A DNA stretch of 64,000 bases. Source: Lepisosteus oculatus. Lineage: Eukaryota; Chordata; Actinopteri; Semionotiformes; Lepisosteidae. The DNA is taken from assembly GCF_040954835.1 (NCBI RefSeq), contig NC_090711.1, positions 12,457,001-12,521,000 on the forward strand, read 5' to 3'. The notes beneath the pieces are model-generated. The model did not search any database, was not told where the DNA came from, and saw nothing but the letters and a program-made list of their open reading frames with translations. Below, one piece after another: positions 1 through 64,000 of the stretch. Each line of letters starts with the position of its first letter. Position 1 is the stretch's first letter. A program made the translations under genes and the position numbers.

Positions 1-3000
1 ATTTTCACCAAGGGTGCAACAGAGCACATTGCTGCAGCTGTGTCTTATTAGTTGTCTCTTTAAATGGGGTTAAACTCTCTCTTCATTCGGTTAAGAACGG
101 GCAGTCTCTTGGTTAGAGGACTGGATTGGGGTTAGTCAAAACAAACAGTGAAGAGAGTGCGGAACATTTAGTGCTCACAACTTGATAGGTTAAAATGGGT
201 CTCTCGGTTCAGATTAATATTATGGTTGCTGCTTAATTGACTTCAGAGCAAGACGGAGGACTCCAGAGCAGGGGTAAAATAACCAATGTGTCATTACACC
301 TGGCCACCAGTGCAAGGCAGTTGGTTAATCAGCCCCAAGACGTAAGCTTTGCCCACACTCAAGAAAAATACCCTAGTCATGGGGACTCATGCAGCACACA
401 GAGACAGAAGTAATTGGAAGAAACACAATTTGCACCACAGCACCCAGGAGAGGACTCGGACACCAGTGAGTTGGCAGGGAGAAGTAGAGGAAGGGTCCAG
501 CATTGTCTTCCTTCCCCCTGCCCGAAGCTGGACTTGGAGAAAAATGGGGTAGAAGGAGGCGCATAAGGGACAACATTGTTCAGGACCGCCAGCGCTGTGG
601 ACTAAGAAGGCAGAAGGAGGCACACCAGGGCACCAGCTGGATCTGGTTTTAGAGAATGGAGATGCTAGCCTGCTCCTTTTGAACATTTGGGTTTTGGTAA
701 CTGGGGTCCAAATAGTTCTTGTGTTGGTTTGTGAGATCCTTCCCTACATACATGAATAGGCTATCTCAGTGGCAGAAAATACAAAGTTGGTCACCTTCTT
801 TTGCCAGAACAAACCACGAATATTAGACTTACTGAAGACTGGATGTCCATGCAGTACAAACCTGTCCTTTGCTATCCTCATTACAATCTCAACTAAAAGC
901 AATCCTGCAGAAAGGGTAGAATGTGGTTTGGTTGCAAGGACTCTACCAGATATATGATGGTGAGGTAGTCAGCAAGTTTATAGTAACAGAACACATAAAA
1001 GTCACCACCACAGAGTGTTAAACCAAGCTCTCATTTTGAACTATGACAGAGTTCTGGTGAACAGTGTACAATAGTCATTATCTCAGTGTCAGCATTGGCA
1101 CTTGAAGGACCTCAGGTACACTTACATTAATCCGGTTTTGTATTCACTGCATATCCCATCATAAGTACTTTTCATTTTTCATTCCATTTTCCATTAAACT
1201 TGGTGTTATAATTACCTTCCATTTTTTAAACAGCTCCTGAAAAGGCCAGAAATTGTGCAGCAGAATCAGACCAGTACAAAGGAGGGCTGGAGAGAGTGCA
1301 GATAGTTTCTGAAACAATCTGACAAATGGAGGATGAATTGGATCTGTAAATTACAGCAGCACAGTCTTAACAATTTCAGTTACTTTCAGTGGGCTTTTCA
1401 TCTGTGTGCTTGAGACATCTTTTTTACACTAATGATGGGGGGGGGATGGGTGTCACAAAGTGACTAAAGTGGATGAAAGGCTGTGGCTTTGAGGAATTAA
1501 ATGATAATGATGTGGTCTAACTGTCTTGTGCTGATCTGTGTTGGTTTTGGGAGACCTGTTGCAGCTGGGAGAAGGGTCCTAGCAGGCTGGAAAATTGGCT
1601 ACTGCTCCTGCTTATCATGTTTACTATTATGATGTACAGTATGCAGCAAGTATGAAGCAAGGACTGTTCCTATCTGATTTCTGTTGCTAATCGGAGGAGC
1701 TAACTGCTTTGACTGATTTCCATAGTATTGGCAGTGGAGCCTTAAACCGTTGTCCCAGGTGCCAGTCAGCACAAACAAAATGTGGTGTGTACAGGCAGAT
1801 TTCAGTTTTACGTGTATTTTGGTATTTAACAATTTGGTCGCTCTCAGCAAGAGCAAAAGGTTCTAGTATACTGCCTTTACCTGATAAGAAAGACACAATG
1901 TGCAACACAGCATGATTAGTTTCTGCTTTAATTTGACAAATGGCTCGATTCAAAATCACATGACTCCCACAGGCATGTATTGACAGTTAATTCAAGAGAT
2001 ACAAAACTCCCTTTGGAAAAATCAACAAATATCATCAAGCTTTGAAGCTACCAACCTCAGATTCTTTTTTCAAAGATTGGTGGTTTAAATAGGATTTTGA
2101 CAGCTTTCTGGGAGATCATCTCCACAGGCAACATGAAGGTGTCAGACACTGTGGACCGCTACAGGTGCTTCTAAATCACAACTTCAGAAAAGTACGATTC
2201 AAACTTTGTCATCACAACAGCAGCTGCAGCAGTCCCAGCTGTTTCCATGGTTACAGAGGGAAATAATCCCTGCATGTAAGGAAAGCAACAGGTTTCATTT
2301 TCCAGTTAAAAAAAAAGCCCTCGATCCTTTGCGGACAGGATATATATAGTTTTTTTTGTGCTAACAAATGATGCATGAGTATGGAACATGAACGTGTACA
2401 TTGACACATTACCAGTATGAATCAAACATAAAATGTGTTTTAACATTCATAGCTCTTAAAGCGACAAAAATATATTTTGAAATTCCATGTAAGTTGCAGA
2501 GTGTTTTTTTTTCTACAGTCCGTGAAAGATATTGCTAATGTGGAGCTTATATTATATATAGCTGTTTAGATATATGTTGAGTTTCTAATTATGAGAATTT
2601 ATCTCTGAACATTCGGATCTTTTAATATTTAAGACTCTTACAACGACTTGGAGTCTTAATTAAACTTCTTTACCTACAAGGTTGTGCAAGTGTGAAACAA
2701 CTTCATGTCGCTGAAGCTCATACCCTGGCTTCTTCCAAGAAAAGGTTTGATCAGATCCTCCACTCAGTTAGCTGCTAATAACTAAACAGGCAAGACTGTT
2801 CGAATGGTCTCCTCTTTGTAACTTAACAATTGTGTTCTTAACAATTATAAAGCTGTGACATGTCCTGGTAAAAACGTATCAGAGTACAATGCCAGCTAAA
2901 AGGGGCTAAAACATTTTCTAACAGTTGCTAAAACATCTAGCAAATGCAAAGATGGATTGGATCAGTAAATTACAACAGTCTAACAATAGTATTAAAATGC

Positions 3001-3073
3001 AGAGAAATTAAGCTAAAAGTATTTAGAATCAGAAGAAGGCATACAGTATTACACGCTGAAATGCAAAAACACA
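1..3073. other. intergenic, no gene seen
   Basis: No open frame here resembles a protein I recognise and no splice-joined exon set was found. There is a short G-run near 1438-1446. A stretch near 1331-1370 and another near 2950-2990 share a loosely similar wording (gatggattggatc...taaattacaacag type), which may be remnants of one old repeat. Otherwise I see only AT-rich unique-looking sequence. Confidence 0.5.
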
Positions 3074-3140
3074 TGGTGGCAGAGGCAAGGCACGCCCTGG
3101 ACAGGATGACAGTCCATCACAGGGCACATACACAATTTAG
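3074..3140 (-). repeat. fragment of dispersed fish SINE-like repeat
   Basis: The wording (gcaaggcacgccctggacag, then a tccatcacagggcac block) matches, in reverse, the middle of the larger fish repeat seen at 22024-22335. Only about 65 bases survive. Confidence 0.5.
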
Positions 3141-3196
3141 AGATACTATACAAATTAACCTAATTAAGTTAAGCTTTGGAGGAAGGTGGAGTAACA

Positions 3197-3450
3197 TCAC
3201 TTTATTAGCCCAATACAATTTCTTGCATTAGGAATTCATCTTTTCCCATACCCCAGCTTGCTCTCCATGAGACACATGGGAAGCCTGGGATCAGAGTGCA
3301 GGGTCCTCCATTGTACAGCACTCCTGGAACAGCTGGGGTTAAGGGCCTTGCTCAGGGGCCCAGCGGAGTAGGATTGCTCTGCCGGCTGGGGGATTTGAAC
3401 CGGCAACTTTCCAGCCACAGGCACAGATCCTTAGCCACAGAGCCCCTGCT
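3197..3450 (-). repeat. tRNA-headed SINE, copy 1 of 3
   Basis: Read on the minus strand it begins with a tRNA-like head: an A-box-like tggctaaggatctg and a perfect B box ggttcaaatcc. It runs through a block containing gagcaaggcccttaacccc and ends in aataaagtga. The same sequence recurs at 32119-32375 and, cut short, at 47347-47516. It is therefore a dispersed RNA polymerase III-derived element rather than a gene. This copy keeps head and tail. Confidence 0.75.
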
Positions 3451-6385
3451 CCATACCATGCAGACTCCAACCCACATCTGCACTTGGTGAAGTGTCCAGC
3501 TGTGAGGCAGCAACGCTAATTACCATGCCTCCCTCAAGACACATATCATTCACCTACTGTAATTTGCCCCCTTCACCAGGTGGTACAAAAATCACCCTAC
3601 AGCTTGGAATTTCAGGATTTACCCCAGCATGATGCACATGTTTCAAAACACCAATATGTCTCCAGTTGTAATGGTACAAGCTAGCCTTTGCACAGTGACG
3701 AAAGATAAAAATTAATATCATAATTTAGATTATAAAAGATACGACACAAATGCAAATAATAACAACAGCAATTCTTATTATATCCCATGATTCATAGTGA
3801 TTTATACTGTACAAGTGCTTAAAAATACAGAAAAACACTGAAAAGTCTTTTGTACAGGATACATAAAAGATAAATTCAAGCCCCTACCAGAACCACAGCC
3901 CATTGGGCCAGAGCTTAGTAGAATACATATAAATATAATTCAAGGTTTATTTAATATATTTAACTTAAATTTCATATATTTTTAACTTCATATTTGGCGT
4001 ACCATCCTGTACCATACTATCTAGTCTGCTCAAGCCTCTGTCTCTGGTATGGATTTTAATTTTTTATCTATATACTTACAAAGTCATAAATATTGTAATC
4101 ATAGGAATAATTTCTGTCAAATCAGTCCTCCTGATAATTCTGTGTAGACTCAGATAGAGCCTTACTCTGGTTTAGCCTGGTTGTCTGTTGCAAATCAGGG
4201 GCTCCTGACCTGGTTGCAGAAGGAAAAGAAACTTTAAAGGTTTGAGAAAAGGTTTAGGTTTGAGAGAACCCTGTGAATCTCCACCAAAGACAAAGATGAG
4301 CTGGGTGTAACTTATCTCAGCAAAAATCTCTGGTGACAGGGATATATACAAACATTTTTAGACTAGAAGATTATTTTTGATTTTCAATACTGAAAGACAC
4401 AGACCCAAGACAAACATGACAATTTCAGCATCAGACATAACAAAATAATTACAAACCCAACACAAGTTATTTCATTTTGAAATTTTGACAAAGCTGTAGT
4501 CAGATACTATGAGCTGGACTTAATGCAATGTACACACCCCTGCTGGAGCCACAACCCATTTGTGACTGTTTTGAATGATCTTAGCATCAATACATATACT
4601 GTAGCTACAGCTCCTTAATAACAATTTGTACAGAAATTAAGTTTCTGTAGACATTATCTTTTAATGCCAAATTATATTCTCATGAAGTATAATAAACGTC
4701 CTAACAGAAATGGAGTAACCTATATCAGGGATTTAAAAATAGCAAATAATTTCTCCTTCTGCAAGAACATGAGTCAAAAAGACCTGTAAAATACAAGTAT
4801 TACTTATTCAGGTAAAATACAGTATTATTTTGTCCAGCACAATATCAAAGGGGGTTTCAGGGGAGTATTCAGCAAATTCTGAAGAAGCAAAATCAAACAT
4901 TTTAAAGCACTTGTCACATTTCAGCTGGCTCATACAAAAAAGAATATAGAGGACAGTATAGTCATGTCTTATTGTGTAGTTTCAAGTTGTAAATGGAAAC
5001 TGTTATGTGTAAATCATCACGGTTGGGGTTCTGGTTATTATTATTATTTGAAAGCAACTCTAAAGGTTTTCCAACATCCGTGTGTCAGGATAGTATTTTA
5101 AGCTGATATCTGTGAATAGTGACTTTAATGATTGTCCAAATTAGCTAATGAAATATTGATAGTTTTTACCAGATTCACTTTTTTAAGTCTTTCTCTCCAG
5201 AAAAAGCAAAAGATAGATCAGTATATAAAGTATTTCATAGCTTTCTGAGTGTTTTAAGAAGCTGTTCACTGTTCAGGTCTGGCACACAACAGATGCTTCA
5301 CATCAAGAGTCACTTGTCATTGTCTTGAGTTTAATTAGTTAATTAGATCAATAAAACATAATTTCCCAGAACATCTCTCTCTTCAGTTGATGTTGCTTGG
5401 AGTTCAGAAGAGCTTATTTCCACCCCCATTTGATGTCAGAAAATACAGACATTTGTTTTTTTTCACAGTGGCAAAGGGGTCTGAAAATCAGTCAATAGCT
5501 TTATCTTCTTGGTTTTCAGTCTAATTAGTGCACATGTATTTCCAGAAAGTCAAAGAAAAAGCCACAAAGATTTTTCAAGGCATCATCTTTAAGAGGAACT
5601 TTAAATGTGACAGTTCTAAATTCTCTTTTCTGCTTAAATAATGGCAGTTTATTGTGTCTATAGTTTCCCTGTAGTATTTCTTCTTTCTCTCTTTAGAAAG
5701 AAATATATTTGTCACTGGGAATGTTGCAGACAGTGAGTTAAATCCTTTAGTAAGCATTTTCTACTAAGATTTACTTGGACAATAATAAATGAAAAAAATC
5801 TTTAACGCTTTATTAATTTATTGGAGGCATTGATACAGCCGTAAGAATAAAATCTTGAATGTATCAGGCTTTGACGCATCACCATTCATTATATGATGAA
5901 GCATTAAAAAGGCTTTTGTAAATCTGTATAAGTGAAATTTCTGCCAGCAATCTCAATACATAAATTGTTAACAGACAGAAAAATGTTATTAATATACGTC
6001 TTCGTTTTCATAATCTATATTTTCTGTTTTTTTCAGCCCATTTATTAAAGCAGTGCTGAATTTGCCTTGAAATTTAAAAATCACGTTCCATTTAATTTAC
6101 ATTTTTAAGTGCATCTAACTCCTATATCCACATAGAAAAATAGGTTGTTGTATAAAAATAGGCTTTTCTTAGATAAGAAAAATGAAGAATTCTTTCATTT
6201 TTCTCTTCTAATAGTTTATTTACTGTCAGTTTGTTTCCTACCTTTATCTACTGTTCTCTTCCTTAGTGGTCAAAGTGCTGCAAGACCCTACTTTACGGGT
6301 TAATCATGGGCTAAAAATGAAAAGGACTTAAAGCAACAGCTCTGCACAGGGGAGCCAACAAACAAATCGAATGAGGCAGAATCTT
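3451..6385. other. intergenic, 3' side of mc3r
   Basis: AT-rich sequence without a recognisable gene. It lies downstream of mc3r, so part of it near 6300-6385 is probably that gene's 3' untranslated region. A short ATT run is present near 5035. I see no other structure. Confidence 0.5.
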
Positions 6386-7381
6386 TTATTTGCACCGGAA
6401 GCTAAAGCTCATTCCGTAGCAACATATGATCTCTTTGAAAGTCTTGCGCATTTCCAAGCTGCGAAAGGCATAGATGATGGGGTCGATGACCGAGTTGCAC
6501 ATGATCAGGACTAAGTAGGTAGTGAAGTGAGACATGTAGCAGAGGCAGTACGGGTTCTTCGGGCAGGTGATTATCAGGATAAGGTGGAGGAAGAAGGGAG
6601 CCTGACAGCAGATGAACACCCCCAGGAGGATGGTGATGGTGACGGCTCCCTTCATGCAGGTCCGCTGCTGGACGATGCCCTCGGCCGGCAGCGCCGCGAT
6701 CCGCTTGATGTGCAGGCGGGCCAAGAGGAACATGTGCAGGTAGAGGGTGGCCATGAGGACCAGCATGGTGAAGAACATGGTGATCAAGCATATGATCACG
6801 GTCTTGCTCTCAGAGTAGACGATGAAGATGATGCCGCAGATGATGCAAGCCAGCCAGATCACCCCGATGGCGAGGAGGGCTTTCCTGACTGTCATGATGC
6901 TGTGGTAGCGCAGGGCATAGAAGATGGTGATGTAGCGGTCGATGGCGATGACCAGCAGGTTGCAGATGGATGCCACCAGGGAGATGCAGATCATGGAGTC
7001 AAAGACGTTGTCCATGATCTGGATGAAGCGGTCTTTGACGACCAGGTAGCGGTTGTTGAGGATGGCGATGACAATAGTCTCCAGCGAGTTGGACACACTC
7101 ACCAGCATGTCGGCAGCGGCCAGGCTGCAGAGGAAGAAGTACATGGGGGAGTGTAGGTTCTTGTTCTTGATGACGGCCAGGATGACGAGAATGTTCTCCA
7201 GCATGCTGATGATTCCCAGGGTCAGAAAGACTTCTGCCTTGATGAGAACCTGCTCACAAAAGCCAGGTGTGCTCCGGTTTCCCAGCGCCCCAGTCTCATT
7301 GATGTCACCTGTGCTGTTGAAGAATGGCTCGGGCAGCAGCAGTGCTTGGTGTGTGCTGTTCATGGCGGAGTTGTGAGGCAT
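6386..7381 (-). CDS. mc3r: melanocortin-3 receptor
   Basis: Class A GPCR for alpha/gamma-MSH and ACTH, coupled to Gs and cAMP, acting in energy balance. It is a single-exon frame of 331 codons with seven membrane segments. Assignment to MC3R rather than MC4R or MC5R rests on the TM2-TM4 wording ([20 protein letters not shown], then [12 protein letters not shown]). The DRY motif is at residues 148-150, the acidic ligand pocket at E101, D124 and D128, NSVIDPIIY in TM7, and a palmitoylable CC at the tail. Sequons NST, NET and NRS lie in the N-terminus. Two starts are possible: residue 1, or residue 7 (position 7363), which has the better context and gives 325 residues, close to human 323. TM6 reads CQAPFF where the family has CWAPFF: Gln260, codon at 6602-6604. 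The stop overlaps an AATAAA hexamer. Confidence 0.95.
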
Positions 7382-10300
7382 CTGTCCTCCAGCCCAGCTG
7401 GCTCCCCTAACCCAAGAGAGACTTCCTCCAACCCTTTAAACCGAACCAGAAAGAGCCTCCTGACTCTGAAGCTCTTTATGCAAACCCATCTCCTCCTGGT
7501 TTAAAGATCCAGAGCCGAAGTTTTTTTTTCCCCTCTAGCTGTGGCTTGAAGCAACGATCCGATCTGTTTCAAGTCTGAAACCTTTGCAAAGGATGGAGAC
7601 ACATGCTCTGAAACAGTCTGAAAGTGTGGGCAGCTCCTCCTTCCAGCATCAGCATGTGTTTCACTGAAGGAGTTTGTTTCATTGGCAGGCAGAGCCCTGC
7701 ACAGCGCTCGGCAGCTGTGTGATGTGCAGACTGGTTGTCCTCGGGCTGTGTGAATACTGGAACAGGGATTTAGTGCCCTCTTCAGTCACCTCAGCCCTCC
7801 TCATAATATGATGCAAAATGCTGACTGACTTCAGAGGCTAAGTTGATTTGCCTTGTGTATAAGAAGATTATTACAAATATTCTTATCACTTCTACTGCTT
7901 ATAATTATACAACTGTAACGGTTATAATCCTAGCAGTTCTGACACCATGCTTACATTGTTAAAACTGGTATTTCATTGTCTCTATGAAATAGCATTATCG
8001 GGACTTTTGAGTCATTTTTATTTTTTTTAGATCAACACTTTCTCCAAATGAATGAAAGAATCTGTACAGAAAACTCTGTAATTCCCAGGGATTTGAGGTT
8101 TAAAGTTAGTGACAGCTAACAGGAATACAAATGGCAAAAGATTAGAATGTCAAATTTAGATGCATTAAAGTTATTGGTAAGGTTGGCTTTGCCTAGTATA
8201 GGTCAAGCCATGAGAAGAAGATTATGAGGCATTGTCTCATGTACTGTAGCAAGTGTTTTTTCAGGACTGCGGAAGTGTATGAAGACACACTGGTTTGAGA
8301 TACTAAATATTGCAATGCAGTATTTCTTTAAGTATAACTACAATGTCTTTATATTGCTCTATCAATTATGGTTAGTTTTGCTATATATATGCATGTATAC
8401 ATAAATGCATTTATACAGTTAATATAGCGCATGCACCTGAAAAAAGAACATTGTACTGCATATTAGTAAATCGTGGCAATTACATTAATGAGTTATACTC
8501 ATTTCGGTCCTGTGCTACTGTGAAAGCAGCAAAATGTTGCCCTTTACACAAACCCCTGTGGCCAGTGTTTGCTTTCAGAGCTCAAACAGACTTAGAAACT
8601 TGGGATCAGATTTAAAAGTTAGCACCACTCTTTAAAGTGCTTGCTCCTCAGTGATATCACTTGGCTTGAGTGGGGAATATAGGGCAGGATGTGGAACATT
8701 AACAACTGGTAGAACAACTGGGGAAGAGATGGAAAAAAAAAACACTGAGGTTTTGTAGTTGCATAACCTGCAGTTATGCAGGCAACTGACTCAATAAGGT
8801 CAGCATTAACATCTTCAGATTAAAAACAAGTTCTCAAGCTGTAAATTGTAATTGTGGCTTTCATATATGCCTGTCTAGAGAGAATTATTTCAATAGGTCA
8901 TAACCAAAAAAATAATCTTATCTCTTCCCTAAAATCCAACATATATGTTATGTATATACAGCTCCATTAAATTTGGAATTAGTCTCCATTATTGAAATTG
9001 CTTTTGTTTTGTTTGGGGGAGGAGCAGGGAGCCTGAAAACAATATTGTATTTTTTTTATTTGGATGGATAATAGCTTTACTACAGTATATGCTTGTTACT
9101 TCTCTGAATCTCCTTAGAGAAATGGAAATACATTTACCTAATACAGTAGTACTATGCCACTTGTAGCCTGCTTGGAACAGAAAAGACTCTCTTATATGAG
9201 AGCGCTTGTCTGTCTGTATCACAGTTTTTTTTGCAACTCCACTTTCATCTCTGCGAGTCTGCTCCATAATTAAGATCCAACATCCCTGAGACAACTTGCT
9301 CCAGACATACACGACTCTTTGAGTAAATACATTTCTTTAGTCTGCCGAAAATATACAGCCTCTCTAATGGATTTATGACGATGGAAGCATTTAAATAATA
9401 AAAAATGCAAAGGAAGAGAGATCTAAGATGCAGGGCATGTCAGTGAAAAAAAACTTCAATAAATAAAACATGTACTTACAATAGAAGACTAGGATAAATA
9501 CTGAGCCTCAGAATTTGTATGCTGGTATTGTATGCTTTTTGAAAGAGAAGGGGACAGAGAGAGAGCAAGACAGGCAGAGGCAGAAACAGATGAAGAACCA
9601 TTATTTTTAGAATCAATCTGAACAAAATTGTACTTTTCCTCCATGAACAGCATAACAGCTCTGAACCACTTTGGCAATGTAGAGGACCAAGACAGAGATT
9701 CAAAAAGAATGTATTTCCCTTCTTTTTAATTTCTTTTGTCATTGAAGCTTATTGTAATATATGAGCTAATCACATCTGCTGTGTTAAGTCAACTGTACAC
9801 ACATAATCCTGTGGCTGCACAGTCCCCCAAACTAATTCTGACTTCTGCATTGATTTTATTTAATTTAAAGTTCTTCTTTAAGCTGTAATATAATCAACAA
9901 CATTTCTTCTTTTACAACACAGTCACTTTTTTAAAGAACATCATTTCTATCATATACTTATACTCCCGCACTGCCATATTTGTTATATTAAAATAGGTGA
10001 AAATGTGTATGAACTTGTGTTATATCCAGGCTACAAGAAAAATGAAATTCATAAAATGGTGAAAATATGCTAGCAATGTGTATGTGGGTGGAGAGGGAAT
10101 CCTAATTAGAAGAGGAATAATTTTAGGGGGTATCATTGGAGAACCAAGCTGAATGAGCTAGTTTAAGCTGGCAGGGAACTATATCTTTAATTATTCAAAT
10201 AAATTATGCACTGGATCCACATGAGATGGAACGTATCAGTAAATGTGAGACAAACTGAAACAATAAAGAAATAATTAAGAGGAGTCCATCTTGACGAGAG

Positions 10301-10387
10301 AAACCTCCGTTATGAAGACAGACAATCCTACAGAAATGAAAAAAATGAAATCTTGCTTTAGTTTACACTGGGTGTAATAGTTATCTA
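7382..10387. other. intergenic, 5' side of mc3r
   Basis: The first few hundred bases (about 7382-7800) are GC-richer and presumably hold the mc3r 5' untranslated region and promoter. I could not place a TATA box or start site. The rest is AT-rich with no gene or repeat that I recognise. Confidence 0.45.
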
Positions 10388-10726
10388 CCTATCCAATTTA
10401 TAACCACTCTATCTAATACAGGATCACAGGGGAGCCAGAGCCTATACCTGCAAGCAACAGGAACAAATCAGGACACCCCCTGAATGGGACACCAGTGCAA
10501 TGCAGGGCACAGACACACACTAACTAGGGCCATTTGTTCTCAGAAGCCAACTTAGATACTAGTGTATCTTTGGACTCTGGGGGGAAACTCTAGCAGGTGG
10601 AGGAAACCCACACAAACATGGGGACAATGTACAAACCCTATGCAGATAGCAACCAGGTCAAGAAATGAACACATATCATTAGGGCTGCAAGGCAACAATG
10701 TTAATGACTGCAGCACTGTGCCACCT
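10388..10726 (-). repeat. degraded fish SINE-like repeat
   Basis: In reverse it follows the same order of blocks as the 22024-22335 copy: a head like 'gtggcacagtgctgcag', a block on first-line indentation of 'tttgtgtgggtttcctcc' type, 'tgccctgcattgcactgg', and a tail like 'ggctctggctcccctgtgat'. It is heavily diverged, so an old insertion. Confidence 0.65.
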
Positions 10727-13700
10727 TATATAATAGTTCGATATTTGTTATCTAATGTCACACTGGGAATATCATTATCTAACTTGTATAGCATCTATTG
10801 TGGCAGCTGGCAACTGTAGATTCTAGTTTGAGTCAAAAGTGTGTGTTTTGTACATTTAGCTTAGTGACATTTTTGAGGACCTCAAGTCTAACCTCATGAG
10901 CATTTCGGTATTTATAGAGGATGCTGGTACAGCCTGAAGGTCAGATGAGATAGGAGGACATAGCAGGGAAATAACAGCTAAAAGTGACAGAGGAAAGACA
11001 GCAAAGTCATCTGGACGCTCAAACACAAAATGCAAAGTTTGTTTGCTGAGAATTGTTTACATCAGCGCTAACTCGGCATGAAAGAGAGCTCTTTGGAGAT
11101 GCTTCTGGTGACATGTGTGGCTACCAAACTAGCCATAGGGTCCACTGTAGAGGACAAAGTGGTCAATGTTACCAGGAATACTGTGAGACGTAGTGAAAAG
11201 ATGTCAGGATGACTAGTGGCGAAATATAGGAAAACAAAGTAACAGGATGGGACATGTCACCAATATCATAGCCAACATAGATGAATTGGTGAAGAACACA
11301 ATCCCCGCCATTTTTGACATAGGCCACATTTTTTAAGCTCAATTTACAACATTTTAAGCTATATTATGGCTGTATTGCAGTGCCAATTCACTAAACACTT
11401 CACCTGGAGCTCAGTGTCCCCCAAAAACTGCCTCTGAACACCGAACTTGTTCCTGTTCCTGCTTGGTCAGTGATATATTTGGGGAATGATATATTTATGG
11501 ACTTTTCATATGACTTCCCCTGTATTCCATGAATTAAACAGGACTAGTCACTTATTCTAAAATGTTACCTAAAGATGAAGCACAAGCCCTGTTAATTTAG
11601 ATTTGAAGGCTGAGGATTACACTTGGGGAAAATGTTAGCGTTAGAATGAAAACCCCTCAGGATGAGTCTTGGATACCTGTGGTGTAGATTTTGCAAGCTT
11701 TTGCAACTGTTATAAACAGTGTAATAAGCATTAGACATCCTCCTGCAGTGTGTTGATACAGTATACAATAATTTCTTTCAGCTGTAGTTGAACTTATTTA
11801 TGACAGGATAAACAAACTTTGCACAAGGACATTGCTATTGTTAATCCAATAACAGGGTTTGTTATATTGAATTATATGAAGTGGAACTCAACAGAGGCCT
11901 GTTTTTGTAAAGAGTGGTCAGATGTCCTTATGAAATCCACATTATTTTTCCTGAACTTTCCCTCTGTCATGCTGTTTGTCTGGGTGAACGCTGGAGCTCC
12001 TGAAAATAAATGTGGTATCCAACTTAGCTGTCAGGACATGTTACCATTTCTAGAGCAATGATCGCTCTCTACAGCCTCCAGGTAGCTCTCCTGCATCCAC
12101 AGCAGCACAGCCCATGGAAAATTAGAAAGCTCAATCCCAGACTTAAATATAGATTCTATTTGTGTGACGAATGCCAATTTTTCTCTTTCTGCCACCCATT
12201 AAATGAGCCTTACTGGCTGTATCCACTTTACCTAAAATATAGCTCATGGTTTTTTTTTTACAGTCAATTATTTTTTTCCAATTAGATTGAACAGGGAAAA
12301 CTGCATTGTGACTGTGTGGTAGCACTGTTATGCTGTAGTCTTACAAACTCCTCTCAGTGCTCTGAAAGCTTCTGTGGCCACTGATCACGGAAAAAGAAAT
12401 AATTTGAGAAATAAAAAGCACCCTGAATGGAGGAGAAAAATATGTTTCTTTTATTTTGCTTTAAAGTATTTCTGAAATAAAGCACAAAAAAATCTGCTCA
12501 GTTGTCCAGAAGTATTATTATTATTGAGGACAGATAACATCTTAAAATTCCTGATGTCATTACAATCTGAACCATTTTCTGTATATTTCTGTTTGCACAG
12601 TTTGTGTTTTGCAATATGATACTGCACAAAACAATGCAGTATTGTGAGATTTTAACATTTCCAAAGCTGTATTAAGAATGTCGTAAAATATGCTAAGTAG
12701 ATTCAGATGGGATTATTTATGTCAAACTAACAAGTGGTATTAAAAAAAGAAACAATAATGTAAAAAGGCCAGATAACAAAAAAAGGTAGAGTTTACGTAT
12801 ATTAACCAGTGGCTGAAATGTCTTGCATTTTATTCCAAATGGAAGGAATAATGATAATTGAAAAGGATGTTAAACTAATTCAATTGTCCCATTGTGAGCG
12901 AGACAATTTAGCACAGTCTGTTCTCATCAAAAAATTACAAGAAACCTGCTCCATCGGTAGTCACAGCAGTTACACCAGCACAGATAATCCCCAAAACTCT
13001 CATTGCTAATGTTCTGATCGATAGTAATTTTTTAAATAACATTATCCACTGCCACAGACAAATCTTTTCACCTAGTCTATAAACTGGCTGTTGTTCCCTC
13101 TCTCTTTTACAGAGAAATTCATTTTGTCTGGCTTGCGTTCTTATTTAGAGTCACACTGGGGAGGTTGTTGGATTACTTTGGAGGTTGCAAGCTTACATGG
13201 AGGAAAGGATTATTCGGGTTACAAAAGATACACTTTACAGTAACATTTTCAGATCAAAAGAAGACATTCAGCATATCTATCTTTTTTCTTTACTAGTAGC
13301 TAACTTCTCAGATGATCTCATCCAGCCATTTCTCAAAAGAAGCCAGTTTTGCTCATATACAGTAGCTGAGAAGCTTGTTTTCATGTCCCACAACACCTTG
13401 TGTAAAGACATGGCTCATGTTCCCAGTTTTTACTGGCCTGCTTTTTGCAATCATACGTAATATTAAATGTAACCTAATCTATTTAACTCCCTTTTATAGA
13501 CATATTGCCCCCTGAATATTCAGAAGGCATGGAAGTTATGGTCTAAAAGAAATGTTGCCATCTTCTGATGCAAAACCAAAAGGAAGTTTGAAGTTTCTGC
13601 TGAATTTGAGAAGAAAGCCACCCTTTTGATTCGAACTGACTAAAATCATTTCCACACGCTGTTTCACAGACGTAGGGCTGACACCTGTTTTACCATTTAA

Positions 13701-16700
13701 AAAAATACCTGTTACTCTGTGTGATCATCACAGTATGAAATTAACAGCTCATGATGTATCACTGCACTGTTTCTGTTTGTTTCAGTTGTTGCCCAGTGCT
13801 TTTTCAGAAAAATACAGGACTATGTGGACATTCTACATGTCTTGTGTAGATGACATCAAATGTGACAAGCTTAATGCACTTGAAGAAAATTTGTTGTCGT
13901 GGTTCCACATACAGTATTCCCTGGAGCTGTGTCCTGTAGACTGGAGTTAATCGGGTCAGGAGTAAAACACAATCATGAGATTATTGATCGAGCAGCAACT
14001 TGGAAAATAAGAATAAAACTTACTTAAATCCTTGCTTACTTTGGTAAAGAATTAGCAGGATGCAAGATACCTCCTGAAACATTTTAGTTAAGTGAAATCT
14101 TTCATAAACCAAAATTCACAGCTGTACACATTTTTCAAAATGGTGTAGCGAGTCCTAGGTACTGTATTAATTTTTGGCAGTGAAATGTAAACAGAAGTAG
14201 GTGCTTGAGAGAAAGCGCCGTGCTTGTGTTATTCCAATGTTTGATGCTCCGGGCAGAGAAAAGAAGCTTTTGACACATTTAAAACTCTTGGTCTCACTCT
14301 TTTCACACTTTTTCATGCCTGAGAGTGGTGAGTTTGAGAAAGTCTTTGAGATAATGTCTTTGAAAGACTAACTTTCTCTGTTGGTCTCTCTCTATAATAG
14401 TGTCCATTGACTTCAGTGAATCATAATTAGCAGTTCAGTGTTTCTATAGAGATTAGTCTTCATACATCATACCTTTGCCGTTTCCAGGAAACTGAGTTAG
14501 AAGCAAAGCCATTTTATATGGTATCCACAGAAACCTTAATAATTTTCTTCCTTTAGTTATAGATCTATTACATCTGCTTCAAAATAGTTCTGGCCTTTTT
14601 TTACCTTTACCAACCTTTTGTCTGAAAAGTTTGCAGAAATAAAAATGAAGTTTATAGTTTAACTAATTAAATCAGTGTTGAGGTTACTGCCTTTTGATAA
14701 TTTTTTTTAAAAGGTGAATTGAAAGTGTTATAGAGAATGAAAAACACAGCGTGGTGTGTTTGTCAGATGTGCACTGAAAGATGGTGAGAAAGATGTCACA
14801 CGTGTCATGCAAATCGATTTCATACCTTCAGAAGTGTCACAACAACATCTTCAGGAAGACTCTAATGATGTGAGCTATTTAAGGAGCTTCAAGCATAAAA
14901 TGCTGTTAAGTGTACTTACAGGGTTTAGTTCTTCAAATGGCTTCTTCACCCCTTCCTTAGGGCCGTTTATAGGAAATCAGTCAAAGCTTATACAATATTA
15001 ACCTCTAGTCAACTACTGTATATTCTTTTGAACAGCTGTAGGTTAATTTATATCTTTTCAAAAACATATCTTTAAGCCTGTTGTCCTACGGGACCCTGTA
15101 TCTAATGTTTTCCCCCATTCTCTGATGTCTTTATTGACTCATTCCGTCTGTTTTGTGTAATTTGTAATTTTCATGAGATTTTATCCTGAAGCTGACAGGT
15201 TTTCTTCTGAGCTCCCTTTTAAGAATGGATCCAGCTTCACTTTGGACACCATGATCCTTCAGGCAAAATTGCCTTTAAAGGCCAAAAAGGTGTTGGAAGG
15301 AAGAGAACTTTCATTTTTTTACATGGCGAGTTTCCAAAATATGTTACAGTTGGCGATTCTGAAGGCTTTACAGGAATTACACTCTCTCACTGAGACAGCG
15401 AAGACACAAACAGGGGTGATGCAGAGTGTTCGATGGTCATTTCTGAATAACGGCTTGAGCACCGTTCAAAGATATTCCAATATACCAATGGATAAAATAT
15501 ACTGTAAATGAGGCAGATTATTAAACCAATTTCCCAATTAATACATTAGGAAAAAAAGTATTATTGTTTAAATTAGTTTAACTGCACCTTTCTTGAGTTA
15601 AAAGAATCATTTGATTTAGTATACAGTACCTGAAGAAATCCCTAGGTAGCCTTGAATCACATAGCGTGGGGAAAAAAACATTACGTCCACGGGAGCACAA
15701 AGTTTTCTAATCTGGCTTTTTTAACTATCAAATGCTGTGCTTCGGTAAGAACTAACTTTTAGGTCCTTTTAGGCACAAGCTGAAATGACATTTGGCTTTC
15801 TATTACAGTATGAATAAAGAGCGATTCACTTCTTAAAAAAAAAAGACTGATCTTCCAAACAAAATGATTAATTGTGGAACCTGAGCCCACAACTGAGATC
15901 GGATCTCAAGACAAAGTTGTTTTGATAGCAATCGCTAATACATTTCATAACCTTCTGATCACGTCTGCTTCAGTTCGTCTTGGTAACCCATGCTGGGTAT
16001 CTGCCTGACTGTGGCTATAATTAATAAATAAAAGATATAATTACAGTAAGTGTGCCATTCTCCCTGGGCTTCACAGCCAGCTACAAAAGGAGCATGAAAT
16101 TGCTGGTGTTCAAATGTCTTCCTTACATATGCACAGTGTCTGCATGTGCCCCTGCTGTTACTGTCCTGCCACAGATGACTTTGAAACCAGACTCTGCCTG
16201 GACCTCATTAACCAGTAATGTGGCAGTGGAGGAAAGCACATTAACCACCCAGTACACAGGTCTTTTCTCTGTTTATAATCCTAAATGGAATATCACCATA
16301 TGGGGAATCTCTGGGCTGGGCTGGGCCCTGGGGTCTGGATGGTTCCTGGGAGATTGAGTTCACCTGAGGTAGCTACACGTCTTAATTCAGAGAGTGAGCC
16401 ATGCTTCTTCTCTCCATCATTCATACCACTAATAACCTGTGCCCTAACCGGTGTTAGCAGTTCTATTTATATTGAGTTTGATTTTATTCAATTTTTATTG
16501 TGCTCTTATTATGCAACTTAATTTAGTAACTTTTAGTTTTGTGCTTTTTATTTTGATTCCCCCCCAGGTGAGCTTGCAGAAAAGACATTTCATTGCCAGC
16601 CATAACTGCTGCACGCTGTACTGTTGTGCATTTGATAAATACACTTTGGGTGATTGAATGAACCGCAAAGAAACACTGCCACTGTTGAACCATTTCCAGG

Positions 16701-18540
16701 AGCCAGCGCTGACCATTCAATACTCAACTTAAGAAGTGGTCCAACTGAAAGACTCTTCCCCTTCCTCTTTGCTCTTTACCTATTCTAAAACCTAAGACCC
16801 GCCGTATCGTATCCCCCTGTTGCCCCAGCATGTGAATACTTGCACTTGTTTTCACTCAACTGTCCTAAAGGCGCCCTCTAGTGGCGGAAACTGCCGTTGT
16901 CGGATAAAACAATTCTTTTCTCCCCAAAAAGCTCCCCTTCTGAAATCACTATGGTGAATCTGCGACAGAGGGCTTCAGATAAATTCCCGTCACCCACACA
17001 TTCATTTCTGCTTCGCTCTTTCTCTGTGTACATGTTTACGCTTTTAACAGCGCAATCTCACCGCCCATCAGGCCTGTCCACGGTGGGAGAGCCCTGGAAC
17101 ATGCCGAGGAGATATGCGGTCGAGATTGACTGAAGATTCATCTTTAAGTCAGATTTAGCCATCTTTAATAACCATCAGCATTCCCTTTTCCTCTTGATTT
17201 GCCTTTCTATTCTTTCTTCAATTGGCACTCAATTCGATTTGCCTTTCAGACATCAAATTATCTAACTCTAAAGTGAAAAATAATAATGTAGTCTGAGTCC
17301 CAGAAGTGTTTAAAACTCACAGCAGGGATCCTTTTTTTAAAAAAATGGCTAGAAAAGTCAGATTAAAGGGAGAAAGCTGTCTCTAACAACGAACAAGACA
17401 GGTCCATTTCACTAGCTTAAATGCTGCAAGCTCTATTTTATTGGTGCCTTGAGAGAACTCACAGCTGCGGATCGGACTGACAGAATGCTGACAGAATTAA
17501 ATTAAATGAATAAATCACAGAGGTATTTGATATTATTGTTACAAACTAATTATAGGACAGGCCATAAAGAAAAAGGGGAAAAAACAGCCCCATGACAGAA
17601 GCATTTTGCATTTTGATAAAGAAGCCTAATAATGTCTTCAGGCAGCATCAATTCTCTCTACGCACGTTTTTATCTCCACCAAAGGGAAAATTTTCAAAGT
17701 GCTTCAACCGCAGCTGGCTTACTCAGACCAAGCCTTCATGAGGTAGCCATGGAAACCTTTATAAGACTCCCTTTCTGTTATGAATCTGCACGTGTGCCAA
17801 AGAGATGGAGGAGTTCCTTGCTGGCTCAAGGAGGGGTCTGAGCAGTGATCCTGACATTCTATTACATCAATCAATTCATAAAAAGTCTTTTTCCTCTCAA
17901 TGAATGGAACTCGTGTGAAATGTACAAGGCTATATACAGTATAGTAGAAACACACTCTCATTCCCCACCAAAGCACACCCCGTTTAGTTACAATCAATAT
18001 GTACAGGTGCTGAACTCTTTGGATTAGTATTATCTTTGGTCTTTTGTTTCGGAATGCAATGATAGCAGCCTCTTTTAGCTGAATGGGTTCATTGAACAGC
18101 ACTATTCAATATCTGCATTGATAAATCATATCTATTCCTGAATGTTCTCAAATCAGACACATCGCACTAAATGTAGTGTATTGTGCCCCAAGTATTAAAG
18201 ATGGCTTATCTTGCACTGCAGCCTGAATGTCCCAGTTTAGGTTGTATTCTGGCATTAAATGTATATTTTGGGTTATAGAATCCAGGACAAACCATGTTGT
18301 GACGCAGCAGATCACAAAAAAATATCCGGAGGTTCACAGGCTAAACAACGCCTGTCCCATTATAAACACAATGGATGATATCCTTGGATCTGATAACTAC
18401 TAACTACTCAATGGGCTGAATGGGCCACATCTAATTTCTTCTGTATGTAATTCACTTCAGATGTTTGCTCAGACTGCCAGCTTGTATAAAATGTGTATAA
18501 ATACAAGTACATGCAGAAGAAATCTTTTCTTGGCCTTTTT
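10727..18540. other. gene-free stretch between mc3r and slc2a10
   Basis: Several open frames of 60-127 codons occur (for example 15173-15511 on the plus strand and 17719-18102 on the minus strand). None has recognisable domains, and none joins to neighbours by convincing splice sites. The piece around 18350-18460 ends in wording (aatgggctgaatgggccaca) typical of the 3' end of a dispersed fish retroelement. I see nothing else. Confidence 0.45.
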
Positions 18541-18546
18541 TTTATT
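18541..18546 (-). terminator. slc2a10: poly(A) signal of slc2a10
   Basis: AATAAA on the minus strand, about 145 bases past the slc2a10 stop codon at 18691-18693. It is the first good hexamer downstream. Confidence 0.5.
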
Positions 18547-18690
18547 AGGTATTTTAAGAAATAGAAAAAATAAACCTTTGTGATCTAAATCACTTTGGCT
18601 AACACATACTATTCAACTTATTGCACTTCAGGACAGGAAATCTTCTATTGCACATTACATGCAGAAACACAGCTTGAGGTCGACAGGCTG

Positions 18691-21600
18691 CTACTCTGTT
18701 GGGCTGGTGAGCTCCACTCTTTGATATCTGGCTGAAGAAATGCTTTCCTTGCCCCAATCATAGCCGCTCCAACCTCTGTTATAAAACCTACGAAAAACAA
18801 CAACCCAAACCAAGATTAGAATTTGAGTCAATAAATAACGCAGCTAGGTTCATGTAATACTTTCCTCATTGATTGAGGAAATGAATCATCTTGTGCTGTC
18901 ATGTTTTCACAGGTGGATAGTTCTTAAAAAAACATTATGATTCCATCAGTGAAGGATTAACATTACAGGACACTAAACTGACATAAATGTATAAATATGT
19001 CTGGAAATGTTCTCGAGCATTAAAAACTTCATGCCACCGTTGGGCTTAATTGTTTTTTTTTTTTAAATATTCTAAGCAATTGGACTGCAAATGTCAGAGC
19101 ATAAATACAAAGCAGAAAAGTGCGACTCAGCTGTTTCAGAACAATCATATAAGTCTTTTATCGATTTTAAGTCGCTCTAAAGCAGGGGTGTTTAATCTTG
19201 GTCCTGGAGGAGCAGGTCTGTTGATTTTTTTAAAGTCTCTTTAAAGCCACAGTGCTTACAGAAACCAGACTCCAGTATGCCAGACTCCAGCTGGTCCAGC
19301 TCATGAAGAGCTGAGTTAGTATGAAAACCTGTAGACACAGCAGCCCTCAAGGACCACGACTGGACATCTCTGCTCTAAAAGGCAGCTTTCCTTTGCACTT
19401 GTTTGAGATGCTTTGAAATCATAAGAATAAAGGTTCGGAACCTGGTCTCCTGTAGCCTCATCCAGACATTACCTTGCGTATAAATGTCCACACAGTTACA
19501 GACAAATACACACAAAGCTTTGGCACTCAGGTTTCTACAATTTGGTCCCATTTTTGAATAAAATGTTATTCTCACGCAATTTGGAGTTAGTGGTTGTTGA
19601 AGGTTTGGGCTTATTACATAAGGAGAGCATGAGGACTTGCAGATGTGTTGCTCTGATACGCTGACCCGTCAGAGCCATTTATCCATTGATATGCTGCAAG
19701 CTCTGCAGTGCCCAATACTTTGCATGCATACATTTACTTTGATTGGGAGACTCTCTGCAATATCAGGCTGGGACTAAGAACCTCAACACAACACCAAAAA
19801 ACAGCAGTTTCTGCAGTAAGGACTAAACCCCACAGCCTTTCAGTTAGCAATATAGAGCTGGACCTATTATTTTACACAGTCCATATTGCTTATATGTACA
19901 ATTCACTTTTCCTGTATTGTTACTTTTGTGTTACTTTTCAAATATTATGTACCTTTTTCCAGACAGCTCCTTATCTATCTCTTCCAGGGATTTCCCTTTT
20001 GTTTCAGGCAAGAGGAAGTAGATGAAGAGAACAGCAAGGACTCCAGTCAATCCGTAGAGCAGGAAGGTCCAGGACAGGCCTAAAGTATCTAGTCAAAGGA
20101 ATAATACAGATGGTGGACTCTGCATTCCATTCCAAAAGACCTTGTTAAATCTGAACTGAATTACATCTTTTGCTGTTGGACAAAATGACTGATATTACTG
20201 AAACAACTCTGGACTCCTTTGTGGAAAAAAATAAAAAGATAATGCAACAGCTTAAAGACAGTTATGCAACGAAATGGGTTGCTCGTGCCAAGAAAGGCAA
20301 ATTACACTTCCATAGTCCTAAATTACTTTTGTGCTTCTCAATTGACAGTATAGTCCTGGCAATGGCTTCAAGGAAGGAAACTCTCTATTCTTAATGGCAT
20401 TCATCAAGTACAAACCTAAGAACATTTCACAAGGCGGTTACTGCTAGCATGTACTTGTTTATGACTTGAAAAGCATCACACACGCTCCACACACAGACCC
20501 CTTCAGAGGCCACATTACCATGAATATGCCTGATAACTCACCAATCACGTTCAGGAAGGTAAAGGTAACAATTAAGTTGGCTGCCCAGTTGAAGCAATTA
20601 GTGAAGGCAAAGGCTCTTCCCCTCAGCGAGGCTGGAAATATTTCGCTGAGGACCAGCCAGGTCACTGTACATTCCAGCAAAACAAAAGCAAAGGCACGGT
20701 GTTTACATTGCGTCACACAGCATTACATCCTGGGGAAAAAAAGGACTTTTGTATTTAGACCTTTGAAACAGAAAAAACTTAATTAAATGTTTCTCAGACA
20801 AAAGGAGCAAGCTGCCTTTTTTCTAATTAAAAAAAGTAAAGCTTTAATTTCAGCTTTTAGTTGCTCCTAGTCATGGTATGACTAATATGAATAAAATATA
20901 TAGATACTGTATGTGGTTCTAGTCCAATATATTGGTTTTTGGTTCTGCGATGACCTTGGATAAATCAGTAGGATTATTCAGGTTCTGTCCTCCCACATCT
21001 CACAAGAGAAAAGAGAGTGTGATCCAGCTGCAATAGAAAGTCTGACCTGACAACTGCAAATTAAAAATCTCGTATAATACCCGAGAGCAACTTTTGACTC
21101 AGTAGAAAAAGAAAAAGCAGCCTCGAGCAAAAAGGAATTAATCATCAAGTGCTGGCTTTGTAACTTGTGTTTGGTAGATGGGTTGGAACATTGAACTGAT
21201 CTTGGATTGTGCTGCTCAGTGTGATCTTCCATACGCTGACCAACGCTGCTTTCTCATGACTTATTTGGTGGCAACTGACCAGCATTAGGTAATGGAGAGG
21301 TCTAATGTGCTGTATGTCATAAATTAGATTCCAAACACGAATGGAAGCAGATTGTGTTTATTCCTTCAGGTGCATGACATTCTGCTTGTTTCTTTCATAT
21401 CTGTGAAGGTCAGTTGCTCAGGTTGAAAAATTAAGTAATTAATCTGCAGCACTACTTGGATCTTGACTCAGCCAGGCTACATCCGACTTTATGCTTTTAC
21501 ATCCCAGGATGAAAACTACTGTTCTCACCCTGTGAACCATTTGACATCACTTGAAACTAATTTGATCCCCTTCCCACCCCATCCCGATTTCTGAAAATCG

Positions 21601-24530
21601 TTTTAATATAAAAACTTCAAACACCTCTTCTTGCTTCCAGATAGTTACCCCTCCCTTCACTTCAGAATACTTCACTGCAAACATTTGTCTGGCAATCAAG
21701 AATTTCACATTTCTCTTTTGGCACCTTAAGAAAAATGGACTGCTTGGGTGTAGCTAATTTTAAACTCCATTACCAGAGCTTTTCAACTTTCAACAGCAAT
21801 CAAAGTTTGATTTAGTCAAAGGCTTTAGAACTGTGGTGACATTCAATTATTCCTATTCCTATTTCCTTGTCATTCCTTACCAGCCTTACTCTCAGATCAG
21901 GATGTAGTTACTGCTTCTTATTTAGAAAACTCTTAAGTACCATGAAGTGGTTCCAATTGAAAACAACAGTTTCACTGCTATTTGCTTTAGATTATACTAC
22001 AGTATGGCGTTTTCAGAAATATTACTGTGCACAGTGGTGCAGTGGATAGTACTGCTGCATCATAGCACTGGGGCCCTGGGTTCAATTCCTGGGGTGCTAT
22101 CTGTATGTTCTTCTTGTGTTTGTGTGGGTTTCCTCCCAGAGTCAAAAGACATGATGGTAGGTCAATTGGCTTCAGGAAAAACTGGCCCAGGTGTGAATGT
22201 CTGTGTGTGCCCTGCGATGGACTGGTCTCCCCACACTGTATCCTGCCTTGTGCCCATTACTTGCCAAGATAGGCTCGGGCTCCTACGTGACCTTGTACTG
22301 GATAAAATGGTTAAAAAATGGATGGATAGATGGATTACTGTGCCATTATAATACTATTACTACTATTTAAACACGACAATAATCAACCAGTGATTAATAA
22401 AGTCACTTGACAGACCCGTTCAACTCCCCGAAAGACAGAAAGAAATATCAATGTTGATGGAAACTTACTTGGTCCAAATCCTACTGAATATGCACTTACA
22501 AATGCCATCATACTGAGCAAGCTGATCCAGTTCAGTATTCCATATCCCATAGGGCTGGTGGAAACCGAAGTCTCTGGAGTCATATCTGTCGAGAATGACT
22601 GAAAGGATGAATAGGTTTCCGAAACATCCGGTGATCCATAAGATTTCTCACTGCCTTTAGGTTTTTCCACGCTGCTGTTGCTCAGATTCAAAACTTGATA
22701 CACAGAACTATTTGAGGGTGTAGGTTCAGTGGATTTCACAGTGATAAATATGCTGCTTTTCAGGTGATCACCATCACCGCTGCAGGTCTTATTGGCATGG
22801 ATGGCGGTGTGCTGGCTCAAAAGTCCAATCACCATCACGGATACTGACATCACAACACATCCACCGATCAGCAGTGCTCTTCGGCCCACCTTGTCGGCGC
22901 AGCTCATGGAGACTAGAGTCGCCACGACCTTCACAGCGCCCAGCCCCACCGAGGCCAGGACTGCAGAGGCGTCGCTTTGAAAACCCACAGAGTGGAAAAT
23001 GGTGGAGGCGTAGAAGAGCACATTGGGCTGGCCAGTGAACTGCTGGAACAGCACCAGGCCCAGGCCGATGACGGTTCTGGTTCGCATGTTGTCTTTGGAT
23101 TGAAAGAGGTTCAGGAAACTGTAGTACTGGTCAGAGACTCTGGCGGCACCGCCGTGTTCCATCTCTTCGGCCGAGGACAGCTGGATGAGGCCACTCTGGC
23201 TGGGGGCCTCCTGGGATACCTGAAGTGGCATTCCAGATCGGGATGGGAGGAAGAGAACAGCGAGGAACTGAACCAAGGATGGGACAGTGGCCAACCCAAA
23301 CATATACTTCCACCCCTCTTTGACCTCGGAAAAGGCGTAGTTCATGGCGTAGGCTGCCAGAATGCCGACGGTGATGCCGGCTTCGTACAGAGTCACCAAC
23401 AGCCCCCGCCGTCTGGGCCTGACCATCTCCGAGACAAAAATGCAGCAGGACATGGATGAGATCGACATGGCGAAGCCGACAGCGATGCGGCCGGCCACAA
23501 GCGCCGAGACAGACCTGCTGAGAGCCAGAAGGAGGCTACCGCCCAGGATGAGCAGGCTGCCGAGCAGGATGGAGTTCCTCCGGCCGTGCCGGTCTATTAG
23601 GACGCCGCCAACCAGGGAGGCCGAGAGGGCCCCGAGCAACAGGGCGCTCACGACCGCTTCCTGCTGGAAACAGCTCAGCTGGAATTCCGGCTGCAGCTGG
23701 AGGAGGGCTCCAGAGATGATGCCCAGCTCGTATCCAAAGACCAGGCCGCCCAGGACGGACACTGCCGAGGCCAGAACCAAGACGGAGCAACCTAACGGCG
23801 GGAACACGGAAAAATAATGGATGGTATTCTGAGGTCAACAGTAAGGAATTTTGAAAAGAGATTCGCTCTCCAAATCACTTATCTGAATTTAAATCAACAT
23901 TTATTGCTCAGATAATACTCAAGGTCTCTAACATGCATACCTTTCATAGTTCAACATTTGCAGTCACAGGCTTTATAACAGAAAGTAAAGACAATGCACG
24001 CCTACAGCCTAGATTTATGAAGGCAATTCACCTATTTTTTGAGGTCTTAATCAAGGACTGCTGTTGTTCATCCTCTCTCTAGGTTTGTACAGAGTATTTG
24101 GTAACAGCCATTCCAGTTCTCAATCTCGGTTATATTTGTCACTGTGTTATATCACATGTGCAAGACTCGAATGTTTATTAACACAACAGTCACGACTGAT
24201 TCTGGCCTTGAAACACCTCTGCAAACTACCAGGCTCAAAAGCTGCACGACTTGCACATTAAAATGGGACTCCTGTCAGTAAAGTTTAGAAATATTTCATT
24301 ATAGCACAGTTTAATAGGGTTCTCGGTTTAAAAAGACATTTTCAATCACTAATAGATAAGTGCTATATATATACACAATATGCACAGTATACATAATTCC
24401 CCCCTATAATCAGCATTGCTAAAACTGATTTCCAATGGCAACTGCATGTTGCACAATTTTCTATTTGAGAGTAAGACATAAGAACAAAAAACAACAACAA
24501 AAAAAAGAATAAGAGCGACTTACCCATCAT
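18691..24530 (-). CDS. slc2a10: GLUT10, facilitated sugar / dehydroascorbate transporter
   Basis: Twelve-helix major facilitator (class III GLUT); in mammals it moves glucose and dehydroascorbate across internal membranes. Five coding exons join in frame: 24530-24524 (ATG ATG G), 23791-22469, 20664-20542, 20079-19953, 18787-18691, giving 558 residues (human 541). All boundaries are GT/AG, with intron phases 1,1,1,2. Visible motifs: [17 protein letters not shown] in TM1, GRR after TM2, [15 protein letters not shown] in TM7, [21 protein letters not shown] in TM10 with RGRAF, and [12 protein letters not shown] after TM12. The loop between TM9 and TM10 is long and Ser/Thr-rich with several NSS-type sequons, as in human GLUT10. 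The last exon reads [10 protein letters not shown]...RVELTSPTE and aligns with the human tail. Divergent to tp53rk, as in human. Confidence 0.93.
19193..19372. mobile_element. hAT-type MITE in slc2a10 intron 4
   Basis: A 180-bp non-autonomous DNA element. The left end reads caggggtgtttaatcttggt and the right end reads ctggacatctctg, its imperfect inverted complement. It is flanked by an 8-base duplication, ctctaaag on the left and ctctaaaa on the right. The ends and the duplication length fit the hAT superfamily. It sits in the last intron of slc2a10. Confidence 0.75.
22024..22335 (+). repeat. fish SINE-like repeat in slc2a10 intron 2
   Basis: The fullest copy in the window of a repeat common in fish genomes. 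It has a tRNA-like head (gtggtgcagtggatagtact, then a B-box-like gggttcaattcc), a body with tgtgtgggtttcctcccaga and ccctgcgatggactggtctc, and a tail ggataaaatgg followed by ggatggatagatgga. Other, more worn copies lie at 10388-10726, 33309-33562, 50357-50520 and 59041-59228. Confidence 0.75.
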
Positions 24531-27399
24531 GACTGGCTTCAGAACTCTGTAACTTTAAAAACGGGCATTTCAAGCCGTGTCAGCTGTTGTCAGAGCCCGG
24601 TGTTATCCAAGAAACGATAAACCTATTGAGCAAGAAAAAACAAAAAAATAAAGATTTAGCAAAAGGGCCCAAACAAGCTAGACTTACTGTACTTTCTTTG
24701 TGCACAAAGGGGAATATTACTGTTCTCTTTTCCTAACCTCTTTTTAGAGGTTTTTAAAAATATCACAGCCTAAAGAATTCTAAGTGGAGAAGCAGTGATA
24801 CTCAAATCACAGACAGGGCTGGGAGAGAAGCTAATGAGATTGTGAGGCTTTGTAGCTATGACAACTCACTTGTTGATGCTCATAATTTAATTAAACCAGA
24901 CCACTTCAGAACAACTATCACTCAAAGGAGATGCGGCTAATGGTTTAGTTTTTAATTTTGTTTTTGAAGAGAATTATACAACAGTGTTTGCGGCCATCAG
25001 AGCCAATGCCCTTGTTTTCCAGGGTTATTGAGTCTAGTTGCCATAGCACCTGACAGGCATCACCGAGGAAGAGGAAGAACAACTGCTAATCCCTACAATG
25101 TACAGTATTATAGTTGTCTTTTGTTTTGACAAGTCTGTTTTATTTCGTTTTGTGGAATACCACACCTGCAAACACGGATATAAAGTTGCTATGTCAGAGA
25201 ACATGCGCCATGTCGCACATTCATTTTACGGCGCGACTATGAACACACGTTTTCATGAATGAGAATCACTGAGCTTTTCAAAGCTTATACTTCACAGGTT
25301 TATCAAATTAAAATAAAAAATATTTTTAAAATAACATTAAAAAACAATATTCTTATAAATAAAAACATTAAGTTAAACATAAGTCTTTTGTCCCCTCTGC
25401 AATAAAACTGCTCAATGAATGTCCCCCCAGCACCTATTTATTTATGTATCACATACTGTTGTTGTGATTTCACGTACTTTGTGTGATTTTATGTGACTTT
25501 TTTGTTTTACTTGTGCGTTTTGTATTTGTATGGGAGAAGCCAAAGACTAAATTCCACAGCAGCAGACAAAGTATCTTTTTATATTTACAGAGATGATCTT
25601 GCTCAATGGTGCAATAGCAGCGTCCAATTCAAACGCAGAAACTTCCACTCCAGAGACTGGAGGCCTCAAGATTTTGTTTTAGAACAAAAACAAATGAGTA
25701 CTATCCAAGCTATATATATTTTATCATGTATACAGGTGAGGGAAAATATTATAAGTAAACTTCAACATATTGAGGAGAAATCGTGCCGTTCCTTGTTGCT
25801 GCTTTTAAACTGCAATACACGTATCTCCGATCAGAAAGCCCTTATTCCCGATTAGGCATCCCAACCTATTTCTGAAGAACAGTTTGTTAACATACAGTAA
25901 GTACAGCACTAGCTATCATTAACAGTTTTTAGGTCATTAGGTAATACATTGCTAACAGAATTAGAGTGCTTTTTTAGAACGCGATTATATTGGGACATCC
26001 TGCCTTTTCTCTTCAACGAAAGGTAGTTTACTCCAGTTAGATTTTATTTTCTTGGATGTACCATTAAACAAGTATATTGTTAACTACAATAAATTGAATG
26101 ATACACAGTTACAGTTTGTTTGTTTTCTTTTAAATGTATACTGTTAATGCACCTTTTTATGTTTGTTACTTATTTTCAACAACACATTTTCCTATATATT
26201 TGCTAAACATGAAGAACTTTTTTCTTGAACATTCAGGCCTAAATGACTTACATTCTTTGATGCCGGCTAGCTAATCGAAACGCAAAAAGAGCTTTTCAAA
26301 AGCATTTACATTTTCTATCAATTGTAAACAATTTCCTCAAAAACAGTCCATTACCCGAAGGTATTTCATGAATTTGCATCAAGAGGACTCAAAACATTAT
26401 CCACTGTTTTTCCTAAAAATACAAAACCCAAATGGTTTGCTATTTGTACAAGAGGATAAGAGGAACGTTGCAAAGCAAAAAAACTGTTTGACCAATCACT
26501 GCTTAAAGTTAATAGACTTTAAAATGTCTTTCAGCCTGAAGAACAGTTCAACATATTTTTAAACAAAGATATAAGTCTTGCTACATTTTGTTCTGACGCC
26601 AAAGGAGCAAAATTACATAAAGCAATTCAAATAAACAATAGGCACAAACTAAACAATTTGCGCTCGTTCAGCAAAACTCTGTAACCGTTAACGAGAAAGA
26701 GTTTATTGCTGTTAAAAGAGATATCATTTAAAGCAGTTCTAACTCCACCTTGCTTCGAGTTTGATGATTATTGCAGTCATCACAGACTTTTGTTATTTTT
26801 TGTGCTTTCAAAAGGTTTGTCTTCGGGACATGGAAACCAAAAGATGTTGCACCGCCAACCGCAGTCCCCAGCTATCCGCTATCCATCAAACTTCTTCAGG
26901 AAGTTGATGCTACGTGGCACAGACCCCGACCAACTTCTTCTCGGATTGCAAGATGCCAATGTGAATGTTGCCCGCAAGGGGCCGACATTTTGACTTCAAA
27001 TTCAAAGGGATTGTGTGACTCCTAGCCTCCTTTAAACCGGGGTTTTGCAAGCATTCTTGTGCTGGCTGGAGACACGGCCACACATAACCTGTAATTGTGC
27101 AATGTAGCTGCATCTTCTCTAAGACAACCCAGATGTCCATTCCAGCAGTTTCATCTGAGATATACCGCCTAACTGGTTAATAAACGTGACATCAATTGTT
27201 TATTAATGCTGTAGCAGCGTCTACAACAATTATGTTTTGCTCCGTGTTATTAATAATGCAAAACTGCGCCGTAGTAACACATCTCATCAGAAGTAATAAT
27301 GTCACCTATTTTTTTTTTATTCCTGAAAAGTGATACTTTAAGCCGCTGCCTAGACTTTATGCAGAAGACAGCGTGATCTGTTTGAACAGCAAGCCAGCA
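24531..27399. other. between divergent slc2a10 and tp53rk
   Basis: The part next to 24530 must hold the slc2a10 5' untranslated region. A further non-coding first exon is possible but I could not place it. An AT-rich zone lies near 25300-25400. The frame at 26706-26993 is open but matches nothing that I know. Confidence 0.45.
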
Positions 27400-27553
27400 C
27401 GCCCACTGTCGGAAACGGAAGTAGCACGAATGCGCAGGCGTGCCTGGGTTCAAGGCAGATGGAGAAAGTAGTGGTTGTCACTCAGGGTTAGATCACAACC
27501 AAAAGACAGGGTCGTGCTTTTTCCCCTCCAGCAGCAACGCAACGGTGCCGAGA
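27400..27553 (+). promoter_or_regulatory. tp53rk: likely TATA-less promoter of tp53rk
   Basis: GC-rich sequence just ahead of the tp53rk start codon, with an ETS-type CGGAAGT at 27416-27422 and an NRF1-type TGCGCAGGCG at 27431-27440. No TATA box is visible. The pairing of these two sites is usual for housekeeping genes. The start site itself is not fixed. Confidence 0.45.
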
Positions 27554-29481
27554 ATGGCTCTTGAGAAAGCGAGCGGCGCGGCCCGGCCGTTTCTGGACGG
27601 AGTGGAGGTGGTGAAGCAGGGAGCCGAGGCGCGGCTGTACCGGGGGCAGTTCCTGGGCAGAGCGGCGATCGTGAAGGAGCGGTTCCCGAAGCGGTACCGA
27701 CACCCGTCCCTGGACGAGAAGCTCACTCACCGCAGGACCGTCCAGGAGGTGCGGTCCATCCTGCGCTGCAGAAAGGCAGGTGCGAGCAGACGGAGCGGTG
27801 TAACACTGCCGTGAGGCAGACCCGTGTGCACTTGTACATGCGGGTCAGCCCGGGGCCTGTTGTGTTAATGAGAGTACTAACGAGCATCTAGAAACACCTT
27901 CTTTTTTCTCACTGGATCATCCGATCTACTTTCCACAAGCTGTTGACACCGTGATCCACAGTTTCTGGTGAAAACCCACGGACGTTTAGTAAAAGCATTA
28001 AAGAAATACATTTGAGCGGTCAGCTCCCCAATAGTTCCTGGTGACTATTACTGGTACTATAGGGGGTACCACAATTAAGCAAATTACGTTTTTAAACAAG
28101 TGCGATAACAGCCCCCAGAATTCACCCCCTCCAGAAGCATTGTAATCATGGAATCTAAAAAAAGCTGTGCATTATTGTAAAAATATACTTTTCACGGATG
28201 TACAGAGGCCCATTGGGTCACCAAAAGAGAAAGGTAAAAACGTGATGTGACAGGTAGCGTCACGTCTGTTCATCTAAAGTCATAACATGGGACTAACCTA
28301 CTTTGGTTATGTTATAAATATTGCAATCAATTTCTTAGCCATATGATACAATAGTAGCACCCACTCCTAATAATCTTGATCCAAATAAATAATTTCCATA
28401 ACACTATTTTATTCAGTTGTTTCAAACTCTTTGGATAATTCAATTTGTAAGGAACAGGATTTCACGTGTCCTTTTTAAAGCCTGTATTGCAGACATTCAG
28501 GTAATGAACTGGTGCATTTAGTTCAGTCTAGGCAGAACACTGATTTGACCCCACTAATGTCTGCAAGTGCATTATACATTGAAATCTCTGTAAATACGTG
28601 CTTGCCGTTATAGATGAGCAAGTGATTTTGATAAACAGCTCTGATGTTGTGCTGTGGGTACACATTTCCAAAACGCCCTGGAAAAAACGTTATTAGAATG
28701 AATGGAGATATGAAGTATCCCATTACCCAGCTCAAATGTGTTGGAGAGTTCAATTCATCTGATGCATTTCTCCTTTTTAAAATTCATCAACTTCCTCGCA
28801 CTCATGTGTAGTCCAGCAGAAAAAAGGTTCATTTTAAAGTAGCAAAACCAAATGGACATTTTTGATCTTTTAAAAACAAAGATGCAAGGTATTATTAGAC
28901 AGCCTTTTAAGAAAAAACAACAACATTGGGTCCCATGAGTGGCTGGTTTCCTGGACTGGACGTCTTTGCATCTGTTTTATTTTTCCTTTCATTCAGGCAT
29001 CGCTACTCCGGTAGTTTATTTTGTCGACTACACCTCCCACTGCATCTTCCTTGAAGAGATTGTGGGCGCGGTCACAGTGCGGGACCATCTCAACTCTGCC
29101 CGGGCCTGCGGGAGAGACCCCGAGCATCTTCACGCTCTCGTGGAGAGGATGGGGCAGATTCTGGCCAAGATGCACGACGAGGATGTGGTCCATGGGGACC
29201 TGACCACCTCCAATATGCTTCTGAGGGGGGACGCCGACGGCGGCAACGCAGAGCTGGTGCTGATCGACTTCGGGCTGAGCTACATCTCGGCCCTGCCGGA
29301 GGACAAAGGGGTGGACCTGTACGTGTTAGAGAAGGCGTTCCTGAGCACCCACCCCAACACGGAAGAGCTCTTCGGGGCGCTGCTGGAAAGTTACGCCGCT
29401 TGCTCAAAGAAGTCGTCTCCCGTCATCAAAAAACTGGATGAAGTGAGACTCCGCGGTAGGAAAAGGTCAATGGTGGGCTGA
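27554..29481 (+). CDS. tp53rk: TP53RK / PRPK / Bud32, KEOPS complex kinase
   Basis: Small atypical Ser/Thr kinase-ATPase of the KEOPS complex, which makes the t6A modification of ANN-decoding tRNAs. It is also named for phosphorylating p53. Two exons, 27554-27779 and 28997-29481, are joined in phase 1 (gtgcga donor, ttcattcag acceptor), giving 236 residues against 253 in human. The N-terminus is the shorter part. Visible are [12 protein letters not shown] (glycine-poor P-loop), Lys41 in [13 protein letters not shown], the catalytic HGDLTTSN (Asp143) and IDFGLS (Asp166), then [20 protein letters not shown]. It ends in the family's basic tail [11 protein letters not shown]. An AATAAA lies at 29586-29591. 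It is followed on the same strand by the NCR3LG1-like gene and slc13a3. Confidence 0.96.
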
Positions 29482-29585
29482 GAGGAGGGTCTCATGGGGC
29501 GCTGGTCCCAGGGGCATGAAGAGCTCGGGATCAGCACTGGGGCTCTGTGGGACAGTTTGGGATCAGGAGACTTGATTTTGGTGAC

Positions 29586-29591
29586 AATAAA
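29586..29591 (+). terminator. tp53rk: poly(A) signal of tp53rk
   Basis: AATAAA about 105 bases after the tp53rk stop codon. It is the first hexamer downstream. Confidence 0.6.
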
Positions 29592-30876
29592 AACAAATTT
29601 TATGTACTTTCTGTGTTGCTTCGCTTTTTGGGTTGTTAGAAAAAAAAATGGGCAGCTAGCTCTTTAATAGTTGTCGTTTTGCCCTCCTAAAGATTTAAAA
29701 AAAAGATTTCTTTGTAAAAATGGACTTTGGTAACACTTGGATTTCACTCATTTTTGTTCTTTGAAGTGTCCTGAAATTGTAGTTGCCTAACCCGATTTTT
29801 GTTTCCTCACAGCATCAAGAAACGTAATGTTTTGATCCACTGCTTCCTGCTCACAGAACGTGTTTTTAAAAGCTGCAGCCTGGTCAATATCTCTGAGTTT
29901 CCAGTGTTAATACTATAAAGTTTTCTTTATATTTCGATCTAGATGGTTTCAACAAAGGGAATGTGAAGCAAAATGTCAAATATTTCCTGTTTCTTTTACT
30001 AGGAGAGAAGACCAAATTTATTTTTGTATTTGAAACCATTGTGTGCCTATTACTATTTTAAAATCTAGATATATAATACATTATGTCATGTCACAGTTCG
30101 GACAGAAATACTGTATTTCTATACTATTTTTCAATACTATATTTGATGAGATGTTGTTCTCGGAAGCTTGCTTGGAAGTTAGATGGGCACATCTTGTACA
30201 GAACTGCTGTTTTTCTCTCCAGCAGCTTACAGGTGCTTTTGTAATGACAAGGTCACGTTTAGACAGTAGATCTTCTCAGAGGTCGTATATTAAGAAATTA
30301 CAGCAAGTGATGTCATGCAGAAATGGTCAAAAGAGCTGTGTCTAAGAACTCCGTATCCTTTGCAGAACGTAGCTACATCACCAGGTTCCCCGGCTCTTCA
30401 CGTCTTTCACTGGGCTCATTCGCTTTCTGCTGCTGTTGACCCTGTACCTCGCCAGCTGGCAGCTGAAAGAATAGAAACAGGAATGAGTGTGACAGCAGAG
30501 GATGTTTACAACCTGTCATAAACCATGCCCACGCAGTTGTTGGTATGGCTTATTTAATGCAAACGTAACAGTTCTTTTTGACTATCGCAGTTAAAGGAGA
30601 CCACGCGCAGTGAAAGCGTTTTATAGCCTTTCAGTTTTGTTCCATTGCAGTTGGTAAAGGCCAAGGTCTTGTTTCTGTCTTCTTAAAGCCCATTGTTAGA
30701 ATCCAAACACCAACTCATAGAGGTGAGGGAGGGAATTCAACAGAGCCAGCTTTCTTCACTCTTCAGAGCGGAAAGATTTACAGTGACAGACTTCACCCTC
30801 ACACCACCAGTTCTTGAAATTCAAAAGCAAATGCAAGTGCTTATATACTGTACACTTTTACAAAATGATTCCTAAT
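29592..30876. other. intergenic, nothing recognised
   Basis: AT-rich sequence after tp53rk. Short open frames such as 30043-30345 have no recognisable content. Confidence 0.45.
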
Positions 30877-31420
30877 AATAATAGCATACAATTACATACC
30901 GTTTTTCTGTACAATCCACTCAAAGCTCTTTACAGGTAGTGGGGACTCCCCTCCACCACCAGCAGTGTGCAGCCCCACCTAGATGATGTGACAGCAGCAA
31001 TAGTGCTCCAGTACTCTCACCACACACCAGCTCCATCAGTGGGGAGGAGGACAGAGTGATGTCGCCAGCTCAGAGATGGGGATTCTTAGGAGGACATGAC
31101 GGGTAAAGGCCAGGGGGAAATTTGGCCAGGACACCAGGGTGACACCCTCACTCTTTGTGGGGAAACACCCTGGGATTTTTAACGACCACAGAGAGTCAGG
31201 ACCTTGGTTTTACATCTTATCTGAAAGGCTGTGCCTTTTTTTTACAGTATAGTGTCCCCGTCACTATACTGGGGCAGTAGGACCCACCCAGAATTCAGGG
31301 TGAGCGACTCCTACAGTAACCTTAGCTTTCCCAGGAGGTCTCCCATCCAGGTGACCAGGTATCACACATGCTGAGCTTTAGTGGCCTGCCAGTGGTGAGT
31401 GGAAGGGTGTTATGGCCACT
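30877..31420 (-). repeat. 5S-rRNA-derived SINE, copy 1
   Basis: On the minus strand the element starts with a stretch like the 3' half of 5S rRNA (gctcagcatg, then cctggtcacc and tggatgggagacctcctggg, the intermediate element and box C region). It continues about 400 bases and ends in an ATT-rich tail (tattattatta). The same order recurs at 37320-37838 on the plus strand. The 5S head, unique body and short-repeat tail fit a SINE3-class element. Confidence 0.8.
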
Positions 31421-32118
31421 GGCTAAAAAAGGCTGTATATTCTAACAGTTTATTTTCACTGACTGTCATCATATCTCAAGTTAAGTACATCCTGATTCCT
31501 ACCCCACTGTTTCACTCCTAGTTTCCTTTCTAACCTCTGTTTGCCATGCACTCCGAAGCGTTCAGTCTGCACAGCCCTGCCTCTCTTTTCACCTTCTGTC
31601 CCAAGCATGACTATAAACCTTTGACATACAGTATGCGACCCACGTTTAGATGAAAGGAAATATCTGTGGATTGTGTGGTAGGTACTGACAGTTTTGTTTT
31701 GAATATCTCTGGACTAGCCTTTGTGGTTCACTGAAACCAGGTAAAACCTTGAATTAGAAAATAGAGATTTGTTAAGAAATGTTAGGGAAGGCCTGGAGGT
31801 TATTAATTGGATGTTTATAAGGGAATGGGGTGGCAGTAGCAGAAGTAATGTGTAAATCAGATGTTCCCAGCCACACTTGTAGCAGGACTGTTCCTTCCTC
31901 TTTTTCTTTTGATCTTTCAAGGAAAACTCAAATTTACACAACAACAATATTAAAACATGTAAGTACCTTCGGGGCATTAAATGGGGGGACAAGTGAATTA
32001 GTTTAGAAATACACTAAGAAGCTTAGTTAAAAACATACAACTTTACATCTGAGGCACATTCAGCTATCCTCATTGTAAATGTTAGAGAATTCCATAAACA
32101 GGGCAAAACCTATTAAAA
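31421..32118. other. intergenic, nothing recognised
   Basis: No gene, splice-joined exon or repeat that I can name. Confidence 0.4.
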
Positions 32119-32375
32119 TCACTTTATTGGCCATATACAATTTCTTGTATTAGGAATTTGTCTTTTCACATACCCCAGCTTGCTCTCCATGAGGCATACA
32201 GGCAGGGAGAGAAGCCAGAGTGCAGGGTTGGCCATTTATACAGCATCCCTGCAGCAGTTGGAGTTAAGGGCCTTGCTCAGGGGCCCAATGGAGTAGGATT
32301 CCTCTGCCAGCCACAGGATACAAACCAGAAACCTTCCAGCCACAGACGCAGATCCTTAGCCACAGTGCCACTGCT
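32119..32375 (-). repeat. tRNA-headed SINE, copy 2 of 3
   Basis: Near full-length relative of 3197-3450, in the same orientation, with the same tail (aataaagtga in reverse) and the gagcaaggcccttaactcc block. The B box is worn (ggtttgtatcc). Confidence 0.72.
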
Positions 32376-33308
32376 TTGCCCGCATGTAGACTTAGTCTTT
32401 CAATCCAGGAACAAACCTATCATTTCATGTGGTAAAGTATGGGGTGACAGACTGGGAACTAAAGTTAAGCTCGGGATTAAGACGCTAGACAAGTGTTATT
32501 CAAAGCCAGTAGAGGACAGTGTGTACTTTAAGTCTGTTCAGAAAGGATAATTAACCACAGTCACTATGCTGAGAGTGTGCATCGGTGTGAGATTATGTCA
32601 GCTTTCGTGGATAGTTATGAAGATTTATAATAGAAAATAATCAGGTGGTAGCACTATTCAGAACTGTTAAGAACTATGTTATGTGGTTACTATGTAAATT
32701 AAGCCTTAGCAGGGTGCAAAGTACTGGAGGGCCAGGAAGGTTCTGGTTTATTTCCATCTGAGTTCTTATTTTCAGAATTGAGCATATTTATGTAACTGGA
32801 TAAGTTGAAATCTTTTCTTGTTCTGAAGAAACTGGAGATTTTACCTAGAAAACCTGCTGGTTAGAGGTTCCTGAGTTTGACCATGAAAGAATGAGAGTGA
32901 AGGATTAATCTGACCTTCGGTGTATTTCTTAAGGAAAAAATGTTTTCTGTTCTCCATTTTAGATTAAACACTCAGCACACTTCACTGCCTCATTCTTTAT
33001 TCACTGAAGATTGTCTGCGGATGTTTTTCCCCCCCCCTGTCATTTAGAAACTTCTCAGTTACTTTTTTTAAATGCTCTTGATTAGTTAAGAGCATTTCTC
33101 TGGCTTCCATTAGCAAGCAGACCTTTCTGTGCTTCACTGAGAACACAGTGGCCTAGCAGGAGAAGGACTAAAGCTTCTCTTCATGGGTTATAGGGTTTAT
33201 AACTCCTTCTATCAGTGGTGCGTAACCGTGTAAAGAAAATTGCAGGTAATTTTTCCTTCCTACACATGCAGCTTTTATAATGGAATCTGTGCTTTAAGCA
33301 AAGAAAAC

Positions 33309-33562
33309 ATCCAGCCATCTGGCCACTTCTAGTACAGGGTCACAGGGGACTCAGAGCCTATCCAGTCACGTGATGGGTACAAGGCAGGATTCACCCTGAA
33401 GTAGATGACAGTCCATTGCAGGGCACCCACACACCCCAGAGCCAATTTTCCCAGCAGCCAGTTAACCTACCAGCATGTTTCTGGACAGTGAAAGGAAACC
33501 TACAGTGACACAGGTCTGGAATTGAACCCAGGGCACCAGCACTGCCAACCACCGTGCTGTCC
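33309..33562 (-). repeat. fish SINE-like repeat
   Basis: Reverse copy of the 22024-22335 family. It shows the B-box-like gggttcaattcc in reverse near 33519-33530, the tgccctgcaatggactgtca block near 33405-33424 and a ggctctgagtcccctgtgac tail. Confidence 0.68.
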
Positions 33563-33737
33563 CGGAGAGAGCATCTTTTTGCAAAACAGGAGTTTCTGAG
33601 TGGGACAACCTTTATAAAATCCAGGCTCCATACGCCCCTGTGAATTGCGATTGACTGGTATCCTAAACCCAGGGTGTAACTGTGACTTGCACCCTGAGAT
33701 TCTAGGAACGTTTCTTCATTTCCACAAGACTTTGCTT

Positions 33738-33812
33738 CATCCAGGCGGGGGCTGGTAGAGGGGAGTCCCCATTAACTGTCCAGAAAAGCACTATATAAGT
33801 GAAAAGATTTGA
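33738..33812 (+). repeat. tail fragment of 5S-derived SINE
   Basis: The wording gggggctggtagaggggagt, then ccattaactgtccagaaaag and cactatataagtg, matches the last 75 bases of the 37320-37838 copy. The 5S head is missing. Confidence 0.55.
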
Positions 33813-36065
33813 AAGTGTAGCTTCAGTTTTCCTTCAATAATATTCTCCTTGCTTTTCAAAAAACACTTTAAATTATAATGCTTTAAAACGGCTTTTACGG
33901 AAGCTTTAATGTCAGCCTATTTTCATTAACATGGACAAGGTTCTTTTCTACACAGAAAATAAGATAATCTTTCATCCTGTCTTGTAATTGACACTGAGTG
34001 TTCAGTTACAAAGTGTAAAGAATTTCTGAACCATTTAAAGCCAAACTTGTTATTAGATATGAGATTTCACAGCTTGATTTGATTAAAAAAGACCTATTAT
34101 ATGGGTTGAATCAGTGATGGACTCATTTTCTTTGATTATTATATGAGAGCTAAGGACAGGATGATCATAATGCTGATAAAATCTTCTACATGTTCTTCTG
34201 CTCCAGCCAAATTAATAATTATTTTCAGCTATCTTTACAATAGCCCTGGTAACACATTATCATTATCATTATTAACGTTCCTATTTTAAAAGACATAAAT
34301 GCAATTTTATATGTTTCCAATGTTCTATTTTTTAACCAAGTTGTTGAGAATGCAGAATCAAAACAGTTTCCCGGATATGGGTATTATTTTGTACAAGATT
34401 TGTTTAGGCATTCAAATGGTGAATGAATAGCTTATGTGTACAAATTCAAATATTACAACCTGAAGTAAAGCTATAAACTAATTTCTCAGCATCAGAAACG
34501 CTGAGAATCCAATATTAGCAATGATTCTCACGTAATTAAGTCTAGTAATGGGTGATGTAAATTGGATGGGAGTCAACCACCTCTCCCACACACACAAAGA
34601 TCTTATGGCTTTACTTCAGGCTGAACTTGGGTATGCGGTTTTCTTGAATTACAAGTCACATCCTGTCGTGTTTATAACTGTAGCTTATGCAGAACGCGAA
34701 GACTAAACCTCTATCAGCGAAGCATCTTGCTCAATTGTTTAAACAGAGACTCGAGGGACATTTTACAAAACAGTTGGGTTTTTTTTGTGTGTAGGATTGT
34801 TGTTTTTATCTGGTATTTGTAAATTATTTTATTTTTATTTTTAAAAAAAAGATTTTCCCAAGCAATCTGAGCTGTATATAGTGTGGAAGACACGATATAT
34901 TAGAGAGTGTTAAAACTGAACACCGAGGAAACTGTATGCTTTAAGATTCTCGATTCACACGGTAGTATAGTAAATTCTTGCAACGCTAGTTATCGCGCTT
35001 TTCATATTTAACAAGGATCCTGTATAGACTATAGACATCACTGTATACGGCACATCTCAGAATAATAGGAAGAACCAAAAGTTAAATTTTAGGATGCCGA
35101 AAACTCTAATTATACATTTTCCTAGTTGAGGAATCAAACATTCACAGAAAAAGGCAGCGAATTCGACTGAAGAAGTACTAAGCCAGTCCCTTGCGGAGGA
35201 ACAAGACTCTTCGCCGCAGGTAGGCGGTGCTGAAGTCCGGTGGCGTACTGGGTAGAGTCCTTAACACGGCGACTGCGTGCACATAGGTTCAAATCCCATC
35301 CGTTCAGCAAGATGTCCAAACACGATAGGCTTGAACCCGTGCCTGTGGTGTATTTACACGCTTGCGAGAATACATGTGGACCAAGTGCTGCGTTTCGATT
35401 GATCCAGAAACGTTAGTTCCACCGGTCCACTTACAGGCTTCCAGTTTTGCATTTCAGTACGTTCTGTACGTGTACATATCGGCAGCTGCAAACAAGAAAA
35501 TCATTAAATAACTCTTACTCAACTCAAAGAACACGGTTTGAGTACAATTCTGCACTATCACGAACCCCTTGTTTAAATACTTTCCTGTGTTATTATTTCT
35601 TTACATTACCATATTATGTTATTTTATGCTTTGTATGCATTTCTAGTCGATGTTTGCTATTGGCAATTAAAAAAACAACTGTTTTAACAGTATTTTTACG
35701 ATATCGCTAATAAAGCGGTGCCAGCAATGTAAATGTTAGAGGTATGCTTTGTAGGAAAACTGCGTTAAGGCGCCTATGTCGCTGTAATATCGAATACAAT
35801 TGTCTCTTGTGGCACCGTGAAAATAGCGCCTCCCCCCGGAGAGTCGGGTCAATTATCAAACACCACTGAAATTGTTCCTAAGTGCAGTAGTCAGTAGTCC
35901 TGGGATTTTACACAACCTTTTATTGTATCAGTCTGGCGGGTTAGCTTCGTTTGCTGCTGGTGTAAGGGACTGTAGTGAAGAGGTGTGTCTTGCGCGGCTG
36001 TGAAGTGGGTGTGTTATCAGTTCCAGTCTGGGGGATAACCGACACTGGCCCGAGTACTGGGAACC
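33813..36065. other. intergenic, upstream of the NCR3LG1-like gene
   Basis: It contains a tRNA-like patch at 35226-35300 (separate entry). No protein-coding exon was recognised. The last few hundred bases should hold the promoter and 5' untranslated region of the gene that starts at 36066. I could not identify specific sites. Confidence 0.4.
35226..35300 (+). repeat. tRNA-like sequence, probably a SINE head or tRNA pseudogene
   Basis: An A-box-like tggcgtactgg is followed about 40 bases later by a perfect B box ggttcaaatcc inside a pairable T arm (atagg/cccat). The acceptor arms do not pair and no sensible anticodon loop can be drawn, so I do not call it a working tRNA gene. Confidence 0.35.
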
Positions 36066-36132
36066 ATGAGAGCGCCCCGGCTGGAATTAGGACCAGTTCT
36101 TCATTGCCTGTGCGTGTGCCTGATCTGTGAAG
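36066..36132 (+). CDS. exon 1, signal peptide
   Basis: MRAPRLELGPVLHCLCVCLI and two more residues, then a split glycine codon. It has a short basic start and a hydrophobic core, as expected for secretion. The donor is g/gtactg. It is the only ATG-led hydrophobic exon upstream that continues in frame into the V exon. Confidence 0.75.
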
Positions 36133-39100
36133 GTACTGTAGGATACTCATTTTAGAAATGTTAACGCTCTTTTGTGCTCTTGGGTTGTTTGCAGTACTTC
36201 GCACCTGTAGTGTAAGGTACAGTACGAAGGTCAATTCCTGATACAGGTTATTCTCTTGGCAAACGTATGCATTGCTTTTAAAGGGATAGACTACCACAGG
36301 ACGACTACTGTATTTCAAGTAAACTACTTTTAACTTTACAATATAGCTGCATGAGACAAAATCGTCTGTTTTACGTTAGGGCATTGTGATCTTTTTTAAG
36401 TTTGGAAAAACGTTTCTTTTAGAAAAGTATTTTAAAACTAGGGTATCCTGTATACACAAATTGATAACAGACTTGGGTTGTTTGAGCTGCTGAAAGATAG
36501 CGTCAACAGTCCTAAAATACGCTTGGGGGGGGAATTTAAGTTTAGAATTGTTAATTGAATCTAGGTGCCTACAGGTGTAGTACATTTCCAGTTTATAGCA
36601 TCTCGCCATCCGCGAGGATTTAGCTTGGCACAAATCTAAATATTTAATTAAAATTACTATTAGCCCACAGCTAAGGATACACCACAATTGAAATACAATT
36701 TGTTTTATCTCTTTTTTTTACTTTTAAAGGTGGAATTAACTGAAGTGTCCCGAATTTCTAGTATTACAGCTATGCGCAAATCTAAGCAAATGTTATTGTT
36801 CTTGGTCATTTTCGTGTATAACAACCCTGATAAAAATGGGTGCATTTTTATTTTTTTAACGGGAGAGATCCTGGTATTCAGATCGGATGTACTGTAATCA
36901 CTGTTATTTTATCGTAAATATAATTTCCAAATTAAAAAAAAAACACGTTAAAGTTTTTTGTAAAGCGAAAGTCCCAAAATATTCCATAGTCCCAGTATTC
37001 ATCTGAAAATAAAAGCAAAACGTCCAACATACATAGTATTTAGAAGAGGACATTGATTTCAGACGTTAATTTAAAAAGGTTCTGTCCATCGGCCTTATGG
37101 ACATTTTAATCAAATAATTAACAACACGAAAACTAATTTCACATTAGCTGCTGGCAGAAATGTTTAGAGTTCAGGCGGGTAGCTGCGAACAAGTGAAGGT
37201 TTATTTCATGTTGAAAAGAGGAGAAAGGAAACACAACATTTCGGATGTGGAATTCTTTTCGGGTGTGAGAAAGCGAGGGTACTGTATGCCAGCAGCCATA
37301 TAACCCTACAACTGTCAACTGGCAACCCACTGAAACTAAGCAGCTGTGAGCCTGTTCGGTACTGTACCTAGATGGGAGACCTCCTGGGAAAAACTAAGGT
37401 TGCTGCTGGAAGAGGTGTGAGTGGGGCCAGCAGGGGGTGCTCACCATGCAGTCCATGTGGGTCCTAATGCCCCAGTATAGTGATACACTATGCTGTAAAC
37501 AGGGGCCATCCTTGGGATGAGATGTAAAACCAAAGTCCTGGCTCTCTGTGGTCATTAAAAATCCTAGGGCGTCTCTTGAAAAGAGTAGGGGTATAGCCAA
37601 ATTTCCCCTTGGCCCTTACCAATCATGGCTTCTTAATAATCCCCATCTCTGAACTGGCTTCATCACTCTGTTCTTCTCCCCACTGAGAGCTGGTGTGTGG
37701 TGAGAGTACATCATCAAGGTGGGGGCTACACACTGGTGGTGGTGGAGGGGATCCCCATTACCTGTAAAGTGCTTTGAGTGGAGTGTCCAGTAAAGTGCTA
37801 TATGAGTGTAAGCAATTATTATTATTATATAGCACAGGAGAGGGGAGCAGGGGGGAGCCAGAGTGGCCACTCAGGTGGTGTGAAGTCGAGAGTATGTTTA
37901 GAGTGCAAAGTCAGAGACCCCCTGCCTACACACATTAAAGTGGGTGTCCCTAATCAGACAGGGTATTCTTAGATTTCCATTGTACCATTGTGGTACTCTC
38001 CTTAGACCAATTTGCCAAAAGTAACCCAACCAGGACCGCAAAGCTCTATAACACAACCTGAAGTTCCCTCAGGCAGCTGACTTGGCTCTGGCATCTGGTG
38101 AGAATGGGGTGAGAATTTCTCTGCTGGCCTGAGAACAGCCGGGAGTCCCTCAAAAGGAGCTGGAGACTTTTACTGGGGAAGGGGTAGGCTGGTCTGCTCT
38201 GCTCAGCTAGTGACCACAGCGACCCTCACCAGTTAGAAAATGGGATGGGGGGAAAAACTGTTTTATGTTGGCTGCTTTTTACTCTCAACTTCTGTCTTTA
38301 GCAATGATTATGATGCAGCACGTTGCAATTAAATGCTGCATATTATGTCATGTTTGAGGTGCGCTGGAGGTGAAGACAGACACCCTGCCAGTATCCTGTC
38401 TCGCGGGCCAGGAGGTGCTTTTAAACTGCTCGTTTTCCAAGCCTCCCCGTGTGCAGCTAAGCGCCATCGCCGTGGAGTGGAAGGTCATGGCGGGAGACGG
38501 GAGAAGCCGGGCGGTGTACTCTTTCGATGGGAGCAGAGAAGCTCACGGCCGCCCCGGCTCGGGCGTCGCTCTGCACAGACTGGTAGAGGGTGACGCCTCG
38601 TTGCGTTTGCCAAATGTGACACTCGCGGACGGGGGGCCGTACACCTGTACCGTCATGATCACGCCTGAGGTCGGTTATGGAAACATTCAGCTGGATGTAT
38701 CAGGTAAAGACTTAAAAAAAAACGTTGATTTTTAATTGTTAGAAGAATCATTTCCGCCTCATTCTGAATTGCATTCGCCTTGTGCAAAAGGTCACATTAA
38801 AAAAAAAAACTAAATAAAACGTAAACCCAGGTTTTGCAAACTCCTGGGTCTTCTTGGTTTGTTTTGTTTTGGTGCTTTTTAGTCAATGGGTCCACGCACC
38901 TGATCTCTCTAAAACCTGTACCGAGGCGTGTGTGTCTGTACATTAAGATCACACTAGGTCTCTACATACCCAGCAGCTAAACCGTTGGGAAAAGTTGATA
39001 AATTAAGGCAATAATTAGTTCCATTAGGAAGCCTAATGTTCCATTAGGACACTGATTCTCAATCTGAAGCTGTGTATGTTTGCGAAGATCAAGGGATATG

Positions 39101-42100
39101 TGCTTTGCATGAGTACATTACTGTTTTAGCCTTTTATTTTTATTAGTTTTTTCTACTTTAATATTTAATGCTTCCTCAATTGGAACTCTGAGTATCTTGT
39201 GATGGACTGGCTTCCTGTCCAGGGTGTGTCCCGCCTTGCACCAGAGGATTGCTGGCTTAAGAATCTTGTGGCTTCCTTGTGATCCCACAAGAATGAAGAG
39301 GACAGAAGATGGATATCTGTAAACTGGAAGTTTTACAAGCTTCTTTGTGCAATTTGTTTTTATCGTGGTTTGAAATTTACTCATCAATACGAATTATTTC
39401 TAGCCCCCAAATATAACAAAAAACTTTGCAGTTCCCCTTTAAAAAGACTGGAGCAGGGGATCCCAACTCCTGTACAGGCAACATTCCTGCAGGTTTTCTA
39501 GGCCTCTTTATATGAGCAGCACGTTAAGATCTGGTAAAATCTCTTATGCTGCTTTAAATCAGCAAATTAAACTGCTAGGAGTTGCTCTGGAGTGAATATG
39601 TGTTGGTCTGCCTCAGAGTGTTTGTTTCCCTTGGGTTCAGCTCTTCATGGAGAGGCAGATCAGTTTGGGTTGTAGGCCAGCTAGCTAAAAAATTAAATCT
39701 TAAGCTTGTTTGTATCTAGTTTACTTCAAAGTACAGTACCTGCTATGAGCTACATCAAGTGCATGAAAATAAATGATAAGGATTCATCTATGAAGAGGAA
39801 AAATATTTGTTTTGAAATCAAAAAAGTATATAGTTTGCACTTTTACCAAGATGTAAATGAGCAAGAGTGACTTTTAAGCAACACTGTTTTTGCTAGTTAC
39901 TGTTTGCTATCACACTCTTTTTGTACAGACTTGTTTTGTCTTCCTTTCGCATTGTAATGGTTTTCAGGTTCTCTGCATTGATAGTCATGCATGCTAGTAT
40001 TGTTTATTTTCATTTACTGAGATCACTGGCTTTTAAACAGTTTTTACATTTGGAAGCACACTTATCTGTACTTTCCTTTGGATTTAGTAGGATAAATCAC
40101 TACAGTATATGGGTTTCATCACTTGTCCAAACTAATACAATCTGGCTGGCTTTTGGACTGGCTTCCCAAAAAGGTTACTGTATGAGTAGTCAATGCTGTC
40201 TTTTGGATTTTTATGTTTTATTGAAAATGAAAGCCTTTAGTGTAATCGCAAAACATGCTGTTTTTTTTTCTTCTTTTTAAAAAAAAATGTTTTGCAACAA
40301 ACAGTGCGGCCTTCTGTAACAGTGCTTCCTGAACTGGCCACCATCACCGTGGGTGAAGAGAAGACAATCCTGTGTGAAATCACTAGATTTTACCCCAAGC
40401 TAATGGAAGTGACTTGGCTCGTTAAGAAGGACCTTGCTCCGGAGCTCCCTGCCGTTTCACGAGACGTCTGCACTGGAATTCCTGTTCCGAACGGAGACCA
40501 GACCTATAACGTCCACAGCCGTATTACAGTGCTGGCGAGTATGGAAGAAAATGGGGCCATGTATGTCTGTCAAATCAAACACAAGTCCTATGGCACACCC
40601 CACAGAAGAAACGCCACACTTAAAGTTGTAGGTGAGAGATTCGTCTTCTCCAGGTGCAGTCAAACCTTAGAATACTTTGCATTTCTCTTTGCTGTTGTGA
40701 GTTACTATCTAAGAAGGAGTCTTGGACTCAGTACCTGGAGGGTATTGTCTCTTCTGTTTAATTGTTCCAACCTAAGCAGTCAATTAAACAATTGATTCCT
40801 TTGTAAGTCAGAAATATATACTGTAGGATTATTAAGGTCTTTTACACTTGATTATAGGACATTCATTCAATTATTGGTAAATCACCTCAGAGCCTGTGTC
40901 ACAGAATTAACAGTTACGATTATTCTGCTAATTCCCTAACTAGATAAATTATGCAACCGAGAGCACAGCTGGAACAGAAACCAGAAGACACTGGGCTCTT
41001 CAAGAACTGAGTCTGAGAGTCAATGGGTACTTTAAAGGGTCATAATTTATGATGGACCAGAATGATTAAATCAATAAATGGATTAATCAGTGAACTAACA
41101 GAGGAGCACAGAGTACTCTTAGTTCTATTATTAAAGAAATGGGAATGTGATTAAGAGCTGAAGAAAGCTTTGCTCCAGTGCCAAAAGGTTGTAAATAGCT
41201 TGGTTTAAATAGCTGTATGAATCCTTGCTTGAAGGGCTTTGTTTTCAACAAATGTGGTCTGCCTAGCCCCAAGGCTGCCTTCTGATAGCACAGCAGTGAT
41301 AGCTGGCACCTTCTCCACCAGTGTGCTTCTCATCCTGGCAGTACTGGGAGCAGTGTTTATATACTTCAGGCATTTCCAGAGAGGTAAGCCTTATTTTGTT
41401 CCATATAAGCAATCTGCAGCATTATTTAATATGGCCCAGGGTTGTCTACACTTTCCTCTAAAGCAGAGAGGCCTAACAGGTTCTGGAGCACTGCTGTGTC
41501 CATAAGTAGGTTTTATTTCAGCTTTTTACTGGCTTAATTGGCCTGAGCTAATATTTTCTGCCAATTACTTAAATACTGTGACCTAGAAAACCTACAGACA
41601 CTTCAGACTTCCTGGACAAAGATCAGGGTCCCATACTTTAAGGTATGCTCTGTGATAGCCATTTAATGCCGTACCCTAGGAGCCCCACATTGGTGCCACT
41701 AAGTAAGTATTAATATGAGGCAGTTCCAGGTGGCACTGCCACACAGGTTACTGAGGATACCCTAACTTAACCAAGCCCAGCCACCCCTAGAGGCTATTCT
41801 CTTATAAGAGGTCTTTTTATCACATTCTTCTCACCCAATGTCTACCCAGAGAGCTCTACATCAGGAGATACCATTTTTAAATTTTCACCTTTAGTATTAC
41901 AGTATGTAGTCCAAAATAAATCAAAATGCAGTTGCCAAGGTTGTATTAGAAGGGAAACGGGCTATTTTCAAATGCATGAAAGTGCGGATAGCTTCAGTAT
42001 TCATTCAGGGAACCTGCCAGTATGACCTTATGGTTTTTTGTGGTCTGTGCTGATCTTCAAAGGGATAAGACAAGCTGATTTATAAATTAATTACTAAATT

Positions 42101-45100
42101 TACTGCCAATATTTTTTTCTTCTTTGTAGTTCCTCCAGATGTCTCTGAAATTATCCACCCTGCCATTATATATGCCAACGAGACAGCAAAATTAAAATGC
42201 AACATCACTGCGTTCAGATCACATGCTTTCAAAGTGCAGTGGCTGAGGGTGAAGCAGCATCAGTACCATGACCAGTCAGAGGGTCTGGGCGGCTCTCCAG
42301 AAGCTATTCCACTTAACAGGTGTGATGACGTGAGCGATAAAGCTGAGAACCAGTTTGACAAACAGCACAGGCTCTGTGTCTCCACTATCCCTGTTCAGCT
42401 GGCTGTCGAGGACGATAACACTGAGTTTTGTTGCATTGTGCGATGTGGCCGAGCAGAAATCTGCAGGACAGCCGTCCTCAAAGTTACAGGTGAGGACACG
42501 GAAGGTGACCCACATAATAAAACTCAAAGATAAGATAGCTAAACCATTACAACACTGCACAGACCTGGAGAAGTTCACCTCTGTGAGACAGGCTGAGGAA
42601 TCCAGTCACTAGTTCTGGGCGAAGGCAAGCAGACAGGTGAGGTGGAGAATGCACCAGACAGACAGAGAGAGCTGGGAATAGGAGCAGACTGGCAGAACAG
42701 GGGCCGTGCCGCACAGCCAGGCAGATCAGAAAGGTTGCTAATAACGCTGTCAAAAGCTGTATAGCAACCAGGAAAAAGTTGGGAATCCAGCTCTTGGTCA
42801 GGTCCTGGCTCAGACTCAGAACTAGATGGTTCTGACAGTTTCAGCTGGAGTGCAGGACAAGTACTGTGGCAGACAGGCTGGTTTGTAAGAGGAGCACAAA
42901 GTATCCAGCGCTGATGCAGAAATTACCTGTTAAATGGCAGCAGGTGGCATGAACAGCCAACCCAATCGCGTTCTCACGGCAACAGGAGGCATTTGATAGT
43001 TACTGTGAAGACCAGGGTGTAACATAAATTTGATTTCAAACTTAAATACTCTTTATATTTATTATAATAATTAATAATAAGTTCTTTAATTTATAATCCC
43101 AAAATGGTCAAAAAGTACATTATAAACAGGAGGGGACCCACTTTAGCCTCCACTGAGCCCCACCTGATGTACAGCTGCCATTGTGCATCAGCAGCCCCAC
43201 TACATGGCAGATGAGGTGGAGAAGGGAGAAATTGCTTCACCAGTTGAATTAAAGGGGAACTGCAAAGCTATTTTTAGCAGCATTGATGAGCGCATTTCAA
43301 ACCAAGATGGAAGAAAAATGTACACAGTATCTTGTAAAACCTCCAATTGACTGTACATCACAAAATAGATGAAATTTCCAGGTATGCGCAACGCCATGTT
43401 CTGCGATTCAGAATGAGGCAACAAACCTTCTGGTGACGTGATGTGGCCCTATGAGATTGGAAACAAGCAGGCTAGTGAATACACCTTAATCCAATCCAAT
43501 AGAAATATTGCTTTTGACTTTGAGACAGTTTTGCTGACAAATACTACCTACTTGTTAACTCTGCATGCAGATCATGTTGGAAACTTTATGCAGTGAAATA
43601 TCTGCTGCACGACCTGTACTTATTTACTCATATATCACATTACATAAGGCATTGTAGTGACTAGTGAGCAGGAAGGGCTGCATCACGCAGCAATTCATGG
43701 GAACATTAATACAAGTTTGCAACTTACAGTATTTTCACAAAGTTCACATTTTTGTGCTTAATTTGAAATTTGTCATTTTTTTTTCTATTACATCAATTAA
43801 TTGATTTTGTTTCCGAGATTAAATAATCGGTCTGAGAAATTGGGAGTGCAGTTCCCCTTTAAGGGGAAGCTTTTGGTGTGTTAAATTGTGCAAGCCCAGA
43901 GTGGAGATTAGTCAGGACACTGGGTTAACATCCTTTTGTGTCATGGGATTTTAAATGATCAAGTGGTCAGGACTTTGGATTAATGTCTCATCCGCAGGTC
44001 ACTACATTAAAACATTACTTCTGAAACTTCTAAGCCAATAAGGAAGAGTGTTGCCTACTTGTGCACAAACACCCCTTACAGCTACAACCTAGCTTCCCAC
44101 TAATGTTACCTATCCCAGTACTGACCAGGTACCGAATTCCTCCAATATTTGATGAGTTTATGCTAGAAGGTGTTAATACTGCTTAAAAGCTTTGACAGAA
44201 TAAGTTTGTTGTTTCAGCCAAACACTAGTTTTATATCGGTAACATGTACAACATGTATAGGTCTGCTTGCCAAATGTACTTTGTGTTATTCAGAACTATA
44301 ATAACAGGTGATAGAAATTTAGAAAAACAAAGTGGGGGGTGTTCACAAGCATCAAGGAAAGAGGACGTAAGAATATTCACAGTGGGAAAAAAAAAGCAAA
44401 GAGAGGGTTGAAAAGAAAGAAAAACAAATTTCCTGCTTTCACTTCAGATTTGTGAATGTGAGATAATGCCCTGTTATTTACAGTCTTCCTTGTGAGTCCA
44501 AATTAATTTTGTTTTCATTTTCTTAGTGCGTCCATCCTTTTTTCAAATATCCAGCCTCCCCCCGATCCCCAAACTGCAGAAGACGCTCGTCCTGTGTTGC
44601 AGGATGGAGAAGTTCTACCCTGGGAGTGTTACCCTGGAGTGGTTCCGAGACGGGCAGGCAGTGAAGGATGTCACCCAGTTTGGACCCTTTGAAGACTCTG
44701 GGCAGCTGTACAGTGTTTGGAGCCAAAGTCAGCTCACTGTAACCAAGGAAGACGAGGGCGCTGTCTACACCTGCTGTGTGCGTCACGACAGCTTCCCTGA
44801 GCCTGGCTTCAGAGAAATCTCCTACGAGCTCAACCTGCAGGGTAGGATCTTGCTTGAGGTGCCATCTTGCCCTATACTCACCAGAGATTTAATGTGTGGA
44901 CAAGCTTTGAGACTTGGCCACAGAACTTTTTTCACAGCAATTAACTTTAAACCCCCCAGTTTTCCAAAGAAGGTCTGTTTAAACTGTTTGTTTTGCTGTT
45001 TTTACCCTTCAAGTAAGCACAGAAGTTGTTCCTTTCTTCTCTTCTCACTTTTTGCACATTAAAACAATGATTGTCACACCTAAGATGGTACCGGCCTTCC

Positions 45101-45476
45101 ACAAAAAGTATCAAAATAACACATTTTCCTCATAACAGTGTTTTCTGTCTTGTCAGGCATGGCCCCGAAAGTCATGTGGATCAAGTGTGACCCTCCTCAG
45201 CCTGGGACAGGACAGGAGTGTACATTGAACTGCTCAGTGAGCAACTTCTGCCCCGATAGCATCTCTGTAAAATGGCAAAAGAATGACCAGCCAATACATG
45301 CTGGCGTTTCCAACTCTCCTCCTGTTCTCAACGCCAGCGGGCTCTATTCGTTGTGGAGCTTCCTGAGATTCACACCGGAAGAGGATGACGATGGCAGTGT
45401 GTTTAAGTGTGTCGTAGAGCACAGTACTCTTAGTGAACCAGAGGAGCGAATACATGTATTAAACGTATCTAAATAA
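36066..45476 (+). CDS. B7-H6 / NCR3LG1-like Ig-superfamily protein with three post-membrane Ig domains
   Basis: Seven exons join with GT/AG sites, every intron in phase 1: 36066-36132, 38359-38703, 40305-40631, 41267-41383, 42130-42489, 44527-44841, 45157-45476. The product has 616 residues: signal peptide (1-22), V domain (23-137), C1 (138-246), membrane exon (247-285), then C1-like domains 286-405, 406-510 and 511-616. The V domain shares with human B7-H6, the ligand of the NK receptor NKp30, the run RPG...RL..GDASLRLP and the ..VTP....G.IQL.V end. The first C1 shares FYP, DV.TG and an NV.S stretch. The helix at about 257-280 is followed by RHFQR, which predicts the rest in the cytosol. No second membrane helix or GPI signal follows. 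Neighbours are tp53rk and slc13a3. The family call is firm; exact orthology is not. Confidence 0.85.
37175..37262 (+). repeat. worn relative of one arm of the 52.8-kb inverted repeat
   Basis: The order gggtagctgcg, aacaagtgaaggtttatttc, then aacacaacatttcgg parallels the left arm at 52780-52889. Only one orientation is present here. It lies in intron 1 of the NCR3LG1-like gene. Confidence 0.6.
37320..37838 (+). repeat. 5S-rRNA-derived SINE, copy 2
   Basis: The head (aactaagcagctgtgagcct, then ctagatgggagacctcctgg) corresponds to the 3' half of 5S rRNA. It is followed by a body and tail shared with 30877-31420 and ends in ttattattattat. It lies in intron 1 of the NCR3LG1-like gene, sense orientation. 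Confidence 0.82.
38359..38703 (+). CDS. exon 2, V-type Ig domain
   Basis: The acceptor is catgtttgag/gt, chosen because an in-frame stop lies just upstream and this site restores a glycine. The domain has the B-strand Cys in LLNCSFS, the core Trp in VEWKV, and the F-strand Cys in DGGPYTCTV. The segment HRLVEGDASLRLPNVTL is the closest match to human B7-H6. Sequons are NCS and NVT. The exon is clearly GC-richer than its surroundings. Confidence 0.85.
39190..39318 (+). repeat. fragment of fish SINE-like repeat
   Basis: The wording tgatggactggcttcctgtc, then cagggtgtgtcccgccttgc matches the core of the 22024-22335 family. The head and tail are missing. Confidence 0.55.
39320..39445 (-). repeat. 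end fragment of the TTAA-flanked inverted-repeat element
   Basis: It ends tgcagttcccctttaa and, in reverse, follows about 110 bases of the left end of the element at 43253-43858 (shared words ggtttgaaat and tcatcaat). The other end is absent. Confidence 0.65.
39449..39690. mobile_element. possible worn hAT-type MITE
   Basis: It starts gagcaggggatcccaactcc, like the left end of the 19193 element, and carries a caggttttctaggc block. I could not find a clear right end. It lies in intron 2 of the NCR3LG1-like gene. Confidence 0.35.
40305..40631 (+). CDS. exon 3, first C1-type Ig domain
   Basis: It opens with VRPSVTVLPE. Typical C1 marks are LCEITRFYPKLMEVTW and YVCQIKHKSYGTP. The segment RDVCTGIPVPNGDQTYNVHS parallels the same region of human B7-H6. 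One sequon, NAT, lies near the end. The donor is a/ggtgag type, phase 1. Confidence 0.87.
41267..41383 (+). CDS. exon 4, transmembrane segment
   Basis: 39 residues with a hydrophobic core (VIAGTFSTSVLLILAVLGAV, then FIYF) followed by RHFQR. The acceptor tctgcctag and donor gtaagc keep phase 1 on both sides, so the exon can be left out without shifting frame. Confidence 0.8.
41465..41640. mobile_element. possible worn hAT-type MITE
   Basis: An inner aggttctggagcactgctgt and an outer cctggacaaagatcagggtc resemble the two ends of fish hAT MITEs, with aaacctacagacactt near the right end. The ends are too worn to prove a duplication. Confidence 0.35.
42130..42489 (+). CDS. exon 5, Ig domain after the membrane segment
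   Basis: It has the strong acceptor ttctttgtag and opens VPPDVSEIIHPAI. It has LKCNITAF, a core Trp in VQWLRV, and a cysteine-rich F strand, EFCCIVRCGRAEIC. Sequons are NET and NIT. It is longer and more diverged than the other C1 units (120 residues), with extra cysteines in NRCDD and RLCVS. Confidence 0.78.
42490..43100. other. intron 5 segment, nothing named
   Basis: A moderately GC-rich piece rich in caggcag-type words (42580-43020) that looks like the remains of a dispersed element. I cannot name it. AT-rich sequence follows. Confidence 0.3.
43110..44140 (-). repeat. 5S-derived SINE, copy 3, split by another element
   Basis: The left piece (43110-43248: gagccccacctgatgtacag type) and the right piece (43863-44140: gtcaggacactgggttaaca, then catgggattttaaatgatca) follow successive parts of the 30877-31420 copy in the same orientation. 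The 606-bp element at 43253-43858 sits between them. The head end near 44130 keeps cagtactgaccaggtac. Confidence 0.62.
43253..43858. mobile_element. 606-bp TTAA-flanked inverted-repeat element (MITE-like)
   Basis: Ends are AGGGGAACTGCA on the left and TGCAGTTCCCCT on the right: perfect 12-bp terminal inverted repeats. TTAA lies at both borders (43249-43252 and 43859-43862). There is no coding potential. The TTAA duplication is the hallmark of piggyBac-type elements, though the end sequence is not one I recognise. A fragment of the same family lies at 39320-39445. Confidence 0.75.
44527..44841 (+). CDS. exon 6, C1-type Ig domain after the membrane segment
   Basis: It opens VRPSFFQIS. It has LCCRMEKFYPGSVTLEWF, then GQLYSVWSQSQLTV and DEGAVYTCCVRHDSFPEP, which are textbook C1 B, C, E and F strands. 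It has no sequon. The acceptor is attttcttag. Confidence 0.85.
45157..45476 (+). CDS. exon 7, last C1-type Ig domain and stop
   Basis: It has CTLNCSVSNFCPDSISVKW, then GLYSLWSFLRF and DGSVFKCVVEHSTLSEPEE, another full C1 unit. It ends HVLNVSK then TAA, with no membrane anchor. Sequons are NCS, NAS and NVS. An AATAAA overlaps the stop and another is at 45500-45505. Confidence 0.85.
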
Positions 45477-45499
45477 ATCCAAAACTCATCTTGTTTTAA

Positions 45500-45505
45500 A
45501 ATAAA
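45500..45505 (+). terminator. poly(A) signal of the NCR3LG1-like gene
   Basis: AATAAA 24 bases after the stop codon. A second hexamer overlaps the stop itself. Confidence 0.55.
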
Positions 45506-47346
45506 AGTGTTTTTTTTTGCTTTTTAAAAATATAGAAACGTCTAGCTTGGCTTGAAAGAATGCCTAAACATACAGTTAAAACAGAACCCTGGAGTGATTT
45601 GCGGGCACTCTCTGTGCCTCCCCACTGGGATTTTCATTTAGAACCACTGCTGTAAAAGACAAGAGTTTGCAGCTGTGGGACAGTACGGTATGTATCATTA
45701 GCGTGGAATAATTTTTCAGATTTGTCTATCAGGCCATGGCAATAACAACCAGTAATAGACAGAAAAATTAATTTCACCTGAACATACGTAGTACATGATA
45801 TTTAAGCCCTGGTGATGCTAAGGCGCTTAGTCTTAGCGTGTTTTTCACCTGGTTTGTTACTTGTGCTTGCTCCGGCTTTCGAACTTTGCTTCCTCCTTTT
45901 TTCTCTGTTTTTTGGGGGGATTCTGCTCAAAACTTTGATTTTTAAGCTTCTGCGGATTAGAATCATGTCTGCTTACTTCTGCCTTCGACTGTGTTTCTCT
46001 GCTTCTTCGCCCGCGTCTCCAGCTGTTTGTCTGCCTGCCATTGGATCCATCTTAAAGTACAAGTACAGCATGTTACAGAAGGCTCTGGGTTCAAATCCTA
46101 GACAGGTGCCTACTGCGCTATCTTTGAGCAAGGTCCTTCATTTTCTGCAGTAAAAGACCCAGGTGTATAATAGGAACGGCTGTAAGGCATTCTGGATAAA
46201 AGTATCTTCCAAATAAAATTGTGAAACGTGATGCCACACATTACAATCCTGTGACTAAAGATGGGTGAATGGGAGCTGGTAAGAGACCCTTCTCCTCGTA
46301 GAAAACCATTTAATACAGGAGGAGCAAGACTGAAACTGGTCCGAGGCTGAGTGCTGGAACACTTCGACCAACATCTGCTGCAAAGCTCTCTCTTGGAGGA
46401 AAGAGATCAGGAAAGTCCGGAACAAACCTGTTGCTCAAACCAGACCCTTTGGAATTGGTCAAGAAAGTGTTGAGTGGGATTCTGAAATCATTGAGCTGCA
46501 AATACATTTTAAACAGGCATGTTAACCTGTATGGCCTCTTTGGGGAGGATTGTCAAAATGTAAGAAAGTCATTGGTGCTGATCTTTCTTCCCTTTGCCAC
46601 TTCTGGCAGTCACAACTCTTGTGCAAAACACATTCCATCCTAAAGGACCCTTTACAACCTTGGTCTAATGAATTACTCCCTGCCGAACGCAGATATGGAT
46701 TTCCCCACTCTAAAAAAAAAATGTGTTGACGTTCTTATGAGTACATGCAGTCTTAACCCTGCTCAACAGGTCAGTCTCTTGTGCATTACTGTATATGTGT
46801 ACTGCTTATTTGTGTGTTTTTCTTTATATTTCCCGATACTGCAAAACAAATTGCTCCATGGAGATCGTAAAGACTCTCTACTGTCTACTCTACAAGGTGA
46901 AGAGTGCAGTTGGACTGACAAAGAGAATTTGGGTAATTATTTATACTTAATTAAAAAAAGCGCCCGCCTGATCTTGAAATTCAGACATATTTACGTATTA
47001 ACATTAGTTGGCCTATAATTGTATACATGGACAATAGGAGTGGACACTGATCAGCTTAGTAGAAGTACATACAGTACTATGACCTTCTACATGTGCAGGA
47101 AACACACAAAGTGGAGGTCACTTTGAGCTAATGGGGTCCCCTCAGGTCTGTACTACGATTATCCAAGAGACTCTCCCTTTTTAATGGGCACAAAATTTCC
47201 TTACTCCTCAGCTGATGGTTTTGTGATGTAATTGTTTGGAGAGGCCAGGCAACAATTTTAAAACTGCCTTGTGTAACATTACCACAAAATTGTCTTATTT
47301 AATTAAATCTTAATTAAATGTCTTATTTTATCATGTAAAGATAAGA
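45506..47346. other. intergenic, one worn SINE
   Basis: A tRNA-SINE remnant at about 46060-46215 has a separate entry. Nothing else is recognised in this stretch. Confidence 0.4.
46060..46215 (+). repeat. worn tRNA-derived SINE
   Basis: It has a B-box-like gggttcaaatcctag, then tttgagcaaggtccttc, then aaggcattctggataaaagt. This is the usual order of a common fish tRNA SINE (head, gagcaaggtacttaacc block, ctggataagagcgtc tail). Confidence 0.6.
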
Positions 47347-47516
47347 TCACTTTATTTGGCCACATGCAATTTCTTGCATTAGGAATTTGTCTTTTCATAT
47401 ACCCTAACTTGCTCTTCATGAGACACATAGACAGGGAGAGAAGCTGGGGGTCAGAGCTCAGGGTCTGCCATTCATACGGCGCCCCTGGGGGGCCTTGCTC
47501 AGGGGCCCAACGGAGC
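47347..47516 (-). repeat. tRNA-headed SINE, copy 3 of 3, head lost
   Basis: It keeps the aataaagtga tail (in reverse) and the tgagcaaggcc block of 3197-3450, but stops before the tRNA-like head. Confidence 0.65.
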
Positions 47517-50356
47517 CTACAAACACATGTTGACCTACGTACACTTCCAGTACTCTCTTCAAGGCAGATGGAAGTGAAGAAATGAATTTTATATTGGTAA
47601 CATGTACGATTCTTTTAGTGTGAGTCTCTGGAGCTCAGCTGGAATCACTGCTGTAACACTCAGCATCATTTACTTCTCCCAGTACCGAAGATAATCTTTT
47701 CCTCACCACACCTTTTCTGCAAGTGATTACATTTTTTTCATTTTGTGATTTTCCATTAAAGCACACTTATATCTCTCAGAGCATGGGACGCTGCAATGGC
47801 ATTTTCATTTTTAGATCATATTCAATTTATTTTAATAATGAAATGTCAGGGTAACCCTCCGCATGCATCAATGTAGTTATAATACCCCTACTCTAGGGAC
47901 TACAGATGTAAATTTGCTTTTTAGCTAGCTCTGGTACAGCTAGGGAGATATGCGATGTCCCTGTTCAATACGCTAAACTAATAAGCAAGGAGGAATTTAT
48001 TCACTCCAAAGATGAAAGGAACAATAGCTATTATTTCTACTAAATTTATAGCTAGATTAATTCTAAGATCAGTAGTAATTATAAGAGAATAACATACATA
48101 CACAAATAATTCTGATGAGAAAACAGAGATTAATTATGTATTTCTGTAACTTAAATTAAGGTGTCAGATTTTCAGAAAGTAACTAGTCCTTATAATTGAC
48201 CTATTGATCTGTTCCCTTCACCCACGATGTTGGATGAAAAATTCACAGCACACAAAAGCATAAATTAGAATAGTAAAAACTGAAAGCAACCAGGTTAGTA
48301 CAATAAATCAACAAGCTCAATTGCCGTATGCAGAAGCTGTTACAATGCTGAGATGAACCAAAGTCTGAGAGAACTGTACAGTCTTTACAGTAACTTAAGT
48401 AAAAGACTCCAAGATTTCAAGCCACAGAAACTACAACAACAGATGGCTGAATCCCATGTAATCTGTTTCAAAGACTTTTTTTCTTTTGGTAATGAGTATA
48501 ACGAATGTCTTCATTATTTGTGTTCGCTGATTAAAGGACTTGGTTTTAAGTGCTGAAAAGCAGCCTAAAGGTTCAACCATGGTCTTCTCCACATGTTTCT
48601 GAGGACATCAGCACGTGAGCCCAGAAGGACAGGAAGAGATAGTCTGCTGACTCACCCTGGGCCCTTATCAATGGAATGAGACAGGCTGAACAGGGTCAGG
48701 AACTGGGTTCAAAGTTCAAGGTAACAGGGTTTTCCATTTATAGTATGGCAGTTTAAACTCAGGCTTGGACTGATAGTTGTTGGTTGAGCTTGTTCACCAA
48801 CTGTGTAAGAGAGATAAATGTGCCAGCGTGTTGGACATCTAGCAGTGGAACAGGAAGGTCTCCTGGACCTCAGGACAGAGCCCTCCAGCAGAAGAGACTG
48901 TACCTGACCTACTGCTTCAATGACCTTTATCTTCTTGTTTTGCATTGTGTACTTCATTTCCATATTTGGACCTTAAACAAAGTTGTTACATCTTTTTTTG
49001 TAATAAAATTCAATCCAAATCTGAGTGAATAAATTTAGCTAAATCTGGAGATTTCCTGAAAGTATCTAGGGTGCTGGCTTCAACAAAATGGCCTGTTGTT
49101 TTACGCAAAGGCTTGTGGGACTATGAGACAAGCTACCCAGTCATGTTGCTAAACTTGACAAGCTGTATTTGGATGTATTTGGATGAAACTAGCCAACAGA
49201 CTTGATGGGGCGAAGGGCCTACACTCATTGTAAACTTTTCTTAGGTTCTTATGAAAGAGACCAGTTCAGTAATAGGTACTTTGAAAGCTTCTGGTTACAG
49301 TTTTGCACACAAGTGCACCTCATTCTTATACTGTATGATTCAGTCCCTACTTTGAACAAGATTAATGACCCTACAGTACCTAAGCTTTAATGGCCCAGGG
49401 ATTGGGTAGATTGTGCTGTACATTTCCCATGGTTGAGGATGAAGCTGGAGTTACAAAACCCATTTTACCCTTTCATCGAAGTTAAATAGAGACCTCAAAA
49501 CACAAGCTGCAAGAGTTTGGTTAGATGAGCTGACAGATACATTTGTTAAATTTGTCTTTGATTGGGTAACAGACCACAGATCCTCTCTTCCTCTTCTACA
49601 TGGTTGGTATAATACTTTAAGAGTGCTGAGGGCTAATTCTGCAGCCCTTTCTCACAGGCCCGATGGATGGAGTAATCAAATTGTTCACACTCTTATTCTA
49701 TTTTTCAAAAGGTCTTTGCAACTTTGAAAAGTACTGTGAATTGCGAGGATAGAAATGTTCATTCAGTCCTGCAAATATGAGGTCAATGTGTGTGAAACAC
49801 AACATGATGACAAATCATTTCATTGTTATTCACAACCTTCCAAGGTTCCTGTTAATGAACAGATTAAAATGATGTTTTTTATCTTTTGCTGAAATTCAGA
49901 TCCATAGGCACAGGGCTACTAAATTATTCTTAACACATGCCAGGAAAACTAACATGCACTTAATCTTTTTTTTATTTTTGCATGCAATGTTAAATACAAA
50001 GGGAGCTTAACTGTAATGTATTGTATACCCCTCTCCACATCTTTGTCTGAATTTTGAATGCTGCTCTTTTCTTTCAGCATAACAAAGTCAATTTACACTT
50101 AGCTCCTTGTGAAGAAGGCTCAGTCCTTTAAAAACAGCTTTGATATAAAGTTACATCACCAGTAAAGGCACTTAGTCCTACAAGCAATTGTACAGTAGAC
50201 CAAGCAAGAGATTGACCTAACTGTTACCAGAAGAGAGCTAATTATTTTTTTTTGTTCTCGTCACAGTAAATGAAGGCCGTACAACTAGAGAGTCAATGTG
50301 ATTCAGCACAAGGAGAAAACAAATCTAAGACAAATACATATATACACGTATAAAAG
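47517..50356. other. intergenic, mostly unassigned
   Basis: A stretch at 49070-49255 ends in wording (gacttgatggggcgaagggc) typical of the 3' part of a dispersed fish retroelement. No gene is recognised. Confidence 0.4.
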
Positions 50357-50520
50357 ATGGCATGGTGGCACACAGTACAGCAGCCCTGGGTTCAATTCTG
50401 TATCAATCCTTGGGTGCTATCTGTGTGGAGTTTGCATGTTCTACCCATATTCCCATGGGTTTTCTCTGGGTGCTCTGGTTTCCTCCCACACTCCAAACAC
50501 ATGCAGTTAGGGTAATTAAC
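50357..50520 (+). repeat. front half of fish SINE-like repeat
   Basis: Head gcatggtggcacacagtaca with a worn B box, then gtgtggagtttgcatgttct and tggtttcctcccacactcca. It stops where the LINE fragment begins. Confidence 0.65.
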
Positions 50521-50534
50521 TTCTGGGTAATGGA

Positions 50535-50895
50535 TGTATATACAAACAAAATTCAGGACTTGGCAAATGCACAGCAGATGCCATTAAATATAGACAGGTG
50601 CAGAGTGTTACATATACTGTAGGTAGCAAAAACAAACAATTAATGTGTGATGGGAAACAACCTGAAAAGGCTGCCTAGAAAAAAAGAGGTTTTTCTGTTA
50701 ATGTGTTATTTATATCTTCTAGATAATTTGTGAAAACAAGTTAAAAGTTTAGAATTTAAATCAAGAGACACTATTTAAAAATGCTGTGTTAAGGCCTCAT
50801 TGTGAATACTGTGTACATTTGTGGTCACCAACTTACATTAAAAAATATATATACTCTGGAATTAGTCTAGAAAAAGGTTGGCCAGGTTAGCTAGA
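50535..50895 (+). mobile_element. LINE reverse-transcriptase fragment (C-terminal part)
   Basis: Translated pieces read ANAQQMPLNIDRCRVLHI and AVLRPHCEYCVHLWSPTYIK. These correspond to the MQ.NIDKCRVLH and LVRPHLEYCVQFWSP stretches of common vertebrate non-LTR retrotransposons. Stops and frame changes lie between, so it is a dead fossil. Confidence 0.65.
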
Positions 50896-52779
50896 CAAAC
50901 AAAAGCCAAGTGGTCTTCTCTAATAAGCAATTATTCCTATGTTTTTAAAATAATCTATCATGCTTCTTTGGCAGTGTTTAGTAATGAAAGCACTTTTTTA
51001 AAGTTTTTCTTTTTTAAGTTGCAGTTGGCTGTCTGGACATCAATCAAAGCTGAAGGGGAAATTCAGAATTCAAATACTGACAATACACTTGTCTACAGTG
51101 TCTACAAAAAGACTACCAGCTGAGGGCGCACTTGAACCGGTTTTTGTGTCTGAATTTTTAAAAGTCGAACTTCGCCCGTTCTAAGATTTTCTTCTGCCGA
51201 TTCAAACTCGCGTCTTTTCAGCTTCATAAACAGTATTGTAGCATGGGTCATGCATTCTGGATGGATTATTTTTTTTCCTTTAAAAAAAATAGGAAGCTGC
51301 TATTATTGTCCTATTCTAAACAATGAGTTTAGAATCTCCCAGTGTTAATCAACTTGGGCTGCCACGGCAACAGTTCACAAGCTCTACTGATACATGCCCA
51401 CCTCTCGTTAATTGGGGCACTCTGCGCTCCTTAGTGCTGCAGAGGAGAGTTAGGATTCATTGGCATCTTTCCCTGGCAGCATGGTAACTGGCAGTGGGAA
51501 AGCCAGTCCCAGGAGGCACTGCCACTGGGCAACCTAAGCACACTGGTGACTCAAGCCCATGTGACTCTGGTGGGGCTTAGACCCCTTGTGTGCCTGTGAT
51601 TTGAGCAGTTTACTGTGCCAATGGAATAGTCCAAGCTGAGAGTGGCAACACCAGGACTTTAGAGCTTGACTTTTTAAGCCAACTAGTTTTTTTTTAAAAA
51701 TGTGAACAAGTACAGTATGTTTACTCAGATTATCAGAGATGGGACTGAAGTTCATTGCTGTGGGGCCTCTATCTGTGGGAACCTTGGTGAATGCATCATG
51801 GAGAACTTGGTGACCCCCTATTAAATAAAGTTTTATGACCTCTTAATGCTTTTGACCTTATTTTGTTGCAAGGCTACCTACCTAGGGGCTTAACTGGGTC
51901 TACAGCCAGAGAGTGGGATCTAATTTTTTAAGGTATCTGACCATCTTTATGAGTCCCTGGTTTTTTTACAATTCTGATTAGTGTGAAAAAAAGCGGCACA
52001 AAAAATTTGCAGTGGGCTGATTTTTTATTATTGTTTAGTATTCTGTCAAATCGTGGGGTTTTATTTCACAGAACGTGCTCTAGACCAGACTGACTAATTA
52101 TCATGTGTACGGGAGCTTACTCCACTTCTCTCTAGTATTTCCTCACTGCACGTTCTCAGGAAAAACAAAACAAGACCGAATAAAACAAAAATCTAGTATA
52201 GCAGGATCGTTTCTGCTTTTATACGTGTGTGTTGGGGTGGTTAAATAATAAATAAATAAATAAAATAATTATTTTGTCTTTCCATGTTGGTGTCATTATA
52301 TAAATACATTCATAGTGCAAATTACAAAAGGATGGCCACAAGTCAATTATCTGCACTTTTCAAACTCAAGTTACACAAAACCTGTAACTTGAGGATTTCA
52401 TTTTAGCATTCTGCTTTCACAGCTCTTTTATGTAGGATGATAACAGACCGGGTAGGAGAGTTGGGATATCGTTATAACTAAGCATTACCACTCATCTGCG
52501 TTTATCAGTTTCACCTGTTGTACAGGACTGACTTCAGCATTGGCCAATATACAGCGCACGCCTGCTATAGATATCGATCTAGTTATCGATCCTTGTGTAT
52601 TACCTTGTTCAAAAACGGGCAGCACCTGGATTTGTTTTATTAACACAATTAAAAGCATCCTGCCATAATAAGACACGTGCACTCTATTTGCACTCGCTGG
52701 GAAGGTAAGGTCTTGTAGCACAGTTGGCTGGACTGTGTCTATGAAACCAATGAAGTAACATCTTTGTAACTTGGGTGGG
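50896..52779. other. intergenic, nothing recognised
   Basis: An AAAT microsatellite lies near 52240-52265. No gene or nameable repeat is seen. Confidence 0.4.
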
Positions 52780-52974
52780 TAGCTGCGTCAGCATGCGTAG
52801 GCTGCAAAGGAACAAGTAATAGGTTTATTCCATGCTGAAAAAAAGAAGAAAGAGAACACAACGTTTCGGCCGTGGAGCCTTCTTCAGGTTGCTCACACCT
52901 GAAGAAGGCTCCAAGGCCGAAACGTTGTGTTCTCTTTCTTCTTTTTTTCAGCATGGAATAAACCTATTACTTGT
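52780..52974. repeat. near-perfect 78-bp inverted repeat with 7-nt spacer
   Basis: The left arm is 52812-52889 and the right arm 52897-52974. They are complementary at all but one position (ggccgtgg against ggccttgg in the same sense). The spacer is tgctcac. Each arm carries gaaacgttgtgttctctttc and catggaataaacctattac words in its sense strand. A flank gggtagctgcgtcagcatgc lies only on the left. A single-arm relative is at 37175-37262, so the unit is a dispersed retroelement end, perhaps Penelope-like. Confidence 0.85.
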
Positions 52975-53729
52975 ATCTTTGTAACTTGCTTATTTTACAT
53001 TATTCACCTATCAGTCTGTTATGGACATAAGAATTTAGTAGATACATACAGTACTGCCGAATACAACGATTTTCACTTGGATATTTATTTTTCCCGGCCC
53101 TTTTAGTCGTAGGAAACCGCCAAACATCAAAGTTTGATTACTCTTTTTCTAAATTGCTGCATTTTAAAGAATAGGTAAACGCTGAGTATGCTTTGGGTGC
53201 ATAACGCCCTGTCCATTTAAGTGCAGCGCAAAACAGGAAAATACGGGTGTCCTGACCACTTTACTGTATCTTCACAAAGTTAAGCTCTTGGTTTAAAACT
53301 TTATGCGCTGATTTTATGCTACTTTTATTTGATCTTTATGAATATGCATAAATACTGTAGCTGGCAAAAGAAGATGGAAGAGATACCTACAGAAGCAGAG
53401 GGCGGCGAGTTCAAAACCACAAGCAGTCGCCCAGAAAAACATTGCAGCACGCGGTCACTAGTTTCAATATGACTTACTGACAGCAGTTTGTTACCACTCA
53501 AGTGGGCTGGCCCCGCTTATGTTCAACTCGTCCAGTGGAGGAGTTAATTTATTACACATCTGTCTTGGAAGTAGTTAATCTTGCACTCCCCCCCAAGAGA
53601 AACAAATTTAAGAAACCTTGAAAAGGCAGCGGGACGACTTCTCACTTTAACCCGCACTTCAACATCCTTCATAGACTCGCCTCGCTTCTGAACAACTTGC
53701 CAAGAACGGGAAAAAGTTCCAGATTAGAC
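52975..53729. promoter_or_regulatory. slc13a3: upstream region of slc13a3
   Basis: The last few hundred bases before the slc13a3 ATG must hold its promoter and 5' untranslated region. No TATA box or firm site could be fixed. Confidence 0.3.
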
Positions 53730-56700
53730 ATGGAAGCGATTTTGGTGTTCGCGAAGAAAATCTGGTGCGTCCGGAGACAGCTAATGTTAATTCTTACACC
53801 AATAGCCCTCCTGCCTTTAATGTTTGCGCTCCCAGCAAGGGTAGGTTCTCATTTTGCTTTTTAAATATTTTTTTCATATCCTCTGTTTCAGTTTTCCATT
53901 TAAAAACGTTAAGGTTCAGTCTGGGTTGTAACACTTTACAAATGCGTTCGTATTTCTTGAACTAATTATGTATTAATAAATCATATAAACTAGTGATACT
54001 GCATATTGGGGGAAATTTAGTCTACTCTACATTGTGAAAAAGTGGGATTTAATCAAGAAAATGATAGTTTATTGTCTGATCGATTATGTAGGTTATAATT
54101 AATAGTAATGCATTATAAACTCAATATTACTTTCTATTATATTAAAATATTTCGTGGAATATGGATATAAATGCATCCAGAAAATACTTTCATTAACTGT
54201 TTTTAAGAATATTTGAAAATACATGATAAAATGGAATAAAAAAATTCATACTCCGGTGAACAAATTATCTTCGTAATGAAATCTAGAAATTCGTTATTCA
54301 TGAAGACGAGAAAAAGAACTACCTGGAAGTCCTGTTCAAGAGAGCCACATACAGTATGAATTAATTTACTGTACAAAAAGGCTGAAGTAACAATAGCATG
54401 CTATAAGAAATTTGCACCGTATTGCTAAATGTGCACACTGTAGAAAGTAATACTGAGTTTCTAGTGCGTTTGTGTTGCTTTCATTAAATTCCAGTGGTGA
54501 CGCGATGTCTAATTTGTCCGTCTTCTCTGCTGTGCAGTGGGGCAGCAGGTGCAGAATGACAGCCACAGATCACCCAGGTGACTGCTGCTCTGTGGGTCCC
54601 TTCCTGCATGAGATGGGCATTCCTGTTCAGCTTGATTAACGAAAAATCGTGAAACGTCACAGGACGGTAAAGACCTGTGGAAAGATGTTTTCAAGGTGAG
54701 CGTGTGGCTGACAGATCACATTGCCACCATACCGGAGCGTTTGCAAAACTTCGGAGGAATTTAAAAAATAATTTCCTTGGAAACCAGTACACACCCGAAA
54801 CAAACAATTTTCCTATTACAGCGTTGATACAGTTAGTGAAAGAGGGCTCATGTATCACCCGCAAGGGCTTCTTGACTGCAATTTTGTACTGACAAATCAA
54901 GCTGCTTCTATCATTGATCACTACGTCAATTGATGGGAAACGTGGCGTGTTTCATCATGACCCAACCTGCCTCAGATTGGCTCTTTACAGGTTGCAAGGA
55001 TCTGTGTGTGATAGAAATTGTCTCAGGTTCTTCAGAGGTTTAAGATCATTTGCCACTGTTTCCATTTCCACTGTTTCCAGCTTTGTGGTTGACATTAATC
55101 AAGCAGCATCAGCCTTGTCACACTGCTCAGATGGCATTTAAAAATGGAGGCAAGAAAACCTTTTACATCTAAGCTCTGATAAGACTTGTGGTATGCTGAT
55201 TGACTCTCTTTATCAGCTTTGTAATTGTGTCAACCTTAGTTTGCCTATTGATAGATCTGGAATCCATCCAGGTACTCAGATCGGGAATCTTGGTGTCGTC
55301 TTTATGTTGTTGTTGTGAAAGTGTCTCTTTATCATCTTTAAACATTGCTGGTGTCCACTCACATCTCTCCCAATCCCATCCAGAAATGCTAATGCAGGCT
55401 TTATCTATTCCAGTGCTTGCTAGTGTATCCAAGTGCATTCTAAACAGGTTGCAGCACGTTCAGAGCTCAGCTGTTTACTGAAATATCAGAATATCACCTG
55501 TTGCAGTCTCACTTGCACTGGCTCACTGTGTATATTAGAAAAAAAAATCAAACTATTCAATGGTTTGGCTATATCTGTGTACAATTAACTTCCCAAATAT
55601 TTATGCTGTACATGCTTTGAGACTTTTGAGGATTTTGGGTTCCTTTCATTTTATTTCCAGAATGAAGCTCTGAACACCAGGAGGCCATTCTCCTCTGTCG
55701 CTTCGAACTTGTTGAATAGAACAGTCCAGTCCTGGTCCCATTGGGTCGGTGTGTGTCTGCATGGTGTCACGCCCTGTACACCTAGAGGGCGCTGCACTTC
55801 TGTCCTGTTCCTAGTTCCCTGTGGTTATTCATGTCTTTCCGGTGTGTCTTGTTGTGTAGCCTATTTACTTCCTGTGTCTGCCTTGCTCCTGGCTCGGTAT
55901 TGAGGGTATGGATGTTGTGAGACCCGCCTAGCACCAGGTCGCCCCACATCCGTGGGCATAAGTTTCTATACCGACATTGTCTGACCCCCTGAGCCTGGGC
56001 TAACCTCCGTGTTGCCCCCTTTTACCGCTACACATAGGCTCTCTACTCCTCTCCTGGCCATTCCACGGCTTGCCCCTTCCGACATCCGTAACACATGGTT
56101 TATAAGTCTCTATAAAGCAGGAGCACCCGAAGATCTAAGAAAAGTTGTCAAAGTCTTCTAATTAAGCCAATAAGATACTGATTTAAAGAACTGAGCTGGA
56201 AAGAAACCCCACAGACACAGTTTTCTGAAGGACCCCACAGCTGATATCAGATTTTACAAGTCAGTCAGCCTTTTCAAAGCAAGTCTTAAACTTGCTCTCT
56301 TGAGAACACTCTAGCTTTTAATTCTATCTGGTTTGCTGTATTCATTTCTGTGCTTCCTTTCTCATATTGTAAGGAAGGTAGTCAGGTGGGTTGGGTTTGG
56401 CTAAACGTGCGTCAGACTCGGTAGGTTCATTTATTTACAGCCCAGCAAAATTATGCCAAATGTGGGCTTCCTGTGTAAATCCAGATGGCCTACTTGTGGC
56501 AAACAATTCCAAAAAGGGGCGAGATGAAAGAACAGTCAAAAGGGCCAATGCTGGAAAGGTCAGTATGTAGGTAGCCAGAGGTTCGAGGACATTGTAAGCT
56601 CAGGTGGTGGATAGATTCCTAATACGGAGTGATGTTACCGGGTGAACTGAGGGTTTAAATAGTGAAGGAAGGGGTGTGTGAGAGAAATGGGGCAATGAGG

Positions 56701-59700
56701 GATTAATTAGGACCAGCTGCAACCGGAACACTACTGGCTGCAGCCTTGTTTTCCTGTTGATGTGTTTGTCACACCACAAACTGCTGATGCTTGGGTGGCT
56801 AATTCCAAACTTGGTGGATGTAATTTCTACCTGAGATACTGCAGTGTAAGAAGTTCTGTGTTCTCTCTTCCATTTTACCTTATAATTCACGCTGCTGCTT
56901 TCTTGGGGAATGCTATACTGATTAACACAGACCCTGCGTTTCACAATTATTCCTTTTCTGAGACATTGTGAAACTTAAAAAGATTTTGAATTCTTGCGTA
57001 AGAGGACTCGTGCACTGAGCCGCTTCCAGAAGTGATGTCACCTTGCTCCGAAATCTCAACAATGTAAACTTTTGTTGCAGCAGAACACCTGGTCTTGTGG
57101 TGTGATGGGTTTATCCATTGTCTATAGCAGCGGTTCCCAATCCTGGTCTTGGTGATCCATATACTTGTTGGTTTTCCTTCTGCCCCACCTTCATCAGATA
57201 CAGTAACTGAAGCCTAACTTGATCTCCGAAGTTGCTTCATTGGAATGTTTGCATTTTGTTTCTAGTCACAAGTTTGGGATTTGTATTTCCCTTACAAAAT
57301 ACAACAGTTAAAGCTTCAACAGGTGTGGAGGAGTCACCATGATGAGAAGTGGAAAGTGCTGTTCTAGAGATTGGCGCTGTTAGCGCTTGGAGCCCGTGTT
57401 CAAATCCCAACATTGGTGGAACAAGCGTCTGTTCTCACACTTGGAAGCTGTCAAAACAGCTGGCAGTTTGTAGTTGTGATTATGTCAGAAGCAGGGTTGA
57501 AGAAATCATGATGTGTCCACCTTTGATGCCTGACCGTTCTTTTGTCCTAATGTAAAATAATCAGACCTGTTTTATCCTCCATAATAATTTAACAATAAGT
57601 CATTTCTTTCCTTATATACATTGGAAGCCGGCAGGCACGTTTATTCAGTAGCTCCATTAGTGCTGATCTGGTAAGAATTAGATAACTTTAAAACCACAGT
57701 TCACAACAGCAGAACAAGAACTGAAACAAAAAGATTGCAAGAAGAGCTATAGAGTTTTCAAAGTTATGAAAATGTGTCATGGGTGATCATTGTGGGAAAC
57801 AGATTCCTTCCATTGTTTTTTAGTTTTTCCTCTTGATGTGGTTTTCCGAAGTAAATATTGGCTATAGTTATTCTGCAAACTAATTGTAAAACTTTTTTTC
57901 AGTCTGCTTCGCATCGAAATGACAGACAAAGTGCTTAATCTGCGCAATGAAAACTTATGTTGGTCACTTCCCATTTTGTAATTGGTGAGTGGCCTTTGTG
58001 GCAGCAATCACATCCTGTAGTAAAAAATCCAGTGCTAAACAACTTCCAGTCAAGGAAATACATTTACAGGTACACAGGAGGAAGTGAGTCCATCTGTGAG
58101 ACAGGGTAGATGAGGGCGGTCTCAGGCAGTGGGGAAAGCTCATTTTTTGCTGGTACGTGAAACAGAAACAGAAACAGAAACTTAAAAACATAATGGAGCC
58201 ATGCGATTACAGGTCCGGGGCTTGCATGATATGGGAATCAATACAGAGCCCCAAATAAAGTGAGTGCCTGGCTTTTAAGGGGGACAGGAAGGAAGCTGGA
58301 ACAAGGGGCAGGTGCACAAAATCAGGTCCGAAGTGAAAGAGCCGGAGCGTCCTTAAGGAGGAGGGACTACAATCGGGACAAGTATAGAATATTACCAAAA
58401 CGAATGGTCCACATATTAGTGACAATACACATAATAGCCTAGTTAAGTCACTGTAGTGTTTTTCAACGGGTATCACAGCTCTAAAATCAAACCACTGTTT
58501 TCTCCATTGCTAGTCATATCCCCTGCTCTTCGTCAGGAGAGGAGAGATTCACAATATAGGAATCTGTCACCTTGTTGACGCTATTTGACACAACCTCAAG
58601 GAGAGAGTCCCTGGTTACAGGCCATGTTGGAGACATGTGATCCTAGATTTTGGATTTAGGCTGGCCCAGTCTGGATTTTGATCTGTGCCAGCAATGCTTG
58701 AACAGGCCTCGTATTTTTTTGTTCCAACATTATCCACGCACATAACCATCCAGATGCAATTGTGAACAAATATACATTTAAAATGATAGTTTGGTCACTA
58801 GGCTTACATTGAAGTTTCACGGTAGACAAAGGAGTGAAATAAAGATATAACATTACATAATAATTTGGTCAGAGAAAGAGCTGAGACCCAGAATTGGTAA
58901 AGGCATTTTGTCTGCTAAGCAGAACTTTGTACTTTTTTTCAACAGAAGAAATTATTTTAAAAAAGCTAAATGTTGCTGAGTGGCATTCAATTCTATTTGA
59001 TTTTTCAGTTGTTTTTTTTTAGTTTAGTGTTTTTTTTACTTCCATCCATTTTCTAATTGCTTTATCCAGCTCAGGGTTATGGGGGAGTTAGAACCTATCC
59101 CAACCTACAGTATACCGATTTTACCAGAAGCCAATGCTACTACCAATATGCCTCTGGACAGTGGGACAAAACCAGAGCAAACTCCATGCACGTCTGGAAT
59201 TGAACCCAGGGCCACAGTGCTATGAGTCAGTCTTTTGTTCATTAAAATCTAATATTTTTAAAAACAATTTCCAAGTAAGCAACTGGCCATATTAATCTGA
59301 AAATTATTAAGGTAAAATTGTTTTTTGTACGATGTTTGAAAAAGTATACTTTGCCATACATTTTTGTATAGCTGCAGAACTTAACATGCGCATTTTCTTG
59401 GTCTGTATGAGTGTCCAAACATTTAAACATCATTGTAAAATATATGTATTTCAGAAGACAATATTATGAAAGTCTCTGTACTTGTATTAGTAACTTTAGC
59501 TTGCTGTGGAAATGCACCGGAGCACAAACATTTCTCATTATGGGTGTTGTGTTGTATTGTGAAACTAAATCTATAAAATACTCGACACTAGGTTGTACAG
59601 TAATATTTCTCAGCTTAACTGAACATCTGCTAATTTTTACATCTTGGATTATAATAGTGTGGATTTCCCTTCAACTGAAATGTGAGGAACATTTGAGTTG

Positions 59701-62700
59701 TTTTCAGATTTGAAAAGGTTAGTGAGATGCAATATTACTTTCTGGTATTTAGAATTGTGATTTTCAGATTATACCTATACTGTACATTTTAAGTATAACA
59801 AAAATGGGTCTTGTAACAAAGTTTGCCTTGTTTGCAATGACACACCCCACAGTTTGAAAATCAGGTACAAAATAGTCTAAAAGCTTTCTTCTCTTTTGTG
59901 CCTATAGGATGTATCAATCTTTGTTAATCTATTTGAAAGACAGACTAGGCTACTTCATTACAAAAAAATGCAAAAAATACTTTTTTATGTGACCAAAGGT
60001 CTCTAAAGTTTGTAAGATGTACAAGATTGCACATGAAATCTTGGCGGTGCCAAACACACAGTATATCCAACTGTCATCTCGAAACAATAATTAGATTAAA
60101 AAATAAAACATGCTTAAATTAGTCTGTTGTAAAAGTGTGAATCTATCAAAAAAGCTCTATTTATCTGGAGTAATGATTTTTAAATTGAAAGAAGAGATTA
60201 GGGGTCTGGACTTGTAATTGGAAGTAGGTCTCAGGAGAGGCACTAATGGTCTACCCTTGAGCATGGGAGCCAGATTTTTCTGGTGAAGTACTTAGCTTTG
60301 GAAATGGTTAGAAACGTCACACCGGCTAAAAACATCTAAATTGATGAATTTGAGAATGCTTCTGAAACTCTCACTTTAGTGCTATAACTGCACTTGAATA
60401 TCGTATGAAAGAGTTCTACCAAGATCAAAACAGAAACCATCAGAATTTCAAAATAAAGTTTATTTTATGAGCTAAAATAAGCTTCACGTTTAGTGGTGGT
60501 TCTTGAAGGGAAGACGCGCTGTATGTCACATGTCTGTAACGGGCAGTTCTATCCGGAACCCATGCAGACGACCCGATCCAGGGAAAAATGAAGAGAACAC
60601 GGGGAAAAAAGCTTGCGGGAGTCGGGAATGAAAACAGGGGGCGTGTCCATGGTGCGCTGGTGTTCGGGGGAGGTGTGGCCGTGGCAAACAGTCCAGAAGA
60701 AAGTCCAAGGGGGAATCCAAACGGAGGCAAAAGTCCAAAACTGGGCGGTCCACACAAGACTGACAATTTAAAACGGGAACGATCGGAACCGGTGGGGAAC
60801 AGGAACAGGAACAGAAAATAAAACCTTAACGAGACCAGGCGCTTCCAGGTCCCGGACTCACCTGGTGAGGATACCAGAGCAGAGCCCCGAATAAAGTGAG
60901 CGCCTGGCTTTTAAGGGGGTTGGAACAGGGAGCAGTTGCGGGACATGAGTGGAAAACAAGGAAGGGCTGGAGCGTCCTTAAGAGGAGGGGTCTACGAACG
61001 TGACAATATCTCTCCAGCATCAGGTGCTGTTTAGCATGTGGATTAGAAAAGTGGTGATGTGCTCCTCCTCCTCTCTTTCAGGAAGGAAAGTGCCTGTACG
61101 TCGTGCTGCTGATGGCCGTGTTCTGGTGCACGGAGACCCTGCCACTGGCCGTCACTGCCATGCTCCCTGTCTGTCTGTTCCCCCTGCTCGGGATTCTGCC
61201 CTCCAGCAAGGTCTGCCAGCAGTACTTTGTTGACACCAACTTCCTCTTCCTCAGTGGGCTTGTGATGGCATCAGCCATTGAAGAATGGAACCTGCACCGC
61301 AGGATCGCGCTGAGGGTCCTCATGCTGGTGGGAGTCAAGCCGGCCTGGTGAGAGGACTTCCAGAAATCAGTCGTTCATTTTAGGATTCCTTTCTTACGTT
61401 TTGAGGAAGCTGCCCTTCCTAAAAGATTCCAAAGCTTTATATGAAGGAGGGCTGCCACTACGCCACTGAGGTGTAGAAACCATCCGTGGCATAGGAGATT
61501 GGGGGTTTTACTTTGCTGTAACGATCAGAAAACAGTAAATGGGAAGAGTACTTGAAGACTTTTAGGAATCAATCAAACATAATAATTTATAGTCTCACAC
61601 ATGGATTAAAAATATACAGTATTCAATTTATTGATATAACTAAAACATGCATAACAAGCAACAACGTAATAGAATATATATCTGTGGAACACGAATGCCT
61701 GATTGTTCACTCAGGGATTACAAAAATCAGATTTAATAACTTCAGAGTTAAAATATGCATCAACTACTGTATAACATGTCACAGAATAGATTGGTGGTTC
61801 TATCAGTCTCGTATAACTAAATCACACTTATATTTTTTGATACTGTGAATATGCATTCATGATCTAAACAGCGAATTTGCATTTACAAAACTAGTTTGTG
61901 AAAATTATGTTCTACTCAACAATCCATTGGCCAAATGTGTTATGGTGTATGGCATTAGATTGCTCAGTCCTTGGATGCTTTTCATACAGTAAATCAGTGT
62001 TTCTGGTAACTGAATGACTGAAAATAAATCCTGATGATCTATCTGATGGTGTAGAAAGAATTCCTTTTAGGTGCTACATCAACTTGTGGGTCAGTGAAAC
62101 TCTTTTATTGTTATTATTTCTTTCCAAAGTTTTACAACTTCCCTGACCCAGTGTCCTGGAATTCCAGTTATGTCACCGCTGTGTTGCTAAACAAAGCCAC
62201 GCAGGCCTTCCTCATAATAGAGGAAGAAAGGGAGAAAAAACAGCTCGATCCCCTGTAATACCCATGCTTGCCTATTGCTCTGTTGTCATCACAAAGGGGA
62301 ATCATGCAGAGTTGGGCTTCTCTTTTCGCTTTTCGAACCCAGTAGTGATTCCTAAAAGATTAGCAGCGGACGATTGAGCTCCTGTCACTCCAAATCATTA
62401 ATTGAGCCTTTAGGTTCCAAAAATAGGCTCCAATAGGTTTTCCATACAGCCCACTATGATGAGCAGTGACAGAAATACTGGTGCCTCCCTTCCTTTTGGG
62501 TGTGTGCTGTATGTATGCACACCAAGCTGTGGGCATCTTCAGTCCTTAAGTGCTGCATTTTGCATCAGGGCTTTAATTGCAGATCTTAGTGACTTACAGT
62601 GCCTTGCGAAAGTATTCGGCCCCCTTGAACTTTTCAACCTTTTGCCACATTTCAGGCTTCAAACATAAAGATATACATTTTTTATTTTATGTGAAGAATC

Positions 62701-64000
62701 ACCAACAAGTGGGACACAATTGTGAAGTGGAACGAAATCTATTGGATTTTTGAAACTTTTTTAACTAATAAAAAAATGAAAAGTGGGGCGTGCAAAATTA
62801 TTCGGCCCCCTTGCGTTAATACTTTGTAGAGCCACCTTTTGCTGCGATTACAGCTGCAAGTCGCTTGGGGTATGTCTCTATCAGTTTTGCACATCGAGAG
62901 ACTGAAATTCTTGCCCATTCTTCCTTGCAAAACAGCTCGAGCTCAGTGAGGTTGGATGGAGAGCGTTTGTGAACAGCAGTTTTCAGCTCTTTCCACAGAT
63001 TCTCGATTGGATTCAGGTCTGGACTTTGACTTGGCCATTCAAACACCTGGATACGTTTATTTGTGAACCATTCCTTTGTAGATTTTGCTGTATGTTTGGG
63101 ATCATTGTCTTGTTGGAAGATAAATCTCCGTCCCAGTTTCAGGTCTTTTGCAGACTCCAACAGGTTTTCATCCAGAATGGTCCTGTATTTGGCTGCATCC
63201 ATCTTCCCCTCAATTTTAACCATCTTCCCTGTCCCTGCTGAAGAAAAGCAGGCCCAAACCATGATGCTGCCACCACCATGTTTGACAGTGGGGATGGTGT
63301 GTTGAGGGTGATGAGCTGTGTTGCTTTTACGCCAAACATATCGTTTTGCATTGTGGGCAAAAAGTTCGATTTTGGTTTCATCTGACCAGAGCACCTTCTT
63401 CCACATGTTTGGGGTGTCTCCCAGGTGGCTTGTGGCAAACTTTAGACGAGACTTTTTATGGATATCTTTGAGAAATGGCTTTCTTCTTGCCACTCTTCCA
63501 TAAAGGCCAGATTTGTGCAGTGTAAGACTGATTGTTGTCCTATGGACAGACTCTCCCACCTCAGCTGTAGTTCTCTGCAGTTCATCCAGAGTGATCATGG
63601 GCCTCTTGGCTGCATCTCTGATCAGTCTTCTCCTTGTCTGAGCTGAAAGTTTAGAGGGACGGCCAGGTCTTGGTAGATTTGCAGTGGTCTGATACTCCTT
63701 CCATTTCAAGATGATCGCTTGCACAGTGCTCCTTGGGATGTTTGAAGCTTGGGAAATCTTTTTGTATCCAAATCCGGCTTTATACTTCTCCACAACAGTA
63801 TTACGGACCTGCCTGGTGTGTTCCTTGGTCTTCATGATGCTCTCTGCGCTTTCAACAGAACCTTGAGACTATCACAGAGCAGGTGCATTTATACAGAGAC
63901 TTGATTACACACAGGTGGATTCTATTTATCACCATCAGTCATTTAGGACAACATTGGATCATTCAGAGATCCTCGCTGAACTTCTGGAGTGAGTTTGCTG
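53730..64000 (+). CDS. slc13a3: NaDC3, sodium/dicarboxylate cotransporter (first two coding exons; runs off window)
   Basis: Sodium-coupled carrier for succinate, alpha-ketoglutarate and N-acetylaspartate at the plasma membrane (SLC13/DASS family). Exon 1 (53730-53840, 37 codons) reads [20 protein letters not shown], then [15 protein letters not shown]. Exon 2 (61082-61347) reads [20 protein letters not shown], then [20 protein letters not shown] and [19 protein letters not shown]. Both align without gaps to human NaDC3. The exon 1 donor is agg/gtaggt in phase 0; the exon 2 donor is ctg/gtgaga in phase 2. The human exon 3 sequence (starting around LILGMMVTTSF) is not found before the window end, so the protein is truncated by the window and not in the genome. 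Intron 1 is 7.2 kb. The start ATG is the first in frame. Confidence 0.93.
55085..56340 (+). mobile_element. L2-type LINE fragment, split by a solo LTR
   Basis: The translated order [45 protein letters not shown] and [10 protein letters not shown] follows the C-terminal end of L2-clade reverse transcriptase proteins (LNSDKTE, LNRLQ.VQNSAAR, RTR...FSVAAPKLWN, FKSRLKTHLF). The right part resumes after the LTR at 56099. There are several stops and frame breaks, so it is long dead. It lies in slc13a3 intron 1. Confidence 0.75.
55765..56093 (+). mobile_element. solo LTR (Gypsy-like)
   Basis: A 329-bp element with TG...CA ends (tgtcacgccctg ... catccgtaaca) and a perfect 5-base target duplication catgg on each side (55760-55764, 56094-56098). 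No internal region is present, so only one LTR is left. The TGTCACG/CGTAACA ends are common in fish Gypsy elements. It is younger than the L2 copy it interrupts. Confidence 0.8.
56380..56770 (-). mobile_element. possible worn LTR
   Basis: On the minus strand a TATA-like ctatttaaaccct follows attaatccctcattgcccca and ctggtcctaattaatccc. This is the layout of many fish LTR promoters. The ends and a duplication could not be fixed. Confidence 0.3.
57129..57358. mobile_element. possible hAT-type MITE in slc13a3 intron 1
   Basis: The left end, cagcggttcccaatcctggt then cttggtgatcc, is typical of fish hAT MITEs. The right end is unclear (about gaaagtgctg). The flanks gtctatag and ttctagag are only loosely alike. 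Confidence 0.4.
58110..58381 (-). mobile_element. worn LTR, same family as 60535-61005
   Basis: It shares agccccaaataaagtgag, then gcctggcttttaaggggg and ggagcgtccttaaggagga with the LTR at 60535-61005, in the same orientation. A gaaaca microsatellite lies inside it. Fossil. Confidence 0.6.
59041..59228 (-). repeat. fish SINE-like repeat, internally shortened
   Basis: In reverse it has a worn head with cagggttcaattcc, the actccatgcacg block and a tail ending ggatggaag. It belongs to the 22024-22335 family. Confidence 0.62.
59229..60534. other. slc13a3 intron 1, nothing recognised
   Basis: AT-rich sequence with short meaningless frames. No repeat that I can name. Confidence 0.4.
60535..61005 (-). 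mobile_element. solo LTR, Gypsy-like
   Basis: On the minus strand it starts tgtcacgttcg and ends cccgttaca: TG...CA ends, 471 bp. It is flanked by atgtc and atatc, a probable 5-base duplication. A TATA-like ccttaaaagcc and a following ggctctgctctgg give it the usual promoter layout. No internal region is present. It ends only about 75 bases before slc13a3 exon 2. A worn relative lies at 58110-58381. Confidence 0.68.
61348..62594 (+). other. slc13a3 intron 2, first part
   Basis: AT-rich intron sequence with no exon that aligns to the next part of NaDC3 and no nameable repeat before the Tc1 element. Confidence 0.45.
62597..64000 (-). mobile_element. Tc1-like DNA transposon (runs off window)
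   Basis: The left terminal repeat begins cagtgccttgcgaaagtatt directly after a TA at 62595-62596, the expected target. The transposase lies inside on the minus strand. The other terminal repeat must lie beyond position 64000. The terminal sequence belongs to a Tc1 group that is widespread in fish and, as I recall, shared with lampreys by horizontal transfer. It lies antisense in slc13a3 intron 2. Confidence 0.9.
62816..63835 (-). CDS. Tc1 transposase, full-length open frame
   Basis: 339 residues, the usual length for Tc1 transposases, with no stop or frame break. It has an N-terminal paired-type helix-turn-helix ([20 protein letters not shown]), a GRPSKL AT-hook-like motif (residues 58-63), a second DNA-binding region ([16 protein letters not shown]), and a catalytic DDE set in [19 protein letters not shown] and [11 protein letters not shown]. 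The spacing is consistent with DD34E. The glycine-rich [10 protein letters not shown] box is present. It cuts and pastes its own element at TA sites. The open frame suggests a recent insertion; whether it is active cannot be read from sequence. Confidence 0.93.
   Translation of the reverse strand: MKTKEHTRQVRNTVVEKYKAGFGYKKISQASNIPRSTVQAIILKWKEYQTTANLPRPGRPSKLSAQTRRRLIRDAAKRPMITLDELQRTTAEVGESVHRTTISLTLHKSGLYGRVARRKPFLKDIHKKSRLKFATSHLGDTPNMWKKVLWSDETKIELFAHNAKRYVWRKSNTAHHPQHTIPTVKHGGGSIMVWACFSSAGTGKMVKIEGKMDAAKYRTILDENLLESAKDLKLGRRFIFQQDNDPKHTAKSTKEWFTNKRIQVFEWPSQSPDLNPIENLWKELKTAVHKRSPSNLTELELFCKEEWARISVSRCAKLIETYPKRLAAVIAAKGGSTKY

Follow-up and report, generated by a model that had tools for sequence, protein, structure and literature searches.

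The window, a stretch of 64,000 nucleotides of Lepisosteus oculatus DNA, contains on its forward strand seven exons (36066-45476) that join into an open frame of 616 amino acids, encoding in order along the chain a signal peptide, a V domain, a C1 domain, a membrane helix, three Ig domains and a stop codon. All six introns have GT-AG borders and all six are in phase 1, and the seven-exon reading of the first-pass annotation, from signal peptide to stop, was borne out. On balance we lean towards the explanation that this is one B7-H6-like gene with a transcript processed in two main ways, into a membrane-bound short form and a secreted long form. If exon 4 is kept and the transcript ends within intron 4, the product would be a membrane V-C1-TM ligand with a tail of 40 residues, like ordinary B7-H6; if exon 4 is skipped and exon 3 is joined to exons 5-7, the product would be a secreted protein of five domains (V, C1, Ig, C1, C1). 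The features are listed in Table 1.

Table 1. Exons of the B7-H6-like gene and other features of the locus, in window coordinates.
Feature	Coordinates	Strand	Remarks
Exon 1	36066..36132	+	Start codon and 22-residue signal peptide; ends in phase 1
Exon 2	38359..38703	+	V-set (Pfam V-set E 1.5e-9); best PDB match NCR3LG1
Exon 3	40305..40631	+	C1-set (Pfam C1-set E 1.9e-12); NCR3LG1 alignment
Exon 4	41267..41383	+	Membrane helix, then RHFQR; 117 nt, phase 1/1, skippable in frame
Putative exon 4 read-through	41384..41505	+	40-residue tail, then stop; hypothetical; AATAAA downstream at 41915
Exon 5	42130..42489	+	Divergent Ig domain; 7 Cys, 2 sequons
Exon 6	44527..44841	+	C1-set (Pfam E 2e-15); a CC pair at each core position; lacks sequons
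Exon 7	45157..45476	+	C1-set (Pfam E 4.8e-21); domain runs straight into stop codon; 3 sequons
AATAAA	45500..45505	+	Starts 24 nt past last base of stop
Weak candidate 3′ membrane exon	46770..46870	+	Acceptor in phase 1, then a hydrophobic run and a stop; rich in GT and T, possibly chance

The V domain and first C1 domain had been likened to human B7-H6 (NCR3LG1), and a search of PDB chains agreed: the V+C1 pair is nearest to NCR3LG1 (3pv6, 4zso; E 3.6e-34 to 1.4e-33), ahead of the next family in PDB, CD276 or B7-H3 (E 1.1e-29 to 1.6e-28), with tapasin-related protein at E 4.6e-20. As read from the sequence, a V domain, a C1 domain and then one helix form the layout of a type I membrane protein, as in B7-H6. 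Exon 1 has a 10-residue hydropathy of 2.86, and the ratio of observed to expected CpG around it (35001-36500) is 0.63-0.99. tRNA and Rfam scans of the whole window gave no match.

Three C1 domains had been described beyond the helix, a description that stands for exons 6 and 7 and is not borne out for exon 5, which Pfam does not recognise as C1-set (Ig_3 E 0.042 and I-set E 0.16, neither reaching the cut-off) and for which the best PDB match has an E value of 0.25. Because exon 5 nevertheless aligns with exons 3, 6 and 7, keeping the core Cys-Trp-Cys, and its AlphaFold2 model (made with the window's own four exons as input) is Ig-like and all-beta with a mean pLDDT of 80, "divergent Ig domain" would be a safer label than "C1". 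It opens with the phase-1 codon followed by V-P-P; exons 3 and 6, each of which follows an Ig exon, open with V-R-P. Exon 7 is modelled as a complete domain up to the stop (mean pLDDT 92).

By criteria fixed after exon 4 had been seen, segments resembling its helix number two on the + strand of 264 kb, exon 4 included, and zero on the - strand; the helix exon is unlike chance. The other + strand segment lies in frame within an ORF that appears OCSTAMP-like by eye. Because the helix exon is 117 nt in phase 1/1 and every exon upstream of it ends in phase 1, the join of exon 3 to exon 5 stays in frame. Such an exon, skippable without frame loss, speaks for the second option offered by the first-pass annotation, in which the topology may be switched by splicing. 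The chain would end in a non-Ig tail if exon 4 were read through, and in an Ig domain in the seven-exon frame. The read-through tail is hypothetical because the AATAAA at 41915 is no better than chance, 0.75 being expected per 746 bp here.

Splice sites were scored with a crude home-made matrix, donors being expressed as percentiles of all GTs in the window. The donors of exons 2-6 fall at the 96.6-99.9th percentile (exon 4 at the 99.8th) and that of exon 1 at the 90.5th, while acceptors are at the 97.8-99.2 percentile for exons 5-7 and an unremarkable 49.5-57.1 percentile for exons 2-4. The claim that the exons join cleanly is thus right for frame and phase but less so for acceptor strength. 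Exon 4 also has a stronger in-phase alternative acceptor at 41294. One could suppose from its acceptor, at the 57th percentile, that the gene mainly makes the exon-4-skipped secreted protein and that its helix exon survives as a decaying relic, but the weakness of this acceptor is uninformative because those of exons 2 and 3 are equally weak, and exon 4 retains a strong helix and a strong donor in a frame that is still open; a relic is improbable.

Two scans covered 41384 to 45156 in search of another helix exon, one that could bring the tail back into the lumen. The first took phase-1 acceptors with a score of at least 3 and the other any AG in phase 1/1 with a donor of at least 8, and at these thresholds no second hydrophobic exon was found, in keeping with the single membrane helix annotated earlier. 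The acceptor of exon 4 itself at 41267 fails the acceptor threshold of the first scan, which exon 4 entered solely via 41294. The lack of a second helix before exon 5, the frame that is open across seven exons and the RHFQR past the helix, which fits the positive-inside rule, are what would be expected if all seven exons were translated together with three Ig domains in the cytosol, as the first-pass annotation had proposed in its first option; such an arrangement would, to our knowledge, be the first in a B7 relative. The composition of exons 5-7 points otherwise. Five N-glycosylation sequons occur in them where shuffling yields 1.41 on average (P 0.009), and their cysteines number 16 (4.8%, compared with 2.7% in V+C1), with the canonical Ig pairs among them. 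Domains facing the lumen or the cell exterior would be expected to look like this, which disfavours the cytosol, although the test is indirect. V+C1 also has an excess of sequons (3 versus 0.87 expected, P 0.044), which makes the excess a mark of extracellular Ig domains generally; sequons may also persist in such domains through descent, and exon 6 has none. In the reducing cytosol the sequons would be useless and the canonical cysteine pairs unformed, and there is no linker between the helix and the first strand. Known cytosolic Ig domains, those of the titin type, belong to the I-set and are not dependent on disulphides. Given the sequons, the cysteines and the frame-neutral helix exon, a main product with its Ig domains in the cytosol was set aside as the least economical reading, and we assign it little probability.

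The favoured secreted form would end at exon 7. A further AATAAA, at 45472, overlaps the stop codon. In teleost IgM the membrane exon is spliced to CH3; by resemblance, exon 6 might be spliced to a 3′ exon near 46770 that anchors the long form in the membrane. The candidate there has an acceptor of 8.9, a hydropathy of 2.68 and an early stop, and at thresholds chosen once it had been seen nothing else like it occurs in 528 kb, both strands counted; however, such cases grow to 16 at looser thresholds (0.061 per 2 kb) and to 174 at the loosest (0.659 per 2 kb), the stretch is GT/T-rich with nearly no linker ahead of the helix, and it is located past the AATAAA that follows exon 7. A 3′ anchor of this kind is highly improbable.

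Exons 6-7 match mu constant domains in PDB and are closer to Ig heavy-chain constant domains and shark UrIg2 than to B7; for exons 5-7 together, 9dmx ("UrIg2 V-C1-C2-C3") is third, with E 8.9e-22, behind IgA1 and an IgG hybrid. This affinity, like the difference in acceptor strength between exons 2-4 and exons 5-7, would also suit two genes, in which exons 1-4, plus a short tail, form the B7-H6-like gene and exons 5-7 close a second Ig gene, one with a secreted product and with a first exon that went unrecognised upstream; the locus would then be ordinary. The open frame of exon 5 has no ATG, and a signal exon between 41384 and 42129, by which the first-pass annotation would have recognised a separate gene, was looked for with a crude scan that recovered exon 1 and gave 30 candidates on the + strand of the window; it found none in intron 4. 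Exon 5 must therefore be spliced to something further upstream. Within 35000-45500 the scan listed exon 1, 36158-36221, 41062-41146, 44244-44331 and 44892-45012, of which 41062-41146, in intron 3, is a weak candidate (hydropathy 1.87, donor 3.9) for the first exon of a second gene. The CpG observed/expected ratio of 0.0-0.15 across 41001-42000 speaks against a promoter there, but a promoter need not have CpG, and other intron stretches are equally low. Nor were other V or C1 exons of such kind found within 100 kb. Two genes are, on this evidence, unlikely.

A profile of exons 3, 5, 6 and 7 matched no other C1 domain among ORFs of at least 40 amino acids in the 100 kb to each side; exons 5-7 consequently do not look like strays from an Ig cluster, and a neighbouring cluster as their donor was rejected. 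Over the same distance tblastn gave nothing better than E 0.057 and no second V exon of the kind found in exon 2. By eye only, V-like ORFs are seen 71 kb and about 64 kb upstream. Genome queries were made with single exons (2, 3, 5 and 7), only the best candidates being scored, at E up to 1 and with the gene's own exons counted. Exon 5 gave one match among two candidates scored, which was itself, and exons 2, 3 and 7 gave 56 of 81, 34 of 93 and 79 of 112, with distant relatives only besides; no second close copy was found among the candidates scored, and the gene is probably single-copy. The best non-self matches among those candidates were at E 6.9e-10 for exon 3 and E 1.2e-6 for exon 2, together on contig C29, and at E 1.8e-11 for exon 7, on contig C14. 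Eight of the returned loci were examined as ORF lists, in addition to L024. By eye, the C29 locus is tapasin-like and contig C14 has MHC class II-like ORFs, the B7-H6-like gene being on C16. Around the gene itself, no MHC-like gene was recognised by eye in 264 kb or among 10 ORFs run through Pfam. Its neighbours are TP53RK, MC3R and a sugar transporter, for which NCBIfam gave Bud32 and sugar-porter models and no model for the receptor. TP53RK and MC3R presumably differ from the flank of human NCR3LG1 on 11p15, and orthology is thus not implied by location.

If one gene is processed in two ways, as we favour, the secreted chain would be glycosylated and disulphide-rich, and probably paired covalently via its extra cysteines. 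It would show the same ligand face as the membrane form and might serve as a decoy, a competitor or a soluble activator of the counter-receptor, which by analogy would be NKp30-like. We tentatively suggest that this is a B7-family ligand gene with its own antibody-like constant region, in which a single splicing choice may turn a membrane NK-cell ligand into a secreted, disulphide-linked, Fc-like fusion, in the reverse of the IgH order. Exon order alone would then yield a receptor ligand on an antibody-like stem, a design that drug makers have to engineer, and a costimulatory or NK-ligand gene would link B7 ligands to nonrearranging Ig-like genes, with a bearing on the origin of secreted immunoglobulins.

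Among the titles and abstract openings listed for the literature searched, none describes a B7 relative with this architecture, and the listed titles on cytoplasmic Ig and C1-set domains name no such B7 relative. Human B7-H6, the NKp30 ligand, likewise has a signal peptide, V, C1 and one helix, but its chain ends in a non-Ig tail, whereas here three Ig exons come after the helix. The V-C1 pairs of tapasin-related protein and CD276 match too, scoring below NCR3LG1. The IgM heavy chain likewise has one exon per domain in phase 1 and a choice between membrane and secreted forms, which is what we propose here; in IgH the secreted end precedes the membrane exons, which are 3′, whereas the order proposed here is reversed, the membrane exon being upstream of the secreted exons. 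The V domain here is encoded whole by a single exon that has a donor of its own, unlike the rearranging V, D and J of Ig heavy chains. Switches of form by a skipped or enlarged TM exon are described for CD86 (a form without the TM exon), CTLA4 (a soluble form without TM exon 3) and CD155 delta (an enlarged TM exon leading to an early stop) in PMC11082354; the description of these forms mentions no further Ig domains as gained, unlike the gain proposed here. The shark antibody UrIg is nonrearranging and likewise has a germline V followed by several C1 domains; its gene is described as VJ-C1 in structure and as located within MHC class III of elasmobranchs (PMC10751288). By eye, the present V exon lacks the joined J of the UrIg type, ending in GNIQLDVS with no FGxG motif, and it is followed by a B7-H6-like C1; the gene differs from UrIg in that its V-C1 pair is B7-H6-like and a helix exon lies in the middle of the gene.

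The seven exons of the B7-H6-like gene (36066-45476, + strand) have GT-AG borders, with every intron in phase 1, and join into an open frame of 616 residues, as the first-pass annotation had read them. The gene lies on contig C16 of the source genome (1.2 Gb, 813 contigs). Its stop codon falls at the end of the last strand of exon 7, and an AATAAA begins 24 nt further on. By a crude splice matrix, the donors of exons 2-6 rank in the top 3.4% of the window's GTs and the acceptors of exons 5-7 in the top 2.2% of its AGs; the acceptors of exons 2-4 are unremarkable (49.5-57.1th percentile). The domain labels first given to exons 2, 3, 4, 6 and 7 stand, but exon 5, also labelled C1, is not called as such by Pfam and matches no PDB chain below E 0.25. 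AlphaFold2 models, made with the window's own four C1-like exons as input, are Ig-like for exons 5 and 7 (mean pLDDT 80 and 92, respectively). Within 100 kb to either side, no further C1 domains were found.

Exons of the B7-H6-like gene and a candidate membrane exon
Feature	Position	Strand	Content
Exon 1		+	Signal peptide
Exon 2		+	V-set domain (Pfam)
Exon 3		+	C1-set domain (Pfam)
Exon 4	41267-41383	+	Membrane helix, then RHFQR
Exon 5	42130-42489	+	Divergent Ig domain, 7 cysteines
Exon 6		+	C1-set domain (Pfam)
Exon 7		+	C1-set domain (Pfam)
Candidate 3′ membrane exon	46770-46870		Phase-1 acceptor, strongly hydrophobic run, stop

In a product of all seven exons, the helix would place exons 5-7 in the cytosol, as initially proposed. 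The composition of these exons argues against that location: they encode five sequons (shuffled mean 1.41, P 0.009), none of them in exon 6, and 16 cysteines in 331 residues, which include the canonical pairs and of which the extra ones could link chains. Sequons are also in excess in the V and C1 domains (3 versus 0.87, P 0.044); thus they mark extracellular Ig domains, not one isoform. No second helix exon was found from 41384 to 45156 at the thresholds used. Segments of the helix-exon type (open, in phase 1 at both ends, with donor ≥ 8 and hydropathy ≥ 2.2, as set after seeing exon 4) number two on the + strand and none on the - strand in 264 kb, the second being in frame within an ORF that is OCSTAMP-like by eye.

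Exon 4 is 117 nt long with phase 1/1, and its omission brings LKVV against VPPDVSE, a junction resembling the domain borders that follow exon 2 (VRPSV) and exon 5 (VRPSF). Read-through of its donor adds a 40-residue tail before a stop, beyond which an AATAAA at 41915 is no commoner than chance. Immune checkpoint genes offer precedents for skipping or read-through of transmembrane exons, namely CD86-deltaTM, soluble CTLA4 and CD155 delta (PMC11082354). From the exons, phases, domains and sequons observed, we lean slightly towards one gene with two products: a V-C1 ligand that would be held in the membrane, and a chain of domain order V-C1-Ig-C1-C1 that would be secreted; the transcripts, the secretion, the pairing and the binding are inferred.

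Exons 1-4 might instead be a B7-H6-like gene and exons 5-7 the end of a separate secreted Ig gene, for which a signal-exon scan picks out 41062-41146 in intron 3 as a weak candidate and a CpG-less promoter could hide upstream of exon 5. A CpG observed/expected of 0.0-0.15 over 41001-42000 opposes this division but counts for little, because other intron stretches are equally low; we consider two genes unlikely. The 3′ membrane exon of the table is possible, or may be due to chance; the stretch is GT/T-rich.

In the PDB, the V and C1 domains are closest to human NCR3LG1 (E 1.4e-33), upholding the resemblance to B7-H6 noticed earlier, followed by CD276 (1.6e-28) and tapasin-related chains (4.6e-20). 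Exons 6 and 7 best match Ig heavy-chain constant domains, with shark UrIg2 in the first five, which is a general likeness for C1 domains. The neighbours inside the window (TP53RK, MC3R and a sugar transporter, GLUT10 by eye) differ from what we take to be the human NCR3LG1 neighbourhood; therefore 'B7-H6-like' is the right label, rather than 'orthologue'. Two OCSTAMP/DC-STAMP-like ORFs (by eye) lie at 89541 and 98656 on the window's scale (flanking loci L014 and L015); with TP53RK, they may reflect synteny shared with human 20q13. A Tc1-type transposase, with HTH and DDE domains in an ORF of 350 open codons, is encoded at 62819-63868 on the - strand.

Queried against its own genome, exon 5 matches only itself, with no second locus. 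For exons 2, 3 and 7, all relatives in the scored candidates are distant, and on these four exons the gene therefore appears to be single-copy. By eye, the ORFs of some of these relatives resemble tapasin, MHC class II, SIRP and IgM genes. Two V-like ORFs containing GxYRCxLWxPxGxQIQ (L004 and L005; by eye) precede the window start by ~71 kb and ~64 kb and are perhaps another Ig gene family close by. Contig C18 bears, from ~7.4 to 17.6 Mb, 14 weak C1 matches that are similar to one another (identity 28%, open frame of 130 aa), perhaps an expanded C1 family.

Among the matches listed from the open-licence literature, no title or abstract opening describes a B7-like gene in which tandem Ig exons follow the helix. 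The membrane exons of the Ig heavy chain come last; if one gene makes both the membrane ligand and the secreted chain, the B7-H6-like gene would have the reverse exon order.
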